Shown here in pieces: positions 1 to 64,000 of a DNA stretch of 64,000 bases. Each line of letters starts with the position of its first letter. The first letter of the stretch is position 1. A program made the position numbers and the translations under genes. The stretch is from Ceratodon purpureus (lineage: Eukaryota > Streptophyta > Bryopsida > Pseudoditrichales > Ditrichaceae): positions 87,052,526 to 87,116,525 of the forward strand of contig CM026426.1 of the NCBI GenBank assembly GCA_014871385.1, written 5' to 3'. A model generated the notes under the pieces. It was not told where the DNA came from. It saw only the letters and a list, made by a program, of their open reading frames with translations, and ran no database searches.

Positions 1-486
1 ATGGAGTTGCCAGGGTATGGAGAAATCCCATCATCAAGCGAAGGCAGCAAATCAAGCGCATACAGCTCACGGTGGTGGCAAAGAGCGCATCAGTGGTATT
101 TTGCAACAATTCCACCATTGGTACCGAAATATACAGCATAGGTATAACAAGAAATTAGAGTGCACCAGGGTTCTCAATACCCCGGATGATGAGGCCCGCA
201 TGGAGGCTACACGTAGAAGGCGAGAACAGTGGCATTGATCAAATGCTGCCAGGGCTTTGGAGAATTGGCGGTCAAGGCGACGGCTTGTTGGCAGAGCTTG
301 GGTGTGTGATGACGCCGTTGGAGGTGGTGGAGCCAACAATGGACAAGCATCAGATTCTGCAAACAATGCAATCCCGGGGAGGATGGCAACAATGTGGATC
401 CTGAGGAAGGTCGCAACTCCATTGACAATGAGGACGCTGTTAACAACGTGGGCGGTGGTGACGCTAGCAACGACCGAGTGAATTGA
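1..486 (+). pseudogene. 3' end of transposase-like gene D (element C, left copy)
   Basis: Nearly identical to 50144-50630, so this is the last part of a second copy of gene D that starts beyond the left edge. The frame opening at 17 carries the short motif GMEKSHHQAK followed by HTAHGGGK, and runs to a TGA at 236-238 that the right copy shares. The acidic, Asn/Gly-rich tail that ends in TGA near 484 lies in another frame, so at least one frameshift is present. In RNase-H-fold transposases of the Transib/RAG1 kind, the third catalytic acid sits in a similar Gly-x-Glu-Ser/Lys context near the C-terminus. That makes the Glu of GMEKSHH a candidate catalytic residue, but this is inference. Decayed and incomplete. 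Confidence 0.5.
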
Positions 487-503
487 GTGGAATCCATTGT
501 AAA

Positions 504-950
504 CTCACTGTATGGACATATAGAATGTGGCTGCCAACAATGTTTTCATTTAGTTTGGGTGGACCATGCTTATCTCCTAAACATGTTTGATGAGTTCAAT
601 CTACAATAGCCATCTACAAATAGATTGACAAAAATTTTGGGATTTTTTTGGGTGTCAACAATGTTTTGATTTAATCGTGTGGACCATGCTTATCTTCTAA
701 ACATGTTTTATGGGTTTATTCTACAATAATTATATATAGGCTAGTTTTTCAAGGGATTTCTGTGGGTTTTGACAATGTTTTCATTCACATTGGCTAGATC
801 ATGGTTCACTCCTAAACCTAGTTTCTAGTTATTGCACTAGAATGGCCAATCAAAGGGATTATTACTCTCCATGATGTGTGTTAGTAATCATATATACTAC
901 TAACCCTGAAATTTTAACTTTAGTTTCTATGCCGGTTTTTTGCAATTAAA
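504..950. repeat. ~445-bp insertion in the left element C copy, with internal ~120-bp repeats
   Basis: The flanks (…ccattgtaa and acaaatggagaagtg…) are nearly adjacent in the right copy at 50638-50660, so this stretch was gained on the left or lost on the right. It holds about three diverged tandem units sharing 'caatgttttcat…ggaccatgcttatct-cctaaacatg'. There is no coding potential. Confidence 0.55.
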
Positions 951-2143
951 TACAAATGGAGAAGTGAAGTGTAAGGCCGTGGAAATGATTGACAATTGAG
1001 GTCAATGTGACCTCCCCACCAGCTCCTTTAAGATCTTCCTAATTAACATTGCTCAAGAGTCTCAAACCCCCCTTAAAGAACGCTGTCCACGTGGCAGGCG
1101 GTTGACTCCAGCAAGAGTGTGAATTAAAAACAGTCTTTGGCTTCCTTCATGAAATGGGATATATGGTTGACTGTTAGCTACTCACCGCCTCTCTTCTGAT
1201 GTCGACTTCTTGCTTCCAGGAAGCGCCTTGCGTTTGCAGTGACACGGCATTGCAGTAGGGACCGTGATCCATCGTCATTGATACAGGCGCCCAAGATTCT
1301 TGCCATTGAGGAGCACGGCAGCAACTTGTGAGGAGCGCCATCATCAACCGAGGCGGCAGCAGGCCTTGAGGATTTTGTGGGTGCGGAGGGGGTCGTTAGA
1401 AGCTCACAGTGTGGAAGCCGCATCGTGAGGTGGAGTCCATGGAGGAGTTGCACGAGAAGGGGGGGGGGGGGGGGGGGGGGGGGGCGCTGGGCTTTGAGAA
1501 GCTGCGACCTGAGGAGTTTGGCGGAGCAGCAAGGAGCGGTCTCCACTTCTAAGGTGAGGATTGGAGGAGTGAGGAGCGGGGTGGGCTGTGAGGAGTAGCG
1601 GGCAGCAGCGCCAGTAGTAGGGAGAGCTGCTTCGCAAGGAGCTCTAGCGCTGCAGCGGGTGGAAAAGCGCGGAAGTGCAAGCACCGGGGCGGGGAGGAGC
1701 TAAGGCAAGAGGGGAGCTGTGGAGAAAGTCAGCGCGAGGAGCGGGGAGAAGCAACGGGGCGGAGAAGAGCTTTGGCAAAGAAGGAGAGCCACGGCGCAAA
1801 GGGGAGCTTCGGCAGCAGAGGGGAGCCAAGGGGCAGAGGGCGGGCTTTGATTGTAGAGGGGAGCCCCAAGAGCAAAGGGGAGGTAGAGTGCAGAGGGGAG
1901 CTACGGCAGTAGAGGGGATCTTTGGCAGCGAGAGAGAGAAATGACAGTAAAGAGCTACAAGGTGAGCTTACGGTTTTTGGCAATTTGTTTTTGTCAATGT
2001 CTTTTTATTGTTGTGTTGGTGCAGAGGGAGCCATGGCAAAGTTCTAAGGGATGGTTCAGCCATGGCCGCCAAGGTCCTCCGAACTGTGAAGATACTTGGG
2101 TAAGAACTAGACTTAACTAAACCGCAAAAATAACCCCCCGTCA
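951..2143. other. Intergenic and 5' leader region between genes D and E (left copy)
   Basis: No convincing gene. From 951 it aligns with 50651 onward in the other element C copy. It becomes purine-rich with many 'gaggagcgg / gggagc' words and contains a pure G run of about 32 bases at 1459-1490. Proline- and arginine-rich ORFs on both strands here are by-products of that composition. The segment probably holds the promoter and a 5' intron of gene E, because a tract ending 'cttccag' stands just before the gene E start and is matched in the right copy. Confidence 0.45.
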
Positions 2144-2167
2144 GTGGTCTTTTGTCTTCCAGCTGCC

Positions 2168-4055
2168 ATGCACGATCCCCCTATTGTAAAATCTGTTGTT
2201 TTTGCACTACTAGCGCCAGGGATGATGAGCCGCAGGAAGGGAAAGGCCGCCGCTTCCAGGGAGGAAGATCAGGCCGAGAAGGGGGTGAAGAAGGACGACC
2301 ATGAGGTTGCTCACAGCAAGGAGGAGGAAGGAGTTGAGACGCCGTGGGATGATGTGTTTGATTTGGAGGCCTTACCCCCTGCACTCGTAGGCCTGCTCCA
2401 CCACCTCGCCCCATTGCTGCTGGGTAGGCAGACTGCCCACTACAATGAAGACTTCTTCCACTGCACCTTGGGGCTCTTGAATGTGGGGCACAAGTTCTCC
2501 GACCTCAACAACGACAAGCACTCCAAGAAGGCCGACTTCATCAAGCGGTCTTCTGGGCGGCACTACTTTGCTGACTGTGAGGATGGAGAGGCCGTAAGGT
2601 CGTACTTGCAATGCTACTAGAAGACCTATGGAGGTGACCCCGAAAATGGCACATTCCGGAATTTCTTCCTTCGAGCTTGCCACCTCTTCTTTGAGGAGGG
2701 CAAGAATGTCAACTTCCCCTAGAAAGCAAAGTCTTTCAGAAGGCGCTTGAGAAGCAGGCCGAGCGGGATCCCAAGAAGCAGAGACCCCAAGCCTTGAAGG
2801 AGCAGATCGAAGCCATCATCAACTTCCTTGCTGGCCACATCGCCACCGGTGATGGCAGCAAGGGCAAGGGCCAAGGGGACAATGAACCCCAAGGAGGCCT
2901 CAGCCTTGGAGCCACCTCCAAGGCAGTGAAGGCCGCGGAGGGGAAGAAGGTCAGAGCTCCTAGATCCCTGCCTGCTCCTACAAAGACTGTGGAGGAGAAG
3001 AAGCGGAAGCCAGTTGCCGATGCCATCAAGGAGAAGCCCTTGGTGGCAAAGGATCCGAAGCAGGTCCTCGAGCAGCAGCGCCTGAAGACGAAGTCGTTGG
3101 AGGGCATACTTGTGAAGGTGGAGGCCAACCGGGACCACGTGAAGCTCGATTTAGCAAACCAACAGGGCTACATGAAGACCAAGGAGGAAGAGGAGTCCAA
3201 GCTCTATGAGGACGTCTTCTCCGCCTGCGAGGCCGGCAAGAAGGCCGCGGCTGCTGGCAACGATCAAAGGAAGAGGCGCTTCGATCAAGTGGCCGGCCTA
3301 GGCCAAGACAAGCTGTCTCTTGCAAGCAGAATGACCCATGGCCCTTCTGTGATCGTTACTTCATTGAAACCTACTGCGTACCTCTCAGTTGCCGGTGCCT
3401 AGCACATCTCCATTATATGTTTAAGGCGGTTTTCTCCCAGGACGCTTGATGTCGTCGATGCAAGCGGGGTATGACTGGAGGGTGGCTTAGACACAAGGGC
3501 TTCGACCTTGACTGCAAGGCTGCGGAGGAATTACGCCTCATAGAGGAGATTCTTCCGTCCGAGCCAGCTTCACCGCGTACTGGTAGCAAGCTCTCTGCTG
3601 GCAACAAGAGGCCCGCACCTCCCTATCTGCCCGCGCGTCTGTGGAAGAAAGCCAAGCATGCCACTAGAGACTTCCATGGTCCATCTACGGATCTCAACAA
3701 ACGGCCTGCTCCTGCCAAGGGCAATCCAGATTTGTTGCCCCTAAATCTACCCACCCATTGCTTGTTGCCTGCCCCGTTGTTACATCCGGATGTTACTTCT
3801 TTTCCAGATTCTTGTTTGTTGGCAGCAACTGCAGAGGATGCTCTCTCCGACTCAGACTCCCTAGCGTTTGAGGGCGTGGAGCCTACGCAGGTCTCTCTTC
3901 ATGAGACCAAGGCAGCCCTATCCGGAGATGGGAACCGTGACTTCTCCGCCACCACGCATGGAGCAAATGGAGGTGAGAAGAACAAGAACGATGCCAATAT
4001 GGAGGGACTGTCGAGCCTTGTTGAGGCAATTGCCACTAATGCAGGCGTGGAGTAG
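2168..4055 (+). pseudogene. Gene E of element C, left copy: lysine-rich coiled-coil-like protein of unknown function
   Basis: Starts at the ATG of MHDPPIVKSVVF and is paired with 51724-52740 (MRDPPFVKRVVF). Conserved blocks are ALLAPGM-SRRKGK, VETPWDD-FDLE, LGRQ-A-Y-E and SSGRHY-ADCED. After these comes a Lys/Ala/Glu-rich segment (EQIEAII-FLA, KQVLE-QRLK-KSLE) that looks helical or coiled-coil. The frame is broken by TAG at 2618-2620 (CGG in the right copy), TAG at 2720-2722 (CAG in the right copy), and frameshifts near 2730 and 3400-3470. The frame at 3471-4055 continues the protein with an acidic, Ser/Pro-rich tail. I do not recognise the family. Its constant position after gene D suggests it is the second gene of a transposon. 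Confidence 0.5.
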
Positions 4056-4089
4056 ATTCCCACTCGCACAGTTTTCTAGGCCGGGTTAG

Positions 4090-5300
4090 GAGTTTGTTGG
4101 CAGCAACTCTAGGTCCGGACTTTTATGGGCCATCTTTCTCAAACTTTTCCGAAATTGAAAACAATTAGCCTCTGGAGTGCCATGTCTCTTTGAAAGAAAT
4201 GGCATTCTTGTAAATCGTCGGTTTTATTTGCATCTGTATTTCTTCTATATTGGGGATTGATGACAGCAAGGGCTGCATTTTAGCTGCCATTTTATCTTTC
4301 GACCAATTTATCTCTTGAAACCCACACTATTTGAGCGACATGGCCATCTTCAAAGTTCTTGCCTTTTTATTTCCCTTCTTATATGCAACCAGGCTGCATT
4401 TTTTATTTGCAAGCTCTCTTTTTCTCTTTTTTTTCTTATTTCATTATATGCAACCATGGTTTATTTTATATTTGCAACAGTTATTATTTCGCATATGCGA
4501 ACTACTTCATTTCTTATGTACAATTGTTTCTATTTTTATCTTATTCTATTATAATCAACCGTAGTTCTTCTTTTATTTGCAACTTTCCTTTTTTTTATTT
4601 GTGTTGGCAGTGAGGGCTACATTGTACCCGCCACTGCCAATTCAAAGCACCAAGTTCACAAAGCAACTAGCCTCTACAAAAGAAATCGGAGACTTTAATT
4701 CCTTCTTCATTACTTTATACTGTCAAGTGCCATACTCCATTTTGTATTTGCAACTGATTTGGTTTTTTATTTGCAACTGTTTTCATTTCTTATTTTGCGC
4801 TGGCAGCAGGCTCCACCATCAATGGTGCCACTGGAAGTTCTAAGCAATTTTTCTCTTCTGACCCAGGCTCCATGAAACCCCAGCCATTCTTTAGACTTCT
4901 TGTTTTTTTATTTTATTTTCCATTTGCACCCAAGAATTCATTTCTTAATTGCAACTGTTTTTGTTTCTTATTTCCGCTGGCAGCACGAAAATCAAGAGTC
5001 CTTCAAATTTTCGGTATACAACATGTTAATAGAGAAAGTCCCACACAAAGTCTTGAATGGTAAGCGAAATCGCTACCTCAACTTACTTACGATTTGGCCA
5101 AAAACATCCCACATACTCTAATTACTCATCCCCTAATCACTTATCCTACAGCTCCACGATCTTGATCCTTTTGGAAACCTTGACCTACGCAGCTGTCAAT
5201 TGTCTCTCATGACGCTGGTTGATCTGCACCCAACAAATCCTGTTAGTTTTGTTTGCTGGCAGCAAGGAGCTGTGAACAGCCAATTCTCAACTCATCTAAA
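4090..5300. repeat. T-rich region with diverged ~190-bp repeats ending in 'tggcag'
   Basis: No gene. At about 4580-4613, 4745-4806 and 4940-4985 the same pattern recurs: 'tatttgcaact', a T-rich stretch, 'tggcag', then a short unique stretch. The word tggcagca also recurs at 3594, 3827, 4101 and 5254. The Phe/Tyr-rich ORFs here are translations of poly-T. Confidence 0.4.
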
Positions 5301-5317
5301 CGACACGATGAATTTGC

Positions 5318-6969
5318 CTAGACTTGTACCTTTTTCTCACGAACACCGTTGGCCTCTATGACAACCAGGTTGTACTGAACAGGTACGTCATCTCCAAATG
5401 CCATTGCAATTTTGTGCCGCACGTGGGATACCGGCCAACCCTTGCCAACTTCGAATGTTGGCAGCAGGTTTTTCCTAAACATACAAGACACTTCCACCAT
5501 CCCTCCTCTGGTAGATGATCCATCGCTTCCCACTGACTGTCGGCAGCCCCCCTATACCATGTCTACATGAACCTGGTGTATAATGTTTGTCTTTCCACGT
5601 GATAGCGGAAAACAATGTTGGTCCTGTTGGCAACGCACTTGATGACATCTTGGCCAATGTGGAACTTCTCGTTCCACCCTGGGTTCATCAGACTGCTCAG
5701 CAGAGCCTCGGATGGACTACTCAAAACAATTAGTGTAGGTGTCCGCCTAATGCTGTCAGCAGCTACCGCAAACAAATCAACCATAACATGGATTGGCATA
5801 AACCATTGGTGGTGGACGAAGCTGCTACCAGTTGTTGCTTTCATAGCATTTGCAAAATCAAGAGTGAGCTTTGTTCTAAACGCCTCAGATGTGTGCATGT
5901 CTAGCAAAGGCCACTCCACATCGTTGAACCCTGGAAGCGGGAGTGCTTCAACCTTTCCGTACAGCGTGTCACCTGTTGGAGGCAAATACAGACCACCAAG
6001 GAAGAATGTACCTATGTCCAGCAACTCCCCGTGGCTGTGTCGATTCCGTGTTGCCTCCTCAATTACAACATAGATCACAAGAATGGGACCAGGGATAGAT
6101 GCGGGATGTACCCAATCCTCCGAAAGCGACGCGTACAGGTAGTTTGCCATACCCAAATTGGTTGCTGCCTCCACAAGATCCAAGCGCAGATGCCTTGGCT
6201 GATATGCATGCTGCACAAGCACCTCATCGAGGTGGCATGCTCCGTGCTCCGTGGAGATCCATGAGAAATCTCTGATCTGCGCTTTGAAGGCCCCCCGAAA
6301 ATTTTCTCCACTATGCCGCCTTGCCTCTCTACCCCAAGGCCCATCCGACGCTGGAGCAGCATGACCCATGAATCACGATCCACCCTCATGGGGATCCAGT
6401 TGCCCTCCAAGTCTTGAGTGTTATGCAGGATGACACTCTGTACGAGGGCGTTTGGCCGTGTAGCCATACCACTAGAATGCATGAAATTTTCGACTGTGAA
6501 CTCAAATACTTACAAATGTTGTCTTCGCTGTCATCAACCGCGAGAAATACATGCTGTCAACAAACCCTCCGCCATCACGAACGGCTAATTCTGACGTCCA
6601 CGGCATCGCAAGCAAGGTACGACCTACCCTAAACCTCATCCCGAAACCCCAATTCTCAACTCAGGTACTCTCTCCAACCTATGTGGATGCCAGACCACTG
6701 GCAGCGTTTGGGAGACCACTATAGCTAAACCATAAATTTGTATTGCACAATGCGTGACCACCCACAACCCAAATCGAAAAACGTGATGAAGCCTTTATAG
6801 GCCTCCACCGCTCCATCCTGGTTGACAACACATCCGCAACAACTCTCTCACAGGAACACATGAGGTTCGGAATGACCATTGGCAGCATTTCGACATCAAC
6901 ACCTTGTGCACGTTGCATCTCAAAGGGGGAGCGGCAACTCGATTCCGGTAGGTGTCCAAATTGAGTCAA
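5318..6969 (-). pseudogene. Minus-strand gene fragments of unknown family
   Basis: Three open stretches read on the minus strand: 6969-6679, 6369-5563 (268 residues) and 5533-5318. The central one has a balanced composition with hydrophobic runs such as LVIYVVIEEA and the segment FNDVEWPLLDM. It ends at TAG, and the 5533-5318 frame could be a further exon. A loosely similar arrangement (GDGEW…, then a hydrophobic …PEVII) is seen on the minus strand at 54535-54164, so this may be a dispersed family. I do not recognise a domain. It could be a real multi-exon gene, but no complete start-to-stop model could be built. Confidence 0.3.
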
Positions 6970-8447
6970 TTTCGTAAGAATTCATAAAGCCCACCACTGT
7001 TGATACCCTTCTCCCTGCTCGGATTCTGTGCGCTTAGAGGCTCCGCTCTTGACCTGCGGGAATACACGCGCGAGGGGACACACGCCTTGCTGTGCGATTA
7101 CTGGCTTGACCCCCAAACCATTGATCTGGCGATGTGCAGGCACCATTGTTGCCATCGAATAAAGTCCACGTGTTGGGCCAAATTTTTAGGCACGTGGGAA
7201 ATCCCAAAGGCCCTTTGCAGACCTCGGATTTAACCTAATGATAATGTTGGAATTCAGTGACCGCTGCCATTGACTACTTCCACGAATCGAATATATCTCG
7301 CGAAAAAAAAGGGAGTACAAACGGCTACACCAACACTTTGAAGAGGGGTAGGTTTCTTATTCACGAAATTGAGGAACGGTTATTATCCAATCATCATTGG
7401 AGTAAAAGAATGTACATGTTGGATGTGAATAAGAAGAGTAAGCTAGGTACGAAATCACCTGGTTGATTGTGGTCGATGCAGATAGAAGCGTAGTCATGCG
7501 GATATTGCCATGTAGTGTTGAAATGACCTGGGATGGACTCCGAAATAAAGCCATGACGCCGCAGACACTCCTCTGATCAACAACTCCGCTCGTCACCCCT
7601 GCAAGTGAACAAATAAACCCCGTGTATAAATAAGAGAAACCGCGCATACTACGTGACAGTGTAAAGGCCAACCATTAACAAATTCCTAAACCCGAGTCGT
7701 TTCAAATTTAAGCCGCCGCCGGTCCACATTGTTTAAACACCACGTAGGGTTCTTAGTATCGTATACGCAACAGTTGGTTTTCATTAACTCCGTGTAGTCA
7801 ACAGCCAAATAGAAGCAGAATTAGCCAGGGTTGTCATAACGGACGGACATGGGCCAAATCTCGCGGACCGGATGACACTTCGGACAATCGGACCGCTCGG
7901 TCCCCAACATTTATCGGACATACCGGTCCGCTAGGAGAAAATTAATAGGTATATATCTTCAATATGTACAAGATAATCTTCAATGTATGCTAGATTGGGA
8001 CGATCAACCCTAAGTCTTGGTCAAACGGACCTCCTCTGACCGCTAACAAACGGACGAGCGGACCGGACAGCACTTTGGATGGGGAGGTCCTGTGAACAAC
8101 CCTAGATCTTGCTTCTTACTAGAGGAATCAATGCCGTTAGTGTATGTTGACATGTACTAGGTCCTCGAAATAGAGTGACAACAGTAGTGGAAGAAAAAAT
8201 GCCTCCAAAATCAGTGCATTATTTTTGAGATTAGGACAGTTCGAAAGCGTGGATTGAGGTCATGAACAGCCCTCGCAGATGTGCCAAAATCTAGCCTCCG
8301 GAATATCCGATCGTGCGCAGGACTCTAAGATTAGATTCATCTCTGAGATCCGTCATCTCGTTGGTTAGAAGAATTAGTATATATATTTTAGGAAGAGTCA
8401 AGTTTGTAATGAGCCTCATGCATGTATTATATGCCTTCTACGCGGCC
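6970..8447. other. No gene seen; cluster of cggacc/ggtccg words at 7840-8075
   Basis: Short ORFs only, with nothing recognisable. Between 7840 and 8075 the words cggaccg, cggtccg and cggac recur in both orientations (for example 'cggaccgctcggtcc'). This may be the remnant of a small transposon end or hairpin. The last bases abut the MULE target duplication. Confidence 0.35.
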
Positions 8448-8456
8448 CTTCAAGTA
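8448..8456 (+). repeat. 9-bp target site duplication, left (CTTCAAGTA)
   Basis: CTTCAAGTA lies immediately before the left terminal inverted repeat and recurs in the same orientation immediately after the right one at 22944-22952. Nine base pairs is the classic target duplication length of Mutator-like elements. Confidence 0.93.
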
Positions 8457-8782
8457 GGGTCTCTCTATTCTCCCCCATCAAGCGGTGCTAACCTTTCCTT
8501 CGCGGTCAGGGGCAGCGCCCGATGGGGGACGCTCTCACGCTCCCCTCGCGCCCGCGTTCCCATGCCCCTGGCTCCCATCGCCCCCGGCTCCCATCGCCCC
8601 CGGTCCCCGGTCCCCGTCCCCCCCCCCGCGCCCGTCGAGGTCGCCCAGCCCGTGGAGCATCCCCGTTCCCCCCCGCCCGCCCGCGAGCTTCTCATCCGCC
8701 GCCCGAGGCTTCATCCCGGTGGACACCTCATCCAGGGGGCGTCGTCTCTCTCGCTCACGCCGTCGTTTTGGCGACGTCGTGT
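8457..8782 (+). repeat. Left terminal inverted repeat of the MULE
   Basis: About 326 bp, extremely C-rich, matching the reverse complement of 22620-22943 with only a handful of differences. Similarity stops after 'ggcgacgtcgtgt'. It contains the repeated word 'tcccatcgcccccggc'. The proline-rich ORFs here simply reflect its composition. It is probably the promoter and the transposase-binding end for the rightward transposase gene. Confidence 0.93.
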
Positions 8783-9048
8783 TGCCCTCATGAATTCGCG
8801 CCGCCTCGACGACGGCTGGGCGCACTGTTCACCGTGATGGGAGGGCGATGGCACAGCGAGGTGCTTGGACAGGAGTTCCGTCGCTGTGATCGGGGAATTG
8901 CGATGCAGAGGAGTATTGTAGTGCTTGTGACCTGCTTCAATCAATGAGTTCGTATCTTGTTTGGTTGTTGCTTTTTTTTTGTACACATTGAAGCTTCCAT
9001 TATTCGTTTTGGGAATGTAGTGTGTCCTGATGCATCGGACACCATGCA

Positions 9049-12000
9049 ATGGGAGATCTGGTGGAGGGCCGGGAGCAGGCTCCGGCTCCTGGGGGTGGTG
9101 TCGACTTCGGCTGCTTCGAATTAGGCGTGGTTCAGACAGGTCCCGGGAGGCATGGAGCAGAGCCCAGACGGTGCTCTCATGAGGTTTCTGGTCGAGAAGA
9201 GCCCGGTAGAAGCCACGGTGGTTTAGATCTGAACTCTGTCGTGGACCTCTCTCTTGTTGGAGATGAGTGGCGATGGGAGGGCGACGGCATCATTGGCGGA
9301 TTTACAGAGGAAACTAGGGGTTTAATTCGACAACCGGATCTCCTTAGTCATGGGCTGTTGGGACAATGCAGCGATTTCGAGCTACATAGAGGAAAGGAAG
9401 GGCACCATGTGGAGAGGACTGGCGGCTCTGGCATGGAAAACAGGAGGGACGGGGTCGAGAGCTCTTCCGATGTGGAGGAAGGACGTACCAATGGCTGTGG
9501 CATTGTTGTTGGCGACAGTCCAAACCGCTGTTTGGATGCTCCGGGAGAGTTAGAAAGGGGTGCTGGAGAAGTTCATATTAACGGAGAAGGATCTGGACCT
9601 GACCAGCAGCCGAGTAATGCACCTGTCCGGAATGTCGACAGTGATGAAGACGACTTCACAGATATCGTACAGGTTAGAGAAGACACCGAGGCTGCAGAGG
9701 CGCTGGCCGAGAAGAAGAAGAGAGCGCTTTGGAGGAAGATGCCCAAAAAAGTGAAGCGGTCTGTCCAGGTACCACCACCGGGTCCATTCAGCAGGGCCGA
9801 TCTCATCTGGGAATCGAAGGATAATGTTGGGAATGGAAAGCGGAGACAGACTCAAAAAGCAACTATCCCATGGGATCGGCTTGATGACTTCCTCGAAGGG
9901 GAGATGTCTGGGCGACAACATCCCTGCACGTTTGTGGAGGAGTCCCGAAAATGCATGAAGCGGGACGAGAGAAAACAGATCCGGGCAGAGTCCCCAGCGC
10001 AAGAAGTTAGGTACGACTTCAGGGATGTTCTGTAATGTATGTAATAGTTTTTGTTTTTCCTGTCCAAGTTCATATGATTCTAACCTGATCAGACCTACCC
10101 ACTGCCTACCATTTTCTTTAAAAATGTTTGTGGCTCTTCTACAGTTACTGGTGCCAATTTGGCCCGGAGGACTACAGCCGCCAGTATAAAGAGTCCTTTC
10201 GGAAGGTTTTTGCCCATGTTCTGGTGGAGAGGAAGAACTCCACAAACCAGAAGAATGCACTGAAGCGAGCTCAGAAATTGGTCGATAAAGCGGCAAAGGA
10301 GGCTGAAAAGAAGGCTCGTCCGAAGAAAAAAGGAAAACAGCAACCTGTCCTGGATCTGAATGTGGATGCTCCAGATGAAGACGAGGAGGAAGAGAGAAGA
10401 ATCCAAGAGGCACAGCAGCAGCTACTACAAGCACAGGCACTGATTGAGGCAGCCTCCAGGCCCAGGAGAAAGACTAGGGTTAGCAAAATTCAATCTGGAC
10501 TTTCCATGAAACGTGGTTGCCAATGCAATTTTGTGGCCAAACAATTGCTAGTGGATGAGTCTCTTTGCACAATTCATTTCCACTGTATGACTCATACTAA
10601 CTGGGAGGGGAAGCCGTGCCACGGAGCTGAGTTTTTGGGACAGAGAGCAGGCCTGTCCGGGCACTTGTCTGCAGCCACTAAGAAGTGGATCGAAGATACA
10701 CTCAGGTCAGGTAAGTCCCCTGCCCAAGTAATGGCGGATCACAAGACCGAGGTGATGAGGTGTGCAGAGCAAAACCTACCTGCGTGTCGTGATACGTTTA
10801 TCATGCCGTCCGACGTGTACAATATTGCAAACAAGCTTGCCAAAGAACTCTGGGAGAAGCACCCCAATGATGCCATGAGCGTTAGGCTTTGGACAGACGA
10901 AAACCCCGACTGCTGGTATCACTACCGGGAATATGGAACCTTGCAGTTGAATGATCTTCCACCACCTGAAGATGATCCATTCTGCCTCGCAATACAGACC
11001 GAATGGCAGCTTGAGATGATGGTAAGGCATGGTCATGGAAGGGCGCTCTCCATGGATGCCACCTTCTCCACCAATGCTCCCAAGGTATGCTGACATTGCT
11101 TCACTGTTCTGATGAAATATTCGTCTGTCTTGAAATATTTAGGTTTAGGGCTGAAGCTATAAAAGTGGCTCCTACCTGTTCTGACATTGTCACTTGCCTG
11201 GCCGGACTGTCTAATAGTACCCCCTCTACACTGTTATGGTGTTCGATGAGTGGGAGCAAGGTATCCCGGTTGCTTTCACCATACAAGGAAGGTCCAGAGA
11301 AGTTGACATCACTCCTTGGCTGAGAAAGTTGCGGGATCGCTGTGTAGCCATTAAACCGGATTGGATGCCCAACGCCTTCCTCGTGGATAATGATGATGCC
11401 GAGTTGAATGCAATACGGTATTCCCCTAGAATGCCTTCAAACACTTCTTGGGCGCTGCTGTCTTGGTCTGATTGTTTTTTATTTTGTGCCGTCTCCTTGG
11501 ACAGAATTGTGTGATGAATCTGGATCTCACTGTGATTCTTTGTCCTTGCAGAAAGGTGTGGCCGGAGGCAGATGCCCTTCCTGGACAGAAGAAAGAGGAA
11601 GTTGCAATTCTACTATGCCTATGGCACACTAGGAAGGCATGGCTGGAGAACGCAACTCAGAAGATCAAGGCGAATTATTTACGGACAGAGGTTCTAACTG
11701 CATGTGCAGATCTGATGTACGGCAATGGAATTCTGCAGGGAGACTTGGCTGTCCAGGCTGCCAGAGAGCGTTTTCAGTTTCTGAAGGCCAAGTACCCGCA
11801 AGCGAAGGCATTTTTTGCCTACTTCGAGACTCACTGGATTCCGAAGATTGAGATGTGGGTCAGAGGATACAGGAACATGCCTCACGCTAATCAGGACACC
11901 AATGCGGCTGTGGAGAGCTATCATGCGAATCTGAAAGCACTCCTGCGCATGTCAAGGGCGAAATTCGATGGTTGAAGGGTGGATTGGCTGCTGTACCACC

Positions 12001-12734
12001 TGCTGAAGGACGTCCTGATTCATTATTGGTACGCAGTACAATGTAAGTTGTATGGATTTATCAAGAACGGAAAGGCAGAGGGCATTGTGGCTAATGCTGT
12101 CATCAGGGCAGAAGAGATAACTGACGAGCATGTCCTGATTGACACGGAGCAAGATGTGGCTTACGTTGCTTCTGTGACAAATTTTGGACAGGTCTGGGTA
12201 GTGACAAGTCCGAATTCTGATTGGGCTCACTGTAATTGTCCACTGGGGATGAGGGGAAACACTTGCAAACACGTTGTTAAGGTTTTTAGGATGCTGAACA
12301 TCGATGCTGAGCCGTCTGATATTATAAGGTACGCAGGCACATTGCGAGGGACCATTCAATTGGGGTGCAAGCCTGCAGGGATTGCGAGCATTTGTGAGGT
12401 TGGGGTGCTAGAGGGAGCCCCGGACAGGGGGAAACAGGTAACCACTGTTGATGATCCAGCAAAGAAGATTCGCAGTTACCGATCTGTCTTGGCAGATTTG
12501 GACACTCTAGGTGTGGAGAACCCTACTCTACTGGACAACTTCATTGCAATGGCGAACGAACTGAAGGGAAAAATGGCGTCTTTCAAGGTCAAGTCTGATG
12601 CTGGTTTGTTGCATCCCCTTTCACAGCCTTCGTTCAAGGTTGGAGCCGGACCAAAGAACCTGCGAAGATTTAAGGCCTGCTCAGAGTTAGGGACTAAGAA
12701 ACGAGGGGGGCAGTCCAGAAAATGGAATTCTTAG
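9049..12734 (+). pseudogene. MULE transposase (MURA-like) with SWIM zinc finger, one internal TGA
   Basis: Four exons can be joined in frame with GT-AG introns: 9049-10010, 10145-11084, 11218-11417 and 11552-12734, about 1,094 residues. The N-terminus (to ~residue 320) is acidic and low in complexity. A WRKY/GCM1- or FLYWCH-like zinc module follows at about 445-485 (RGCQCNF…HTNWEGKPCHG). The DDE core has D625 in MDATFSTN, D691 in FLVDNDD and E822 in NAAVESYH. A SWIM finger (CNC…CKH) starts at about residue 928. The product would cut and paste the element at its terminal repeats. One codon is broken: TGA at 11973-11975 (about residue 842), just before RVDWLLYH, where relatives carry Arg, so CGA to TGA is likely. 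Without readthrough the SWIM finger would be lost. The exact start is uncertain. Confidence 0.9.
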
Positions 12735-13720
12735 AAGTAGAGGGCTAGAGAGTCCACTGTATCTCATACAATTTTTTGGAACATATTGAAGCATACCATA
12801 CCTGTATTTCCCTGTCTTGGCAAATGTTCTTACTTCAATACAGTTTCTCCCACATGCTTCTTATTCGCATATTGTGTCATTGCTATAGCATGCTCCAGTC
12901 CCTTTGCCGATCTTATCTTCACAATGAAATGAACTATACACTCTTGACCTGTCCACGGTATAATTTCAGTCACTTGGAACACCTTACTCTCTGTCCAAAC
13001 TTACTGAAGCAACATTTCCACGGTCGTTACCTGTATTCTCGGTCTTCAAGACTATGTCGTTTTATTCTCTGTTATATCTCGGTGTTAGACTTCTTTTACG
13101 AATTTCCTTTTATTTTTTAACTTCCATTCTCAGCCTCATGAACCCTCTCTGTCATTCGGTTTCTTGTTTTCTTTCCCTTTATATTTTCCCACTATTTTAT
13201 TTTAATTCTCTATAGCCCTCCTTTGGTTCACTTCAAGTCTCCTAGCCCTTGTCTCCCTTTCCTCCCATACCCACCCTCCTACATGCTCTTTTTTATTATT
13301 TGTCAACATTTTGGTTCATTCCTTTTTTCCTTTCAAAGTTTTGTGGATTCGGTTCTCTCCCAGTTCTTCATACTCCTCTCTAGTATCTCCCACACCCACC
13401 CCCATACTCCCTCACTTCAAATTTTTATTCTGAAAACCTTCCTTTTTTCCTTTTTTTTCCTTTCTCTCCCTCTGTTGTCCTCCAGTTCACTTCATTCCCC
13501 TCCCTTATCTCCCCTACCCATACTAACACCCCCTTCGTTTCAGTACTTCCTCTTATCACTTTTTTTTTTTTTTTTTTTTTTTTTAAATATTTTTTTTTTG
13601 GTTTTTTTCTTTTTTTTTCTCTCGGTTGTCCTCCACTTCTATTCAGTCTCCTCCATTACCTCCCATACACACCCCTACACTCCATCCATTCCTTTTTTTT
13701 TTTGGTTTTTATTTTTGGCC
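12735..13720. repeat. 3' flank of the transposase, then a C/T-rich degenerate repeat array
   Basis: No gene. Two tandem-like stops (TAG…TAG) end the transposase. From about 13230 the plus strand becomes C/T-rich, with units of roughly 120 bp sharing 'cacttc-..-ctccc-tatctcccc-acccacac', interrupted by T runs at 13559-13584 and 13590-13618. The same unit type reappears beyond the oxygenase gene at 16050-16700. Confidence 0.6.
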
Positions 13721-13726
13721 AGTTGT

Positions 13727-14094
13727 AGTAATTGGGGGCCCCAGCTACCCTAATTGGGGCCCCAGCTGTAGTAATTGGGGGCCCCAACTGCATTAGTTGG
13801 GGCCCGAACTATAATAGTTGGGGGCCCCAGCTGCACTAGTTCGGGCCCCAGCTGTAGTAGTTGGGGGCCCCAACTGCATTAGTTGGGGCCCCAGGTGTAA
13901 TAGTTGGGGGCCCCAGATGCACTAGTTCGGGCCCCAACTATAGCAGTTGGGGGCCCCAGCTGCATTAGTTGGGGCCCCAGGTGTAATAGTTGGGGGCCCC
14001 AGCTGCTATAGTTCGGGCCCCAGCTGTAGTAATTGGGGCCCCAGCTGTAGTAATTGGGGGCCCCAGCTGCAGTAGCTGGGAACCCCTCTACAAT
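13727..14094. repeat. GGGGCCCC minisatellite, about 17 units of 21-22 bp
   Basis: The unit is approximately agttgggggccccagctgcatt, with palindromic GGGGCCCC and AGCTG cores, and units alternate between two or three subtypes. The final unit lies about 220 bp upstream of the dioxygenase ATG. The ORF that reads through it on the minus strand is a repeat artefact. The units have no conserved-repeat/unique-spacer structure, so it is not CRISPR-like. Confidence 0.92.
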
Positions 14095-14316
14095 TTTAAA
14101 ACTTTTAATCTTTTTAAATTTAGTACATACTTTTACTTTCATTTTTATTTTTGAAATTACTTTTACTTTGAAAACTACAGTAAAAGCTTGTTTAAATAAC
14201 TACATAATATACAGAAAGTATGTTTTTTTATTCATTATAATCTATATAACAATTTATTACCTTACACTCTATCACTTGATAATTGAGCTATCTATAATCA
14301 TTTATTTTCTAACGAG

Positions 14317-15897
14317 ATGGAAGAGATTGTACTTCATCAGGCCAAAAAGCCCAGAATTGCACAAGTCACTGCTCTAAACTTTATGGATGCTCAAAATATT
14401 TTAGAGTTGATTTATGATTCTAATACTAGAGGATGTAAAACTCCACAACACAAACAAAAATTATTTGATCGTTTGTATGTTCTTCCATGCAAAAAAACCC
14501 TACAGTGGCCTTATTTCTATAAAATATTTACTGAACCTGAATCAAGGGTAGATTTGCCTCCTCATACAAAACAACAATATTATGTCCAATTTTGCCACAA
14601 AATTTGTAGTGATTGTCTTCAAAAGTCACCATGCTGTCCTCTATGTGAAAATATTGAGAATCTTGATTTCTCAAAGCATACGAAATATATCTTTGATACA
14701 TCTATCACAAAAGATATTGAAATAACCAGTTTGCAAAATTTTCATGATACATTTCAAAATTTACAAGTTTTTTTACAAAAATTGAGTGAAAAAAACAAAG
14801 GGAAGATGTCTTTTTCATACAAAATTCTTCAATGTATATTGGTGGAAAAAGGACATCTTGAATTATCTATTCTCAAGCAATTTGACATTAAAACAAACAT
14901 GAGAATTGTCATTAGTTACACAAGCATTCCATCAAATAAAAATAAACTGGGAGTACCATATTGGGAAAATAAAAAATTTGAAAAGGCATGGCAAAATGTT
15001 TATCAAGACAATCATCTTATACCAACAACGTCTACTGCTTTATTACTATTAGATGGTAATAAATTATTGAATGATAAAATATTAAATTCAAGTGATTTAT
15101 CACTCAATCAAGTTTTATTTATTTATATTCCTGAAATATGGAATAATGATGTGGTCGCATATCAAACCACATTAGCTCAAGCAGATATATATTATGAAAC
15201 TGCTCCATTCGAGGGAAAATCAAATCAAGAAGATCCAAAACGAGGCTCGTATAAGTCTGTAGGCCATGGGTACATAGCACATGGAGGAATAGACTCAAGA
15301 GGAAATGTGGTACCATATGATAGAAAAAACATGTCTGAGAGCAAAAAAATTGCTTTCAGACGCATTGGGGATTCTGTTGCTTCTAAGATATGGAAGGCAT
15401 TGGATTTATTTGGACGACCAGTTAAAGAATATTTTACAAATCAATTACAAGCTATAAATTGTATAGCGATTGGATTAGATTCGTATCCAACACAAGTGCA
15501 TCAATTACACATGTCCAAGAATTCTTTTATCAAGCCACACATTGATAAATTAGATTTTGATTGCTCTTTCGTGTGTTGGTTCATTGAAGGATATCCCAAA
15601 GGAGGTGAATTTGGAATTTTTCAACATTGTATGAAGCTCGAGAATAATAATGGAGCAGGGGTATTTGTATTCAGCAAATATGTTAGCCACGGAACATTAC
15701 AATTTGATTCCAATTCATTATCAGCAACTAATTTTAAGCTAGGGTGTGCCCTGGTTAACAAAGAAGCGATTTGTACTAGAGTTAAAAATCAGCTTCAAAG
15801 TGAAAATCCAATCACTTGGAAACATATCCCATACATAAGTTATATTGATACTGGAAATTGTGAAAGTCAGGATGTAAATGAAAATGATAATGTGTAA
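14317..15897 (+). CDS. 2-oxoglutarate/Fe(II)-dependent dioxygenase, TET/JBP-like candidate, MULE cargo
   Basis: An intact, intron-free ORF of 526 residues ending in TAA. The C-terminal half shows the double-stranded beta-helix pattern: H408-x-D410 in KPHIDKLDF, a GGEFGIF turn at 429-435, the distal metal ligand H458 in VSHGTLQF, and a basic residue K474 (FKLGCAL) where 2-oxoglutarate is normally bound. An N-terminal cysteine cluster (about 93-112, CHKICSDC…CCPLC) probably binds zinc. Enzymes of this fold oxidise methyl groups or side chains. TET/JBP members act on 5-methylcytosine or thymine in DNA, and related fungal genes travel with DNA transposons. That makes DNA modification the favoured guess, but AlkB-like or prolyl-hydroxylase-like activity is not excluded. 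The gene is visibly more AT-rich than the neighbouring transposase and is flanked by C/T-rich repeats, suggesting separate acquisition. The start was chosen as the first ATG of the frame after the minisatellite. Confidence 0.8.
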   Translation: MEEIVLHQAKKPRIAQVTALNFMDAQNILELIYDSNTRGCKTPQHKQKLFDRLYVLPCKKTLQWPYFYKIFTEPESRVDLPPHTKQQYYVQFCHKICSDCLQKSPCCPLCENIENLDFSKHTKYIFDTSITKDIEITSLQNFHDTFQNLQVFLQKLSEKNKGKMSFSYKILQCILVEKGHLELSILKQFDIKTNMRIVISYTSIPSNKNKLGVPYWENKKFEKAWQNVYQDNHLIPTTSTALLLLDGNKLLNDKILNSSDLSLNQVLFIYIPEIWNNDVVAYQTTLAQADIYYETAPFEGKSNQEDPKRGSYKSVGHGYIAHGGIDSRGNVVPYDRKNMSESKKIAFRRIGDSVASKIWKALDLFGRPVKEYFTNQLQAINCIAIGLDSYPTQVHQLHMSKNSFIKPHIDKLDFDCSFVCWFIEGYPKGGEFGIFQHCMKLENNNGAGVFVFSKYVSHGTLQFDSNSLSATNFKLGCALVNKEAICTRVKNQLQSENPITWKHIPYISYIDTGNCESQDVNENDNV

Positions 15898-16257
15898 ATT
15901 TCTTGTAATTACTTCATTTCAGTGTAAAGTAATTAATTTGTAATAGATTAATAAGTTGGTTCTATTTACAACCCTTTTTGTATATTTATTTTAAATTTTA
16001 TAAAAACAATAAACATTTGTAACTCTGTATGACTGAAGACAGATATTTAAATTCGACTGTCTTCCATTTCTCCTCTCTCCCCTCCCTTATCTCCCCTAAC
16101 CAACCCCACACCCCTTCCGTTCCCCCTCTTCTATTTTTTTTTTTATTTTTCTATTTTCTCATTTTTGGTTTGCCTGTCCGGCTGTGTTCCATTTCTCCTC
16201 TCTCCCCTCCCTTATCTCCCCTAACCAACCCCACACCCCTTCCGTTCCCCCTCTTCT

Positions 16258-16288
<31 letters not shown>

Positions 16289-17200
16289 GTTTTTTTATTT
16301 CAGTTTTTGTTTGCCTGTCCGGCTGTGTTCCATTTCTCCTCTCTCCCCTCCCTTATCTCCCCTAACGAACCCCACACCCCTTCCGTTCCCCCTCTTCTAA
16401 TTTTGTTTTTTTTTAATTTTTTTTTCATTTTTTGTTTGCCTGTCCGGCCGTGTTCCATTTCTCCTCTATCCCCTCCCTTATCTCTCCTACCCAACACCAC
16501 ATCCCTTCCATTGCTTTCTTCTCTCTTCCTTTTATTATATATTTTTTTTTTGTTTTTTTTTTTTTTAAGTGTCGGACTGTCTTCCATTTATCCTCTCTCC
16601 CCTCCCTTATCTCCCCTACCCAATCTGGCAATTTCATTATTTTTCTCTTCCTCTTTTTATTTTATATTTTTATTTGTTTTTAAATTCGACTGTCTTCCAT
16701 TTTTTAAGTTTTTTATTTTTTTAATTTTTTTTCCTTTAATTTCATTAATGGATTCCTTATATTCTATATGATTTCTATCCTGTAGTCGTCTACTTCAAGA
16801 CAGCGGGCTCAAGCTTTGGCAAAGACATGGACCTGTCCGGAAAATTATACGGCGTACATGCATGGAAACGACCATCCCACACCATATTCATTGACAAAGA
16901 AAGACATCTGTACATTCGGATAACTCATAAAACGTATTATATATGAAGTTCAAAATTCTAAAATGAAGGAGAGAATATGAGAGTTCAAAGTGAAGTCTGC
17001 TCAGCAAATAATCCGAAAGAAATGGAAGAAAAAATAAATGGTTCCTCAGTTTCCGAAAATATATGCCGTGGCAATGTTGCCTAAGTTTTGAAAGGAGGCC
17101 AAAGTATCGACCTCAAGTTCTACTGAAAAAAACCGAAGCTTCATAACTCTCCGGATTCAGACTGGATGATTGAACTAGCAAAACTCATGGACTCCACCCC
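15898..17200. repeat. C/T-rich tandem repeats (units of 120-140 bp) and T runs; no gene
   Basis: Five to six units begin with 'tgtccggctgtgttccatttctcctctctcccctcccttatctcccc' or a variant, near 16052, 16173, 16314, 16439, 16567 and 16685, separated by poly-T. Three of them contain the exact word CCTGTCCGG. The ORFs across this block are compositional. 16770-17200 is the shared 3' region of the convergent genes, with nothing recognised. Confidence 0.8.
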
Positions 17201-20200
17201 CTAGACAGACGGCAGCTCCACTACCGGGTCGCATGAGGCTGCCTGAACCGAGAAAAGAGGCGCTGCCTCGGTCTCAGCCACACCCTCACCTAGCTTCTTC
17301 ACGGAATCTCTTGGGGAAAGGCTGAAGTCCCAGGGGTCACTTCTGTCCGAACGGGAGGGCTCCTCATGCTCATTGCTTGGAGCAGCTTCATGTGCCTGTC
17401 CGAAAATCCTCACCTGATCAATAGTGCATAGAACTTGAGAGGCCTTCCACTCATCTAGGTCCTCTAGGTCGTCTGTAACATTCCAAACCTGTAGCTTTCC
17501 ATGCAAGTGATGGAGGCTGTCCTGAAGGAGCTCCTTCGCTGCTCTGAAAAGCCCATGTCCAGCGGCTGGCCAGATTCCTGTAGCCTCAAGGGATCCGAAA
17601 ATGTAACCCAAGTCCAGATTTTCACGATACAGCAGAACGATTCGGAATGCATTGGAGACCAACTCGTAGTCGACACCCTCCCTGGTGACCCACATGTCCC
17701 GCAGCAAGCTCTTCTTGTCCAAAGCTAGCATATCAAGACAGGCCCTCACAAAGGTGTCACGGCCCCAGCAATGGTACTGTGCCACCTCTCCCCTTTGATC
17801 AATGCAATCATCCAACACAAGCCGGAATGTCTCAAAAGACACACTCTGTGTATCCATTGTGGGGAAGTAGATCTTCCCAACCCGTATGAGCTCTTCCATC
17901 GCAATAAGAATCTGTTCCCCCCGGTCCTTCATCGTCTCCTGAGTGAGGCCTAGAACAGGGCAAAGCATGGGCATACGTGACCCGAGCTCACTCTTAGCAA
18001 ATAACTTCAGAGCCCGTGCCATGTGGGGTGGCTCGTTCTTCTCGCCTATTCTCCTCCCTTCCATCTCAATCCACTTGACAAGTCCCTCGAACTCCTCCTC
18101 CGAATGCTCGTAAGGCCTGCTAAGACACCTGGGCTGCGGTTCGCACTTGAACTCTCTGAAGAGGGGAGACCAAACCCACTCCTCGTCCTCCTCCTCAATC
18201 CGTATCTTGATATCGTATCCGGACATCTGCTCTGCAACGAAGGCAGCCCGATTCCTATGAACCTGATCCACTAGTCCCTCGAAGTCCCTCTGGCGGGCCA
18301 AGAACGTCAGGACATCGTCGTGATGCAGGTAGAATAGGTGAATCTCCCTGGTAATGGCCCCTCTGTCCTTGTAGGCAAATGCATTCTTACACTTATCGAT
18401 CGCAGCAACAACCGGTAAGGGCAAGGAATCCTGTCGAAATCAAAGGAGACGGTATAAGCTGCATGTCAAGACATTGCCAAACCTTTCAACAAAAAAAACT
18501 AGACAAGAAATGCAATAAGCCCCTAAACCGTAAACCATCAACTTACTGCTAATTCGGGGTCGAATTGGAGCGCCCCCCAAGCAGCCGAGACCTTGCCTGC
18601 CAACTCCCCTGTAGAGTTCAACCTCCGTAGCCACTCCATCGGTGCTTGAAGGTCGCCCATGAGTTCAGTTGGAACTATTGTTCCAAAGAACTCCTGGAGT
18701 GAGTAGAGACCTGGAGGACTTGCGGGTCCGGTTGGAGCACTGGTCGGGTCGACTGTTGGATAAATCTCCCGAGCTTTCTCCCATGCGGCTGTCTTGAAGT
18801 CCTGCCTCGCCTTCCTTGCTCCCACCAGCGGCACGCAGGGAGGAGGTACCCATGCACAACCCCCCCCATCCCCCACCCCCGGCTCTCTCGTTTGCTGCCC
18901 CGATTCCCCTGCTCCCGGCTCCGCTCCAGCCGTTTCCGCATCACCCACTCCAACCTCTCCTTTCTGCTGCCCCCCTTCGCCTGCTCCCGACACGGCTTCT
19001 AGGTTCCCCGCATTGCCCCCTCCCGGCTCTCGTACCACCTGCCCCGCATCGCCCACTCCTGGCTCTCGTACCACCTGCCCCGCATCGCCTAGTACTGCCT
19101 CCTCTGCGCCCGTACCCGCAGTCTCCAGTCCCCCTTCCGGTGCTTGCTTCCATGCAGCCCCTCGTCCACCGCTGCCCACGGCCTCCTTCGCAACCGCATC
19201 ATCTCCCCCAGCCCCCATCGCCTCCCCTCCCCCTCCCCCTGTCGCTGCCCCTCCTCCCACGCTGTGCGGCTCCATCGCAGCCTCCTCGCCCTCTTCACCT
19301 CCCGACCCAACCAATATCACGTCGTCTCCCCCACCGTTGTCTGAGTCAGAATCCCGGAACTTCCTCTTCTTCCCCTTCGCCCCCCCCGACGCCTGCTCTT
19401 GTGCCGCCGCTGCCCTAGTCCTCCCTCCCATACCCTCTGCTGGAGTTTTAAACCCATGAAACGTCACCCGCCTACTGTTGCCCCCCTTCTTCACCTTCCT
19501 CTTCCCCCCCACCCTACCCGAACTTTCTCCCTCGGATTCGTCATCCTCGGGGACGCCCTTCTTCTCTGTTTTCTTCTTACCTCCGGTTGATCCTCCCAAA
19601 CGCCGTCCCCTGAATGCAGTGCCTGCCTGACGCCTAGGAGTGTCCGATTTCGGCACTCCTCCCTCGGCCCCGACGCCCTCGTGTTTGCCCTCTTTTATCT
19701 TCCTCAAAATATCAGCCACGCTATCCCCGTCCCCGAGTAGTCTCCTCTTCGCTCCAGGTTCCTGTAAGTTGTCCCCCTCCCGTCTCTCCCCGGCAGGTGC
19801 CCCTTCACCCCCATGTGCTTGTCTGTCCAATGCATCACCCACCCCGCCTACAGCATGTTCAGAACCCCCCTGCGCCTCCTCTCCACCTGCGGCGTCATCC
19901 CCCTTGCCTCCGGGGCGATCGCCCCCTTCACCCCCTCCCTGTCCGGACCTGGTTTCATTCCCCTCTTCTCCAATCGCCCCCTTATCCCCCCCCTGTCTGC
20001 ATTCACGTAAACCTGTCCGGGCCCCTCCTACGCCTTCTCTGGGAGGTACTACCTCTACCCCACTTCTTTCCCTTCGATGCCGAGGACTCCCAAGGGGTCG
20101 ACCTTTCTTAAGCCTCCCCCCGGCCCTAGGCTTCCCGTCTCCCTCTGGACTAGTGACAACCGCGGCTTCCTGTTCTCCAGCATACCTGTCCGGGTGAGGG

Positions 20201-21150
20201 TCAGCACTGCCAGCCGCTCCCTCTCCGTCTCCATCTTCTCCTGAGTCCGTCTCCCTTACCCTTTTTTTTTTCCCCTTGCTACTCCCATCTTTCGCCGGTG
20301 TCGGTCGCTTGCCGATCATCTGCCACGGTAGAGGAATCCTGTACTTCTGGAAAACAGCCCTTGCCACTTTGTTGCCGTCTAAACCCCTGGCCGGATAGAT
20401 CTTCAGCGGCCCACATTCCTTATAACAGTAGCACTCACACATCCCCATCTTGCGGTGCCATCCGAGTGTAGCCTTGTCCACGAACTCCATCTCGCAGTAT
20501 TTGCAAATGAAAGGGATCTTCAACCTGGTCTTCCCCTTACCTTTGTCTTCTTTCGATTCCCCTTTGCCCCTGTACAGGAGGTTCACCTCGACCATTAGCC
20601 AATCATGCTCGGAGCTAGTGAAGGCGTCTCTATTTGCATCATACCCTGCAGCCACGCTGGTACACACGATAACCTCCTCCGTACCGTGTTTCCCCTGCAC
20701 AAGCAACTGGAATTCCAAACCACCGACCTAAATGAGGGACATCATCAAACAAGGAATGTACACACTGTAAGGAACGGATCGGTGACACTATAGACAGGCG
20801 GGCAGCAATGGTAACTCGATAGGAGGACACCTAAGCAACCCGGACAGGGCAACACAACAATGACCCGCTGAGACAATGCACTTCTATGAAACCATAGTGT
20901 AATTCAGGAAGTGGCACAGTTAACATACCCCGGGCACCACCCCTGGTTCCATAGTGGCGATTTTTCGTTGCCACTCTTTGGAGAGCTTTGTAACATCGAG
21001 CTCCGTGGCCCAACCCTCCAGAACGTCGACTGCATCTGCTGGCCGGACTTTAGACAGGTCCGGCGTCTCCTTTTGATTTATCTACAGAAGTAGAAAATAA
21101 TCAGTGAAAACCGTAAACATGAAACGAATCAGTCGACAGAATGACTAACC
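17201..21150 (-). CDS. Spliced gene for a C2HC-finger, low-complexity protein; third MULE gene, function unknown
   Basis: Read on the minus strand, three exons join in frame: 21081-20929, 20727-18547 and 18430-17201 (donors GTATGT and GTAAGT; acceptors ending TAG and CAG), about 1,187 residues. A further short exon ending at 21150 (…LPGWIA, donor GTTAGT) probably precedes them, but its own start was not found. Near the N-terminus lies C-x2-C-x12-H-x5-C (FICKYCEMEF…GWHRKMGMCEC), likely a zinc finger. Next come about 500 residues rich in Gly, Glu, Ala and Lys with nuclear-type basic patches (KGKKKRVRE), including a repeated VVREPGVGDAGQ unit. The last exon is an ordinary folded-looking domain of about 410 residues that I do not recognise. 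Position and orientation resemble the second gene of MuDR or the VANB/VANC genes of VANDAL elements. It could be a DNA-binding accessory or anti-silencing factor, but this is inference. Confidence 0.7.
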
Positions 21151-21348
21151 GCAATCCAGCCGGGCAGGTGAAGATTACAGTCCGGACGGGGTTTTTAAAA
21201 ACAGAAATTGAGCCAGAAAAGAATTCAAGAAATACTGCATGGAAGGTAAAAAAGTAGAAGTTCATCGGAAAGCTGATGAGTATGAGATCTTAGCCTAAAA
21301 CCCGTCAAGGAGATAACTGCAGGAAAGTACCAAATGAGAGAATGAAAA

Positions 21349-21381
<33 letters not shown>

Positions 21382-22619
21382 CAAAAGAATAGAAAGAACA
21401 AAAACAGTGAAGAAACGATCAGAAAAACAAACCGACCTGAACATACACAACAGAGTCTGATAGAAATTCAGGACAGGTGAAGTGAGTATCAGAAACGGAA
21501 ATAAAAACTCCATAGAGAAAGAAGAGAGCAAAACCAGGAAAAAAATGAATGAGAGAAAAATAAAACAAATAAACCAAAAAGTGCAGGACGAGACAATGGC
21601 GAAAAAAATAAATAGACTGAAACGCATGTTCGAACATGGAGAAATCAGTAAAGTAGAATGACAGATACGAAGAGAAAGTCCAGTATGGAGAAATAGGAAA
21701 ACATCTGGTCCGAAAGAAATGGGCAGTTCCAGAAAGACATTGCTGGACAAAAAAAGAGGAAAAAAAAAAAAAACATAGGTGAAAACCATATGAAAGAAAA
21801 TGACGATAAAACCATAAAAGAATGTTTAGAAAGGAAGGAAACGAAAAAATGGAAGGGCTCGAAACAAGCATAAAAAAAAAAAAAACAATAATTTGAAAAC
21901 CAGAAGGGACAAAGTAAACTGACCAATTAGAACCTTATTAGTTACCCACGGGGACAGGTAGAGACACCAGCAGATGGAGACATGGCGGAGAGGTAAAAAA
22001 AAACTAAATTAAATATCATGAGTAAACACCCGGACATGCAATCAGAAGCAGAAAAAAGGATCGCTGTGCGAGGAGGAAATACCAGACTAACGGGTATTCA
22101 GACCAGCACGAACAAAACCACAAAGGACATCATAAGAGACAGTAAACCAAAAAGTCCACAACAGAATGAGACACTAAGCCCAAAGAAAAAAAAAAAGAAA
22201 AAAAAACAGTGACATCAAGCTTACCAACTCCCTCAAGGACTTCATCGGATGTCCTCCCCACCTCGAACAGCCTCTCCCTCGGCCCGATATACTACCTCCA
22301 ATCCCCTGTCCGAGCTCCAAACTCTTCCACCTAGCTCATTCCGACCATCGGTATGAGCTCCTCAACAAAGCGCCATCTCCTCCGGTCCAGCGTCACCGAC
22401 TACATTGTTGCCGAAGCCGCCAACCCTCCATGGCCGCATTCATGAACCCGTAAACCAAACTCACCATTTTCTAGAAAACCCTAATCGCTACAGACCTAGA
22501 CAGAACTAAACCCAAAACAAAGTCTCCCATTTCACGCACAATCCTCCACACAGCAGCATTACCTCCCTAACACATCCTGTCCGAAGCTAGAGAGAGCTGC
22601 GACGTTCACGACACCCAAG
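21151..22619. other. A-rich tract and possible decayed 5' exons of the minus-strand MULE gene
   Basis: 21300-22210 is A-rich with homopolymers (21340-21380, 22190-22206) and reads like a long T-rich intron on the minus strand. On that strand, a stretch from about 22400 to 22214 ends in a good donor (GTTG|GTAAGC) and carries a coding-like frame (RRRWRFVEELIPMVG…), but it holds two TAG codons. It may be a decayed first exon or leader. Confidence 0.35.
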
Positions 22620-22943
22620 ACACGACGTCGCCAAAACGACGACGTGAGCGAGAGAGACGACGCCCCCTGGATGAGGTGTCCACCGGGATGAAGCCTCGGG
22701 CGGCGGATGAGAAGCTCGCGGGCGGGCGGGGGGGAATGGGGATGCTCCACGGGCTGGGCGACCTCGACGGGCGCAGGGGGGGACGGGGACCGGGGACCGG
22801 GGGCGATGGGAGCCGGGGGCGATGGGAGCCACGGGCATGGGAACGCGGGCGCGAGGGGAGCGTGAGAGCGTCCCCCATCGGGCGCTGCCCCTGACCGCGA
22901 AGGAAAGGTTAGCACCGCTTGATGGGGGAGAATAGAGAGACCC
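22620..22943 (-). repeat. Right terminal inverted repeat of the MULE
   Basis: Inverted copy of 8457-8782. The outermost bases on the plus strand read …gaatagagagaccc and are followed at once by the duplicated CTTCAAGTA. Confidence 0.93.
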
Positions 22944-22952
22944 CTTCAAGTA
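22944..22952 (+). repeat. 9-bp target site duplication, right (CTTCAAGTA)
   Basis: Identical to 8448-8456 and in the same orientation. Confidence 0.93.
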
Positions 22953-24715
22953 CGTGACCTTACCGGCTCCCCAACATGAGCAAAATGTGGAGTAGGTGTT
23001 GTACACTGAACCTCTTGGTTTCAGCACTTGGGATATGTGTCTGCCTTTCTGCGTCTCTAAGGCTGTCAGTTTGGATCGCTTTGAGGTCTAAGTCCTCTGA
23101 CGTCGCATATTGTTGGTCCTGTCTGCACCACGATTATGCTGCGTTTTATCTCCATTTGCATGCCAGGTACCTCCCCTCAAACCATGTCAGGATTAGGTCA
23201 TGTCTTTGCAGTAAACGGCATAGCAACGGCTGTTTGGATGTGACTGCGTTGTACAATAAAGCGTTGAATCAGCGTCATTACCATATTCTTGCTCCACGGC
23301 ATCTCATCTGTCTTGCTCTCTCTTGGTACTGTGGGAAGCTTGTCCTCTCTTACATGCTCTTCTCTTGTCCTGGATGAGCAATAGATCCTGCATGTCATTT
23401 TCCCATTCATTTTTTTGCATTACCTTGTGGTATATAAACATAACTAAAGGAATCGGTGTACACAAATAAGCTTCTACTGCATCGATATCTCGAGTACCGT
23501 GGAACTCAAAGACACTGCGTAAAAACTGACAGGACAACGCAGTCACCACCGCCGCCACGGATATTATTTCATTCTCACCCACAAATATACAAACTCCATT
23601 GACAGTGAAGGAATATACCTGAAAAGAGCTCACCCTTTGGATACTCCTCTCAGCCATGTCACGGGCATGTACCCCTTCACAGAGAAAGGAGGGGTGTGTC
23701 CTCGTCCCTCCGGCATTGTTCTCTCGCCGCTCCTTTTGCTTGCCGTCCTGCGACTCCTCGCATGTAAGATCTCCCGATCCACCTTCGCATATCGGGTCAC
23801 ATTGTTGCCAAGTCAGGCTGATAGGAAAACCCCTCCGTTTGTCTGCTCTCCCGTTTTTGAGTTTATGTAGCGGCGCTGCACATGGCTACCCTGAACACTC
23901 GACATGGACTTTGTGTTGGTTTACAACGTCGACATCAATTCAATGTCAATGCATTTCTCAAGGACTAGGTAGTAATTATGCGCTCTCACCTTCCTCTATG
24001 CGAGCATGCACAAATCTTATGCCGTGTAGTGTAGCGCATAATGCATACTAGATGCTATTACGTCGCTGCCATCATCTTTTTAACCCTAACGGTCATCTCA
24101 GTGCAATCGGCGCCACCCTCAGAGGGGATCACGAGTGCGCCGCGGGTTTCAAAAGCACCCGAGCATAAGAGGCCGCCGCGTTCTCATCTGTCTTAGATCT
24201 CGATGCTCAGTTACTGTCCACCTTGGCAAACCTAGATGCATTGAGTAGCACGGAGAGTCCGATTTCCAAGAATATATATGTGCCATCTTTGTTCTTCTTA
24301 CCATTCTACTTGCACATTCGGTGGAACGAGAGTAGTCGGTTTTCTTCTTGCTTGCGTTTTCTCTTAGAGTTCACCACCATGTTCGGACAAACAAAGCAGG
24401 TTCACCTTCTTATATACATTGCACACCAATGTCAAGGCCCAATCAGGTGCGTTTACATGAATTTCTATCCATGACTGTACTGTGTCTCCCCCGCATCTAT
24501 ATTCATGCGTAGAAGCTGCTCGACTTCGTGTATGTGAAGTAATTTGGTTCAATGTTGTGCAGCCACAGCTGAATATACCTTTGCCACATTGCGCCTTGAA
24601 TTCAACTCCTCGTAGCGGCCTAGTCGGCGATGGGCGCGGCGGTTCATCCAGAGGCACTCCATTAGTACGTGCATTCTCAAACAACGTCCTCGACGGATCA
24701 ACAATCGTACCCATT
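22953..24715 (-). other. Host DNA right of the MULE with two weak minus-strand ORFs
   Basis: 23657-23304 (117 residues) has an acceptor-like 'cttttcag' followed by a plausible exon (VYSFTVNGVCIFVGENEI…). 24714-24364 (116 residues) starts MGTIVDPSRTLFENARTNG and contains VQSWIEIHVNAPDWALTLV. Both have balanced composition and could be exons of a minus-strand gene, but I recognise no domain and found no complete model. 22953-23300 shows nothing. Confidence 0.25.
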
Positions 24716-24745
24716 TGACCTAGGGTTGCTTATGCTCCCTCCGGC

Positions 24746-27082
24746 ATGTCTATCGCACCGTCCCCATCGCGCACCTTTGCCGCCTCAATTCCTCCTTGTC
24801 ACTGCATCTCCGATCCACTGCCTTCGACATCTACACCGACTCCCACTTCCGTGACAGTTCCACAGTCAACAGCGCTCGTCGTCGAAGCTCAGCGGCCTCC
24901 AATCGCTCCTTGTCTAGCACGGTGGATCGCCCAGAATGCGGCTAGGCATCATCACCGGTAACTAGACTAAGCTGCATATGGTGAGATGCAGGCCGCGCAT
25001 GCTGCTGGTTGGCTGGCGCGCTTCCCCATACCTACGACTCCATCCGGCGACATAATTGGACAACGGACCAAATGGCACAAGGTTGTTCAAGCCATTGCGA
25101 ATTGAACTCTCGACTGGTCAATAAGAGAGCACAAGAAACACCCCATATCATGGAAGTGGAGTCTAGCTACCATCCAACATGAATTGGACGAAATGTTCAG
25201 TTTTGACGTACCTGTTAAGGAGGATGTCCTGACTGAATACCTTGCAGGATTCATCAGCAATGACAGATCAAAGTGGAAGAAATGGTGGACTGAGAACAAC
25301 CACCAAAAACACAAAGATTGCCGTAACAAGGCGTTTGCGATGCTTGATAAATACTAGAGAAGTGATGCAGGAAAGAGAGAGAACGAGCTTATGAAGGAGA
25401 AGAGAGCTCGCGTAGGTGCCACGTCCAGTGGGAGTCTCCTGTACACCAATGACTCCCCTTCAAAGAAACGAGCTCGACACGACCCTCGAACGGAGCCATT
25501 TGTAGAATTCAACGACGATGACGACGACCTGGAATTTGACAATCGCCTTGGCAGCCCGGTACAATTATGTCCAATCTTTAGATTGTTCCCGCCTTCGAGC
25601 GTGTTTCCCTTATCCTGCTAGTTTTCACAAATTTGAACCTCCATGTATCATCTCGCTCCATGCCACACATCTTGAAGCGCATTCATAACTATATGTAACA
25701 TCCTGCTCCATGTCGCATGCTCAGGATTACGACGCAGTCACCTTCACCACTCACACTCCATTCAAAAATTTTGAAAGCACATGCTTTGAGCCATCGATAC
25801 CGCTAGGCCATTACTCTTTCATGGATGCTGATATAGAGCTTGCAAACGATGGCCTTGTAGGTTCGCATAGCGAGACCTCAAATCCATCGCAAGCCATGTA
25901 CCTGCATGCAAACATAAGTTTTAAGTTGACCTGCAATGTAATAACTTCATTTTCTCTTCGATTATCGTGTATGACTTTGAAATAATAGGAAGGCATACAC
26001 TTACCTCGTCCTCTTTACTTGCTCCCTGTGCGTGCCCACACCCTTACAAACATCCTCGTCATCCACGTCCCACACATAGTACTGGTCTGACGAAGTACGA
26101 ATTGAATTATTTTGAGTCTCAGTGAGAACTCCTAGCATGAACTCGCTTATAGGTGCTCAAGTCCATGTTGATTAACTGCGAGGACTCTACCCTGGCCATG
26201 GGGAGTCGCTTAGATTTCATTCAAGATGTGGTTAGTAGCACTTGGACGGCCATGCAAGAACTCATTGCAATGATAAAAGAAACTGCTACCTTTGTGAACA
26301 ACGTGCCCATATCGACAGAACCGTCCTGAATTCACCTCAGTGATCAGGTACAATATTCCCTAAGTGAAAATTCAATTCCCTCACACAATTGCAACATTTC
26401 AATATGCTCGTACTCTAATACTCACAGACATGAATGATTTGCCACACACTCGCCATCACGCAGCGATAGAACTATCATACTTTCCCCAAATTCGGCTGTT
26501 ACCACAACAATAACTAAGCCGCACGACGTCGAGGTCCCCACTCTTCCAATAGCAATTCAGGGGCAACCGCAGGCCGTCAAATTAGGAGCTCCTCGGGAGA
26601 TAACCGAGGCCACAAGTACTCCCACGTCTTCAGTCATCGTTCGCCCGGTTGAAGTGTCACCGGTCCACGCCGCTCCTGCATCAATCCTCGTTCCACCAGA
26701 GCCTCCTATGGGTGCTGAGAAGCCCCAAGACATTGCCGCATGTGGCTATCCCATGGAGCTAGACTCCGCTACTCCACCTTCCACCACAGCTTCCAACCCG
26801 ATGATGCAAATCTTATTCCCACAGGCGCTATCAGACTGGGAGACGGATTTCGAGTCACTCCCTACCCGTCGCGTTCAGCCAGCGGATATTGTAGAGGTTC
26901 AGACACAAGGACGGAAGAAGGGGAAATTGCCAATAGTAAGCACAAAAGTGCCACCGGAGCCCATCGTACCTAGAGACGAGGGATGTGATGTGATATCAAT
27001 TGGAAAACTTGTGTGGGTCCTTCATGACCAATTTCCTCTATTTCCTCTAGTTGTCGGTCAAGGGAAGGCACGTGTGGCATGA
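24746..27082 (+). pseudogene. Broken multi-exon gene, transposon-protein-like
   Basis: Exon-like pieces: 24746-24961; about 24992-25555; from 25735; 26152-26329; and 26654-27082. The second starts after 'gagatgcag' and runs in one frame with TGA at 25103-25105 and TAG at 25355-25357. It carries W-rich, charged segments (NDRSKWKKWWTENN, then HKDCRNKAFAMLDKY and RENELMKEKRA) followed by an acidic DDDDDLEFDN stretch. This layout recalls the plant transposase-associated proteins of En/Spm (CACTA) and similar elements, in which a WW…HKDC…YW block precedes a Lys/Glu-rich linker. The stops sit where Arg (CGA) and Trp (TGG) are expected. The later pieces are Ser/Pro/Thr-rich. The family assignment is tentative. 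Confidence 0.45.
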
Positions 27083-27439
27083 AGGACAAAGTCAAATAAA
27101 CTGGGAGCGCAATGTTTGAAGGTCATCAGTGGATTCAAGTGCACCAAATCTTCAAGCACCCAGTTTTGCTAATGTTCCGTGAATCCAAGATTGGCTGTTC
27201 CATTGTCGAGAGTGCCTTGCCTCCAACGCAAGGATGCCACAAATCAATTATGTGGTCGTCACGACATTTAGTCACGTTTAAACCGTAGCGTATGTCAGTT
27301 ACGTATCCCCCTCAATTGTAGCCATGTCAATGGCATTCTATTGCACAATACATTGCACCGGATTACTATCTTTGCTTTCATAAATCTTGCTACATATCTC
27401 CCACATATAATCAGCATGCAACCGTTAACAGACACGGAT

Positions 27440-27725
27440 CTCTAAATTCACTGCCACACCCTATCTGCACGCTTTCCAATTCCTACAATAAACCCTAAAT
27501 TCACTACCGGATCCTCTCCTTATGCTTCCCAATTTAGACCATAAACCCTAAGTTCACTGCCAGATCTTATCTTTATGCTTCCCAATTCAGACGCTAAATC
27601 CGAATTTCATTGCCAGATTCTGTCTACACACTTCCCAATTCAGAAATTGAACCCTAGATTCACCGCCACATCTTATTTGACTTCCTCCCAATTCGGACAC
27701 TGAACTCTAATTTCATTGCCAATTG
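27440..27725. repeat. Tandem repeat, about five units of 55-62 bp
   Basis: The unit is roughly 'taaaccctaaattcactgccagatcctatctttatgcttcccaattcagac'. Copies begin near 27445, 27490, 27543, 27594 and 27650, and similarity falls toward the edges. The aaaccctaa word inside is not telomeric, because it occurs once per long unit. Confidence 0.7.
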
Positions 27726-28079
27726 GCTGATAACGGAGAGCTCCAGGTCAACAAACAACTGTACTAATAATATGCTTTGTACAGCATGCGGAATAATTGG
27801 ACAAACTTTATCTACAGCAAATTCTAACCCTAACTATGCGGGAAGAAGAAACGCACTCAATATCATCATATGACGTTGCCTTCAACTCATGCTCACGACC
27901 AAACCCTAAACCCGAGCCGTTTCTAATACTCGGACCCTATCAAAGTCACAACTACCTGCGGCCCATCGCATGTCATCTACCCTCGACCGCTATGGTATCT
28001 ACACTAACCAAGACATCCTCCTTTGACATCCTCAAGTACTTGATCGCGATTGGTCCGGTTAACACATCCCTAGCCGGCA

Positions 28080-31000
28080 TACATACCTAGCCGGCAGGAA
28101 AACTTTGCTCCTTCCTTACCCGGACTTCAAAGCCAAGGAGGGTAAAAAGGTTGAAACACTATGCAGGGTTAAAGGGACTGCTTCTGGTTTGGGTGGTGCA
28201 CTAGTTGGATAGTTCGTGACATTGGGTGCTAGTCAACCTCCGAAAGTGGCTGGAGACAACAAGGGTGGGGGAAGGCACGAAGATGTGGACGAGGAAGACG
28301 AGGACGAAGACATGGATGGAGTAAAAAGTGACAGAGGAGTGCAGTTGCAAACCGTACTTCCACCGGCTGATCTCTTCTAGTCGAAGGCCCCTTCGCGGCC
28401 CAAGAAGGATTCCAAGACAGCTAAACAAGAGAAATCAGGAGTTGGTGCTTTACGGAAGACGAAGGCCACAACCAAACCCGGGTCAACGACGCCTATTTGA
28501 AAGGAGGTACAAAAAGAAGATGGAGGGACGGTGAAGAAGCGGGTTCCAGAGGCAGATATTGCTGCACACATCGAGGCAGTTAAAGAGGTGAAGAAGACGC
28601 GACACCCTAAACATGATGTTGAAGATGGAGGTGAAGGTTGTGGGCAGGGTTTTCTATTTGGTCGTGACTTGGCCCTCTTGCGTCATAATGTCGGAACGTC
28701 ACGACGGTTTAGAGTCACGACCGGACGTCCCATTCGGTCTTTATTGTGACGGCCCAACTTCGAATGCAACCTTTTCATTTATACTTTTTCATTTTTACAT
28801 TACAAAACCTATTATGACGTCGGAGGACCATCGTCGCAACCCATTCCGACGTCGGGTCAGGATAGTCACGACCAGACGGGATAGAAAACCCTGGTTGTGG
28901 GGCCAGGGTTACGCGGGCGAATACTAGTGGATTAGGGAAACGTAAGGCGGTAGCTGAAGATGATAGTTTCCACGTCTCTATGAGGCCCCCCCACCCCAAG
29001 TCGGAGGGTGAACGATTTATCAACGGAATGTGCTGAACCAGCACATGAGGTAAGTCCTAATTTAATGGAAGTCCTTAGTGATAAAGAGAGAGCAATATCC
29101 CTACTACGTGATAAGTATTTGTTGCAGGTCCCCTCTCATAGAGGTCGAAGTAGGAATCAGATGACACTACATAGGTTTGTAACGTTTTGTGACGATTTAC
29201 CGAGTCAGCCGGTTTTTCGTGACACTGAGGTAGCGAACTGTCACGGTGATGGGAACTTCCGGAAATTGATTATGCAAGTGCCCTTGAAGCTGACGGCAAG
29301 TGCAATCAGAGTCACGATTTGGAGGTTATGCAGGAAGACCCGGTTATGATGGCAACTTCTCCTGGCTTGGTGAAAGAAAGACCTTCGGCCTTGGTGGTAG
29401 AGAGCGATGATTGGGGCTAGAATGTGATGCTTCAGAACTTCTGGGCGGATGAGAAGGGTTTCCCGGTGCCCTTCTCGTTCCATCCTCTCTTAGAAGAGCG
29501 CTACCAAGTATGAGCACGATTGCTTGGAGACCTGAAAAAGGCCCATGTCAAACGCTACTATAAGGAGTCGGGAGGGGCTGAAAAGGACATCATACCGCCA
29601 GTGCGTCCGGAAAGGCCGAAGTTGCCGTTGTTATATCACCTTCGCGAGTTCGAGGGTCAAGTGACACTGCTATGGTCTTGGCAGTGTACAAGCGGGGAAG
29701 AGTTTGCACATAAGTGGACTGCCGGTGTAAAAACTGAGGACTTTAGGCACAAGCTCATGCGGTGCGCTTATTGGTGGATACGACGTAAGGTTTGTATACA
29801 AAGGCTCGGTTACTATGTAAATGAAACGCAGATGGGGTCCTTTTATAAACTGTGTCACAGTATTGTAAATTATAGTGTCACTTAGTCGGTGTGTCACGAC
29901 ATCTAACCAAAGACCCGGATTGACAATGTCTTAATCGCACGGTGACAAGACATTGCCACTACCACCAGACATGGTACATGCCATCACCGCGTCTATTGAC
30001 TCGTTGGTCCAGACCGTAGAGAACATCGTTGTTTACGAAGATCTACACGGACTTCAGGTATATATACAGTGGATACTTGACCACGCTAGATACGAAGAGG
30101 ACATGCACCAATATAAAGTCAGGCTATGAAAGAGGAAGGAGATCCTTGTACAGGAAGGGACAGACAATTTTAGAAGGAAGAATGGGCGGTTGGTGGAGGA
30201 GGTTTGATGGGATTGGAGCCCATTCCGAATAATATTGTGTACTACCGTCAACACCTTTGGGAGACTAACGCAGCTGCCATGGCGACATGATGGTAAGTGA
30301 CATTCCATTGGTCATTGAATGTCAATTGCTTAAATGTAATGTTTTAATTTGTTTCTGAACCCTTTAAGTTTTTATGTCACTGCAGTGGTAGAAGGTAAAG
30401 AAGTAAGGGCAGCACTTTAGTGTTCCCGGATCAAGCCATTACCCCCCACGCCACTCATATACGTATTGGGAACACTTTTCTGAAACGACCATGGCCTCTA
30501 CAGGCAGCTCACTTGCCCCATATACGGACTCCGACTTGAAGGTATACGAGAAGAGTGTAGAACGCCGTCGAAACTAAAGAAGGCATTCTCCTTGTTTCTG
30601 GAGACAGGTGCTTATGAGTACGAGGGGCTAGGGTTTACACTTGAAGAGTCATTACGTGATACTATGTACATGCAAATTCAGGCAGTCACCGACGGTCAGG
30701 ATGAAGATGACGTGGGGCAGGTCTTGAGCTGGGTACAAAATGTGCAGATGAGGGCCCTACAAGATTTTGCCATCTCTCAACCTCTACAATTCATTTGCGC
30801 TTGGGAGACTATTGATCAAGCTCACTGGTCATAACATTCGAAGCTGTGGTTGATGGCTTTGCGGGCTAGGGCAGAGCGCAACTTGGGATGGGTGAGTAGT
30901 GTTGTAATGCCAATATGGACTCCAAGAGTAGCTACGTTACAGCTTGAAATCCAGGATCTTGTGCAAGATACTAGCATAGCGATTCAAGTGGAGGAGGACT

Positions 31001-31951
31001 ACCACTTGTAAGTGTGTGCGGCGGAGGGGGTCACGGAAGCCTCCACAGTTCCAGAGTCAGCGTTGGTGAAGACCGTGTGTGACACTGAGGTTCCAAATAT
31101 GGGTCCGCCAACAGAAATTATTAGTGACGATGTCACCTGCATCAGTACAGGGGTACACAAGGAGCGGGCTCTTAGTGAAAGAGAAGAAGGCGGTGTAAGA
31201 GCTGTCGGCATTGTCACATTACTCAAGAACTCACAGCACCTGGACGTTGGTGACACTGGGTGCATACCGGATACAAGTTCTGCAGGCGAGGTCAATACGG
31301 AGGGTACCGAAGAGCCACAGTCACTTCTTCGTAACACTGGCGAGACAAATGAGATACCTCGTCAGGCAATGGTTGATTCTGACGGATAGCACAACCGACT
31401 TGTATGTGACACCTCAAAAACCGAGAAGGTACATGGACAAGATCCACCTGCAGCAATAGAGGCAAAGGCGAATGGAAGGGGGGGCATAGGAGTCGTTGGA
31501 GAGAAGGGACAGGAAGGCCAGATACTTATGCCTGTGGATGGAAGTGGAGCAGAAGTTGAAGATGTAGGAAGTAGAGAAGCGACGGTGGATGTCACAAATG
31601 CGCAGGGTGACAGTGACGATGTTAACGGGGCACCTCCGAAAAGTGACAACAACTTACCCTGTAGTATCAGAGATTGCACCATTGTTCAGTTAGGAGAAAA
31701 ACCGGATGGTGATCAACCAGGCGAGGACGCAGAAACCAATAAGCTGACACCGCTTCCGTCTTTGGATGAAGTGAAGTTTCCTGCGGGGGATGATTCTTGC
31801 AATCCTGGAGACCTCGTTGTGGAGGAAGCTCCACCCAATGTCTTCCCACGGATTACCGCTATCCTTAACTACAGTCAATCTTCGACATCCGACCCTCTCC
31901 TAACCCTAGCTCAATTTCAAAACACAGCCCACGCAGGTCACAGTAAGAAGG
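28080..31951 (+). pseudogene. Decayed plus-strand gene(s), unknown family
   Basis: One frame from about 28140 to 28747 reads acidic then lysine-rich protein (DEEDEDEDMDGVKSDRG, then RPKKDSKTAKQEKSGVG and IAAHIEAVKEVKKT), interrupted by TAG near 28219 and 28378 and TGA at 28498. Another frame from 30592 to about 31950 is open except for TAA at 30832, TAA at 31009 (which overlaps a GTAAGT donor) and TAG at 31387. It begins with a folded-looking segment (LEESLRDTMYMQIQAV, SWVQNVQMRALQDF) and ends in an acidic Ser/Thr/Glu-rich tail. ORFs at 29008-29349 and 29520-29885 lie between. The overall layout resembles a plant transposon accessory protein. It is cut at 31952 by the LTR of element B. Confidence 0.35.
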
Positions 31952-32564
31952 TGTGGGATCCGAGAAACTCAAAGTAAACTCGATAATCCCCAACCGGAGT
32001 TAGGATTCAATTAATTTTTCATTTTTTTGGTTAATTAGGTATAAACTAGCTAGACACTATACGTATTAAGAGTTAGTCAGAATCGGGTGCTCGAGGATCC
32101 TTAAAAACAGTTAACGCAGGCCATATTCTTGGGTCTCGATCTCGGAACTCGGAAAAGAAAACTTGGATCGAGGGAGCCTTCCGAAAGTTGATTGTTATCG
32201 TAACGGCGTGCGAGATCCGATTCGACGCGGAAGTCATCATGATCGGATAACGCTTGGCCCGTTACGGTGGCGGCTGCAATTACAAGCCGCCGCGACGTTA
32301 ATGATCCCCTGAGTATATATGCCAGAGTATTAGGGTTTGGAGTTCCTTTTTGCGCACTGTAAGTAGAGAGTGAAAGAGCGGTGAGGTGTTTTTGTCTTTT
32401 CCGATTCACTAGCAGTTGGATTTTTGGGTTTCTTGCTGTCGGCTTGTAAAGGGAGGGGAGTGAGACGTAGCAATGGCGCCAATTCAGCTTAAAGTTCTCA
32501 GCCCCGCAGTTCCAAGGACTGATAGTGAGATGAAGGAGCTGGTTGATGATCTCACCCGGATGAG
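31952..32564 (+). mobile_element. Element B, truncated 5' end: LTR plus the first codons of its ORF
   Basis: Begins TGTGGGATCCGAGAAACTC and follows 60483 onward of the right copy, including a TATATAT at 32314-32320 and the ATG at 32473. The ORF starts MAPIQLKVLSPAV and breaks off at 32564, where the LTR of element A begins. The two B copies are clearly diverged. The 3' boundary of the LTR proper cannot be set, because both copies continue into the ORF. Confidence 0.75.
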
Positions 32565-32986
32565 TGTTAACCGGAGATTTATCCATCTCCCCTTTCCTCG
32601 TTCCCACTAGTACTTTTACAGTTTTCCATCCTTGTCTTTGACAGTCATTTAGTCGGCTGGATGAACTCTGTCCGAGCCGACTGGATGAACTGTGTCGGAG
32701 CCGACTGGATGAATTCTGCTGGACTCTTAAGGCAGATTTTAGGGTTTTTGAGATCATTCCTCACTAGTGCACTCAGAGTTAAGAGAGACTGAGGAGACTT
32801 TATGAGCTACTGTACCATGATTTTGGGGCATTTTGACCCTCTTTATACAGTTTTGACTCACTTTTCCACTTCTTTTTAGTGTTTCCAACATTGTATGAGT
32901 GTTTCAGCACCATTGCTAGTTGGGTTTTTGTAGGGTTTTGATGGGTTGTAAAGGCTAGGGTTTTATAGGAAATCCTCCCTTTACCA
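32565..32986 (+). repeat. Element A 5' LTR (422 bp)
   Basis: TGTTAACCGG…TTTACCA, matching 44587-45009. It contains three copies of a ~24-bp unit around GTCGGC/GCCGAC (32652, 32676, 32700). GCCGAC is the core of the DRE/CRT element bound by plant DREB/CBF factors. Confidence 0.92.
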
Positions 32987-34022
32987 TTGGCGACCAGGCT
33001 CTAGTTCATTCCATGTGAATCTCCTGCTGTTTGGGGGCTGTCCACACACTAGAAGGGTCAGAAAGTACACTCATTAGGGCTGCAGGGGTGCAGCAGGAGC
33101 TGTTACGACCTCCTAGTGGTGCTGATTGTTGTCAAATTTCAGTTCACAGGCTGCACAGTTTTGATTGGGTGTTGGGCGTCACTGCACGTGTCTGCATTGG
33201 GGGCAGGCTGCATCCTAGGCACTGGCAGACTCTTTGGTGTTACACTCGCCATCACTGGGGCAGCAGACAGAAGACAACGGTACTCAGGTGTTTCCAAGGC
33301 GGAGGCAGTGGTGCAGTTACAGGGGCAGACCAGCACACGTCAGGAGAAGTAGTGACAACAGAGCGGATCTGTTGCAGACTGGAGGGCGTAGGTGCTGCGA
33401 CGTTTTTTTTGAGGCAGAATTTTCATCACCCACCACAGTGAACTGAGGGCAGTTCACAGATCGAAAAAGGGGATACAGGCTGATCTGCAACCTCATCAAA
33501 ATAGAAGAGGTGAAGGTAAGTCACTTGTAACCCTAGCATTTCAGATTCAAAGTTACAGATCTAAAAAAATTGGGGTTAAGGAATTTGAATTTTGAATCTG
33601 GGTATATCGATTGGCACCTCAGTCAGCCTTGCGGATCTCAAAGTTGGAACCTGGACAGACTGTAGGATAGTGTGGAGTACTTGAGTCTGCAATTGAATTG
33701 TGTTTTCGGTAAAAGTGTAAGGGACAGTTAACCACAGGATTAAAAATCTGTAGGAGTTAATACACTGCAAAAAAGGAGATAGTAAACAGCTGGGAAGTAT
33801 ACCCCAGAACATGCTCAGTAAAAATTTTAATTATGGAAAAAGATGGTACTACTAACCGGGCGACACAGCTAGGGGGCTGCGGTTTGTGAGTGTTGTATTG
33901 ACAGGAAGACTCAGGACAGTGAACAGTCGACTGACTGTGAAGGGAGAAACAATCAGCCAACAACAGAGGCAAGTAGCACCATACAAGCAGCAGGAAGACC
34001 TAGCAGTCAACAATCAACATCC
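32987..34022 (+). other. Primer-binding site and leader of element A
   Basis: The sequence directly after the LTR, ttggcgaccaggctc at 32987-33001, is the expected position of the tRNA primer site; I could not match it to a particular tRNA. The following 1 kb has no convincing ORF. Stops are frequent and short frames overlap. Confidence 0.6.
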
Positions 34023-36998
34023 ATGGAGGAGGGGGACCAAAATGACCTGCGAGCAGAAAGGCAGGCCAGGGAACGATTGAGACGCTACATGCAACGGGAT
34101 GAACGGGCGACAGAGCCAACTCCAGCGGAAGGACATGGCCGACTTAGCTCGCAGGGCAGTGCGGCTAAGCAGGTAGGAGAACTCACTGACATGGAGGTGG
34201 AAAACGACCTGTCATCATCAGATGGGAGAACCAGAGAGAGCAGATTTGGAGGGGAGACGCAGTTCGAAAAAGGGGATAGGCTGAGCCGTCAGCCTGACCC
34301 AACGAGTGCCCCCTGGAAGTATCAAGACATGAAGAGGACATCATCATTCAGGAGGGATTTTTCCACTGCTGCAGATGATTACAACACCTTCAGAGAAGAA
34401 CGCCGGCAGACGCAGGAAGTCTTTGCAGAACCAACCCAGTGTCCCAGTACAGTCACTGGCAGAGCCAACGCGGGCGCAGAGCCGACTCGGGGGCGCAGCC
34501 GACCAGTCTCTCCTGTACACCTGCCACAAACCCCAGAAACCTTACCTGCTGCTTTTCAGAGTTTGAAGCAGAAGCTGGAAGAGACCAAGAGTCGATCAGT
34601 CCAGGAACAGGGACTGGCAAATCTCACAGAAGGTGGACCGAGCAGGAACGTTCATTTTTTGGACGAATTCAGACTCCGGGCTGAGTGGGAGCAAGAAGAG
34701 GAGGACAGGCGGGCTGTGGAAGCATTCAAAGCAGACTTACAAGCTAGAAGAGAGAGGGCCAAATAGTATTCTACGACCCACACTCACAGCAGGCCTGATC
34801 CAGGTAAATACCTCCAGCAATTGGAAGCTTTACAGCAGGCGGCACCCTCGGGCGAGGCGTCGTTACATCACTGCCATACTGAGCCACAATGGCCGCCAGA
34901 ACCGTCTCAGGCTGCATGGGAGCTTGAGTTCAACCGACGGGTCCAGGAGAGAGCTCAGAGGTTAGCCACTGAGCAGTTAGCGGCACAGCAAAGAGAGCAA
35001 CAAAGGGTGGAAAGGGAAAGGCAGGAGCTAGCGCAGCTGCACGATCTATGGGAGGAATAGAGACGAGAGCGCGAACAGCAACAGACTGAGGAGATCCCAG
35101 TCAGGACTCCCTACTTCATTGACCCAACTCCGGAGGTGCTAGGGGACAGAAAGATACCTGGACCCCTTCCAACTGCAGCTCCCTCGGCAGCCCATCGACC
35201 GCTTGCTTATGTGGATCACCTCACAGGTGACACCTATCACTCTGCCCAGCCGACTCAGCCCACAGACATTCCTGACAGAATAGCAGAGCCCACTTTTGGA
35301 AAAGCCGTCCCTGAAGTGATTTACGGGGGGAGGCCTACGGTTCACACAACACCCTCTGCCCCAATAGGCTACAGCCCACCTGCTGTCCCCGGAGGCCCTC
35401 ACAGTGCTGCACCTACTCCACACCCTCCGAGGCATCCCACAGTGACATCAGTAGTGCGACCTCCTGCTGTACCCACAGCCCGCACCACCGACTTCACCTC
35501 TGCGCCTCCTCGACCCCCTGTCAGTACTCAACGGAAGCAGTTGCCGTACAGAGCCTACAAGGAAGGTAGTGATCCAGATGCCCATCTCCGCTACTTTGAT
35601 AAATGTGCCTAGTTCAATGGGGAAACTGATGAACAAGTGATTATCACACTGTTTGGTACGACTCTTGTGGATAAAGCCCAGAGATGGTTTGATGATTGGC
35701 TGGATCACCATCTTTACTGCACGTGGGAAGAGGCTACGGAAGCTTTCAAACTGCGATATCGAGAGCAGGACTCCGATGAGCAGGTCTACATGACTCTCAG
35801 AACCTTCAAACAGGGTGAGGGAGAGAAGGTACAAGACTACTACGAACGTTTTATGAAGTTGATCAAGTGCCTGCAGACAGAAGTGGGAGAAGGGTTCAAG
35901 CTTACATATTTCAGGGCAGGTCTGCTTGATTACTTGAAGGTGACTACCAGTGGGTCTGCAGCAAATACCCTTACCGAACTGAAGGAGTTGGCTAGGCGCT
36001 GTGAGACTAATTGTACTGATGCTTCGGGGAAGAAGTTGTACTTCCAGGCCAAGAGGACAGAGCCGACTAATAGTCGGGCTAGTACTGCAAATGCCCAGAC
36101 AGATCAGGTGGAGACAGTCAACCGCAGGTTTTGCACGGTATGCAAGAAATTTGGGCATGAAGACAAATACTGCTTCATGAACCCAGATAACCCAAACAAC
36201 AGGCTACCCAGGGCAGATGGGAAGCCGACTGTAGGAGTTCACGAAGTATCAGCTACACAGCCGACCAGTGGCTCAGGAAGACAGTTCAACAGCCGACCTG
36301 GAGGATATCAAAACAGCGGAGCTGGCAGGATTGATGGGTGCTTCTTGTGTTTGGGCACCGACCATCAGATGCGTAATTGTCATTTACGCCTACAGTTTCA
36401 GCTAATGTTGGCTGCTGAAAAGCAAGGAACTAACTCTGTTGGTGTCAACAGTGTGGAGTTGCAGGAACTGGATCACCCTCAAGTGGCCACTATACTAACC
36501 AGGGCGGCTAGGGTGCGAGCTGGACTTCCACTGGAAGATAAGGAACTGAAAGAACCAGAACCACGACTGCCCAAGACTCAGGCAGACTGGGAGAAGGAGG
36601 AACGGCTCCGAAAGGAATTCATTGCTTTAACTGAGGAGATTAATTGGGAGAATGAGTTGGCACAGCAAAAGGAAGAGGAGCTTCAAAAAGCAAACGTGGC
36701 CAACTCTACAGCCACAGTTACAGACGGACCAATACTGGATAGCAACTGGGCAGGGTTTCCTGATGCGGATTGCTTGCAAGAGACACCCAAGCTAGTGCTG
36801 CCCGGGATTTCGACAGAGCCGACTACTCCCCAGCCTTCATCAGCCGTTAAGACTGTGAGCAGACAGATTTTACAGACACCTATTACTGTGTCTTTGGGGG
36901 AACTGCTCGAAGTAGCCCCCAACCTTACTGAGTATGTCAGAGCAAAAGTATTTTCCAATACTCAGCGACAGCATAGACTGTCATTTGAGCCGGTTTAG
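34023..36998 (+). pseudogene. Element A gag (nucleocapsid polyprotein)
   Basis: One frame from the ATG MEEGDQNDLRAERQ, interrupted by TAG at 34764, 35058 and 35610 and ending with TAG at 36996, which is followed in frame by the protease. The N-terminal third is charged and coiled-coil-like (RREREQQQ region), then Pro-rich. The retrotransposon gag domain (DPDAHLRYFDKCA … KAQRWFDDWLDH … DEQVYMTLRTFKQGEGEKV) lies at about 35545-35990. Two zinc knuckles, both C-x2-C-x4-H-x4-C, follow: CTVCKKFGHEDKYC and CFLCLGTDHQMRNC. The role is RNA packaging and particle formation. It is broken, so not expected to make full protein unless TAG is suppressed. Confidence 0.88.
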
Positions 36999-39974
36999 CA
37001 CCAGCAGGTTTCAACAAAGACACAGCCGACAACAACACCAGTGGATACCCGGAATCCCCAGGGATCATCGGTACACCCTAACCTGGTTGTTGGTGCAGTA
37101 GATATTGATCGAGGCCTTCCGGTTATTTCTGTGCAGGTTTGGCAGTTAACATTGGACAACGTACTCCTGGATGGAGGGTCTGGTGTCAACCTAATTACTG
37201 AGGAGGAGCGAATTTGGTTGGGGTTGAAGGAGCCGTCACCAGCACCCTATCGGTTGCGTATGGCTGATCAGGCCGTGGTGGAGCCAGTGGGGCTAATAAG
37301 GAATGTTCGGATTCATATCCATGGTATTCCGTACAACATCAGTCTGATTGTTATCAGGAACAAGGAGGTCAACGAAGCCTACAGCATGCTACTGGGCCGT
37401 CCTTGGCTCATAGATGCAAAGGTAACTCATGATTGGGGGAACAAACTGGTTACTATCCGAGGTAACGGTACATTCAAGACGATCTCTATCAACCAACGAA
37501 AGGGCCCTCTGCCCAAGTTGCCAGAGGTACTTGTGTGCTACAATTTAGCTGAAGGGCTGACAGATGAGGAGGAGGATCGTTTCTTGAGAACAGAGGAGGA
37601 TATATTCGCAGTGGGGACTATTACACTACCGGAGGGTTTGAGTCTTCCACTTAACCACGGGATCAACCGGCCCCCAGCCGACCTTCGCAAAGCCGACTGT
37701 ACCACAGCCGACATAAGAGCCGACTTCGGCACCGCCGACTTAGCGAAGGCACCTACATCAGTTCCGGATTCTGCCAATTACCCAGATCATTTTTATACCT
37801 TCACGGAGGGTGAAATGCGGGTGGATGAATCACCTGTAAGAGACCAGCTAGGGGATATGAAGGTGGCAGCGTGGAACCTGACTGAAGAGGAGCAGTTACG
37901 CAAGATCAATGTTGGCACTGAAGAGTCTCCCAAGATCTTGAAGATTGGAGCTCAATTGGAGCTAGCCATGGCCAAGGCTTCTGAGGACCTGTTGAGGGAG
38001 TATACAGATGTGTTTGCCTGGACATACAAAGATTTGAAGGGCATACCTCCATCGATAGCTCAGCACCGGATTGTACTGGAGAAAGACGTTCCACCCATCC
38101 ATCAAGCCCGTTACAGGATGAATCCGAACTATGCCAGCATTGTCAAATAGGATATTGACAAACTGTTGGTGGAAGGGTTGATCATACCAGTCCAGGAAGC
38201 AACCTGGCTCTCACCCATTGTTGTTGTTCCTAAAAAAAATGGTCAATTAAGAATTTGTATTGACCATAGAAAATTAAATGCTGCTACTAAAAAGGACCCT
38301 TACCCTATACCATTTACTGAAGAGGTGTTAGATGCTGTGGCAGGTTATGAAATGTACTCCTTCCTGGATGGTCGGTCTGGTTACTATTAGATTTTGATTG
38401 CCCGTGAGGATACGCATAAGACTGCCTTCATCACGGAATGGGGCGCTTTTGTCTGGGTAGTCATGCCTTTCGGCCTGACTAATGCACCGCCGACTTATCA
38501 GAGGGCTGTGAACAAAGCGTTTAAGGAGTACTTGGGGCGATTCATGAAGCTGTTCCTCGATGACTTCACAGTGTACAGCGACCTAGCCGACCATTTACAG
38601 AAACTGCGCCTATGCTTCGAGAAGTGCAGGCAGTATGGCATCAGTTTAAATCCAGAAAAGTGTGCATTTCTGGTCACCTTTGGCATTATACTAGGCCATG
38701 TGGTTTCCAAGGTAGGCAAGATGCCAGACCCTAAGAAGATTGAAGTTATTCAGGAGATGCCTCGGCCACAGCACGGAGCCGATGTACAGGTTTTCAATGG
38801 ATTTGCACAGTTCAACAGAATTTACATTAAATTCTATGCCCACATTATGGAGCCCATAACTAAAGTGATGCAAAAATCCGAAGAGTTTGTGTGGATGGAC
38901 AAGTGTGAAGCTGCGTGGTTGGAGATCAAGGATAGATATACCAAGGCACCAATCCTGGTTGCCCCCCGCTGGGATTTGGAGTTTCATGTCCACACAGATG
39001 CCTCTGACATAGTCGTCGGGGCTATGCTGGTTCAAAACCAGACAGGGAAGTGTGACCAGCCGATCTCCTATGCTTCTAGATTGCTTAATTCTGCTGAAAA
39101 GAATTATACCACTACAGAAAAGGAAGCCCTGGCTATGGTTTATGCTCTTACAAAATATGGTCATTATCTTTTGGGGAACAAGGTGGTTTTTTATGTGGAT
39201 CATATGGTTCTGGTGTACTTGGTTAACAAGCCTCAAGTGTCTGGGCGGATTGCCCGATGGCTTTTGCTTTTTCAGGAGTATGATTTCACAGTGGTGTACA
39301 AGCCCGGTAGGACGCATGGCGCAGCTGACTTACTCAGCCGACTTCCTAACGGCGAGCCGCCTATTGGAGTCCTTGACCAGCTTCCTGACGCTGGCTTATT
39401 CTACGTATCCCCTGAGTGGTTGCAAGACATCCGAGATTACTTGCATACTGGAGAGCCGCCTGCCACTATGCCTAAGGATGACAAACGGAAGTTACTGTTA
39501 CGGGCCCTCCCATATACCTTGCTGGACGGAGTCTTACATAAGAAGGGGCAGGATTTGGTACTAAGACAGGTTTTAGACCCTGTCGAGGCCGACACAATTA
39601 TGAGGGAGATGCACGATGGCTGCGCAGGTGGCCACTTCTCCGAGGATATCACATCCAGAAAGATTCTGGATGCTGGGTACTGGTGGCCGACCCTCCATAA
39701 GGATGTTTCGGAGTATTGCGGGGCCTGTGATAAGTGCCAACGGGTCGGAGGATTGGCCAACACAGGACTCGCCCAGTTAGTCACCAGCCTACCTGCAGAG
39801 CCGTTCATGAAGTGGGGCTTGGATTTTGTGGGGCCTATCAAGCCAGCAGCAGCCAGGACAGGTAACAGGTACATTCTGGTCGCAACCGACTATGCGACTA
39901 AGTGGGTGGAGGCTAAGGCACTGTGTACGAATACGGCACTGTCAACGTCAAGTTTCTGTATGAGAATATACTGA
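36999..39974 (+). pseudogene. Element A pol: protease, reverse transcriptase, RNase H, start of integrase
   Basis: Continues the gag frame. An aspartic protease motif LLDGGSGVNLI lies near 37170. The reverse transcriptase runs from about 38060 to 38720, with [14 protein letters not shown] and the catalytic FLDDF. RNase H starts at HTDASD (about 38990) and includes the [16 protein letters not shown] helix. The integrase HHCC zinc module (MHDGCAGGH … CDKCQ) and first catalytic Asp (WGLDFVGP) follow. TAG codons interrupt at 38148 and 38388; at 38388 the related copy has CAG (59083). Near 39920 a small indel moves the integrase into another frame. The domain order RT-RNase H-IN identifies Ty3/gypsy. 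Confidence 0.92.
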
Positions 39975-41116
39975 CCCGTTATGGCTGTCCTCTAACTCTG
40001 GTCAGTGACCAGGGCACTCACTTCATCAACGAAGCCATCGAGTACCTGGTACAGCATTTCCTCCTGCAACATCGGACATCCACAACTTACTATCCACAGG
40101 GCAATGGACAAGCAGAATCGACCAACAAGGTTCTAGGGCGGATACTTACCAAACTTGTAAGTGACAACAGGACCGATTGGGATGAGCATTTACCAACTGC
40201 CCTATTCTCTTATAGGACCGCCTTTAAGGTTAGCACTAGGTATACCCCTTTTCAGCTGGTCTACGGGCTACATCCACTTATGCCTACGGAGTACACTGTC
40301 CCTACCCGCAGAACCAAGGGCGAGCTTGACTTTACTCAAACTTGAGTCTTACAAGCCCGCACAGCCGACCTAGAGCAGCTCGACAGCCACCGATTGGCTG
40401 CACAGGCAGAGTCAGGCAGTCGGCATTGGGATCGATCCCTGTGGTGCCAACAGCATTACCGACATAAGGATTTTCAAGTAAGAGACCATGTCTTATGGTA
40501 CCCCAAGGGTGAAAAGGAGCACGCTGGAAAGTTTAAGAGTAGGTGGTTTGGGCCTTATCGGGTTCAGTACCGACTTCCCAATAATACTGCCTTATTAATA
40601 ACTAAGGAGCATTTTGAGCCCAACCCAATTATCGTGAACATCAATAAGCTAAAACCATATCGCTTTTACTCGGAGGATCAGCTAGTCACTGTAGGTCCTA
40701 AACAGCTGCCACGTGGCTCTTCCACAAACCCTAATGAGCTTCTACTTAAACCGGTCTCCTCCGCCGAACAGCCTTTAAGTGGAGATACATTACCCGGCGA
40801 CGTGAACTCCTCCAGCGCAGTTACGTCTTCGGCAGTGATGGCGGATTCAGGACTACCATCCAGCCCAGTTCGTAGCATAGTCTCCTGCCAACCTTTCGCA
40901 GCATCGGACCACAATGGCGCCCCGAAACCCTTCCAACTCACCTCGGTGGTAGGGTGTTTCTCGGTGGAGCCCCTTTTTGACTGCCCCGACCTCTTCCCTT
41001 CTTCACATCCACAGCCGGACACTCTCTTTGGCTCCATTCCGCCTCTTCGCCCCGCTATTCACTCCTCTCAGTCATTCCTCCCGCCCTTTCCTCCTCTCGT
41101 TTCTCCATCCTCCTAA
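39923..41116 (+). pseudogene. Element A integrase C-terminal part, frameshifted
   Basis: Carries the second catalytic Asp (LVSDQGTHF) and Glu (GNGQAESTNK), then a GPYRVQ integrase C-terminal segment with INKLKPYR. A TGA at 40343-40345 interrupts between the core and the C-terminal domain, at a site where Arg (CGA) would fit. The frame ends at TAA 41114. The last part is Ser/Pro-rich. Confidence 0.88.
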
Positions 41117-41230
41117 CCACCTGATGCTCTCCTTCCCCCCCCGTTTCCCTTCTTCTGCTCGTGCTGTGCCCATCTCTCTCCACTGCTCACCTTCCCTCTA
41201 CCCCCTCACACCATCGTCTTCCCTCACGAC

Positions 41231-44200
41231 TTGGAGCTCCTCTCGGCTGCTGCTACCTTATCGGGTACTGCGCCATCTCCTTTGCTGCGGCCAGTTTCCC
41301 CGGGTTGCCCACAGCAGTTGACATCTTCAGTCGCAGCGGTGCCGACATCCTCAAGGGGCGCTTCTTCCTCTTCTCTCCGCGCTCGTGGTCACAGCTGCGA
41401 GCTCCTTCCTGGTTCTACTGTCTCGGTTGTATCATCGTCTCGCTGCCCCGTCTTGTCTGCAGCAGTAGGTCTGTCACCTCTGTCTAGGGTTCCGGTCAGC
41501 AATTGCGTTGTTCCACTTCCGCTACCCTTACATGTCAAGACCGAGCCACTTTCTAGCCCCCTCCGTGGCCCTTCTCAATTTCTGTCTGCACATTCTAGGT
41601 CTTCTGATCTTGTAGTATTTTCACACGAACTCCTAAACCCTAGGTTTCAGTCACCGTCGGCTTTGTTGCTCTCCCCATCCCCCATTGCCGATTCTCCAGT
41701 GTTAGTTGCAGCTAGTCTTCTCTGTACCACTAATCGTTTTCACCCTCCTGAACCCTCGGAGTGTTCTTCTCATAGTAGTAGTGATTCAGACACATTAGAT
41801 TTTCCTGTATACTGTTCCCAGCGCTCGATACCGTGTGTTGACAGGGCCGACTTCATCATCACCAACCCCGCCCACGCTCTCCACCGGCAGTCACGTCTAG
41901 GCAGGCGCAGAAGACGGGGGCAGTTCGGTACCCTAGAGCGGTACTTCGGCCGTGGAGTTCTTCATCCGGCCAATTGTCAGGAGATCATGGAGGTCGGCGG
42001 TCCCAGCCAACCACCACCTGCGCCAACAGCCCCTACCCTGAGCGACAACGATGAGCCGACTGCTCCGGTCACCACTCCAGCCCCAGTACCTGCGACTGCA
42101 CCACCACCTCCAGGGATCACTCCGCCGACAGGAGCTACTACTCCGTCTTCCGAGACTTAGCGTCGTGGGGCGAAACGCAAGCTCACACTGATCGATGGAC
42201 GCGCCCGCAAACGGATTTGTGTTCCCAAGCAAGCACGTCGGCGTTGGGAGGTTCAGTACGAGCCCTTCACTTGTTGAACTGCGTGGACAGCTATGTCCGA
42301 TGATGACTGGGCTGCCCAGACCAGCCTCGAAGTTTTCTACAACTTCAACTGGCCTGAACCACGTACGGAGCTGATATTGGACTTCGTCGAAGGATGTGAG
42401 TATGTGCAGCCACCTCTTGGTAAACGCTGACCTGCTGTCGAACTCGGAGGGCCTATACGGTCTATGGTTAGGGGCAAATCGGTCGAGATCACAGCATTTG
42501 TCATCCAGGCTGCCCTAGGGTTTGAAGCCGACACCGACTTGGCGGGCCCCAAGCCAGTCCATGGGTTCCATCGCCGATACTCCAGGTACGGCCTCAGCGC
42601 AGCCGATCACAAACATGACGGTAACCGAGTCACTGCCCTTCTTCCTGATCACCAAGTTCGAGTTCAGGCCCTCGGTGACGCCATCGGTTTTAAGGGGCGC
42701 CATATTTTCGTGAGCAACGACACTTTGGAGCACCTCTTTGCAGCAGAAGAGGCGGGCGCTCACGATCAAACCTTCGATTGGTCCCACTTCGTGCTGACTA
42801 ACCTTCGCCGCCACCTTGTCTACATACATTCTCAAGCCTTGGGCGTACGGCGTCTGCGAGGAGCGTCTGTGATGGACGCCATATTGTCGACCTGGTTTCC
42901 CGAGCGTGAGGACATCACCGCCCCCCTTCCCGTCTCTTCGAGCATGGACACCCTGGATGGTAGCCACGAGGGTGCCCCAATCAGCGACCCTCGGCCACCG
43001 CACCCCAGTAGCTCGATTTTGCGTGACCAAACAAGCGGAGCCCACCTGCCGACCACTATTGAAGCCTCGGCAGTTCCAACAGCAGCCACCACCCCCACCT
43101 CCAAATCTCAGGAGGGGTCTTCTGACGTTGGTCGGCCGTCTCGCTGCCTGCTACAAGCCCCCAGCCGCCCCCAACCGGCATATCCCACTTCGCCCCTGGA
43201 CGGACCTCTTCACACCACCCCCCTGATGGCTACGGCATCTCCCTCTTGTCGGTACCCCCTTCGGTCCCGTACCCCTGTTCCTGTAGTTCCTGTTCTTTCC
43301 TCTGATTCTGAGCTCTTCGTGGTCAATCAAACTACAGCACCCTCGCGAGTACCCCTTGGGTGTGTTTGCAGCTCTTCCAGTGAGTCACTGATGATGGATC
43401 AGCAACCACCTACATCCGCGACGCCATCCAACAACTCGGCCCCGCCCTCAACACTGCCGACTACACCCCGATTTCAACCTGAGGATACGGCGGCTCTCCA
43501 CGACACACGCGGAGCAATCATCCTCTGGCGACCGCCCTTCGATTGGAGTCACCTTCTGTACACCACAGCAGCACCGACAGAGCCGACTGCAACCGCGGCA
43601 GGACCGGCCACCAACTCCAGAACAGGACAGTCGCAGCCTCTCCCAACGGGCACCGCCAACCACGCCACTGTTGGCCCCTCTCCATCGAATCTTCTTCCCC
43701 GGCAACAGTCAGGGGCGTCATCTGGTGACCCTCCTGAAGATTCGTTTGGCAGCCTACCAATCGGAGCCACCACCACATCAGATTTTCAGCTCCTACTGAA
43801 CAACCTGAACGCCCTAGCAACTGTCCTTGTCAGGACACGAGCGGCGGCTCGTCAGTTAGAGGCTACACGCCTCTCTAGTGCTACCCGAGTGACTACCCTC
43901 GAGTCTCGTATTACCGACCTCACTGGGCAGGTCGACCTCCTTACACATCGACTCCAGGTTTTTGAAGCCGCGCATGAGGCCGCACTTTTAGAGAACACAA
44001 ATTTGCGCACCTCAGTCACTGACTTGCAGGGACAGTTAGATACTGCCGCGGCCAATCACAGCCGACCTGAGCCGAGCCTTCGTCGTCTCGAGCTTGAGCA
44101 TCAGCTCAGCACTCGTCTTCGTCAGGCCGATCTCTTGGTACTGGACAACCAGCGGCTCACTCTCTAGTTAGCAACCCTTACTCTCCCTCCCAGAGAACTA

Positions 44201-44393
44201 AGCCGAGCAGTCAGGGACTATGTCACCACCAAGCAACAGGACCTTGAAGCTGCCCTCACAGCCCACCGCGAGGATTTTGCACGACAGCAGAGGTGGCTCC
44301 GCCGGTTCGAAGAACGCGATCCCACGTTCGAACCATGGTTAGAAGATGAGGAGACTTTCGGAGCAGAGCCGACTTCGCCACACCAGCCAACCT
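41231..44393 (+). pseudogene. Additional 3' ORF of element A (plant-type aORF), Pro/Ser-rich with C-terminal coiled coil
   Basis: The same frame as the shifted integrase continues through a Ser/Pro-rich stretch to 42158 (TAG), TGA at 42276 and 42428, then a long open part 42464-44167 (TAG) and on to TGA 44391-44393. Around 42320-42540 it reads DDDWAAQTSLEVFYNF … GPIRSMVRGKSVEITAFVIQAALGF, resembling the plant transposon protein domain found in extra ORFs of some plant gypsy elements (a fold with VRG…V…F…I…LG). After a Pro/Thr-rich linker, 43790-44160 has heptad-like Leu/Ala/Glu spacing, a probable coiled coil. There is no signal peptide or membrane segment, so it is not an obvious envelope gene. 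Role unknown. Confidence 0.65.
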
Positions 44394-44571
44394 GAAGACC
44401 GCACCGACCTTCGTGCACTACGGCGTATCTGACACGGCTTAGTGGTTATTAGATAGCAGTTGTCTTTGTTTTCTGCTTTCTTTTTACCTCCCATTTTAAT
44501 TTTTCCTTCTCCTTTGCCATGTTTCCGGCCATCTTCTCTTCTTGCCCTACCGTTCTGAGGACAGAACTACC

Positions 44572-44583
44572 GGAAAAAGGGGA
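44572..44583 (+). promoter_or_regulatory. Polypurine tract of element A
   Basis: ggaaaaagggga lies just before the 3' LTR, as expected for plus-strand priming. Confidence 0.8.
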
Positions 44584-44586
44584 TAA

Positions 44587-45009
44587 TGTTAACCGGAGAT
44601 TTCTCCATCTCCCCTTATCTAAGTTCCATTAGCCTGTTTTCAGTTTTCCATCCCTGTCCCCGACAGTCATCCAGTCGGCTGGATGAACTCTGTCAGAGCC
44701 GACTGGATGAACTCTGTCGGAGCCGACTGGATGAATTCTGCTAGACTCTTAAGGCAGATTTTAGGGTTTTTGAGATCATTCCTCACTAGTGTACTCAGAG
44801 TTAGGAGAGATTGAGGAGACTTTATGAGCTACTATACCATGATTTTGGGGCAGATTTGACCCTCTTTATACAGTTTTGCCTCATTTTTCCACTTCTTTTG
44901 AGTGTTTCCAGCATTGTATGAGTGTTTCAGCACCATTGCTAGTTGGGTTTTTGTAGGGTTTTGATGGGCTGTGAAGGTTAGGGTTTTATGGGAAATCCTC
45001 CCTTTACCA
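44587..45009 (+). repeat. Element A 3' LTR (423 bp)
   Basis: Starts TGTTAACCGG and ends TTTACCA. It aligns throughout with 32565-32986 with scattered substitutions and keeps the GCCGAC triplet repeat. Confidence 0.92.
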
Positions 45010-46214
45010 ACAGCCCTAAGCGGTTGACACAACAAGTGAGCAGTGCTACAACAAATGTTATTCATGTGTTTGAATCACATGTGAAGAAACCACAAGGCGA
45101 AGAATGGAGCAACCAAGACAAAGTGTTTATTCAGAAACTGACAGCAGTTCAAGAGGCATGTCAGAGATATTCCAAGGGGAAAACAAAGATTATGCCTTGG
45201 AATGAGCAAGCGTTGAACTCAGCATTGGAAGCACACTTGTATGGTTCACTGATCTGGATCCCGATTACAGCCAAAGTTGTGCCATTATCTGGCTTCAATG
45301 CCGAGGGGGGGTATGGCAAAGTGCAAAAAGTGCGAATAGCCAATATGAAGCGTATTCCAATTCACATCGAATTTGCGGGAAAACTTTCCAAGGCTACAAC
45401 CGAAGTGGAGTAGCGAGAGCAACGGGCGATTGAGGCAATGGTTTGCCCCGTAGAGCATCCGGGTGTGATGAAATTTTGGGCTTATCACTCCAAGACCATG
45501 GAAGCTTATACCCTGTGGTGGAATGGAGATTGCCTCCGCAACTTCCTCAAATTAAATGAGAAGGCGTTTGAGGCAAAAAGTTACAAAGAGATTTTGAAGT
45601 CGAAGGAAATGCCCATGGAAAATTGCTTGAAAATTGTTGCGTATCGATTGAATCGAGGAATGTTGGCATAGAGTCTCATCTACGTTATGGACATAGTCCA
45701 TAAGGCTGAAATCCTCCACAACGACTTAACGCAATCCAACATTCTACTCCACTTTCCACCTCATGACAAGGATAAAGTATATATTGGTGTGTGCGATTGG
45801 AGTATGGCAAGCAGAGTCATTGAGAAGAAGGCCTCCCCTTATGGTGTGAGGAAGCCCGATGATCTTGTACGATTAAAGGAGAGGAGGGTAGGAGTTGCAC
45901 CGAAGTTGTTTTTTTTATATGGCGACAAAGATGATGAGGAACGCAATTTGGAGCGCATGAAGAGGATGCATCTATGCACGACGCAATCTGATGCATTTTC
46001 GGTAGGCCATTTGGCAAAGAAGATATGGAGAGAGGAAGAATGCCCAGAACTCTTCAAGGATTCAATCTCAATGATTGCATTCTCCTCAAAGTTGGATGGC
46101 TTGGTTAATGAAGATCCCGCAAAGAGGCTTTCACTTGCAAAAGTTGTGGATGATTTGATGAGTCCCCCTTACAACTTCCAAGCTCCCAATGGTTGTTTTA
46201 GATACACATTGTAG
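45010..46214 (+). pseudogene. Protein-kinase-like gene, 5' truncated, two TAG stops
   Basis: One frame from the LTR junction to TAG at 46212, interrupted by TAG at 45411 and 45669. Kinase signatures in order: glycine loop GGYGKVQKV, a candidate ATP-binding Lys in FAGK, catalytic loop HNDLTQSN (Arg of HRD replaced by Asn), metal-binding Asp in CDWSMAS (DWS instead of DFG), and SDAFSVGHLAKKIW for subdomain IX. No clear APE motif is seen. The two TAGs fall at positions where Gln fits (…EVE/REQRAIE and MLA/SLIYVMD). The 5' end is replaced by the element A LTR, so the promoter and N-terminus are lost. It may belong to element C or be captured host DNA. Fold confident, activity unlikely. Confidence 0.72.
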
Positions 46215-47534
46215 TTCCATAGTGATTTACGTTTGGAACATTTTGATTGCCTATGTGGCTTTGTTTGCACATTTCAAATATTTTAATAAATCATTTTTTC
46301 GGCGTATTCGTGCCTCGGTGGAACACAAAATGCTATTGTTGGTTTTGTAATGGAATGGAAAAACGTTTTAAAAAAAAAAATTAAAAAACTATATGGCCCA
46401 TTCACCGCGACTGCCCCTCGTAGAAGCTTGCTCCACCCCCTTACAGAAGCTCGCGCCTCCCACTTCCAAAAGGTCACGCCCCCCCCCCCCCCCCCCCTCC
46501 TTGCAGTAGGTCGCGCCCCCCCTCTCAAAAGCTCGCGCCCCCCTTTCAGAAGCTCGCGCCCCCCCCTGGAGAAGCTTGCTCCGCCTGGAGAAGCTCGCGC
46601 CCCCTCCTTGGAGAAGCTCGCGCCCCCACTGGAGAAGTTCTCGCCTCCAACATGAGGGGAAAAATCACGTCTCCAATGAGCCTTGTAAGACTGTGCGGAT
46701 TAGGTGGTCTTCCCGCCCAAAAACCCCTCTGTTGCTCTCAGCAAGGGTCTGAAACGCTGCCCGGAGCGGCCTTTTGGAGACGGACAGGAGTTGCATGGCG
46801 GGGTTTTGCCTCGTTGGCAAGAGGGCGTGGACAGTGGTTGTTGAGCGCCAAGGAGTGGAATTTATTGCGATGCGATTAATGAACAGCCTCGATCCGTTGC
46901 CTCTATCCACGGATTGTTCGACTTGTTGCCACAACGGTCTGGGCGTGATGGCGCCACCGGCTCTACGCCGTTCAGCACCAAATAAACGAAGAGCCCTGTT
47001 CTGCTTCAAGCAAATCAGAGTTTGCACTCTGGGACGCAGAATTGTATGTGATTTGCTCCAAAGATTCCGAGTGGCGATGGCGCCCCAGATCGGTGGAGCA
47101 AAATTGAGATTCCGATTCATTATTTGGCAGCGTCCGCTGGCAACGACGGCGGCGAGGGGTCGTTCTCAGTTGGCGACCAAGGTTTCAACGAAGAGATGAA
47201 AACTGATGTATCTGAAGGGAAGGTGAGTTAACCTAATTCGATAAACCTTTGTGGGGTGTTTAGAGGCTAGTGGGTTTCAGAGCAATTTGAATTTCGATTT
47301 CAAATGCCCTTGCTACGACAACGGCATAAGGCAATGTAGGTTTCGTGGTCAACAGCGCTTGTAGATGCCACGCAGGTCTATCGAATTAGGTTCGGAGTAT
47401 TTGAGGTTGTGAATATAGTTTTTCATTGGGTGTAGGAGGTGTCCCAAAATGATAACAAGTTTTCTCGAATAACAGCAAATCACCAAGTGTGACCAGGGGA
47501 GATTCAATCAAGATTACCGACTATCGGGTCCACG
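46215..47534. repeat. Gap with GC-rich short tandem repeat (46425-46650) and C run
   Basis: No gene. About a dozen imperfect 16-19-bp units around 'gaagctcgcgcccccc', with a homopolymer C run at about 46480-46497. The rest shows only short ORFs. Confidence 0.6.
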
Positions 47535-50500
47535 ATGGCAGCAAGGGCTGCACGAAGCAATCAGAACATTCCCCTAGTTGCACTGGACACACGCTATGCC
47601 CCGGTCATGAGACGAGGTTCTATGCAAGTGGAGCTGTGCATGAGGAGTTCGTTTCCAATATAGAGGTTGCTTGGAGACACGAACTTTGACTTATGGATCA
47701 ATGGAGACATTTACCTTGTTGATCGAGTGATAGGGAAGCCACCTCCAATCAAATCGCTAAAAAAGTTCCTTGAATTCATATGTCATCGAGAGCAAGGTCT
47801 TCGCGGATATACATACAGGCTGCTGGATCATTGTGTACATGGTCCTACACAGGAGGAGACGTGGATCCAGTTGACAAAGTTGAGCGAAGAAGTGCTTCAG
47901 CTTAGAGGCGAAGCTCTGGCCAACAACTCAAGGGCAGCCGAAGATGTCCAATTGATGTTCATGCGTTGCCTTGAGATAGAGAAGACATGCACGGATTTGC
48001 TAGCTAAATTACAGGCTGTCCGTAATTGCCATGCCTAAAGGGTGAAGCAATTAGAGCGCCATGTGCGGGGTCTCGAAGAAGACATTGACCGCTGCCAGCG
48101 AAGGGCTAGCTTCGAGAAGGAGACCCCTATGGGCATGCGAAGTTGCATGCGGGCTCTTAGAGGGATTCACGAGCTAAAACCTGGATCAGGTGGAACAAAA
48201 GCAAGAGTGAAGCTTGCGCGGACAATGCTGCAACCAGATGTGGTGCAGTTTGTTGTCCACAGGAACCGAGAGGACCGTCGCCAATCTCGACTTCGTGGGG
48301 ATAAAGAGTCCCAAAATAGGACTGCACTAGCACTAGCTCATATTCTGTCGCGGCATGAAGGTGTAGCCCTCGCTTCTCAGCCTGCAATGGCACATGTTCA
48401 ATCAGAGATTGCGAACAATGTGCTCAAATCAATTGGTAAGAGAATTGGACCGGACAAAATTCTTGCTGCTTGCGACCAGGCAGTGGTTTCCCATCGGGGA
48501 TATGGTGCTCTCTACAAAGCTGTGAAGGCTCCCATTGTTGATCTGAACAAAGGAGTCTCCGGGAGTATTTTGCCGAGCCCCTATCATGTGAAACTGCTTC
48601 GACAGGAGTTAAATGCAAACTTGCCACAGTATATTGGTGAATACTACCATGCTGAAGGTCGACTTACACTGCCAGCAAGTTCTAAGAAGAACAAGAAGTC
48701 CGAAGACATGGTAAAAGAAGTTGTTTTGACTGAGAAGAATTCCCTTTTCACAGACCTTGAGGTGGTCCAAAGAAGCATGGTGATATTCTACGGCATCACG
48801 GAAGAAGGTAACGAAATCACCTCAGATTGTTGTTTTTAGAGTTTGTTGTGAGCATGCTTATTTATCGATTAACTGTGCCCTCACATCCACTCGCCATGTT
48901 TCCACAGAGTTAAGAGGGGCACCGCTGGTATTTGTCATGAAACTGGACGAGGCCGAGATTGTGAATGGCAAGAAATTTGAACGGGTCAGCATCACGTTGA
49001 TGAATAGGGCGCTCGACCTAGACATTCAGAGGAACCATGCGCTGTTTTTCTCAGTCCATTCGGAGCAGGAAACCTGGCCAGTGGCAACCTTTCAAGTGGA
49101 AAAAGAGTCCTACGAAGTTCTCTTGTGGATATTTGGGAAATCCAAATTTCCATCTATGATTGCAGCACAGTCCAGTGGCGAGAAACTCACGGTCCCTGAA
49201 GTTGGAGAATTCCGTGTGGAGTGGCATCTTGCTGTGGACATGAAGACGATCAAGTGTATGTACAGGCTTCAGTCGGCGCCGTCATGCGCAAGGAACTGCA
49301 TATACTGCGAGCAGAAGAGGGCTAAGCCAACCGTAGGGACAGCAAGCCAGGCGAGTGTTGCCATCAGAAAACGTGGGAAACCGAACTGGGTGGGGGGACT
49401 GTTTGCCAACTCTGTGGAGCCAGAACCGTGTGACATGCGTGCACATACAAGGTGGAGGCCTATCTTGCCAATTCCGTTGCACAGAGTGCACATTTGTACA
49501 CTCCATGCCCTAGTTCGCTTAGCGGAGAAGATTGTGCATCAACACATCATTTATGTCTGGAACATACAGGATCAAAGATTGAGGGCTACAGCAATAGAGC
49601 AAATGGAGAAGTCCTTGTCAGCTATCGGGGCTTTTGGTGGCAACATGGAGATTAGAAAGGATCCAAAACTGAGTGGCAGCAAAAGGAATGTGCCACAGAA
49701 ACCATCTTTCAATGGGGTTGTTGCCAGCAAACTATTTAAACCAAGCGTTTGGTCCGGAAACGACAAGGCCTGGAAAGACATATGTCAAGCAGAGAGCAAT
49801 AATAGTGGCGGCGGTGCACATCGTAGGGCAAGGACTGCTATGTGGCAAGCCTTTGAAGAGGTTCTACCATATTTCAGCGGCTTGGTGCTGACAGCAGAAC
49901 AACGACTCTAGTTCAAAGGGAAGATAGAAACGTCGGGGAGAACATTTTTGGAGGCCTTTGGAGAGGAGCATGTGTTGCACTACATGGTGAGTTATATACA
50001 CAAAGTTTGGGATGAATTAGGGGTTGATGGCTGACCTTACTTTCTTCAATTCTCAATCCAGGACTGACCATAGAGTGGCTGTTGACAGCATGTAATTGTC
50101 AGGCATGGCAGTTGGTTTGTGGAGGAATACGGTAGTCTGGCCGTATGGAGTTGCCAGGGTATGGAGAAATCCCATCATCAAGCGAAGGCAGCAAATCAAG
50201 CGCATACAGCTCACGGTGGTGGCAAAGAGCGCATCAGTGTTATTTTGCAACAATTCCACCATTGGTACCGAAATATACAGCATAGGTATAACAAGAAATT
50301 AGAGTGCACCAGGGTTCTCAATACCCCGGATGATGAGGCCCGCATGGAGGCTACACGTAGAAGGCGAGAACAGTGGCATTGATCAAATGCTGCCAGGGCT
50401 TTGGAGAATTGGCGGTCAAGGCGACGGCGTGTTGGCAGAGCTTGGGTGTGTGATGACGCCGTTGGAGGTGGTGGAGCCAACAATGGACAAGCATCAGATT

Positions 50501-50640
50501 CTGCAAACAATGCAATCCCGGGGAGGATGGCAACAATGTGGATCCTGAGGAAGGTCGCAACTCCATTGACAATGAGGACGCTGGCAACAACGTGGGCGGT
50601 GGTGACGCTAGCAACAACCGAGTGAATTGAGTGGAATCCA
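47535..50640 (+). pseudogene. Gene D of element C, right copy: transposase-like protein, multi-exon, decayed
   Basis: Exons 47535-48807, 48908-49986 and about 50062-50640 join with GT-AG introns (48808-48907 keeps frame exactly: …GITEE/E/LRGAPL). Stops: TAG near 47664, TAA 48036, TAG 49909, then TGA/TAG/TGA early in exon 3 and TGA 50380. The first half is helical with a coiled-coil (RVKQLERHVRGLEEDI). The second half has a beta-strand-like KLDEAEIVNGKKFERVS, a Cys pair module CARNCIYCEQK, PLHRVHICTLHALVRLAEKI, and the C-terminal YGSLAVWSCQGMEKSHHQ block. The order (strand with acid, Cys module, His/helix insert, Glu near the C-terminus) recalls RNase-H-fold transposases of the Transib/RAG1-like type with an inserted helical domain. 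The superfamily is not recognised with confidence. Confidence 0.55.
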
Positions 50641-51723
50641 TTGTAATCCACAACAAATGGAGAAGTGAGGTGTAAGGCCGTGGCAATGATTGGTAATTAA
50701 AGTCAATGTGAGGTTCCAACCAACTCTTGTTAACATCCCTTTAATAAATGAAGCCTAAGAGTCTCAACCCTCCTTAAACCTGGGCTGTCAATTTGGCTGG
50801 CGGTTGACTCTTGTAAGTGCACACGGGGCTTCGGCCTTGCTATATGTCGTTGACTCCAACGCGGTTCACTTCCTCTCTTCTTCCGCTGTCCTCTTGCTTC
50901 CAGCAAGCGCCCTTGCGGTTGCATTGACACCCAAGTTCCGTAGGCTCCGTGGAGATCCTCAGGAGCACGCACCCCCTTCGAGCCGTTGAGAGTCGCAAGA
51001 ATGTGCTGAGGCCGTGCGACATCATCATCTTGAGGTGTGTGGGGGCCGTGGATGTTTTTGGGCGCGAGAAGCTGCAGCGTGAGGAGCGGGCCGTGGAGGA
51101 GGGGGCGTGGTGACTTTCTAGCCGGAGGAGCTTCGGCACAAGGAGAAGGTCAGGATGTGCGGCGAAGGGGAGCGGGGTGCATTGTGTGAAGCGGGGAGGA
51201 GCTGTCAGAAGCGGGGATGAGCTGTGAGGAGTGGAGGAAGGGGCAGTAGCTCTGAGAAGTTGGGGATCGGGGAGCGCTGCAAGGACCAGAGGAAGGGCAG
51301 CGGCTGTGAGGAGCGGGGAGCGCTGCGAGGAGCGGTGGAAGGAGTTGCAGCGCCGGCAGCAGGGCGGAGCAGCGGCGCAAGGAGCTGCGAGAGAAGGAGC
51401 GGGAGCGCAAAGAGCTCGGGCACATTCAGGAGCTGTGACAGAAGGAGCTCCCGCACAAGGAGGTTAGGCGAAGGAGGCGAGCTGCACGTCTTCACGCTCG
51501 GACAATGAGGAAATTTAAGGTAAGTTGCCCATCCATTGCTAAAATGTTCTCTTCTGATTGTCTATTTCCTGTAGAGTTGGAGTAAATCGGCCATGGCAAA
51601 GTTGGAGTAAATTGGCCATGGCCGCGAAGGTCCTCCAAGCTGTGGTTTTTTGAGTAAGAGTTAAACTACAGTAATCCGCAAGAATAATCCCCATTGCTTG
51701 AGGTCTTCCCTTTTTCAGCTGCC
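50640..51723. other. Intergenic and leader between genes D and E (right copy)
   Basis: Purine-rich with repeated gaggagcgg/ggggagc words, parallel to 951-2167 of the left copy but without its 445-bp insert and long G run. No gene. Ends with 'ctttttcag' directly before the gene E start region. Confidence 0.45.
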
Positions 51724-52740
51724 ATGCGCGATCCCCCTTTCGTAAAACGTGTTGTTTTTGCACTACTTGCGCCAGGGATGTCGAGCCGTAGGAAGGGAAA
51801 GCAGGCCGTCGTGAAGAAGGAGGTCGTTGAGCTTGCTGACATCAAGGAGGATGGCAACGATGTTGAGACGCCTTGGGATGATGCCTTTGACTTGGAGGGC
51901 TTACCCCCTGTACTTAATGGACAGCTCTTCCACCTCGCCCCATTTCTGCTGGGTAGGCAAGCTGCGGATTACGATGAGGGCTATTTCCACCGCACCTTGC
52001 AGCTCTCCAACAAGGGGCTTAAGTTTAGTGACCTCAGCGGCGACAAGCATTGCAAGAAGGCCGACTTCATCAACAGATGGCCAGAGCGTTCTTCTGGGCG
52101 GCACTACGTTGCTGACTGTGAGGATCAGGAGCCCAGAGGAATAACTTGGAGCAATACCGGAAGACCTATGGAGGTGAACCCGACAATTGGGCATTCGGGA
52201 CCTCCTTTCTTTGGGCTTGCCACTTCTACTTTGAGGAGGGCGTGGATGTCAACTTCGCCCAGAAGGCGGAGGCAATTGTGAAGGGGTGTGAGAAGCTGCC
52301 AGGGCGTAATCCGCAGAAGTTGACACCCCTGACCTTGAGGGAGCAGATTGAAGCCATTATCGACTTCCTCGCTAGCCACATCCCCACTGCTGGCAGCAAG
52401 GGCAAGGGAAGAGGGGGGGAGTCGAGCGGAGGAGCCAAGGCAGTTGGAGCCACATCCAAGGCTTTGATGACGGCCGCGGAGGCGAAGAAGGTCAGGGGAC
52501 CTAGATCCCTGCCCCCTCCTGCCAAGGCCATGGCAGAGAAGAAGGCCGTGAAGACCCCAGCTGCCGTTGCCATCAAGGTGCAGCCCTTGGTGGCAACGGA
52601 TCCGAAGCAGGTCCTAGAGCACCAGCGCCTCAAGAAGAAGTCCTTGGAGGCGGCACTTCTGAAGGTGGAGGCCAGCTGGGACCGCGTGAAGGTCGACCTT
52701 GCACCCTAGCGGGACTACATCAAGGCGGAAAATGCTATTC
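51724..52740 (+). pseudogene. Gene E of element C, right copy, truncated
   Basis: Starts MRDPPFVKRVVFALLAPGM and matches 2168-3230. A frameshift near 52130 separates the N-terminal part from the frame at 52146-52709 (KTYGGEPDN…, EQIEAIIDFLA, KQVLEHQRLKKKSLE). TAG at 52707-52709 stands where the left copy has CAA. Similarity stops at about 52745 in a run of gcggtgagcggtgagcgg repeats, so the acidic tail is missing. Function unknown. Confidence 0.5.
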
Positions 52741-52744
52741 TGCG

Positions 52745-54160
52745 AGCGGTGAGCGGTGAGCGGAGAGCGGAGAGCGGTAACTTCTTGAGTATTTTGATGT
52801 TTTTGGTGAATTTTCTCACACTCTACCACTGGAGCATGATGGTTTTATTTTGAATTTTTTTTTAGAAAGTATGACCTAAAAAACACCTATGACCGTGCGT
52901 GCCTATTCCCGTGCATGCTTATATCCTTGTTGAGATGCGCTATACAGCCATCTTTGAAGACATGGGGTGTTAGTATTTTGAGTTTTAATCTTTCCATGTA
53001 GGAAGTTTAGAAGGTGTGAATGGGTTTAGGGTAATGAAGAGTATTAGATTGTTTAGAAATTTACTATGTAAGGTCTAGGCAGAAAGAGTGATAAAAAGAC
53101 TACGGAGCAACTGCAGTTTTTTTTTTAATCAGATTTTTCTTTTATCCAATTTGAATTTGTTTATGTCAGTTTGGGAATGGCTCTAGCGGGTATCCCTTGC
53201 GAGGTACGACGTCCATTGCTTTCGCTCGTGAGGTATAACACACCAAAGCCACCACCCAAGTGACGATATTTAGCCCGATGGTGTACAATTATATTCAAGT
53301 AATATTCGGATTAGGCAATGATTATGGGATAACCTCGGTTGATCGGGAACCTGCTTATGTGATCGACTTTCTTGTGTGTGTGATGTGCATGATGTGAGTG
53401 TATGTGATGTGTAGCATATGACTGTATGCCATGGACATCATGTGATTGTATGTGATCTGCATCATGTATCTATTATCAATATAAAGTCTAACCACATAAA
53501 AGACGGAGAGGATTATTTGAAGATCACTATTAGATCATAGATACTTGTTTCATTATTAAATTGGATTAAAATTTAGTATTGTTAATTATTGTAATAGCTA
53601 ATAATTATATTCGATGTCAGGGCTGCTTGGATATAATCAATCCATCTGATCTTGGATGGTGAAAGAAAAACATCCTTGAATGATAGAAGAAATCCGCTAG
53701 AGAACAATGCTTGTGATTTAAGGGAAGGGGGTGGTTTCAGGGGTCTGGGATCCGGAATAAAAGAATAACAAACTGTATCCATTGGGAACCACAATATGTA
53801 GTGAACATTCCATTCCAAAATCTACGTAGACCTCAACTTTAGGTACATCAACAACGTATACCTCCCTTTCACTAAGGACACACTCATCCAGCCAAGATTC
53901 TTTTCAAGCCCATAACAACATTGCAGCAATGAGTATTATCGTGAAAATAAAAAACTTTATCCATATAAATGGAGGTACTCGACTTCCGGCATGTACCACC
54001 GAGGCCTGCACTGTAAATCATCAGATGGTTAAGCAGCTATCAGTTGCGCATGTCCAGATATAGTGCCTAAATCTCCCCTTGATGAAGGAAGCTAACTCTG
54101 CACTATGAGATCCATTCTTCAGCGGCTTCAAAAACCCCACTAGTTTCCTATTTCATAGTG
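52745..54160. other. No gene seen; TG-rich low-complexity patch at 53385-53470
   Basis: AT-rich sequence with short ORFs only. 53385-53470 repeats 'tgtatgtgatgtgcatcatgtg' variants. The left edge carries short gcggtgagc / gcggagagc repeats at the truncation point of gene E. Confidence 0.4.
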
Positions 54161-54163
54161 TAA

Positions 54164-54535
54164 TCAACACCTCAGGGGATACACCGTCCAACTCTTGTCG
54201 ATATCAAACCAGCGAGTTTCGCCATTTGATATGATCACTTCGGGCAACTGAACAACTGGATTCACAACGATGGTGGAGGACAAGGTATACGGGATAAAGG
54301 ACGCCTCCATGAATTTGACAAGCTCAATGGTACAGAGCATTGCGCAGTGCCATTCCCCATCGCCAACATGGAGGCGTCCAATGTGCCTAAACGGCGGCAG
54401 GTCCATACCTCGAAGCCTGGCGCGCTCCACCTCCACTAGCCATGGCCGCAGCTCCTGATAACTCGCCAGTGCCTTGGGAGCTAGACCTACAGCCGCTCTT
54501 GTCCTCTTCAACATCGCATTGCGCACCTTTGACAT
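54164..54535 (-). pseudogene. Minus-strand ORF fragment, unknown family
   Basis: 123 residues, MSKVRNAMLKRTRAAVGLAP… with GDGEWHCAMLCTIELVKFME and VVQLPEVIISNGETRWFD, ending TGA. Composition is protein-like, and the layout is loosely like 6369-5563 on the same strand. A further coding-like stretch occurs on the minus strand around 54880-54780 (MDTVSLECDNCADNTFLMG). Probably the remains of one dispersed family. No domain recognised. Confidence 0.3.
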
Positions 54536-54739
54536 CGCACCCTAGAGGGGTTTGTTGTTCCCGAACCTTTCAAGCTAGACTACAGATTTCCTTCCCCACG
54601 TCGTTCTGCACCTCTGCATGCAACACGGAATGGCAGTGCCTGCCGTACTATACTAAAACGCCACCTCAAAGCGAGCTCAAAATCCTGGATACGGGTCCCT
54701 TAAAAAGAAAGTCACCTGCTGCAAAGTGCTAGGAATCCC

Positions 54740-55384
54740 TTAGATGTATCACAGAGATAAAGTGAATTGGATTTGTGGGAAGCACCATCATTGCAATCTC
54801 GAGGCCCATGAGAAAAGTATTGTCCGCACAATTATCACATTCTAGGGATACGGTATCCATACCCCACACTTGCAGTACGTTTTGAGCCATCACCTACACA
54901 CGGATGACGTAACTAGCATCCACCTCGCAGAAATAGACCCGCAATTGCATTGACAACGTCTTCTAGCATCTTTTGTTTGGAACACGTCACAAGCATTAAA
55001 TAATTTAAATCTACCTATCTTGTCTTTTATATCCTTTTGAAATTTCCAAATTCCTAGGTCCCAATCCTTATCTTGATTAGCACAGAATCCAGGCCTTGTA
55101 CACTCTATACAGCTTATAGAACCACGCTCCAGGATTTTACTCGATGCTTCTCTTTTCTTTCTTTGAGGCTAAGTCATTTTATAAAAGTCTATTTCCTTTT
55201 TTGTCGGAAATGTTATAAATCTTATTCCATTGTATTTTATTATTGTTTTCTCTTTTTCATGCTTATTCAATTTTTAATCTAATTTCCTTTCTTTATTTTA
55301 TTAAATGCTATATAACCTATTTGATTTTATTTTTTTTGGGAAGATGAAACCCCTTATGCCATATCCTTCATTTAAATCACAAAC
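54740..55384. other. No gene seen
   Basis: AT-rich, T-rich toward the right, short ORFs only apart from the minus-strand stretch mentioned for 54164-54535. Confidence 0.4.
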
Positions 55385-55810
55385 CCCTTATGCCATCTCA
55401 ATCTGGTCATTGTTTCTAATTTTATCCCTTCTGTTTGGGCCCTTTGAAGCAACCATGAAGCACTTGGCATAATGCCTTGGTGCCAAGCACTCTTCCTGCG
55501 GGCTCTCATTCGGGTCAATGATTGTAGTATTTTTCGTTGGTGCTAGAGCCCTTTGAAGCAACCGTGAAGCACTTGGCATAATGCCCCAATGCCGTGGACT
55601 CTTCTTAAGGGCTCTCAGTCTGGTCAATGTATGTTGTTTTTTTCACATGTGTGTCACCCCTTTAAAGCAACCTCGCAGCCCTTAGCATTATGCCTCGTCC
55701 CGAGGACTCTTAGTAGGGGCTCTCAATCTAGTCAATATATGGTGTTTTTTTGGTTTGAGCTAGAGCCCTTTGAAGCAAACTCGCAGTCCGAGGCATAATG
55801 CCTCGGTCCC
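55385..55810. repeat. ~109-bp tandem repeat, four copies
   Basis: Each copy contains 'ccctttgaagcaac…agcacttggcataatgcct…' followed by 'ggctctca-tc-ggtcaatg'. Copies start near 55439, 55548, 55659 and 55767. Confidence 0.8.
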
Positions 55811-58383
55811 AACAATTTTCCTTTGAGGCCTTCGACTTGCATCAAAATCGACGAGCAGCACTCAAAGAATCACTACGAAAAGAAATATTGCAAAAAAAAT
55901 AAAACTTCCATGAGATGGTTTTCGAGAGCATTGCATCAATTATGGGCACCAAATGAAGTGTCCTCGGCACCGAGGCAAACATTTTGAGGCCTCGGAGTTG
56001 CATCAAAATCAGCCTACACCACTCTAAGAATCACTACGAATATGAAATTCCAAAAAATAAAACTTCCATGAGATGGTTTTGGAGAGCATTGCATTAAGTA
56101 TGGGCACCAAATGAAGTGTCCTCGGAACCGAGGAAATCATTTTGAGGCCTTGGAGTTGCATCAAAATCAGCCAGCATCACTCTAATAATCACTACGGAAA
56201 GGAAAATTTCCAAGAAAATAAAATTTCCATGAGATGGTTCTGGAAAGCATTGCATCAAGTATGGGCACCAAATGAAGTGTCCTTGGCACCGAGGCAAACA
56301 TTTTGAGGCCTTCCAGTTGCATCAAAATCAGCCAGCAGCACTCTAACAATCACTACGAAAAGGAAAATTCCCAAGAAAATAAAATTTCCATGAGATGGTT
56401 TTGGAGAGCATTTCATTAAGTATGGGCACCAAATGAAGTGTCTTCGGCAATGAGGCAAACATTTTGAGGCCTAGGAGTTGCATCAAAATCAGCCAGCAGC
56501 ACTCTAAGAATCACTATGAAAAGGAAAATTCCCAAGAAAATAAAATTTCCATGAGATGGTTCTGGAAAGCATTGCATCAAGTATGGGCACCCAATGAAGT
56601 GTGCTCGGCACCGAGGAAATCATTTTGAGGCCTTCCAGTTGCATCAAAATGAGCCAGCAGCATTCTAAGAATCACTTGAAAAAGGAAAATTCCCAAGAAA
56701 ATAAAATTTCCATGAGATGGTTTTGGAGAGCATTTCATTAAGTATGGGCACCAAATGAAGTGTCTTCGGCAATGAGGCAAACATTTTGAGGCCTAGGAGT
56801 TGCATCAAAATCAGCCAGCAGCACTCTAAGAATCACTATGAAAAGGAAAATTTCCAAGAAAATAAAATTTCCATGAGATGGTTTCAGAGAGTATTGCACC
56901 AAGTATGGGCACCCTATAGAGTGTGCTCGGCACCGAGGAAATCATTTTGAGGCCTTGGAGTTGCATCAAAATCAGCCAGCAGCACTATAAGAATCACTAA
57001 GTAAAGGAAAAATTCTGAAAAATAAATAAATTTCCATGAGATGGTTTTGGATAGCATTGCATCACGTATGGGCACCAAATGATGTGTGCTCTGCCCCGAG
57101 GAAATCATTTTGAGGCCTTGGAGTTGCATCAAAATCAGTCAGCAGCACTTTAAGAATCACTACGAAAAGGAAAATTTCCCAAAAAATAAAACTTGCATGA
57201 GACAGTTTAAGAAAGCATTGCATCAAGAAGGGGCACCCTATGAAGTCTGCTCCGCACGGAGGAAATCATTTTGAGGCCCTGGAGTTGCATCAAAATGTGC
57301 CAGGAGCACTCTAAGAATGTCAAGGAAAAGGAAAATTTCCAAAAATTATAAAATTTGCATGAGATGGTTTTAGCGAGCATTGCATCCCATATGGGCAATA
57401 AATGAAGTGTCCTTTACACCGAAGAAGTCATTTTGAGGCCTAGGAGTTGCATCAAAATCAGCCAGGAGCACTCTAAGAATCACTTGGAAAAGGAAAATTC
57501 CCAAGAAAATAAAATTTCCATGAGATGGTTTTGGAGAACATTGCATCACGTATGGGCACCAAATGAAGTGTCTTCGGCACCGAGGAAATCATTTTGAGGC
57601 CTTCCAGTTGCATCAAAATCAGCCAGCACCACTCTAACAATCACTTGGAAAAGGAAAATTCCCAAGAAAATAAAATTTCCATGAGATGGTTTTGGAGAGT
57701 ATTGCACCAAGTATGAGCACCCTATAGAGTGTGCTCGACACCGAGGATATCATTTTGAGGCCTTGGAGTTGCATCAAAATCAGCCAGCAGCACTATAAGA
57801 ATCACTACGTAAAGGAAAAATTCTGAAAAATAAATAAATTTCCATAAGATGGTTTTGGATAGCATTGCATCACGTATGGGCACCAAATGATGTGTGCTCT
57901 GCCCCGAGGAAATCATTTTGAGGCCTTGGAGTTGCATCAAAATCAGTCAGCAGCACTTTAAGAATCACTACGAAAAGGAAAATTTCCCAAAAAATAAAAC
58001 TTGCATGAGACAGTTTAAGAAAGCATTGCATCAAGAAGGGGCACCCTATGAAGTCTGCTCCGCACGGAGGAAATCATTTTGAGGCCTTGGAGTTGCATCA
58101 AAATCAGCCTGCACCACTCTAAGAATCACTACGAAAAGGAAAATTTCCCAAAAAAATAAAATTTCCATGAGATGGTTTTGGAGAGCATTGCAGCAAGTAT
58201 GGGCACCAAATGAAGTGTCCTCGGCACCGAGGCAAACATTTTGAGGCCTTGGAGTTGCATCAAAATCAGCCTGCACGACTCTAAGAATCACTACGAAAAT
58301 GAAAATTTCAAAAAAAATAAAATTTCCATCAGACAGTTTTGGAGAGCATTGCATCAAGTTTGAGCACCCTATGAAGTGTGCTC
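55811..58383. repeat. ~161-bp satellite, about 16 copies, with five-unit higher-order repeat
   Basis: The unit runs 'tttgaggccttggagttgcatcaaaatcagccagcagcactctaagaatcactacg…ccatgagatggttttggagagcattgcatcaagtatgggcacc…gtgctcggcaccgagg'. Units start about every 161 bp (55825, 55984, 56141 … 58241). The stretch from about 56910 to 57275 recurs almost unchanged at 57718-58083, an 808-bp (five-unit) higher-order period. The minus-strand ORFs of 60-70 residues are repeats, not genes. The array ends abruptly at 58383 against a retrotransposon fragment. Confidence 0.93.
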
Positions 58384-60482
58384 GGCGCCGACTGTACCAC
58401 AGCCGACATAAGAGCCGACTTGGGCACCGCTGACTTAGCGAAGGCACCTACATCAGGTCCGGATTCTGCCAATTACCTTGATCATTTTTATACCTTCACG
58501 GAGGGTGAAATGTCGGTGGATGAAACACCTATAAGAGACCAGCTAGGGGATATGAAGGTGGCAGCGTGGAACCTGACTGAAGAGGAGCAGTTACGCAAGA
58601 TCAATGTTGGCACTGAAGAGTCTCCAAAGATCTTGAAGGTTGGAGCTCAATTGGAGCTAGCCATTGCCAAGGCAGCTGAGGACCTGTTGAGGGAGTATAC
58701 AGATGTGTTTGCTTGGACATACAAAGATTTGAAGGGCATACCTCCATCGATAGCTCAGCACCGGATTGTACTGGAGAAAGACGTTCCACCCATCCATCAA
58801 GCCCGTTACAGGATGAATCCGAACTATGCCAGCATTGTCAAATAGGATATTGACAAACTGTTGGCGGCAGGGTTGATCATACCAGTCCAGGAAGCAACCT
58901 GGCTCTCACCCATTGTTGTTGTTCCTAAAAAAAATGGTCAATTAAGAATTTGTATTGACTATAGAAAATTAAATGCTGCCACTAAAAAGGACCCTTACCC
59001 TCTTCCGTTTACTGAAGAGGTGTTAGATGCTGTGGCAGGTTATGAGATGTACTCCTTCCTGGATGGTCGGTCTGGTTACTATCAGATTTCGATTGCTCCT
59101 GAGGATAGGCATAAAACTGCCTTCATCACGGAGTGGGGCGCCTTTGTGTGGGTGGTCATGCCTTTCGGCCTGACTAATGCACCACCGACTTATCAGAGGG
59201 CTGTGAACAAAGCGTTCAAGGAATACTTGGGGCGATTCATGAAGCTCTTCCTAGACGACTTCACCGTATACAGCGACCTAGCCGACCATTTGCAGAAACT
59301 GCGCCTCTGTTTCGAGAAGTGCAGGCAGTATGGCATCAGTTTAAATCCAGAGAAATGTGCATTTCTGGTCACCTCAGGCATTATACTAGGCCATGTTGTT
59401 TCCAAGGCAGGCAAGATGCCAGACCCTAAGAAGATAGAAGTCATCTAGGAGATGCCCCGACCACAGCACGGAGCCGACGTACAAGTTTTCAATGGATTTG
59501 CACAGTTCAATAGAATTTACATTAAATTCTATGCTCACATTATGGAGCCCATAACGAAACTGATGCGAAAATCTGAAGAGTTTGTGTGGATGGACAAGTG
59601 TGAAGCTGCGTGGTTGGAGATCAAGGACAGGTATACCAAGGCACCAATCCTGGTTGCCCCCGGCTAGGATTTGGAATTTCATGTTCACACAGATGCCTCT
59701 GACATAGCCGTAGGGGCTATGCTGGCTCAGAACCAGACAGGGAAGTGTGACCAGCCGATATCCTATGCTTCTAGATTGCTTAATTCTGCTGAAAAGAATT
59801 ATACCACTACAGAAAAGGAAGCCGTGGCTATGGTTTATGCTCTTACAAAATATGGTCATTATCTTTTGGGGAACAAGGTGGTTTTTTATGTGGATCATAT
59901 GGTTCTGGTGTACTTGGTTAACAAGCCTCAAGTGTCTGGGCGGATTGCCCGATGGCTTTTGCTATTTCAGGAGTATGATTTCACAGTGGTGTACAAGCCC
60001 GGCCGGACGCATGGCGCAGCCGACTTACTCAGCGGACTTCCCAACGGAGAGCCACCTACAGGAGTTCCCGATCAGCTTCCTGATGCTGGCCTGTTCTACG
60101 TGTCCCCGGAGTGGTTGCAGGACATCAGGGATTACCTGCGCACTGGAGAGCCGTCTGCCACCATGTCTAAGGATGAAAAGCGGAAGTTGCTGTTACGGGC
60201 CCTCCCATATACCTTGCTGGACGGAGTCTTACATAAGAAGGGGCAGGATTTGGTACTCCGACGGGTCTTAGACCCTGTCCAGGCCGACACAGTTATGCGG
60301 GAGATGCATGATGGCTGCGCAGGTGGCCACTTCTCCCAGGATATCACCTCCAGGAAGATTCTAGATGCTGGATACTAGTGGCCGACCCTACATAAGGATG
60401 TTTCAGAGTATTGCAGGGCCTGTGACAAATGCCAACGGGTCGGAGGGTTGGCCAACACAGGACTAGCCCAGTTAGTCACCAG
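58384..60482 (+). pseudogene. Pol fragment of an element A relative (RT, RNase H, start of integrase)
   Basis: Collinear and highly similar to 37693-39789, with no LTRs. The left end joins the satellite within a shared 'gccgac'-like stretch; the right end stops in the integrase zinc region where element B's LTR begins. The single frame is broken by four stops, all TAG: 58843 (also TAG in element A), 59446 (CAG in A), 59665 (TGG in A) and 60376 (TGG in A). RT motifs ([19 protein letters not shown]) and RNase H (HTDASD) are intact. At 59083 it keeps the CAG that is TAG in A. Confidence 0.92.
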
Positions 60483-61005
60483 TGTGGGATCCGAGGAACT
60501 CAGAATAAACCGGAAGAGCCTCATCCGGAGTTAGTATTCCATTAATTTTTCATTTTTTTGGTTAATTAGGTTAAAACTAGCTAGACACTAGCTGCATTAG
60601 GAGTTAACGCAAACCGGATACTCCAGGAACCTTAAAACAGTTAACGCAGGAAGTATTCTCGGAACCTTCATTCCGGAAACTCGGAAGAGAAAACATGGAA
60701 AGGGTTGACGATCCGAGAACTGACCGTTACTGTAACCGCGTCTAGGATCCGAAACGACGCGGAAGTCATCATGACTCGGATAGGCGTCTAGTTCGGTACG
60801 GTGGCAACTGCAATTACGGGCCGCCGCAGCGTTTATGATGCCCTGGGTATATAAGCGAGGATGTTAGGGTTTGGAGTTCCTTTTTGCGGACTGGGAGTAG
60901 AGAGTGAAAGAGCGGTGAGGTGTCTTGTCTTTTCCGATTCACTGGCAATTGGATTGCTGGGTTTCTTGCTGTCGGATCGCAAAGGGAGAGAAGTGAGACG
61001 TAGAA
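60483..61005 (+). repeat. Element B 5' LTR/leader, right copy
   Basis: TGTGGGATCCGAGGAACTC start shared with 31952, and a TATATAA box at 60848-60854 about 150 bp before the ORF. The 3' border of the LTR is not resolvable without its partner, which lies outside the window. Confidence 0.7.
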
Positions 61006-63228
61006 ATGGCGCAGGTTCAGTGTAGAGTTCTTAGTCCCGGCACTCCGGTGAGAGAGTCGGATATGGAAGAGTTGATTGACGATCTCACCCGGATGAGGTG
61101 CCAGGGTTTGCTATCACGACCGTGGTTGCTGAAGAATGAGGCGATGGTGAGGGAGATCCTGGACGGACCGGATAATAGGTGGGACAATACAATCCGGGGC
61201 AAGCCCACGCTGTGGAGTGCGGAACGGTGGGCGGAAACTTACGACTTCGAGCAGAACGGACTCCTTTGGGCAACCCGGACGGATAAGTACGTACAGGATG
61301 GGTTTCACGGGAAGATCCATAAGAATAACGGATACGAGATAGACGCCTGCAAGGATAGGAGACAGAGACAGGTCTTAGCCTTCCTCGTTCCGATCCTGTA
61401 TCCGCTGAAACCGGAACAGGTCACCATTACGGTCGGGAACACCATCTTCGGAGCGTACACGGGGGAACGTCCGGTGAATTGGGCCGCGCTCATAGCGGAA
61501 ACTGTGCAGAAGATGGTGCCATCGATCGGAAAGAAGCCGACCCCGATCAGCCCTTTTCTCTACCACCTTTACCACTCGTATAGTTTGCTGAGGGAGAGGG
61601 AGGAGGAGGATTATACGACGGCAAAGAACTTCCTCACCTTTGCTGAGGTTCCACCAGGGATGGATGTCGAACCGCACGGCGAAACCTCGGATACAGCGTC
61701 CACGGAACGGGATGATGATACAGCGATCATTCCGAATCCCGGCGCTACAAAGGCCCACTCCAAGTCACGATCGGAACGCGCTGCATCGCAGCTTGCGGAG
61801 CCCTCCACGGTCCGGGGAGATACGGAACGGAAGGAGGTCAGTTCCGAGCGGGGATTTCCGGTTGAACTATTCCGGGGGATTCGGGAGGAAACTCATCGTG
61901 CGCAGGCCTCTTACGATCGGATCGAGACACTGTTCAGGAGGGTCTGTACGTCTCTCGGGGGTTGTTTACCAGAGGAGGTGATCCGAGAGGTAGAGCTTTT
62001 GAAGGACGCCCCGAAACTTCGGAGTGAGAAGAAGCAGTTGGAGCTTCAGTTGCAGGAGCTTACGATGGAATTGGCGACGAAGAGCGAGGAGATCCGGAAG
62101 TTCCATGCTGAGCAAGAGGAGACCTTGGGTGAGCTTCGGAAGTTGGTGGGGAATTCAGGTGCTGTAGTCAACAAGGCCCGGTTGTTCGACGAGAATGTAT
62201 TGCAGCCTGCAGATTTGGAGAACAAGCAGAAGATCATCACGATTCTCTCCAAATGCGAGCACTCGATGAACCAGATTCTGAAGAAGGTTCGGCAGTTGCT
62301 CAATCCGGGAGTCGGAAGTCCCAGCGTCGGAACCGTTTGTCGGAATCACCCGTTTCATGGATCTCCCTCCTGGACCGTTGTAGGGGAATCTCGTGGGGTA
62401 GGGTTCCGGACCCCAATAGAGCGCAACCTCCAGCTTGAGGAGCAGATGGCGGTCGACGCGGATATCTTCAAGCCGGCTCGGACGATCGCAGATATGATCC
62501 GGGAACACCAAGGACAGGTGGCGTCACCCGGAGCCAGCATGGTTCAGCAAGGCTGCGCGATCCCCACCGGTCAGGCGGAGGTGACAGGGACTACAGTCAC
62601 CGTTAGGCGATCCGAAGAGCGGATGATTACGGAAGAGGTGACCCGGCCCGTGCAGCCGGCTGTTCTCCCAACACTCGGATCGTCGGTGATCATGCCGGCT
62701 TATCAAGGGGAGGTAGCAGGAGCGGAATGGGGACGAGCCATTTCACCAACCGGGCGGACCCGAGTGATTCAGGAGGGGGCACTTACCCCTTCACCCACAG
62801 CCAAGACCGGAACGGTGACTTCTACCCCCACCGGAACGCTAGTGGTGAACTCCCCTGCTGACAGTTCCGGTGCTCGGAGAGTTTTGAGGAAGAGGAAGGA
62901 TCCGACAGAGAAGGGCCCCATTACGATTTCCGGGTCCGACTCGGAAACCTATGTGAGCTCTCCGGTTGGGACAGCCGGAACTGGGACTCGGACCCCTACG
63001 ACCGGAACCCCTCCCGCGCATATGTTGCCAAAGTCTCCCAATTCTCCCAAGAACCGAATCGTTACCCGGCTGTCCTTGGAGGCCCAGACGAAGGAGTCAA
63101 AAGCGGAACGGAGTGCTAGGCGTCAGGCGGAGCGGGCAGCGAGGGCAGGAGGATCCGAGCCACGGATGACCAGGTCGAAGGAGAAGGACCGCAAGCAGGA
63201 GAGCCACAAGAAGACGAAGATGGGGTAG
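61006..63228 (+). CDS. Element B ORF: 740-residue retrotransposon protein (gag-like or plant aORF-like), intact
   Basis: The only long retroelement ORF here without a stop. It starts at the first ATG after the LTR (MAQVQCRVLSPGTP), the same start as the truncated left copy (MAPIQLKVLSPAV). Residues 1-215 look globular (WDNTIRGKPTLWSAERWAETYDF … VNWAALIAETVQKMV … PFLYHLYHSYSLL), a pattern I associate with plant transposon or aORF-type proteins rather than a canonical gag. About 345-440 is a strong coiled coil (EKKQLELQLQELTMELATKSEE). The C-terminal third is Pro/Thr/Gly-rich with a basic end (RSARRQAERAARAGG), suited to nucleic-acid binding. No zinc knuckle or pol domain is present. Probably the structural protein of a young LTR element. 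Confidence 0.7.
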   Translation: MAQVQCRVLSPGTPVRESDMEELIDDLTRMRCQGLLSRPWLLKNEAMVREILDGPDNRWDNTIRGKPTLWSAERWAETYDFEQNGLLWATRTDKYVQDGFHGKIHKNNGYEIDACKDRRQRQVLAFLVPILYPLKPEQVTITVGNTIFGAYTGERPVNWAALIAETVQKMVPSIGKKPTPISPFLYHLYHSYSLLREREEEDYTTAKNFLTFAEVPPGMDVEPHGETSDTASTERDDDTAIIPNPGATKAHSKSRSERAASQLAEPSTVRGDTERKEVSSERGFPVELFRGIREETHRAQASYDRIETLFRRVCTSLGGCLPEEVIREVELLKDAPKLRSEKKQLELQLQELTMELATKSEEIRKFHAEQEETLGELRKLVGNSGAVVNKARLFDENVLQPADLENKQKIITILSKCEHSMNQILKKVRQLLNPGVGSPSVGTVCRNHPFHGSPSWTVVGESRGVGFRTPIERNLQLEEQMAVDADIFKPARTIADMIREHQGQVASPGASMVQQGCAIPTGQAEVTGTTVTVRRSEERMITEEVTRPVQPAVLPTLGSSVIMPAYQGEVAGAEWGRAISPTGRTRVIQEGALTPSPTAKTGTVTSTPTGTLVVNSPADSSGARRVLRKRKDPTEKGPITISGSDSETYVSSPVGTAGTGTRTPTTGTPPAHMLPKSPNSPKNRIVTRLSLEAQTKESKAERSARRQAERAARAGGSEPRMTRSKEKDRKQESHKKTKMG

Positions 63229-64000
63229 ATTCCTCTCGCTGCAACTGGCCGTCACTTTCCGGATTTATAGGAGTAGATTTCGGATCGGGAGATCCGGTTT
63301 AGTCGTAAAGTAGGATTCTAGGTAGATAACTAGGGATTAGGGTTTTTGATTGAACTGCCGGCGCCGCCGCTTTTGTGAAAGCCCCTGCTTACTTAAACAG
63401 GGAAGGCGATGCAGTCCGGGTCTTCGTTTTGCATGTTTTCTCCCTATATTCCTTATGAGTAAAGTATTCGTGTTTTGCAAGTACTGTGCGTGGTTTCCAG
63501 TTAAGTGTGAATGATCCGTGAAGGATATGAGAGTTCCGCTATAGCTCGGATAGGAAGGTGATGGGAGTTGTGACGAGACCCGAACCGGAAAGGTAATGGG
63601 ATTGAGCGGAAAGATTTAGTGGATTGTCGTAGGAGTGAAGCCTCACTGTTCCGTCCCCAACCCAACCTCATGCAGAATAACCGTCGCTAGGGTCGAAGCG
63701 GATCGAGGGATACTTGATCGGGCTCCCTGAACTTCTGAAGAGGTTCCGTACACTGTGAGAGGGGGATTCGGAACGTGGTATGGGTCGCCTAGGGATAATC
63801 GGATCCTGGTTCTCCCAGAGCCGGATTGGTTTGTCTTTGTAGTCTCACGGATCGGAAAAGGTCGTTTGTATGACCTGCTGGCCAGAGTACTCTAGGATGG
63901 TTGTGAAACGATAGCTGTTCCGAGACGTTGGGGTTTGTGGACAAAACACCTGACGAGAACGAGAAAGAGAGAGAGAGATAGTCGAGGAGTTACGTTCCGG
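63229..64000. other. Downstream of the element B ORF; no pol seen before the window edge
   Basis: Many stops in all frames and no RT, integrase or second LTR. The stretch is rich in ccgg/cggaa words like the ORF and its LTR, so it is likely internal to element B. Ends in a GA-rich run. Confidence 0.45.

Follow-up and report, generated by a model that had tools for sequence, protein, structure and literature searches.

The genome of the moss Ceratodon purpureus contains, within the 64,000-nucleotide stretch of DNA analysed here (the window; contig CM026426.1, positions 87,052,526 to 87,116,525 of the forward strand, or C6:87052526-87116525 in our numbering), a complete Mutator-like element (MULE) that encloses an intact oxygenase gene. 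The gene probably encodes a divergent Fe(II) enzyme of the TET/JBP type, with CMD1 as its nearest characterised relative, and one MULE lineage is likely to have taken it up and to have moved with it since. It is plausible that this Fe(II) enzyme modifies DNA methylcytosine and serves the MULE as an anti-silencing factor, although its substrate, its co-substrate and its effect on silencing are what we infer from the relatives and residues described below. Genomes of C. purpureus are described as having, alongside 12 autosomes, U/V sex chromosomes of distinctive character (PMC9273592). Contigs C1-C13 all exceed 16 Mb (for C4 judging by where its matches lie) and C6, which carries the window, measures 110.5 Mb, which suggests that C6 is a sex chromosome.

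The element spans 8457-22943. A sequence-only reading of the same DNA had described the gene as transposon-borne and placed it in a MULE, and this is borne out by terminal inverted repeats (TIRs), by a 9-bp target site duplication (CTTCAAGTA) and by a Pfam MULE match of the transposase (PF10551, E 1.1e-10, 42.2 bits, cut-off 27.6). The features of the element are as follows.

8448..8456, no strand: left target site duplication, 9 bp, CTTCAAGTA, read directly
8457..8782, plus strand: left TIR of the MULE, 320 of 326 aligned positions (98%) matching the right TIR
9049..12734, plus strand: MULE transposase gene in several exons (ORFs 9049-10035, 10128-11093, 11472-11975 and 11979-12734), from ORFs and Pfam
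13719..16030, plus strand: module of a minisatellite followed by the AT-rich gene, shared with copies outside such a MULE (blastn with c4-c8, composition)
13719..14080, no strand: 43-bp minisatellite of 8.4 copies, upstream of the oxygenase gene, with many GGGGCCCC palindromes
14317..15897, plus strand: putative TET/JBP-like (CMD1-like) oxygenase gene, intact, 526 aa (ORF list, paralogue alignment, profile bridges)
14593..14646, plus strand: Cys/His cluster C93-H94-x2-C97-x2-C100-x6-C107-x2-C110, RING-like, invariant in alignment A1
17201..18424, minus strand: further MULE ORF, 407 aa, without Pfam matches up to E 1
18538..20718, minus strand: further MULE ORF, 726 aa, of low complexity in part, with a weak C2H2-like motif (E 0.14)
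22620..22943, minus strand: right TIR of the MULE
22944..22952, no strand: right target site duplication, 9 bp, CTTCAAGTA

For the Pfam comparison the transposase exons were joined by eye with an X placed at the stop, and the spliced protein also gave SWIM at E 0.01, below the cut-off; DUF5575_C matches in the transposase region at E 7.3e-6. The transposase of the window is interrupted by an in-frame TGA at 11973-11975, the corresponding stretch being open in one of the two other copies fetched whole (c2, at C3:20.06M; the other, c3, lies at C6:65.88M). The minisatellite varies in length among the copies compared. Relatives of the two minus-strand ORFs occur in both c2 and c3; inspection by eye also showed them close to c8, which is a copy of the oxygenase gene outside this MULE.

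The oxygenase ORF begins with an ATG and encodes 526 residues with zero stops, so that the intactness claimed in the sequence-only reading stands, and re-reading the codons returned the motifs of that reading (H408-x-D410, GGEF, H458 and K474) at exactly the positions given. In an alignment of the window protein with five paralogues 43-97% identical to it (A1, 6 of the 15 near-full-length sequences; the family profile was built from all 15 and excludes the badly broken L036 and L038), H408, D410, D413, W421, G429, G430, F432, H458, T460 and K474 are invariant (6/6). The N-terminal Cys cluster that had been noticed is likewise real, with seven Cys/His residues (C58, C93, H94, C97, C100, C107 and C110) invariant in all six sequences; a RING profile matches only one of these six, weakly (E 0.004). 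In its own genome (G000, 362 Mb) the protein has at least 96 matches, from a search in which 82 of 386 candidates were scored. Among the matches listed, six (that of the window itself being one) extend over the full 526 residues, with 94-100% identity, and four of these are without stops while two have one stop each; besides the window there are thus three full-length copies without stops, at 95-97% identity, among the matches listed. A seventh full-length match, 71% identical, has many stops, further matches are fragmentary, and the relatives at 43-48% identity include open frames. Because of the many genomic copies, the open relatives and the synonymous bias described below, the ORF is more than a chance reading frame.

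The family to which this protein belongs is not recognised by any direct search. The window protein has no Pfam match to Tet_JBP or Tet-like profiles at E up to 1, nor do the six members of A1 at E up to 10; PDB searches with the window protein or the six-member family profile returned no oxygenase, a PHROGs search gave no match, and no viral or prokaryotic relative was confirmed in the viral contigs and genome contigs searched. The window's family is also absent among the genome-wide matches listed for PF20515 or Tet_JBP (PF12851), and an AlphaFold model built from the single sequence without an alignment reached a pLDDT of 33. The link is instead provided by intermediates in the same genome. 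PF20515, run against the whole genome, listed 10 places, which include the intron-bearing genes L047-L049, below the cut-off (E 0.14-0.53). The family-only profile finds the exon-joined models of these three genes with E-values between 1.3e-7 and 3.2e-7 (database of 1840 sequences), the remaining rows up to E 10 being family members, the L047-L049 loci or an L047-type piece in L043; single L047-type exons reach only 0.013-0.13 against the same profile. A profile-profile comparison of the family with the L047 type (hhalign) gave a probability of 94.8, vs at most 4.8 in 30 column-shuffled controls. The L047 model in turn matches Tet_JBP (E 1.2e-5, 25.1 bits, curated cut-off 34.9), PF20515 (E 1.4e-4, 22.4 bits, cut-off 27) and, in the PDB, CMD1 (E 1.2e-4).

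The Tet_JBP search itself listed 59 places in the genome, many of them weak and one over the curated cut-off. Two further intermediates come from it: L054 (1.3e-8, 34.7 bits, just below the cut-off) and L056 (2.6e-6), the latter having CMD1 as its sole PDB match up to E 1 (6.5e-7). A profile of L047, L054, L056 and L057 alone reaches both a 75-residue segment of CMD1 (8.6e-14) and the window ORF (1.1e-6), and when the family is combined with two L047-type rows in one profile, CMD1 is found at 1.8e-6, all else being no better than 0.11. The bridge is needed for the TET/JBP link, since the family-only profile by itself gives E-values of 0.14 for the CMD1 segment, 2.8 for L054 and 6.1 for L056. 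The bridging loci L047, L054 and L056 themselves lie below the curated Pfam cut-offs. From these comparisons the protein appears to be a divergent TET/JBP-type oxygenase with CMD1 as its nearest characterised relative; the class proposed in the sequence-only reading is thus upheld through homology to L047, L054 and L056, while no direct search recognises the protein.

The HxD...H iron motif is common to oxygenases of several kinds, and the protein could be a hydroxylase of another kind, of the prolyl hydroxylase or AlkB type, with a similar motif. We regard this as very improbable: L047, L054 and L056 match Tet_JBP, L047 also matches PF20515, and L047 and L056 match CMD1. No prolyl hydroxylase or AlkB family appeared in the profile or PDB searches, the bridges leading to Tet_JBP or CMD1, and such an identity was rejected.

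Several side observations concern the TET-like places. Among the 59 Tet_JBP places (e.g., L054, L056 and L057) are several groups, each scattered over the genome and with members of similar frame length (371-379, 184 and ~136 aa). At C11:13.52M, L042/L043 combine a PF20515 remnant with an L047-type piece on the opposite strand, and a Harbinger-like transposase piece was seen there by eye. Clustering of other TET-like matches near the window's family was considered and set aside as resting on too few cases, with 3 pairs within 20 kb vs 0.5 expected, in a count of 64 rows (59 Tet_JBP and 5 PF20515-search places, with same-place rows merged or dropped).

The comparison with CMD1 of Chlamydomonas reinhardtii (PDB 7cy4-7cy8) places the following residues.

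15538..15555, plus strand: H408-x-D410-x2-D413, predicted iron ligands and counterpart of CMD1 Asp350 (alignments)
15577..15579, plus strand: W421, predicted counterpart of CMD1 Trp358 (alignments; invariant in A1)
15601..15612, plus strand: GGEF (429-432), with F432 the predicted counterpart of CMD1 Phe371
15688..15696, plus strand: H458-G-T460, predicted distal iron ligand and counterpart of CMD1 Thr399 (alignments)
15736..15738, plus strand: K474, at the place of CMD1 Arg410 / TET2 Arg1896 by residue counting only; invariant in A1

In CMD1, His345, Asp347 and His397 bind iron and Asp350 contacts N4 of 5mC, while vitamin C is contacted by Thr337, Trp358, Thr399, Arg244 and His249, mutation of any of which abolishes activity (PMC7854593). 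The core alignment, which brings together the iron triad and the Asp, Trp, Phe and Thr counterparts, pairs H408 with H345, D410 with D347, H458 with H397, D413 with D350, W421 with W358, T460 with T399 and F432 with F371, and S400 aligns with Thr337 as a conservative change. Seven of the placed counterparts (S400, H408, D410, D413, W421, H458 and T460) are all invariant in A1, and the iron site and the cytosine contact thus appear to be kept. Overall similarity to CMD1 is low and was found only via the bridge. By residue counting only, CMD1 Ser414, Phe416 and Arg418 correspond to A478, V480 and K482, and by the same spacing K474 stands for Arg410; for Arg244, Phe245 and His249 no counterpart was placed, the N-terminal part being unalignable.

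The sequence-only reading had the protein bind 2-oxoglutarate (2OG), and this part of it is weakened. CMD1 uses vitamin C, and its Trp358, which stands where TET2 has Arg1896 and would exclude 2OG by a steric clash (PMC7854593), is W421 here. Since W421 and T460 match vitamin C contacts of CMD1, vitamin C rather than 2OG is a possible co-substrate. On the other side stands K474, which falls by spacing at the second place (Arg1896) of the Arg pair that holds 2OG in TET2, no residue being placed for the first, Arg1261, and which leaves 2OG binding possible; the same position is Gln in L047, L054 and L056. W421 and T460 may point to vitamin C and K474 to 2OG.

That the MULE travels with the gene is seen in the copies c2 and c3, which match the window MULE from TIR to TIR with the oxygenase gene in the same place, open in c2 and with one stop in c3. 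In all three copies examined the TIRs align over 310-329 bp and a target duplication of 9 bp is present, CTTGTCTAC in c2 and GTTTGAGAC in c3 (c3 differs in the last TIR base), and in all three copies fetched whole the gene lies within the element ends. Because each copy has its own duplication, the MULE has moved with the oxygenase gene at least three times. The left half of the element is 95-97% identical among window, c2 and c3, whereas in the right half (16713-22943) the window is only ~78-84% identical to the other two, and the window copy therefore looks like a mosaic of two MULE lineages.

Transposase and oxygenase were then overlaid genome-wide, with 150 transposase matches (of 152; 150 of 643 candidates scored) set against 67 oxygenase loci merged from 68 of 96 rows, 28 further pieces of already-listed loci being left out. 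Each of the six best transposase matches (93-100%) is followed on its own strand, after 802-1592 bp, by the gene or by a remnant consisting of the last 127-160 codons; among the matches listed, the other 144 have no oxygenase copy within 9 kb. All five nearest relatives of the window MULE carry the gene, two at full length (one with a stop) and three as remnants, and absence of the gene from all other copies of this family, which the sequence-only reading had named as evidence against itself, was not found. Since the gene is confined to the six best transposase matches listed, a single uptake in one MULE sublineage fits. For at least some copies the gene is dispensable, as three of the six keep only a remnant though the matched transposase stretch is open.

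Selection on the gene was estimated from the same copies, with stop codons skipped in the counts. Among the three MULE-borne copies dN/dS of the oxygenase gene is 0.14, 0.21 and 0.34 (dS 0.07-0.10), and for three transposase stretches in the same pairs it ranges from 0 to 0.375 (dS 0.03-0.08), one of the nine transposase comparisons (0.375) not being significant (p 0.15). Given these similar values in the same copy pairs, the oxygenase cargo is constrained roughly like the transposase. When six copies, some within the MULE and some elsewhere, were compared in all 15 pairs, dN/dS was 0.13-0.34, except for c4-c6 (0.65, with few changes), and six pairs with divergent relatives gave 0.17-0.24, dS being near or above 1 in five of them; four pairs with d3 were too distant for the computation. 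These figures bear on the reading that the gene was captured passively, in the manner of a Pack-MULE, and does nothing for the element. Values of 0.14-0.34 among copies that all lie inside the MULE stand against it, and a full-length ORF is rare in passive capture. The remnants in three of the six relatives and the stop in one full-length copy speak in its favour, as do CpG sites, which decay without a sign of escape, and the tendency of MULEs to acquire fragments of host genes (PMC6446971); on balance we hold passive capture to be improbable. The CpG data consist of the excess of CpG over other C transitions, which is 2.08, 1.87 and 1.94 times in the three gene-bearing MULE pairs vs 2.48 and 2.16 times in two comparison pairs (alignment pieces of more than 1000 bases, 600 for c8-d1), with no clear sign of escape from silencing. 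The control is weak, because the gene is present in the comparison stretches as well, and the result argues neither clearly for nor clearly against escape.

The oxygenase gene is not private to this MULE. Five copies (c4-c8) share only the module 13719-16030 with it by blastn, and c4, c6 and the 71%-identical d1 stop at one common 3' sequence amid unrelated surroundings. An open relative 47% identical (d2, L025/L026, C6:81.49M) lies ~5.5 kb downstream of CACTA transposase domains (Transposase_21, DUF4216 and DUF4218), and d1 lies ~8 kb from a Harbinger-type transposase (Plant_tran). A relative of 48% identity is represented by two copies, 97% identical to each other, which share at least 3.6 kb up to the upstream edge of the fetched sequence and have a sharp 3' end, and four close relatives of this kind are spread over four contigs. 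As the family occurs in several settings, a mobile unit of the gene's own is conceivable. The gene would then be the cargo of such a unit (~2.3-2.7 kb or more), inserted into one MULE lineage and hitch-hiking, and would be of use to that unit or to more than one carrier rather than specifically to this MULE. The module shared by c4-c8, the identical 3' end, the 97%-identical pair and the four dispersed relatives all favour this, but the search for TIRs, a target duplication and a transposase of such a unit gave nothing, the flanks common to c5 and c7 are much longer, and the six nearest MULEs have the gene in one place and one orientation, with synonymous bias there. A candidate target duplication at the 3' end of the small unit, ATCTGTGG, was rejected, as it occurs 3' in c4, c6 and d1 and upstream only in c6. 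Taken together, we consider a unit of the gene's own unlikely as the explanation of its presence here.

Under the preferred reading, that of a TET/JBP-type gene taken up by one MULE lineage, uptake would have occurred most simply once. Like CMD1 and TET, the enzyme would flip a methylated cytosine out of the helix and would oxidise or glycerylate the methyl group of the flipped-out base; the silencing mark on the element DNA would then be diluted at replication or excised, with the consequence that transposase is made. The most specific form of this proposal, in which a MULE-borne CMD1-type enzyme glycerylates methylcytosines in the copies of the element, with vitamin C as co-substrate, and so lifts host silencing, we put forward only as a tentative and, in all its parts together, distinctly unlikely combination. 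It is also possible, if rather less than probable, that a TET/JBP-like enzyme marks or protects DNA by hypermodified cytosine and does not demethylate it. The product of CMD1 is 5gmC (PMC7854593), and the same option was discussed for fungal elements (Kojima, 2025; PMC12730594); but 5gmC can be an intermediate of demethylation (PMC11065753), so that marking and demethylation are not exclusive.

Each of the known systems resembles the moss element in part. CMD1 is not described as transposon-borne in the text available from PMC7854593, whereas the window gene sits in a MULE. The Pfam families Tet_JBP (PF12851) and PF20515 are linked to the window protein through L047, L054 and L056, and neither matches it directly. 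TET/JBP genes have been reported in ten fungal DNA transposon lineages, with transfer between superfamilies (Kojima, 2025; PMC12730594), and, as in these fungal TET+ transposons, a DNA transposon here has a TET/JBP-like gene inside its ends and the gene family has several carriers; in contrast to them, the carrier is a MULE, absent among the ten lineages in the available text of that study, and the host is a moss. The same text contains no mention of MULE, Mutator or moss; its two uses of MuDR fall in a single introductory passage, which deals with VANDAL and with SET genes. The nearest plant parallel is formed by the VANDAL MULEs with VANC (PMC5735166; PMC10398659), plant transposons with an anti-silencing factor of their own according to the portions available; VANC proteins are sequence-specific, whereas the window factor looks like a DNA-modifying enzyme. 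A word search for an oxygenase in the available text of a MULE survey (PMC6446971) and of a review of plant gene capture (PMC13317346) gave none, and a partial literature search, which leaves room for earlier mention of moss TET/JBP genes, returned no plant transposon or MULE with a TET/JBP gene. What would be new relative to the fungal TET+ transposons is therefore a predicted TET/JBP-like cargo gene, nearest to CMD1, in a MULE.

Plants are described as removing methylcytosine by base excision with ROS1-type enzymes (PMC11065753), and a selected TET/CMD1-like enzyme in a plant transposon would for this reason be an unexpected anti-silencing weapon. If the proposed reading is true, it adds a further host group, and a further transposon superfamily, to those of the fungal TET+ transposons. 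A 2025 paper on the mapping of 5gmC states, in the part available, that no report documents 5gmC in another species (PMC12458080); the oxygenase family described here is a concrete candidate for 5gmC in another species, and the pairing of W421 with K474 makes the co-substrate testable. Should the glycerylation reading be true, 5gmC chemistry would enter land plants. The matches to TET/JBP profiles suggest a wide, possibly transposon-driven spread of such genes in the genome beyond the window's family, of which the MULE-borne gene would, if the proposed reading is true, represent one branch; the spread in this moss would then have arisen in parallel with, and by convergence on, the one seen in mushrooms and rusts.
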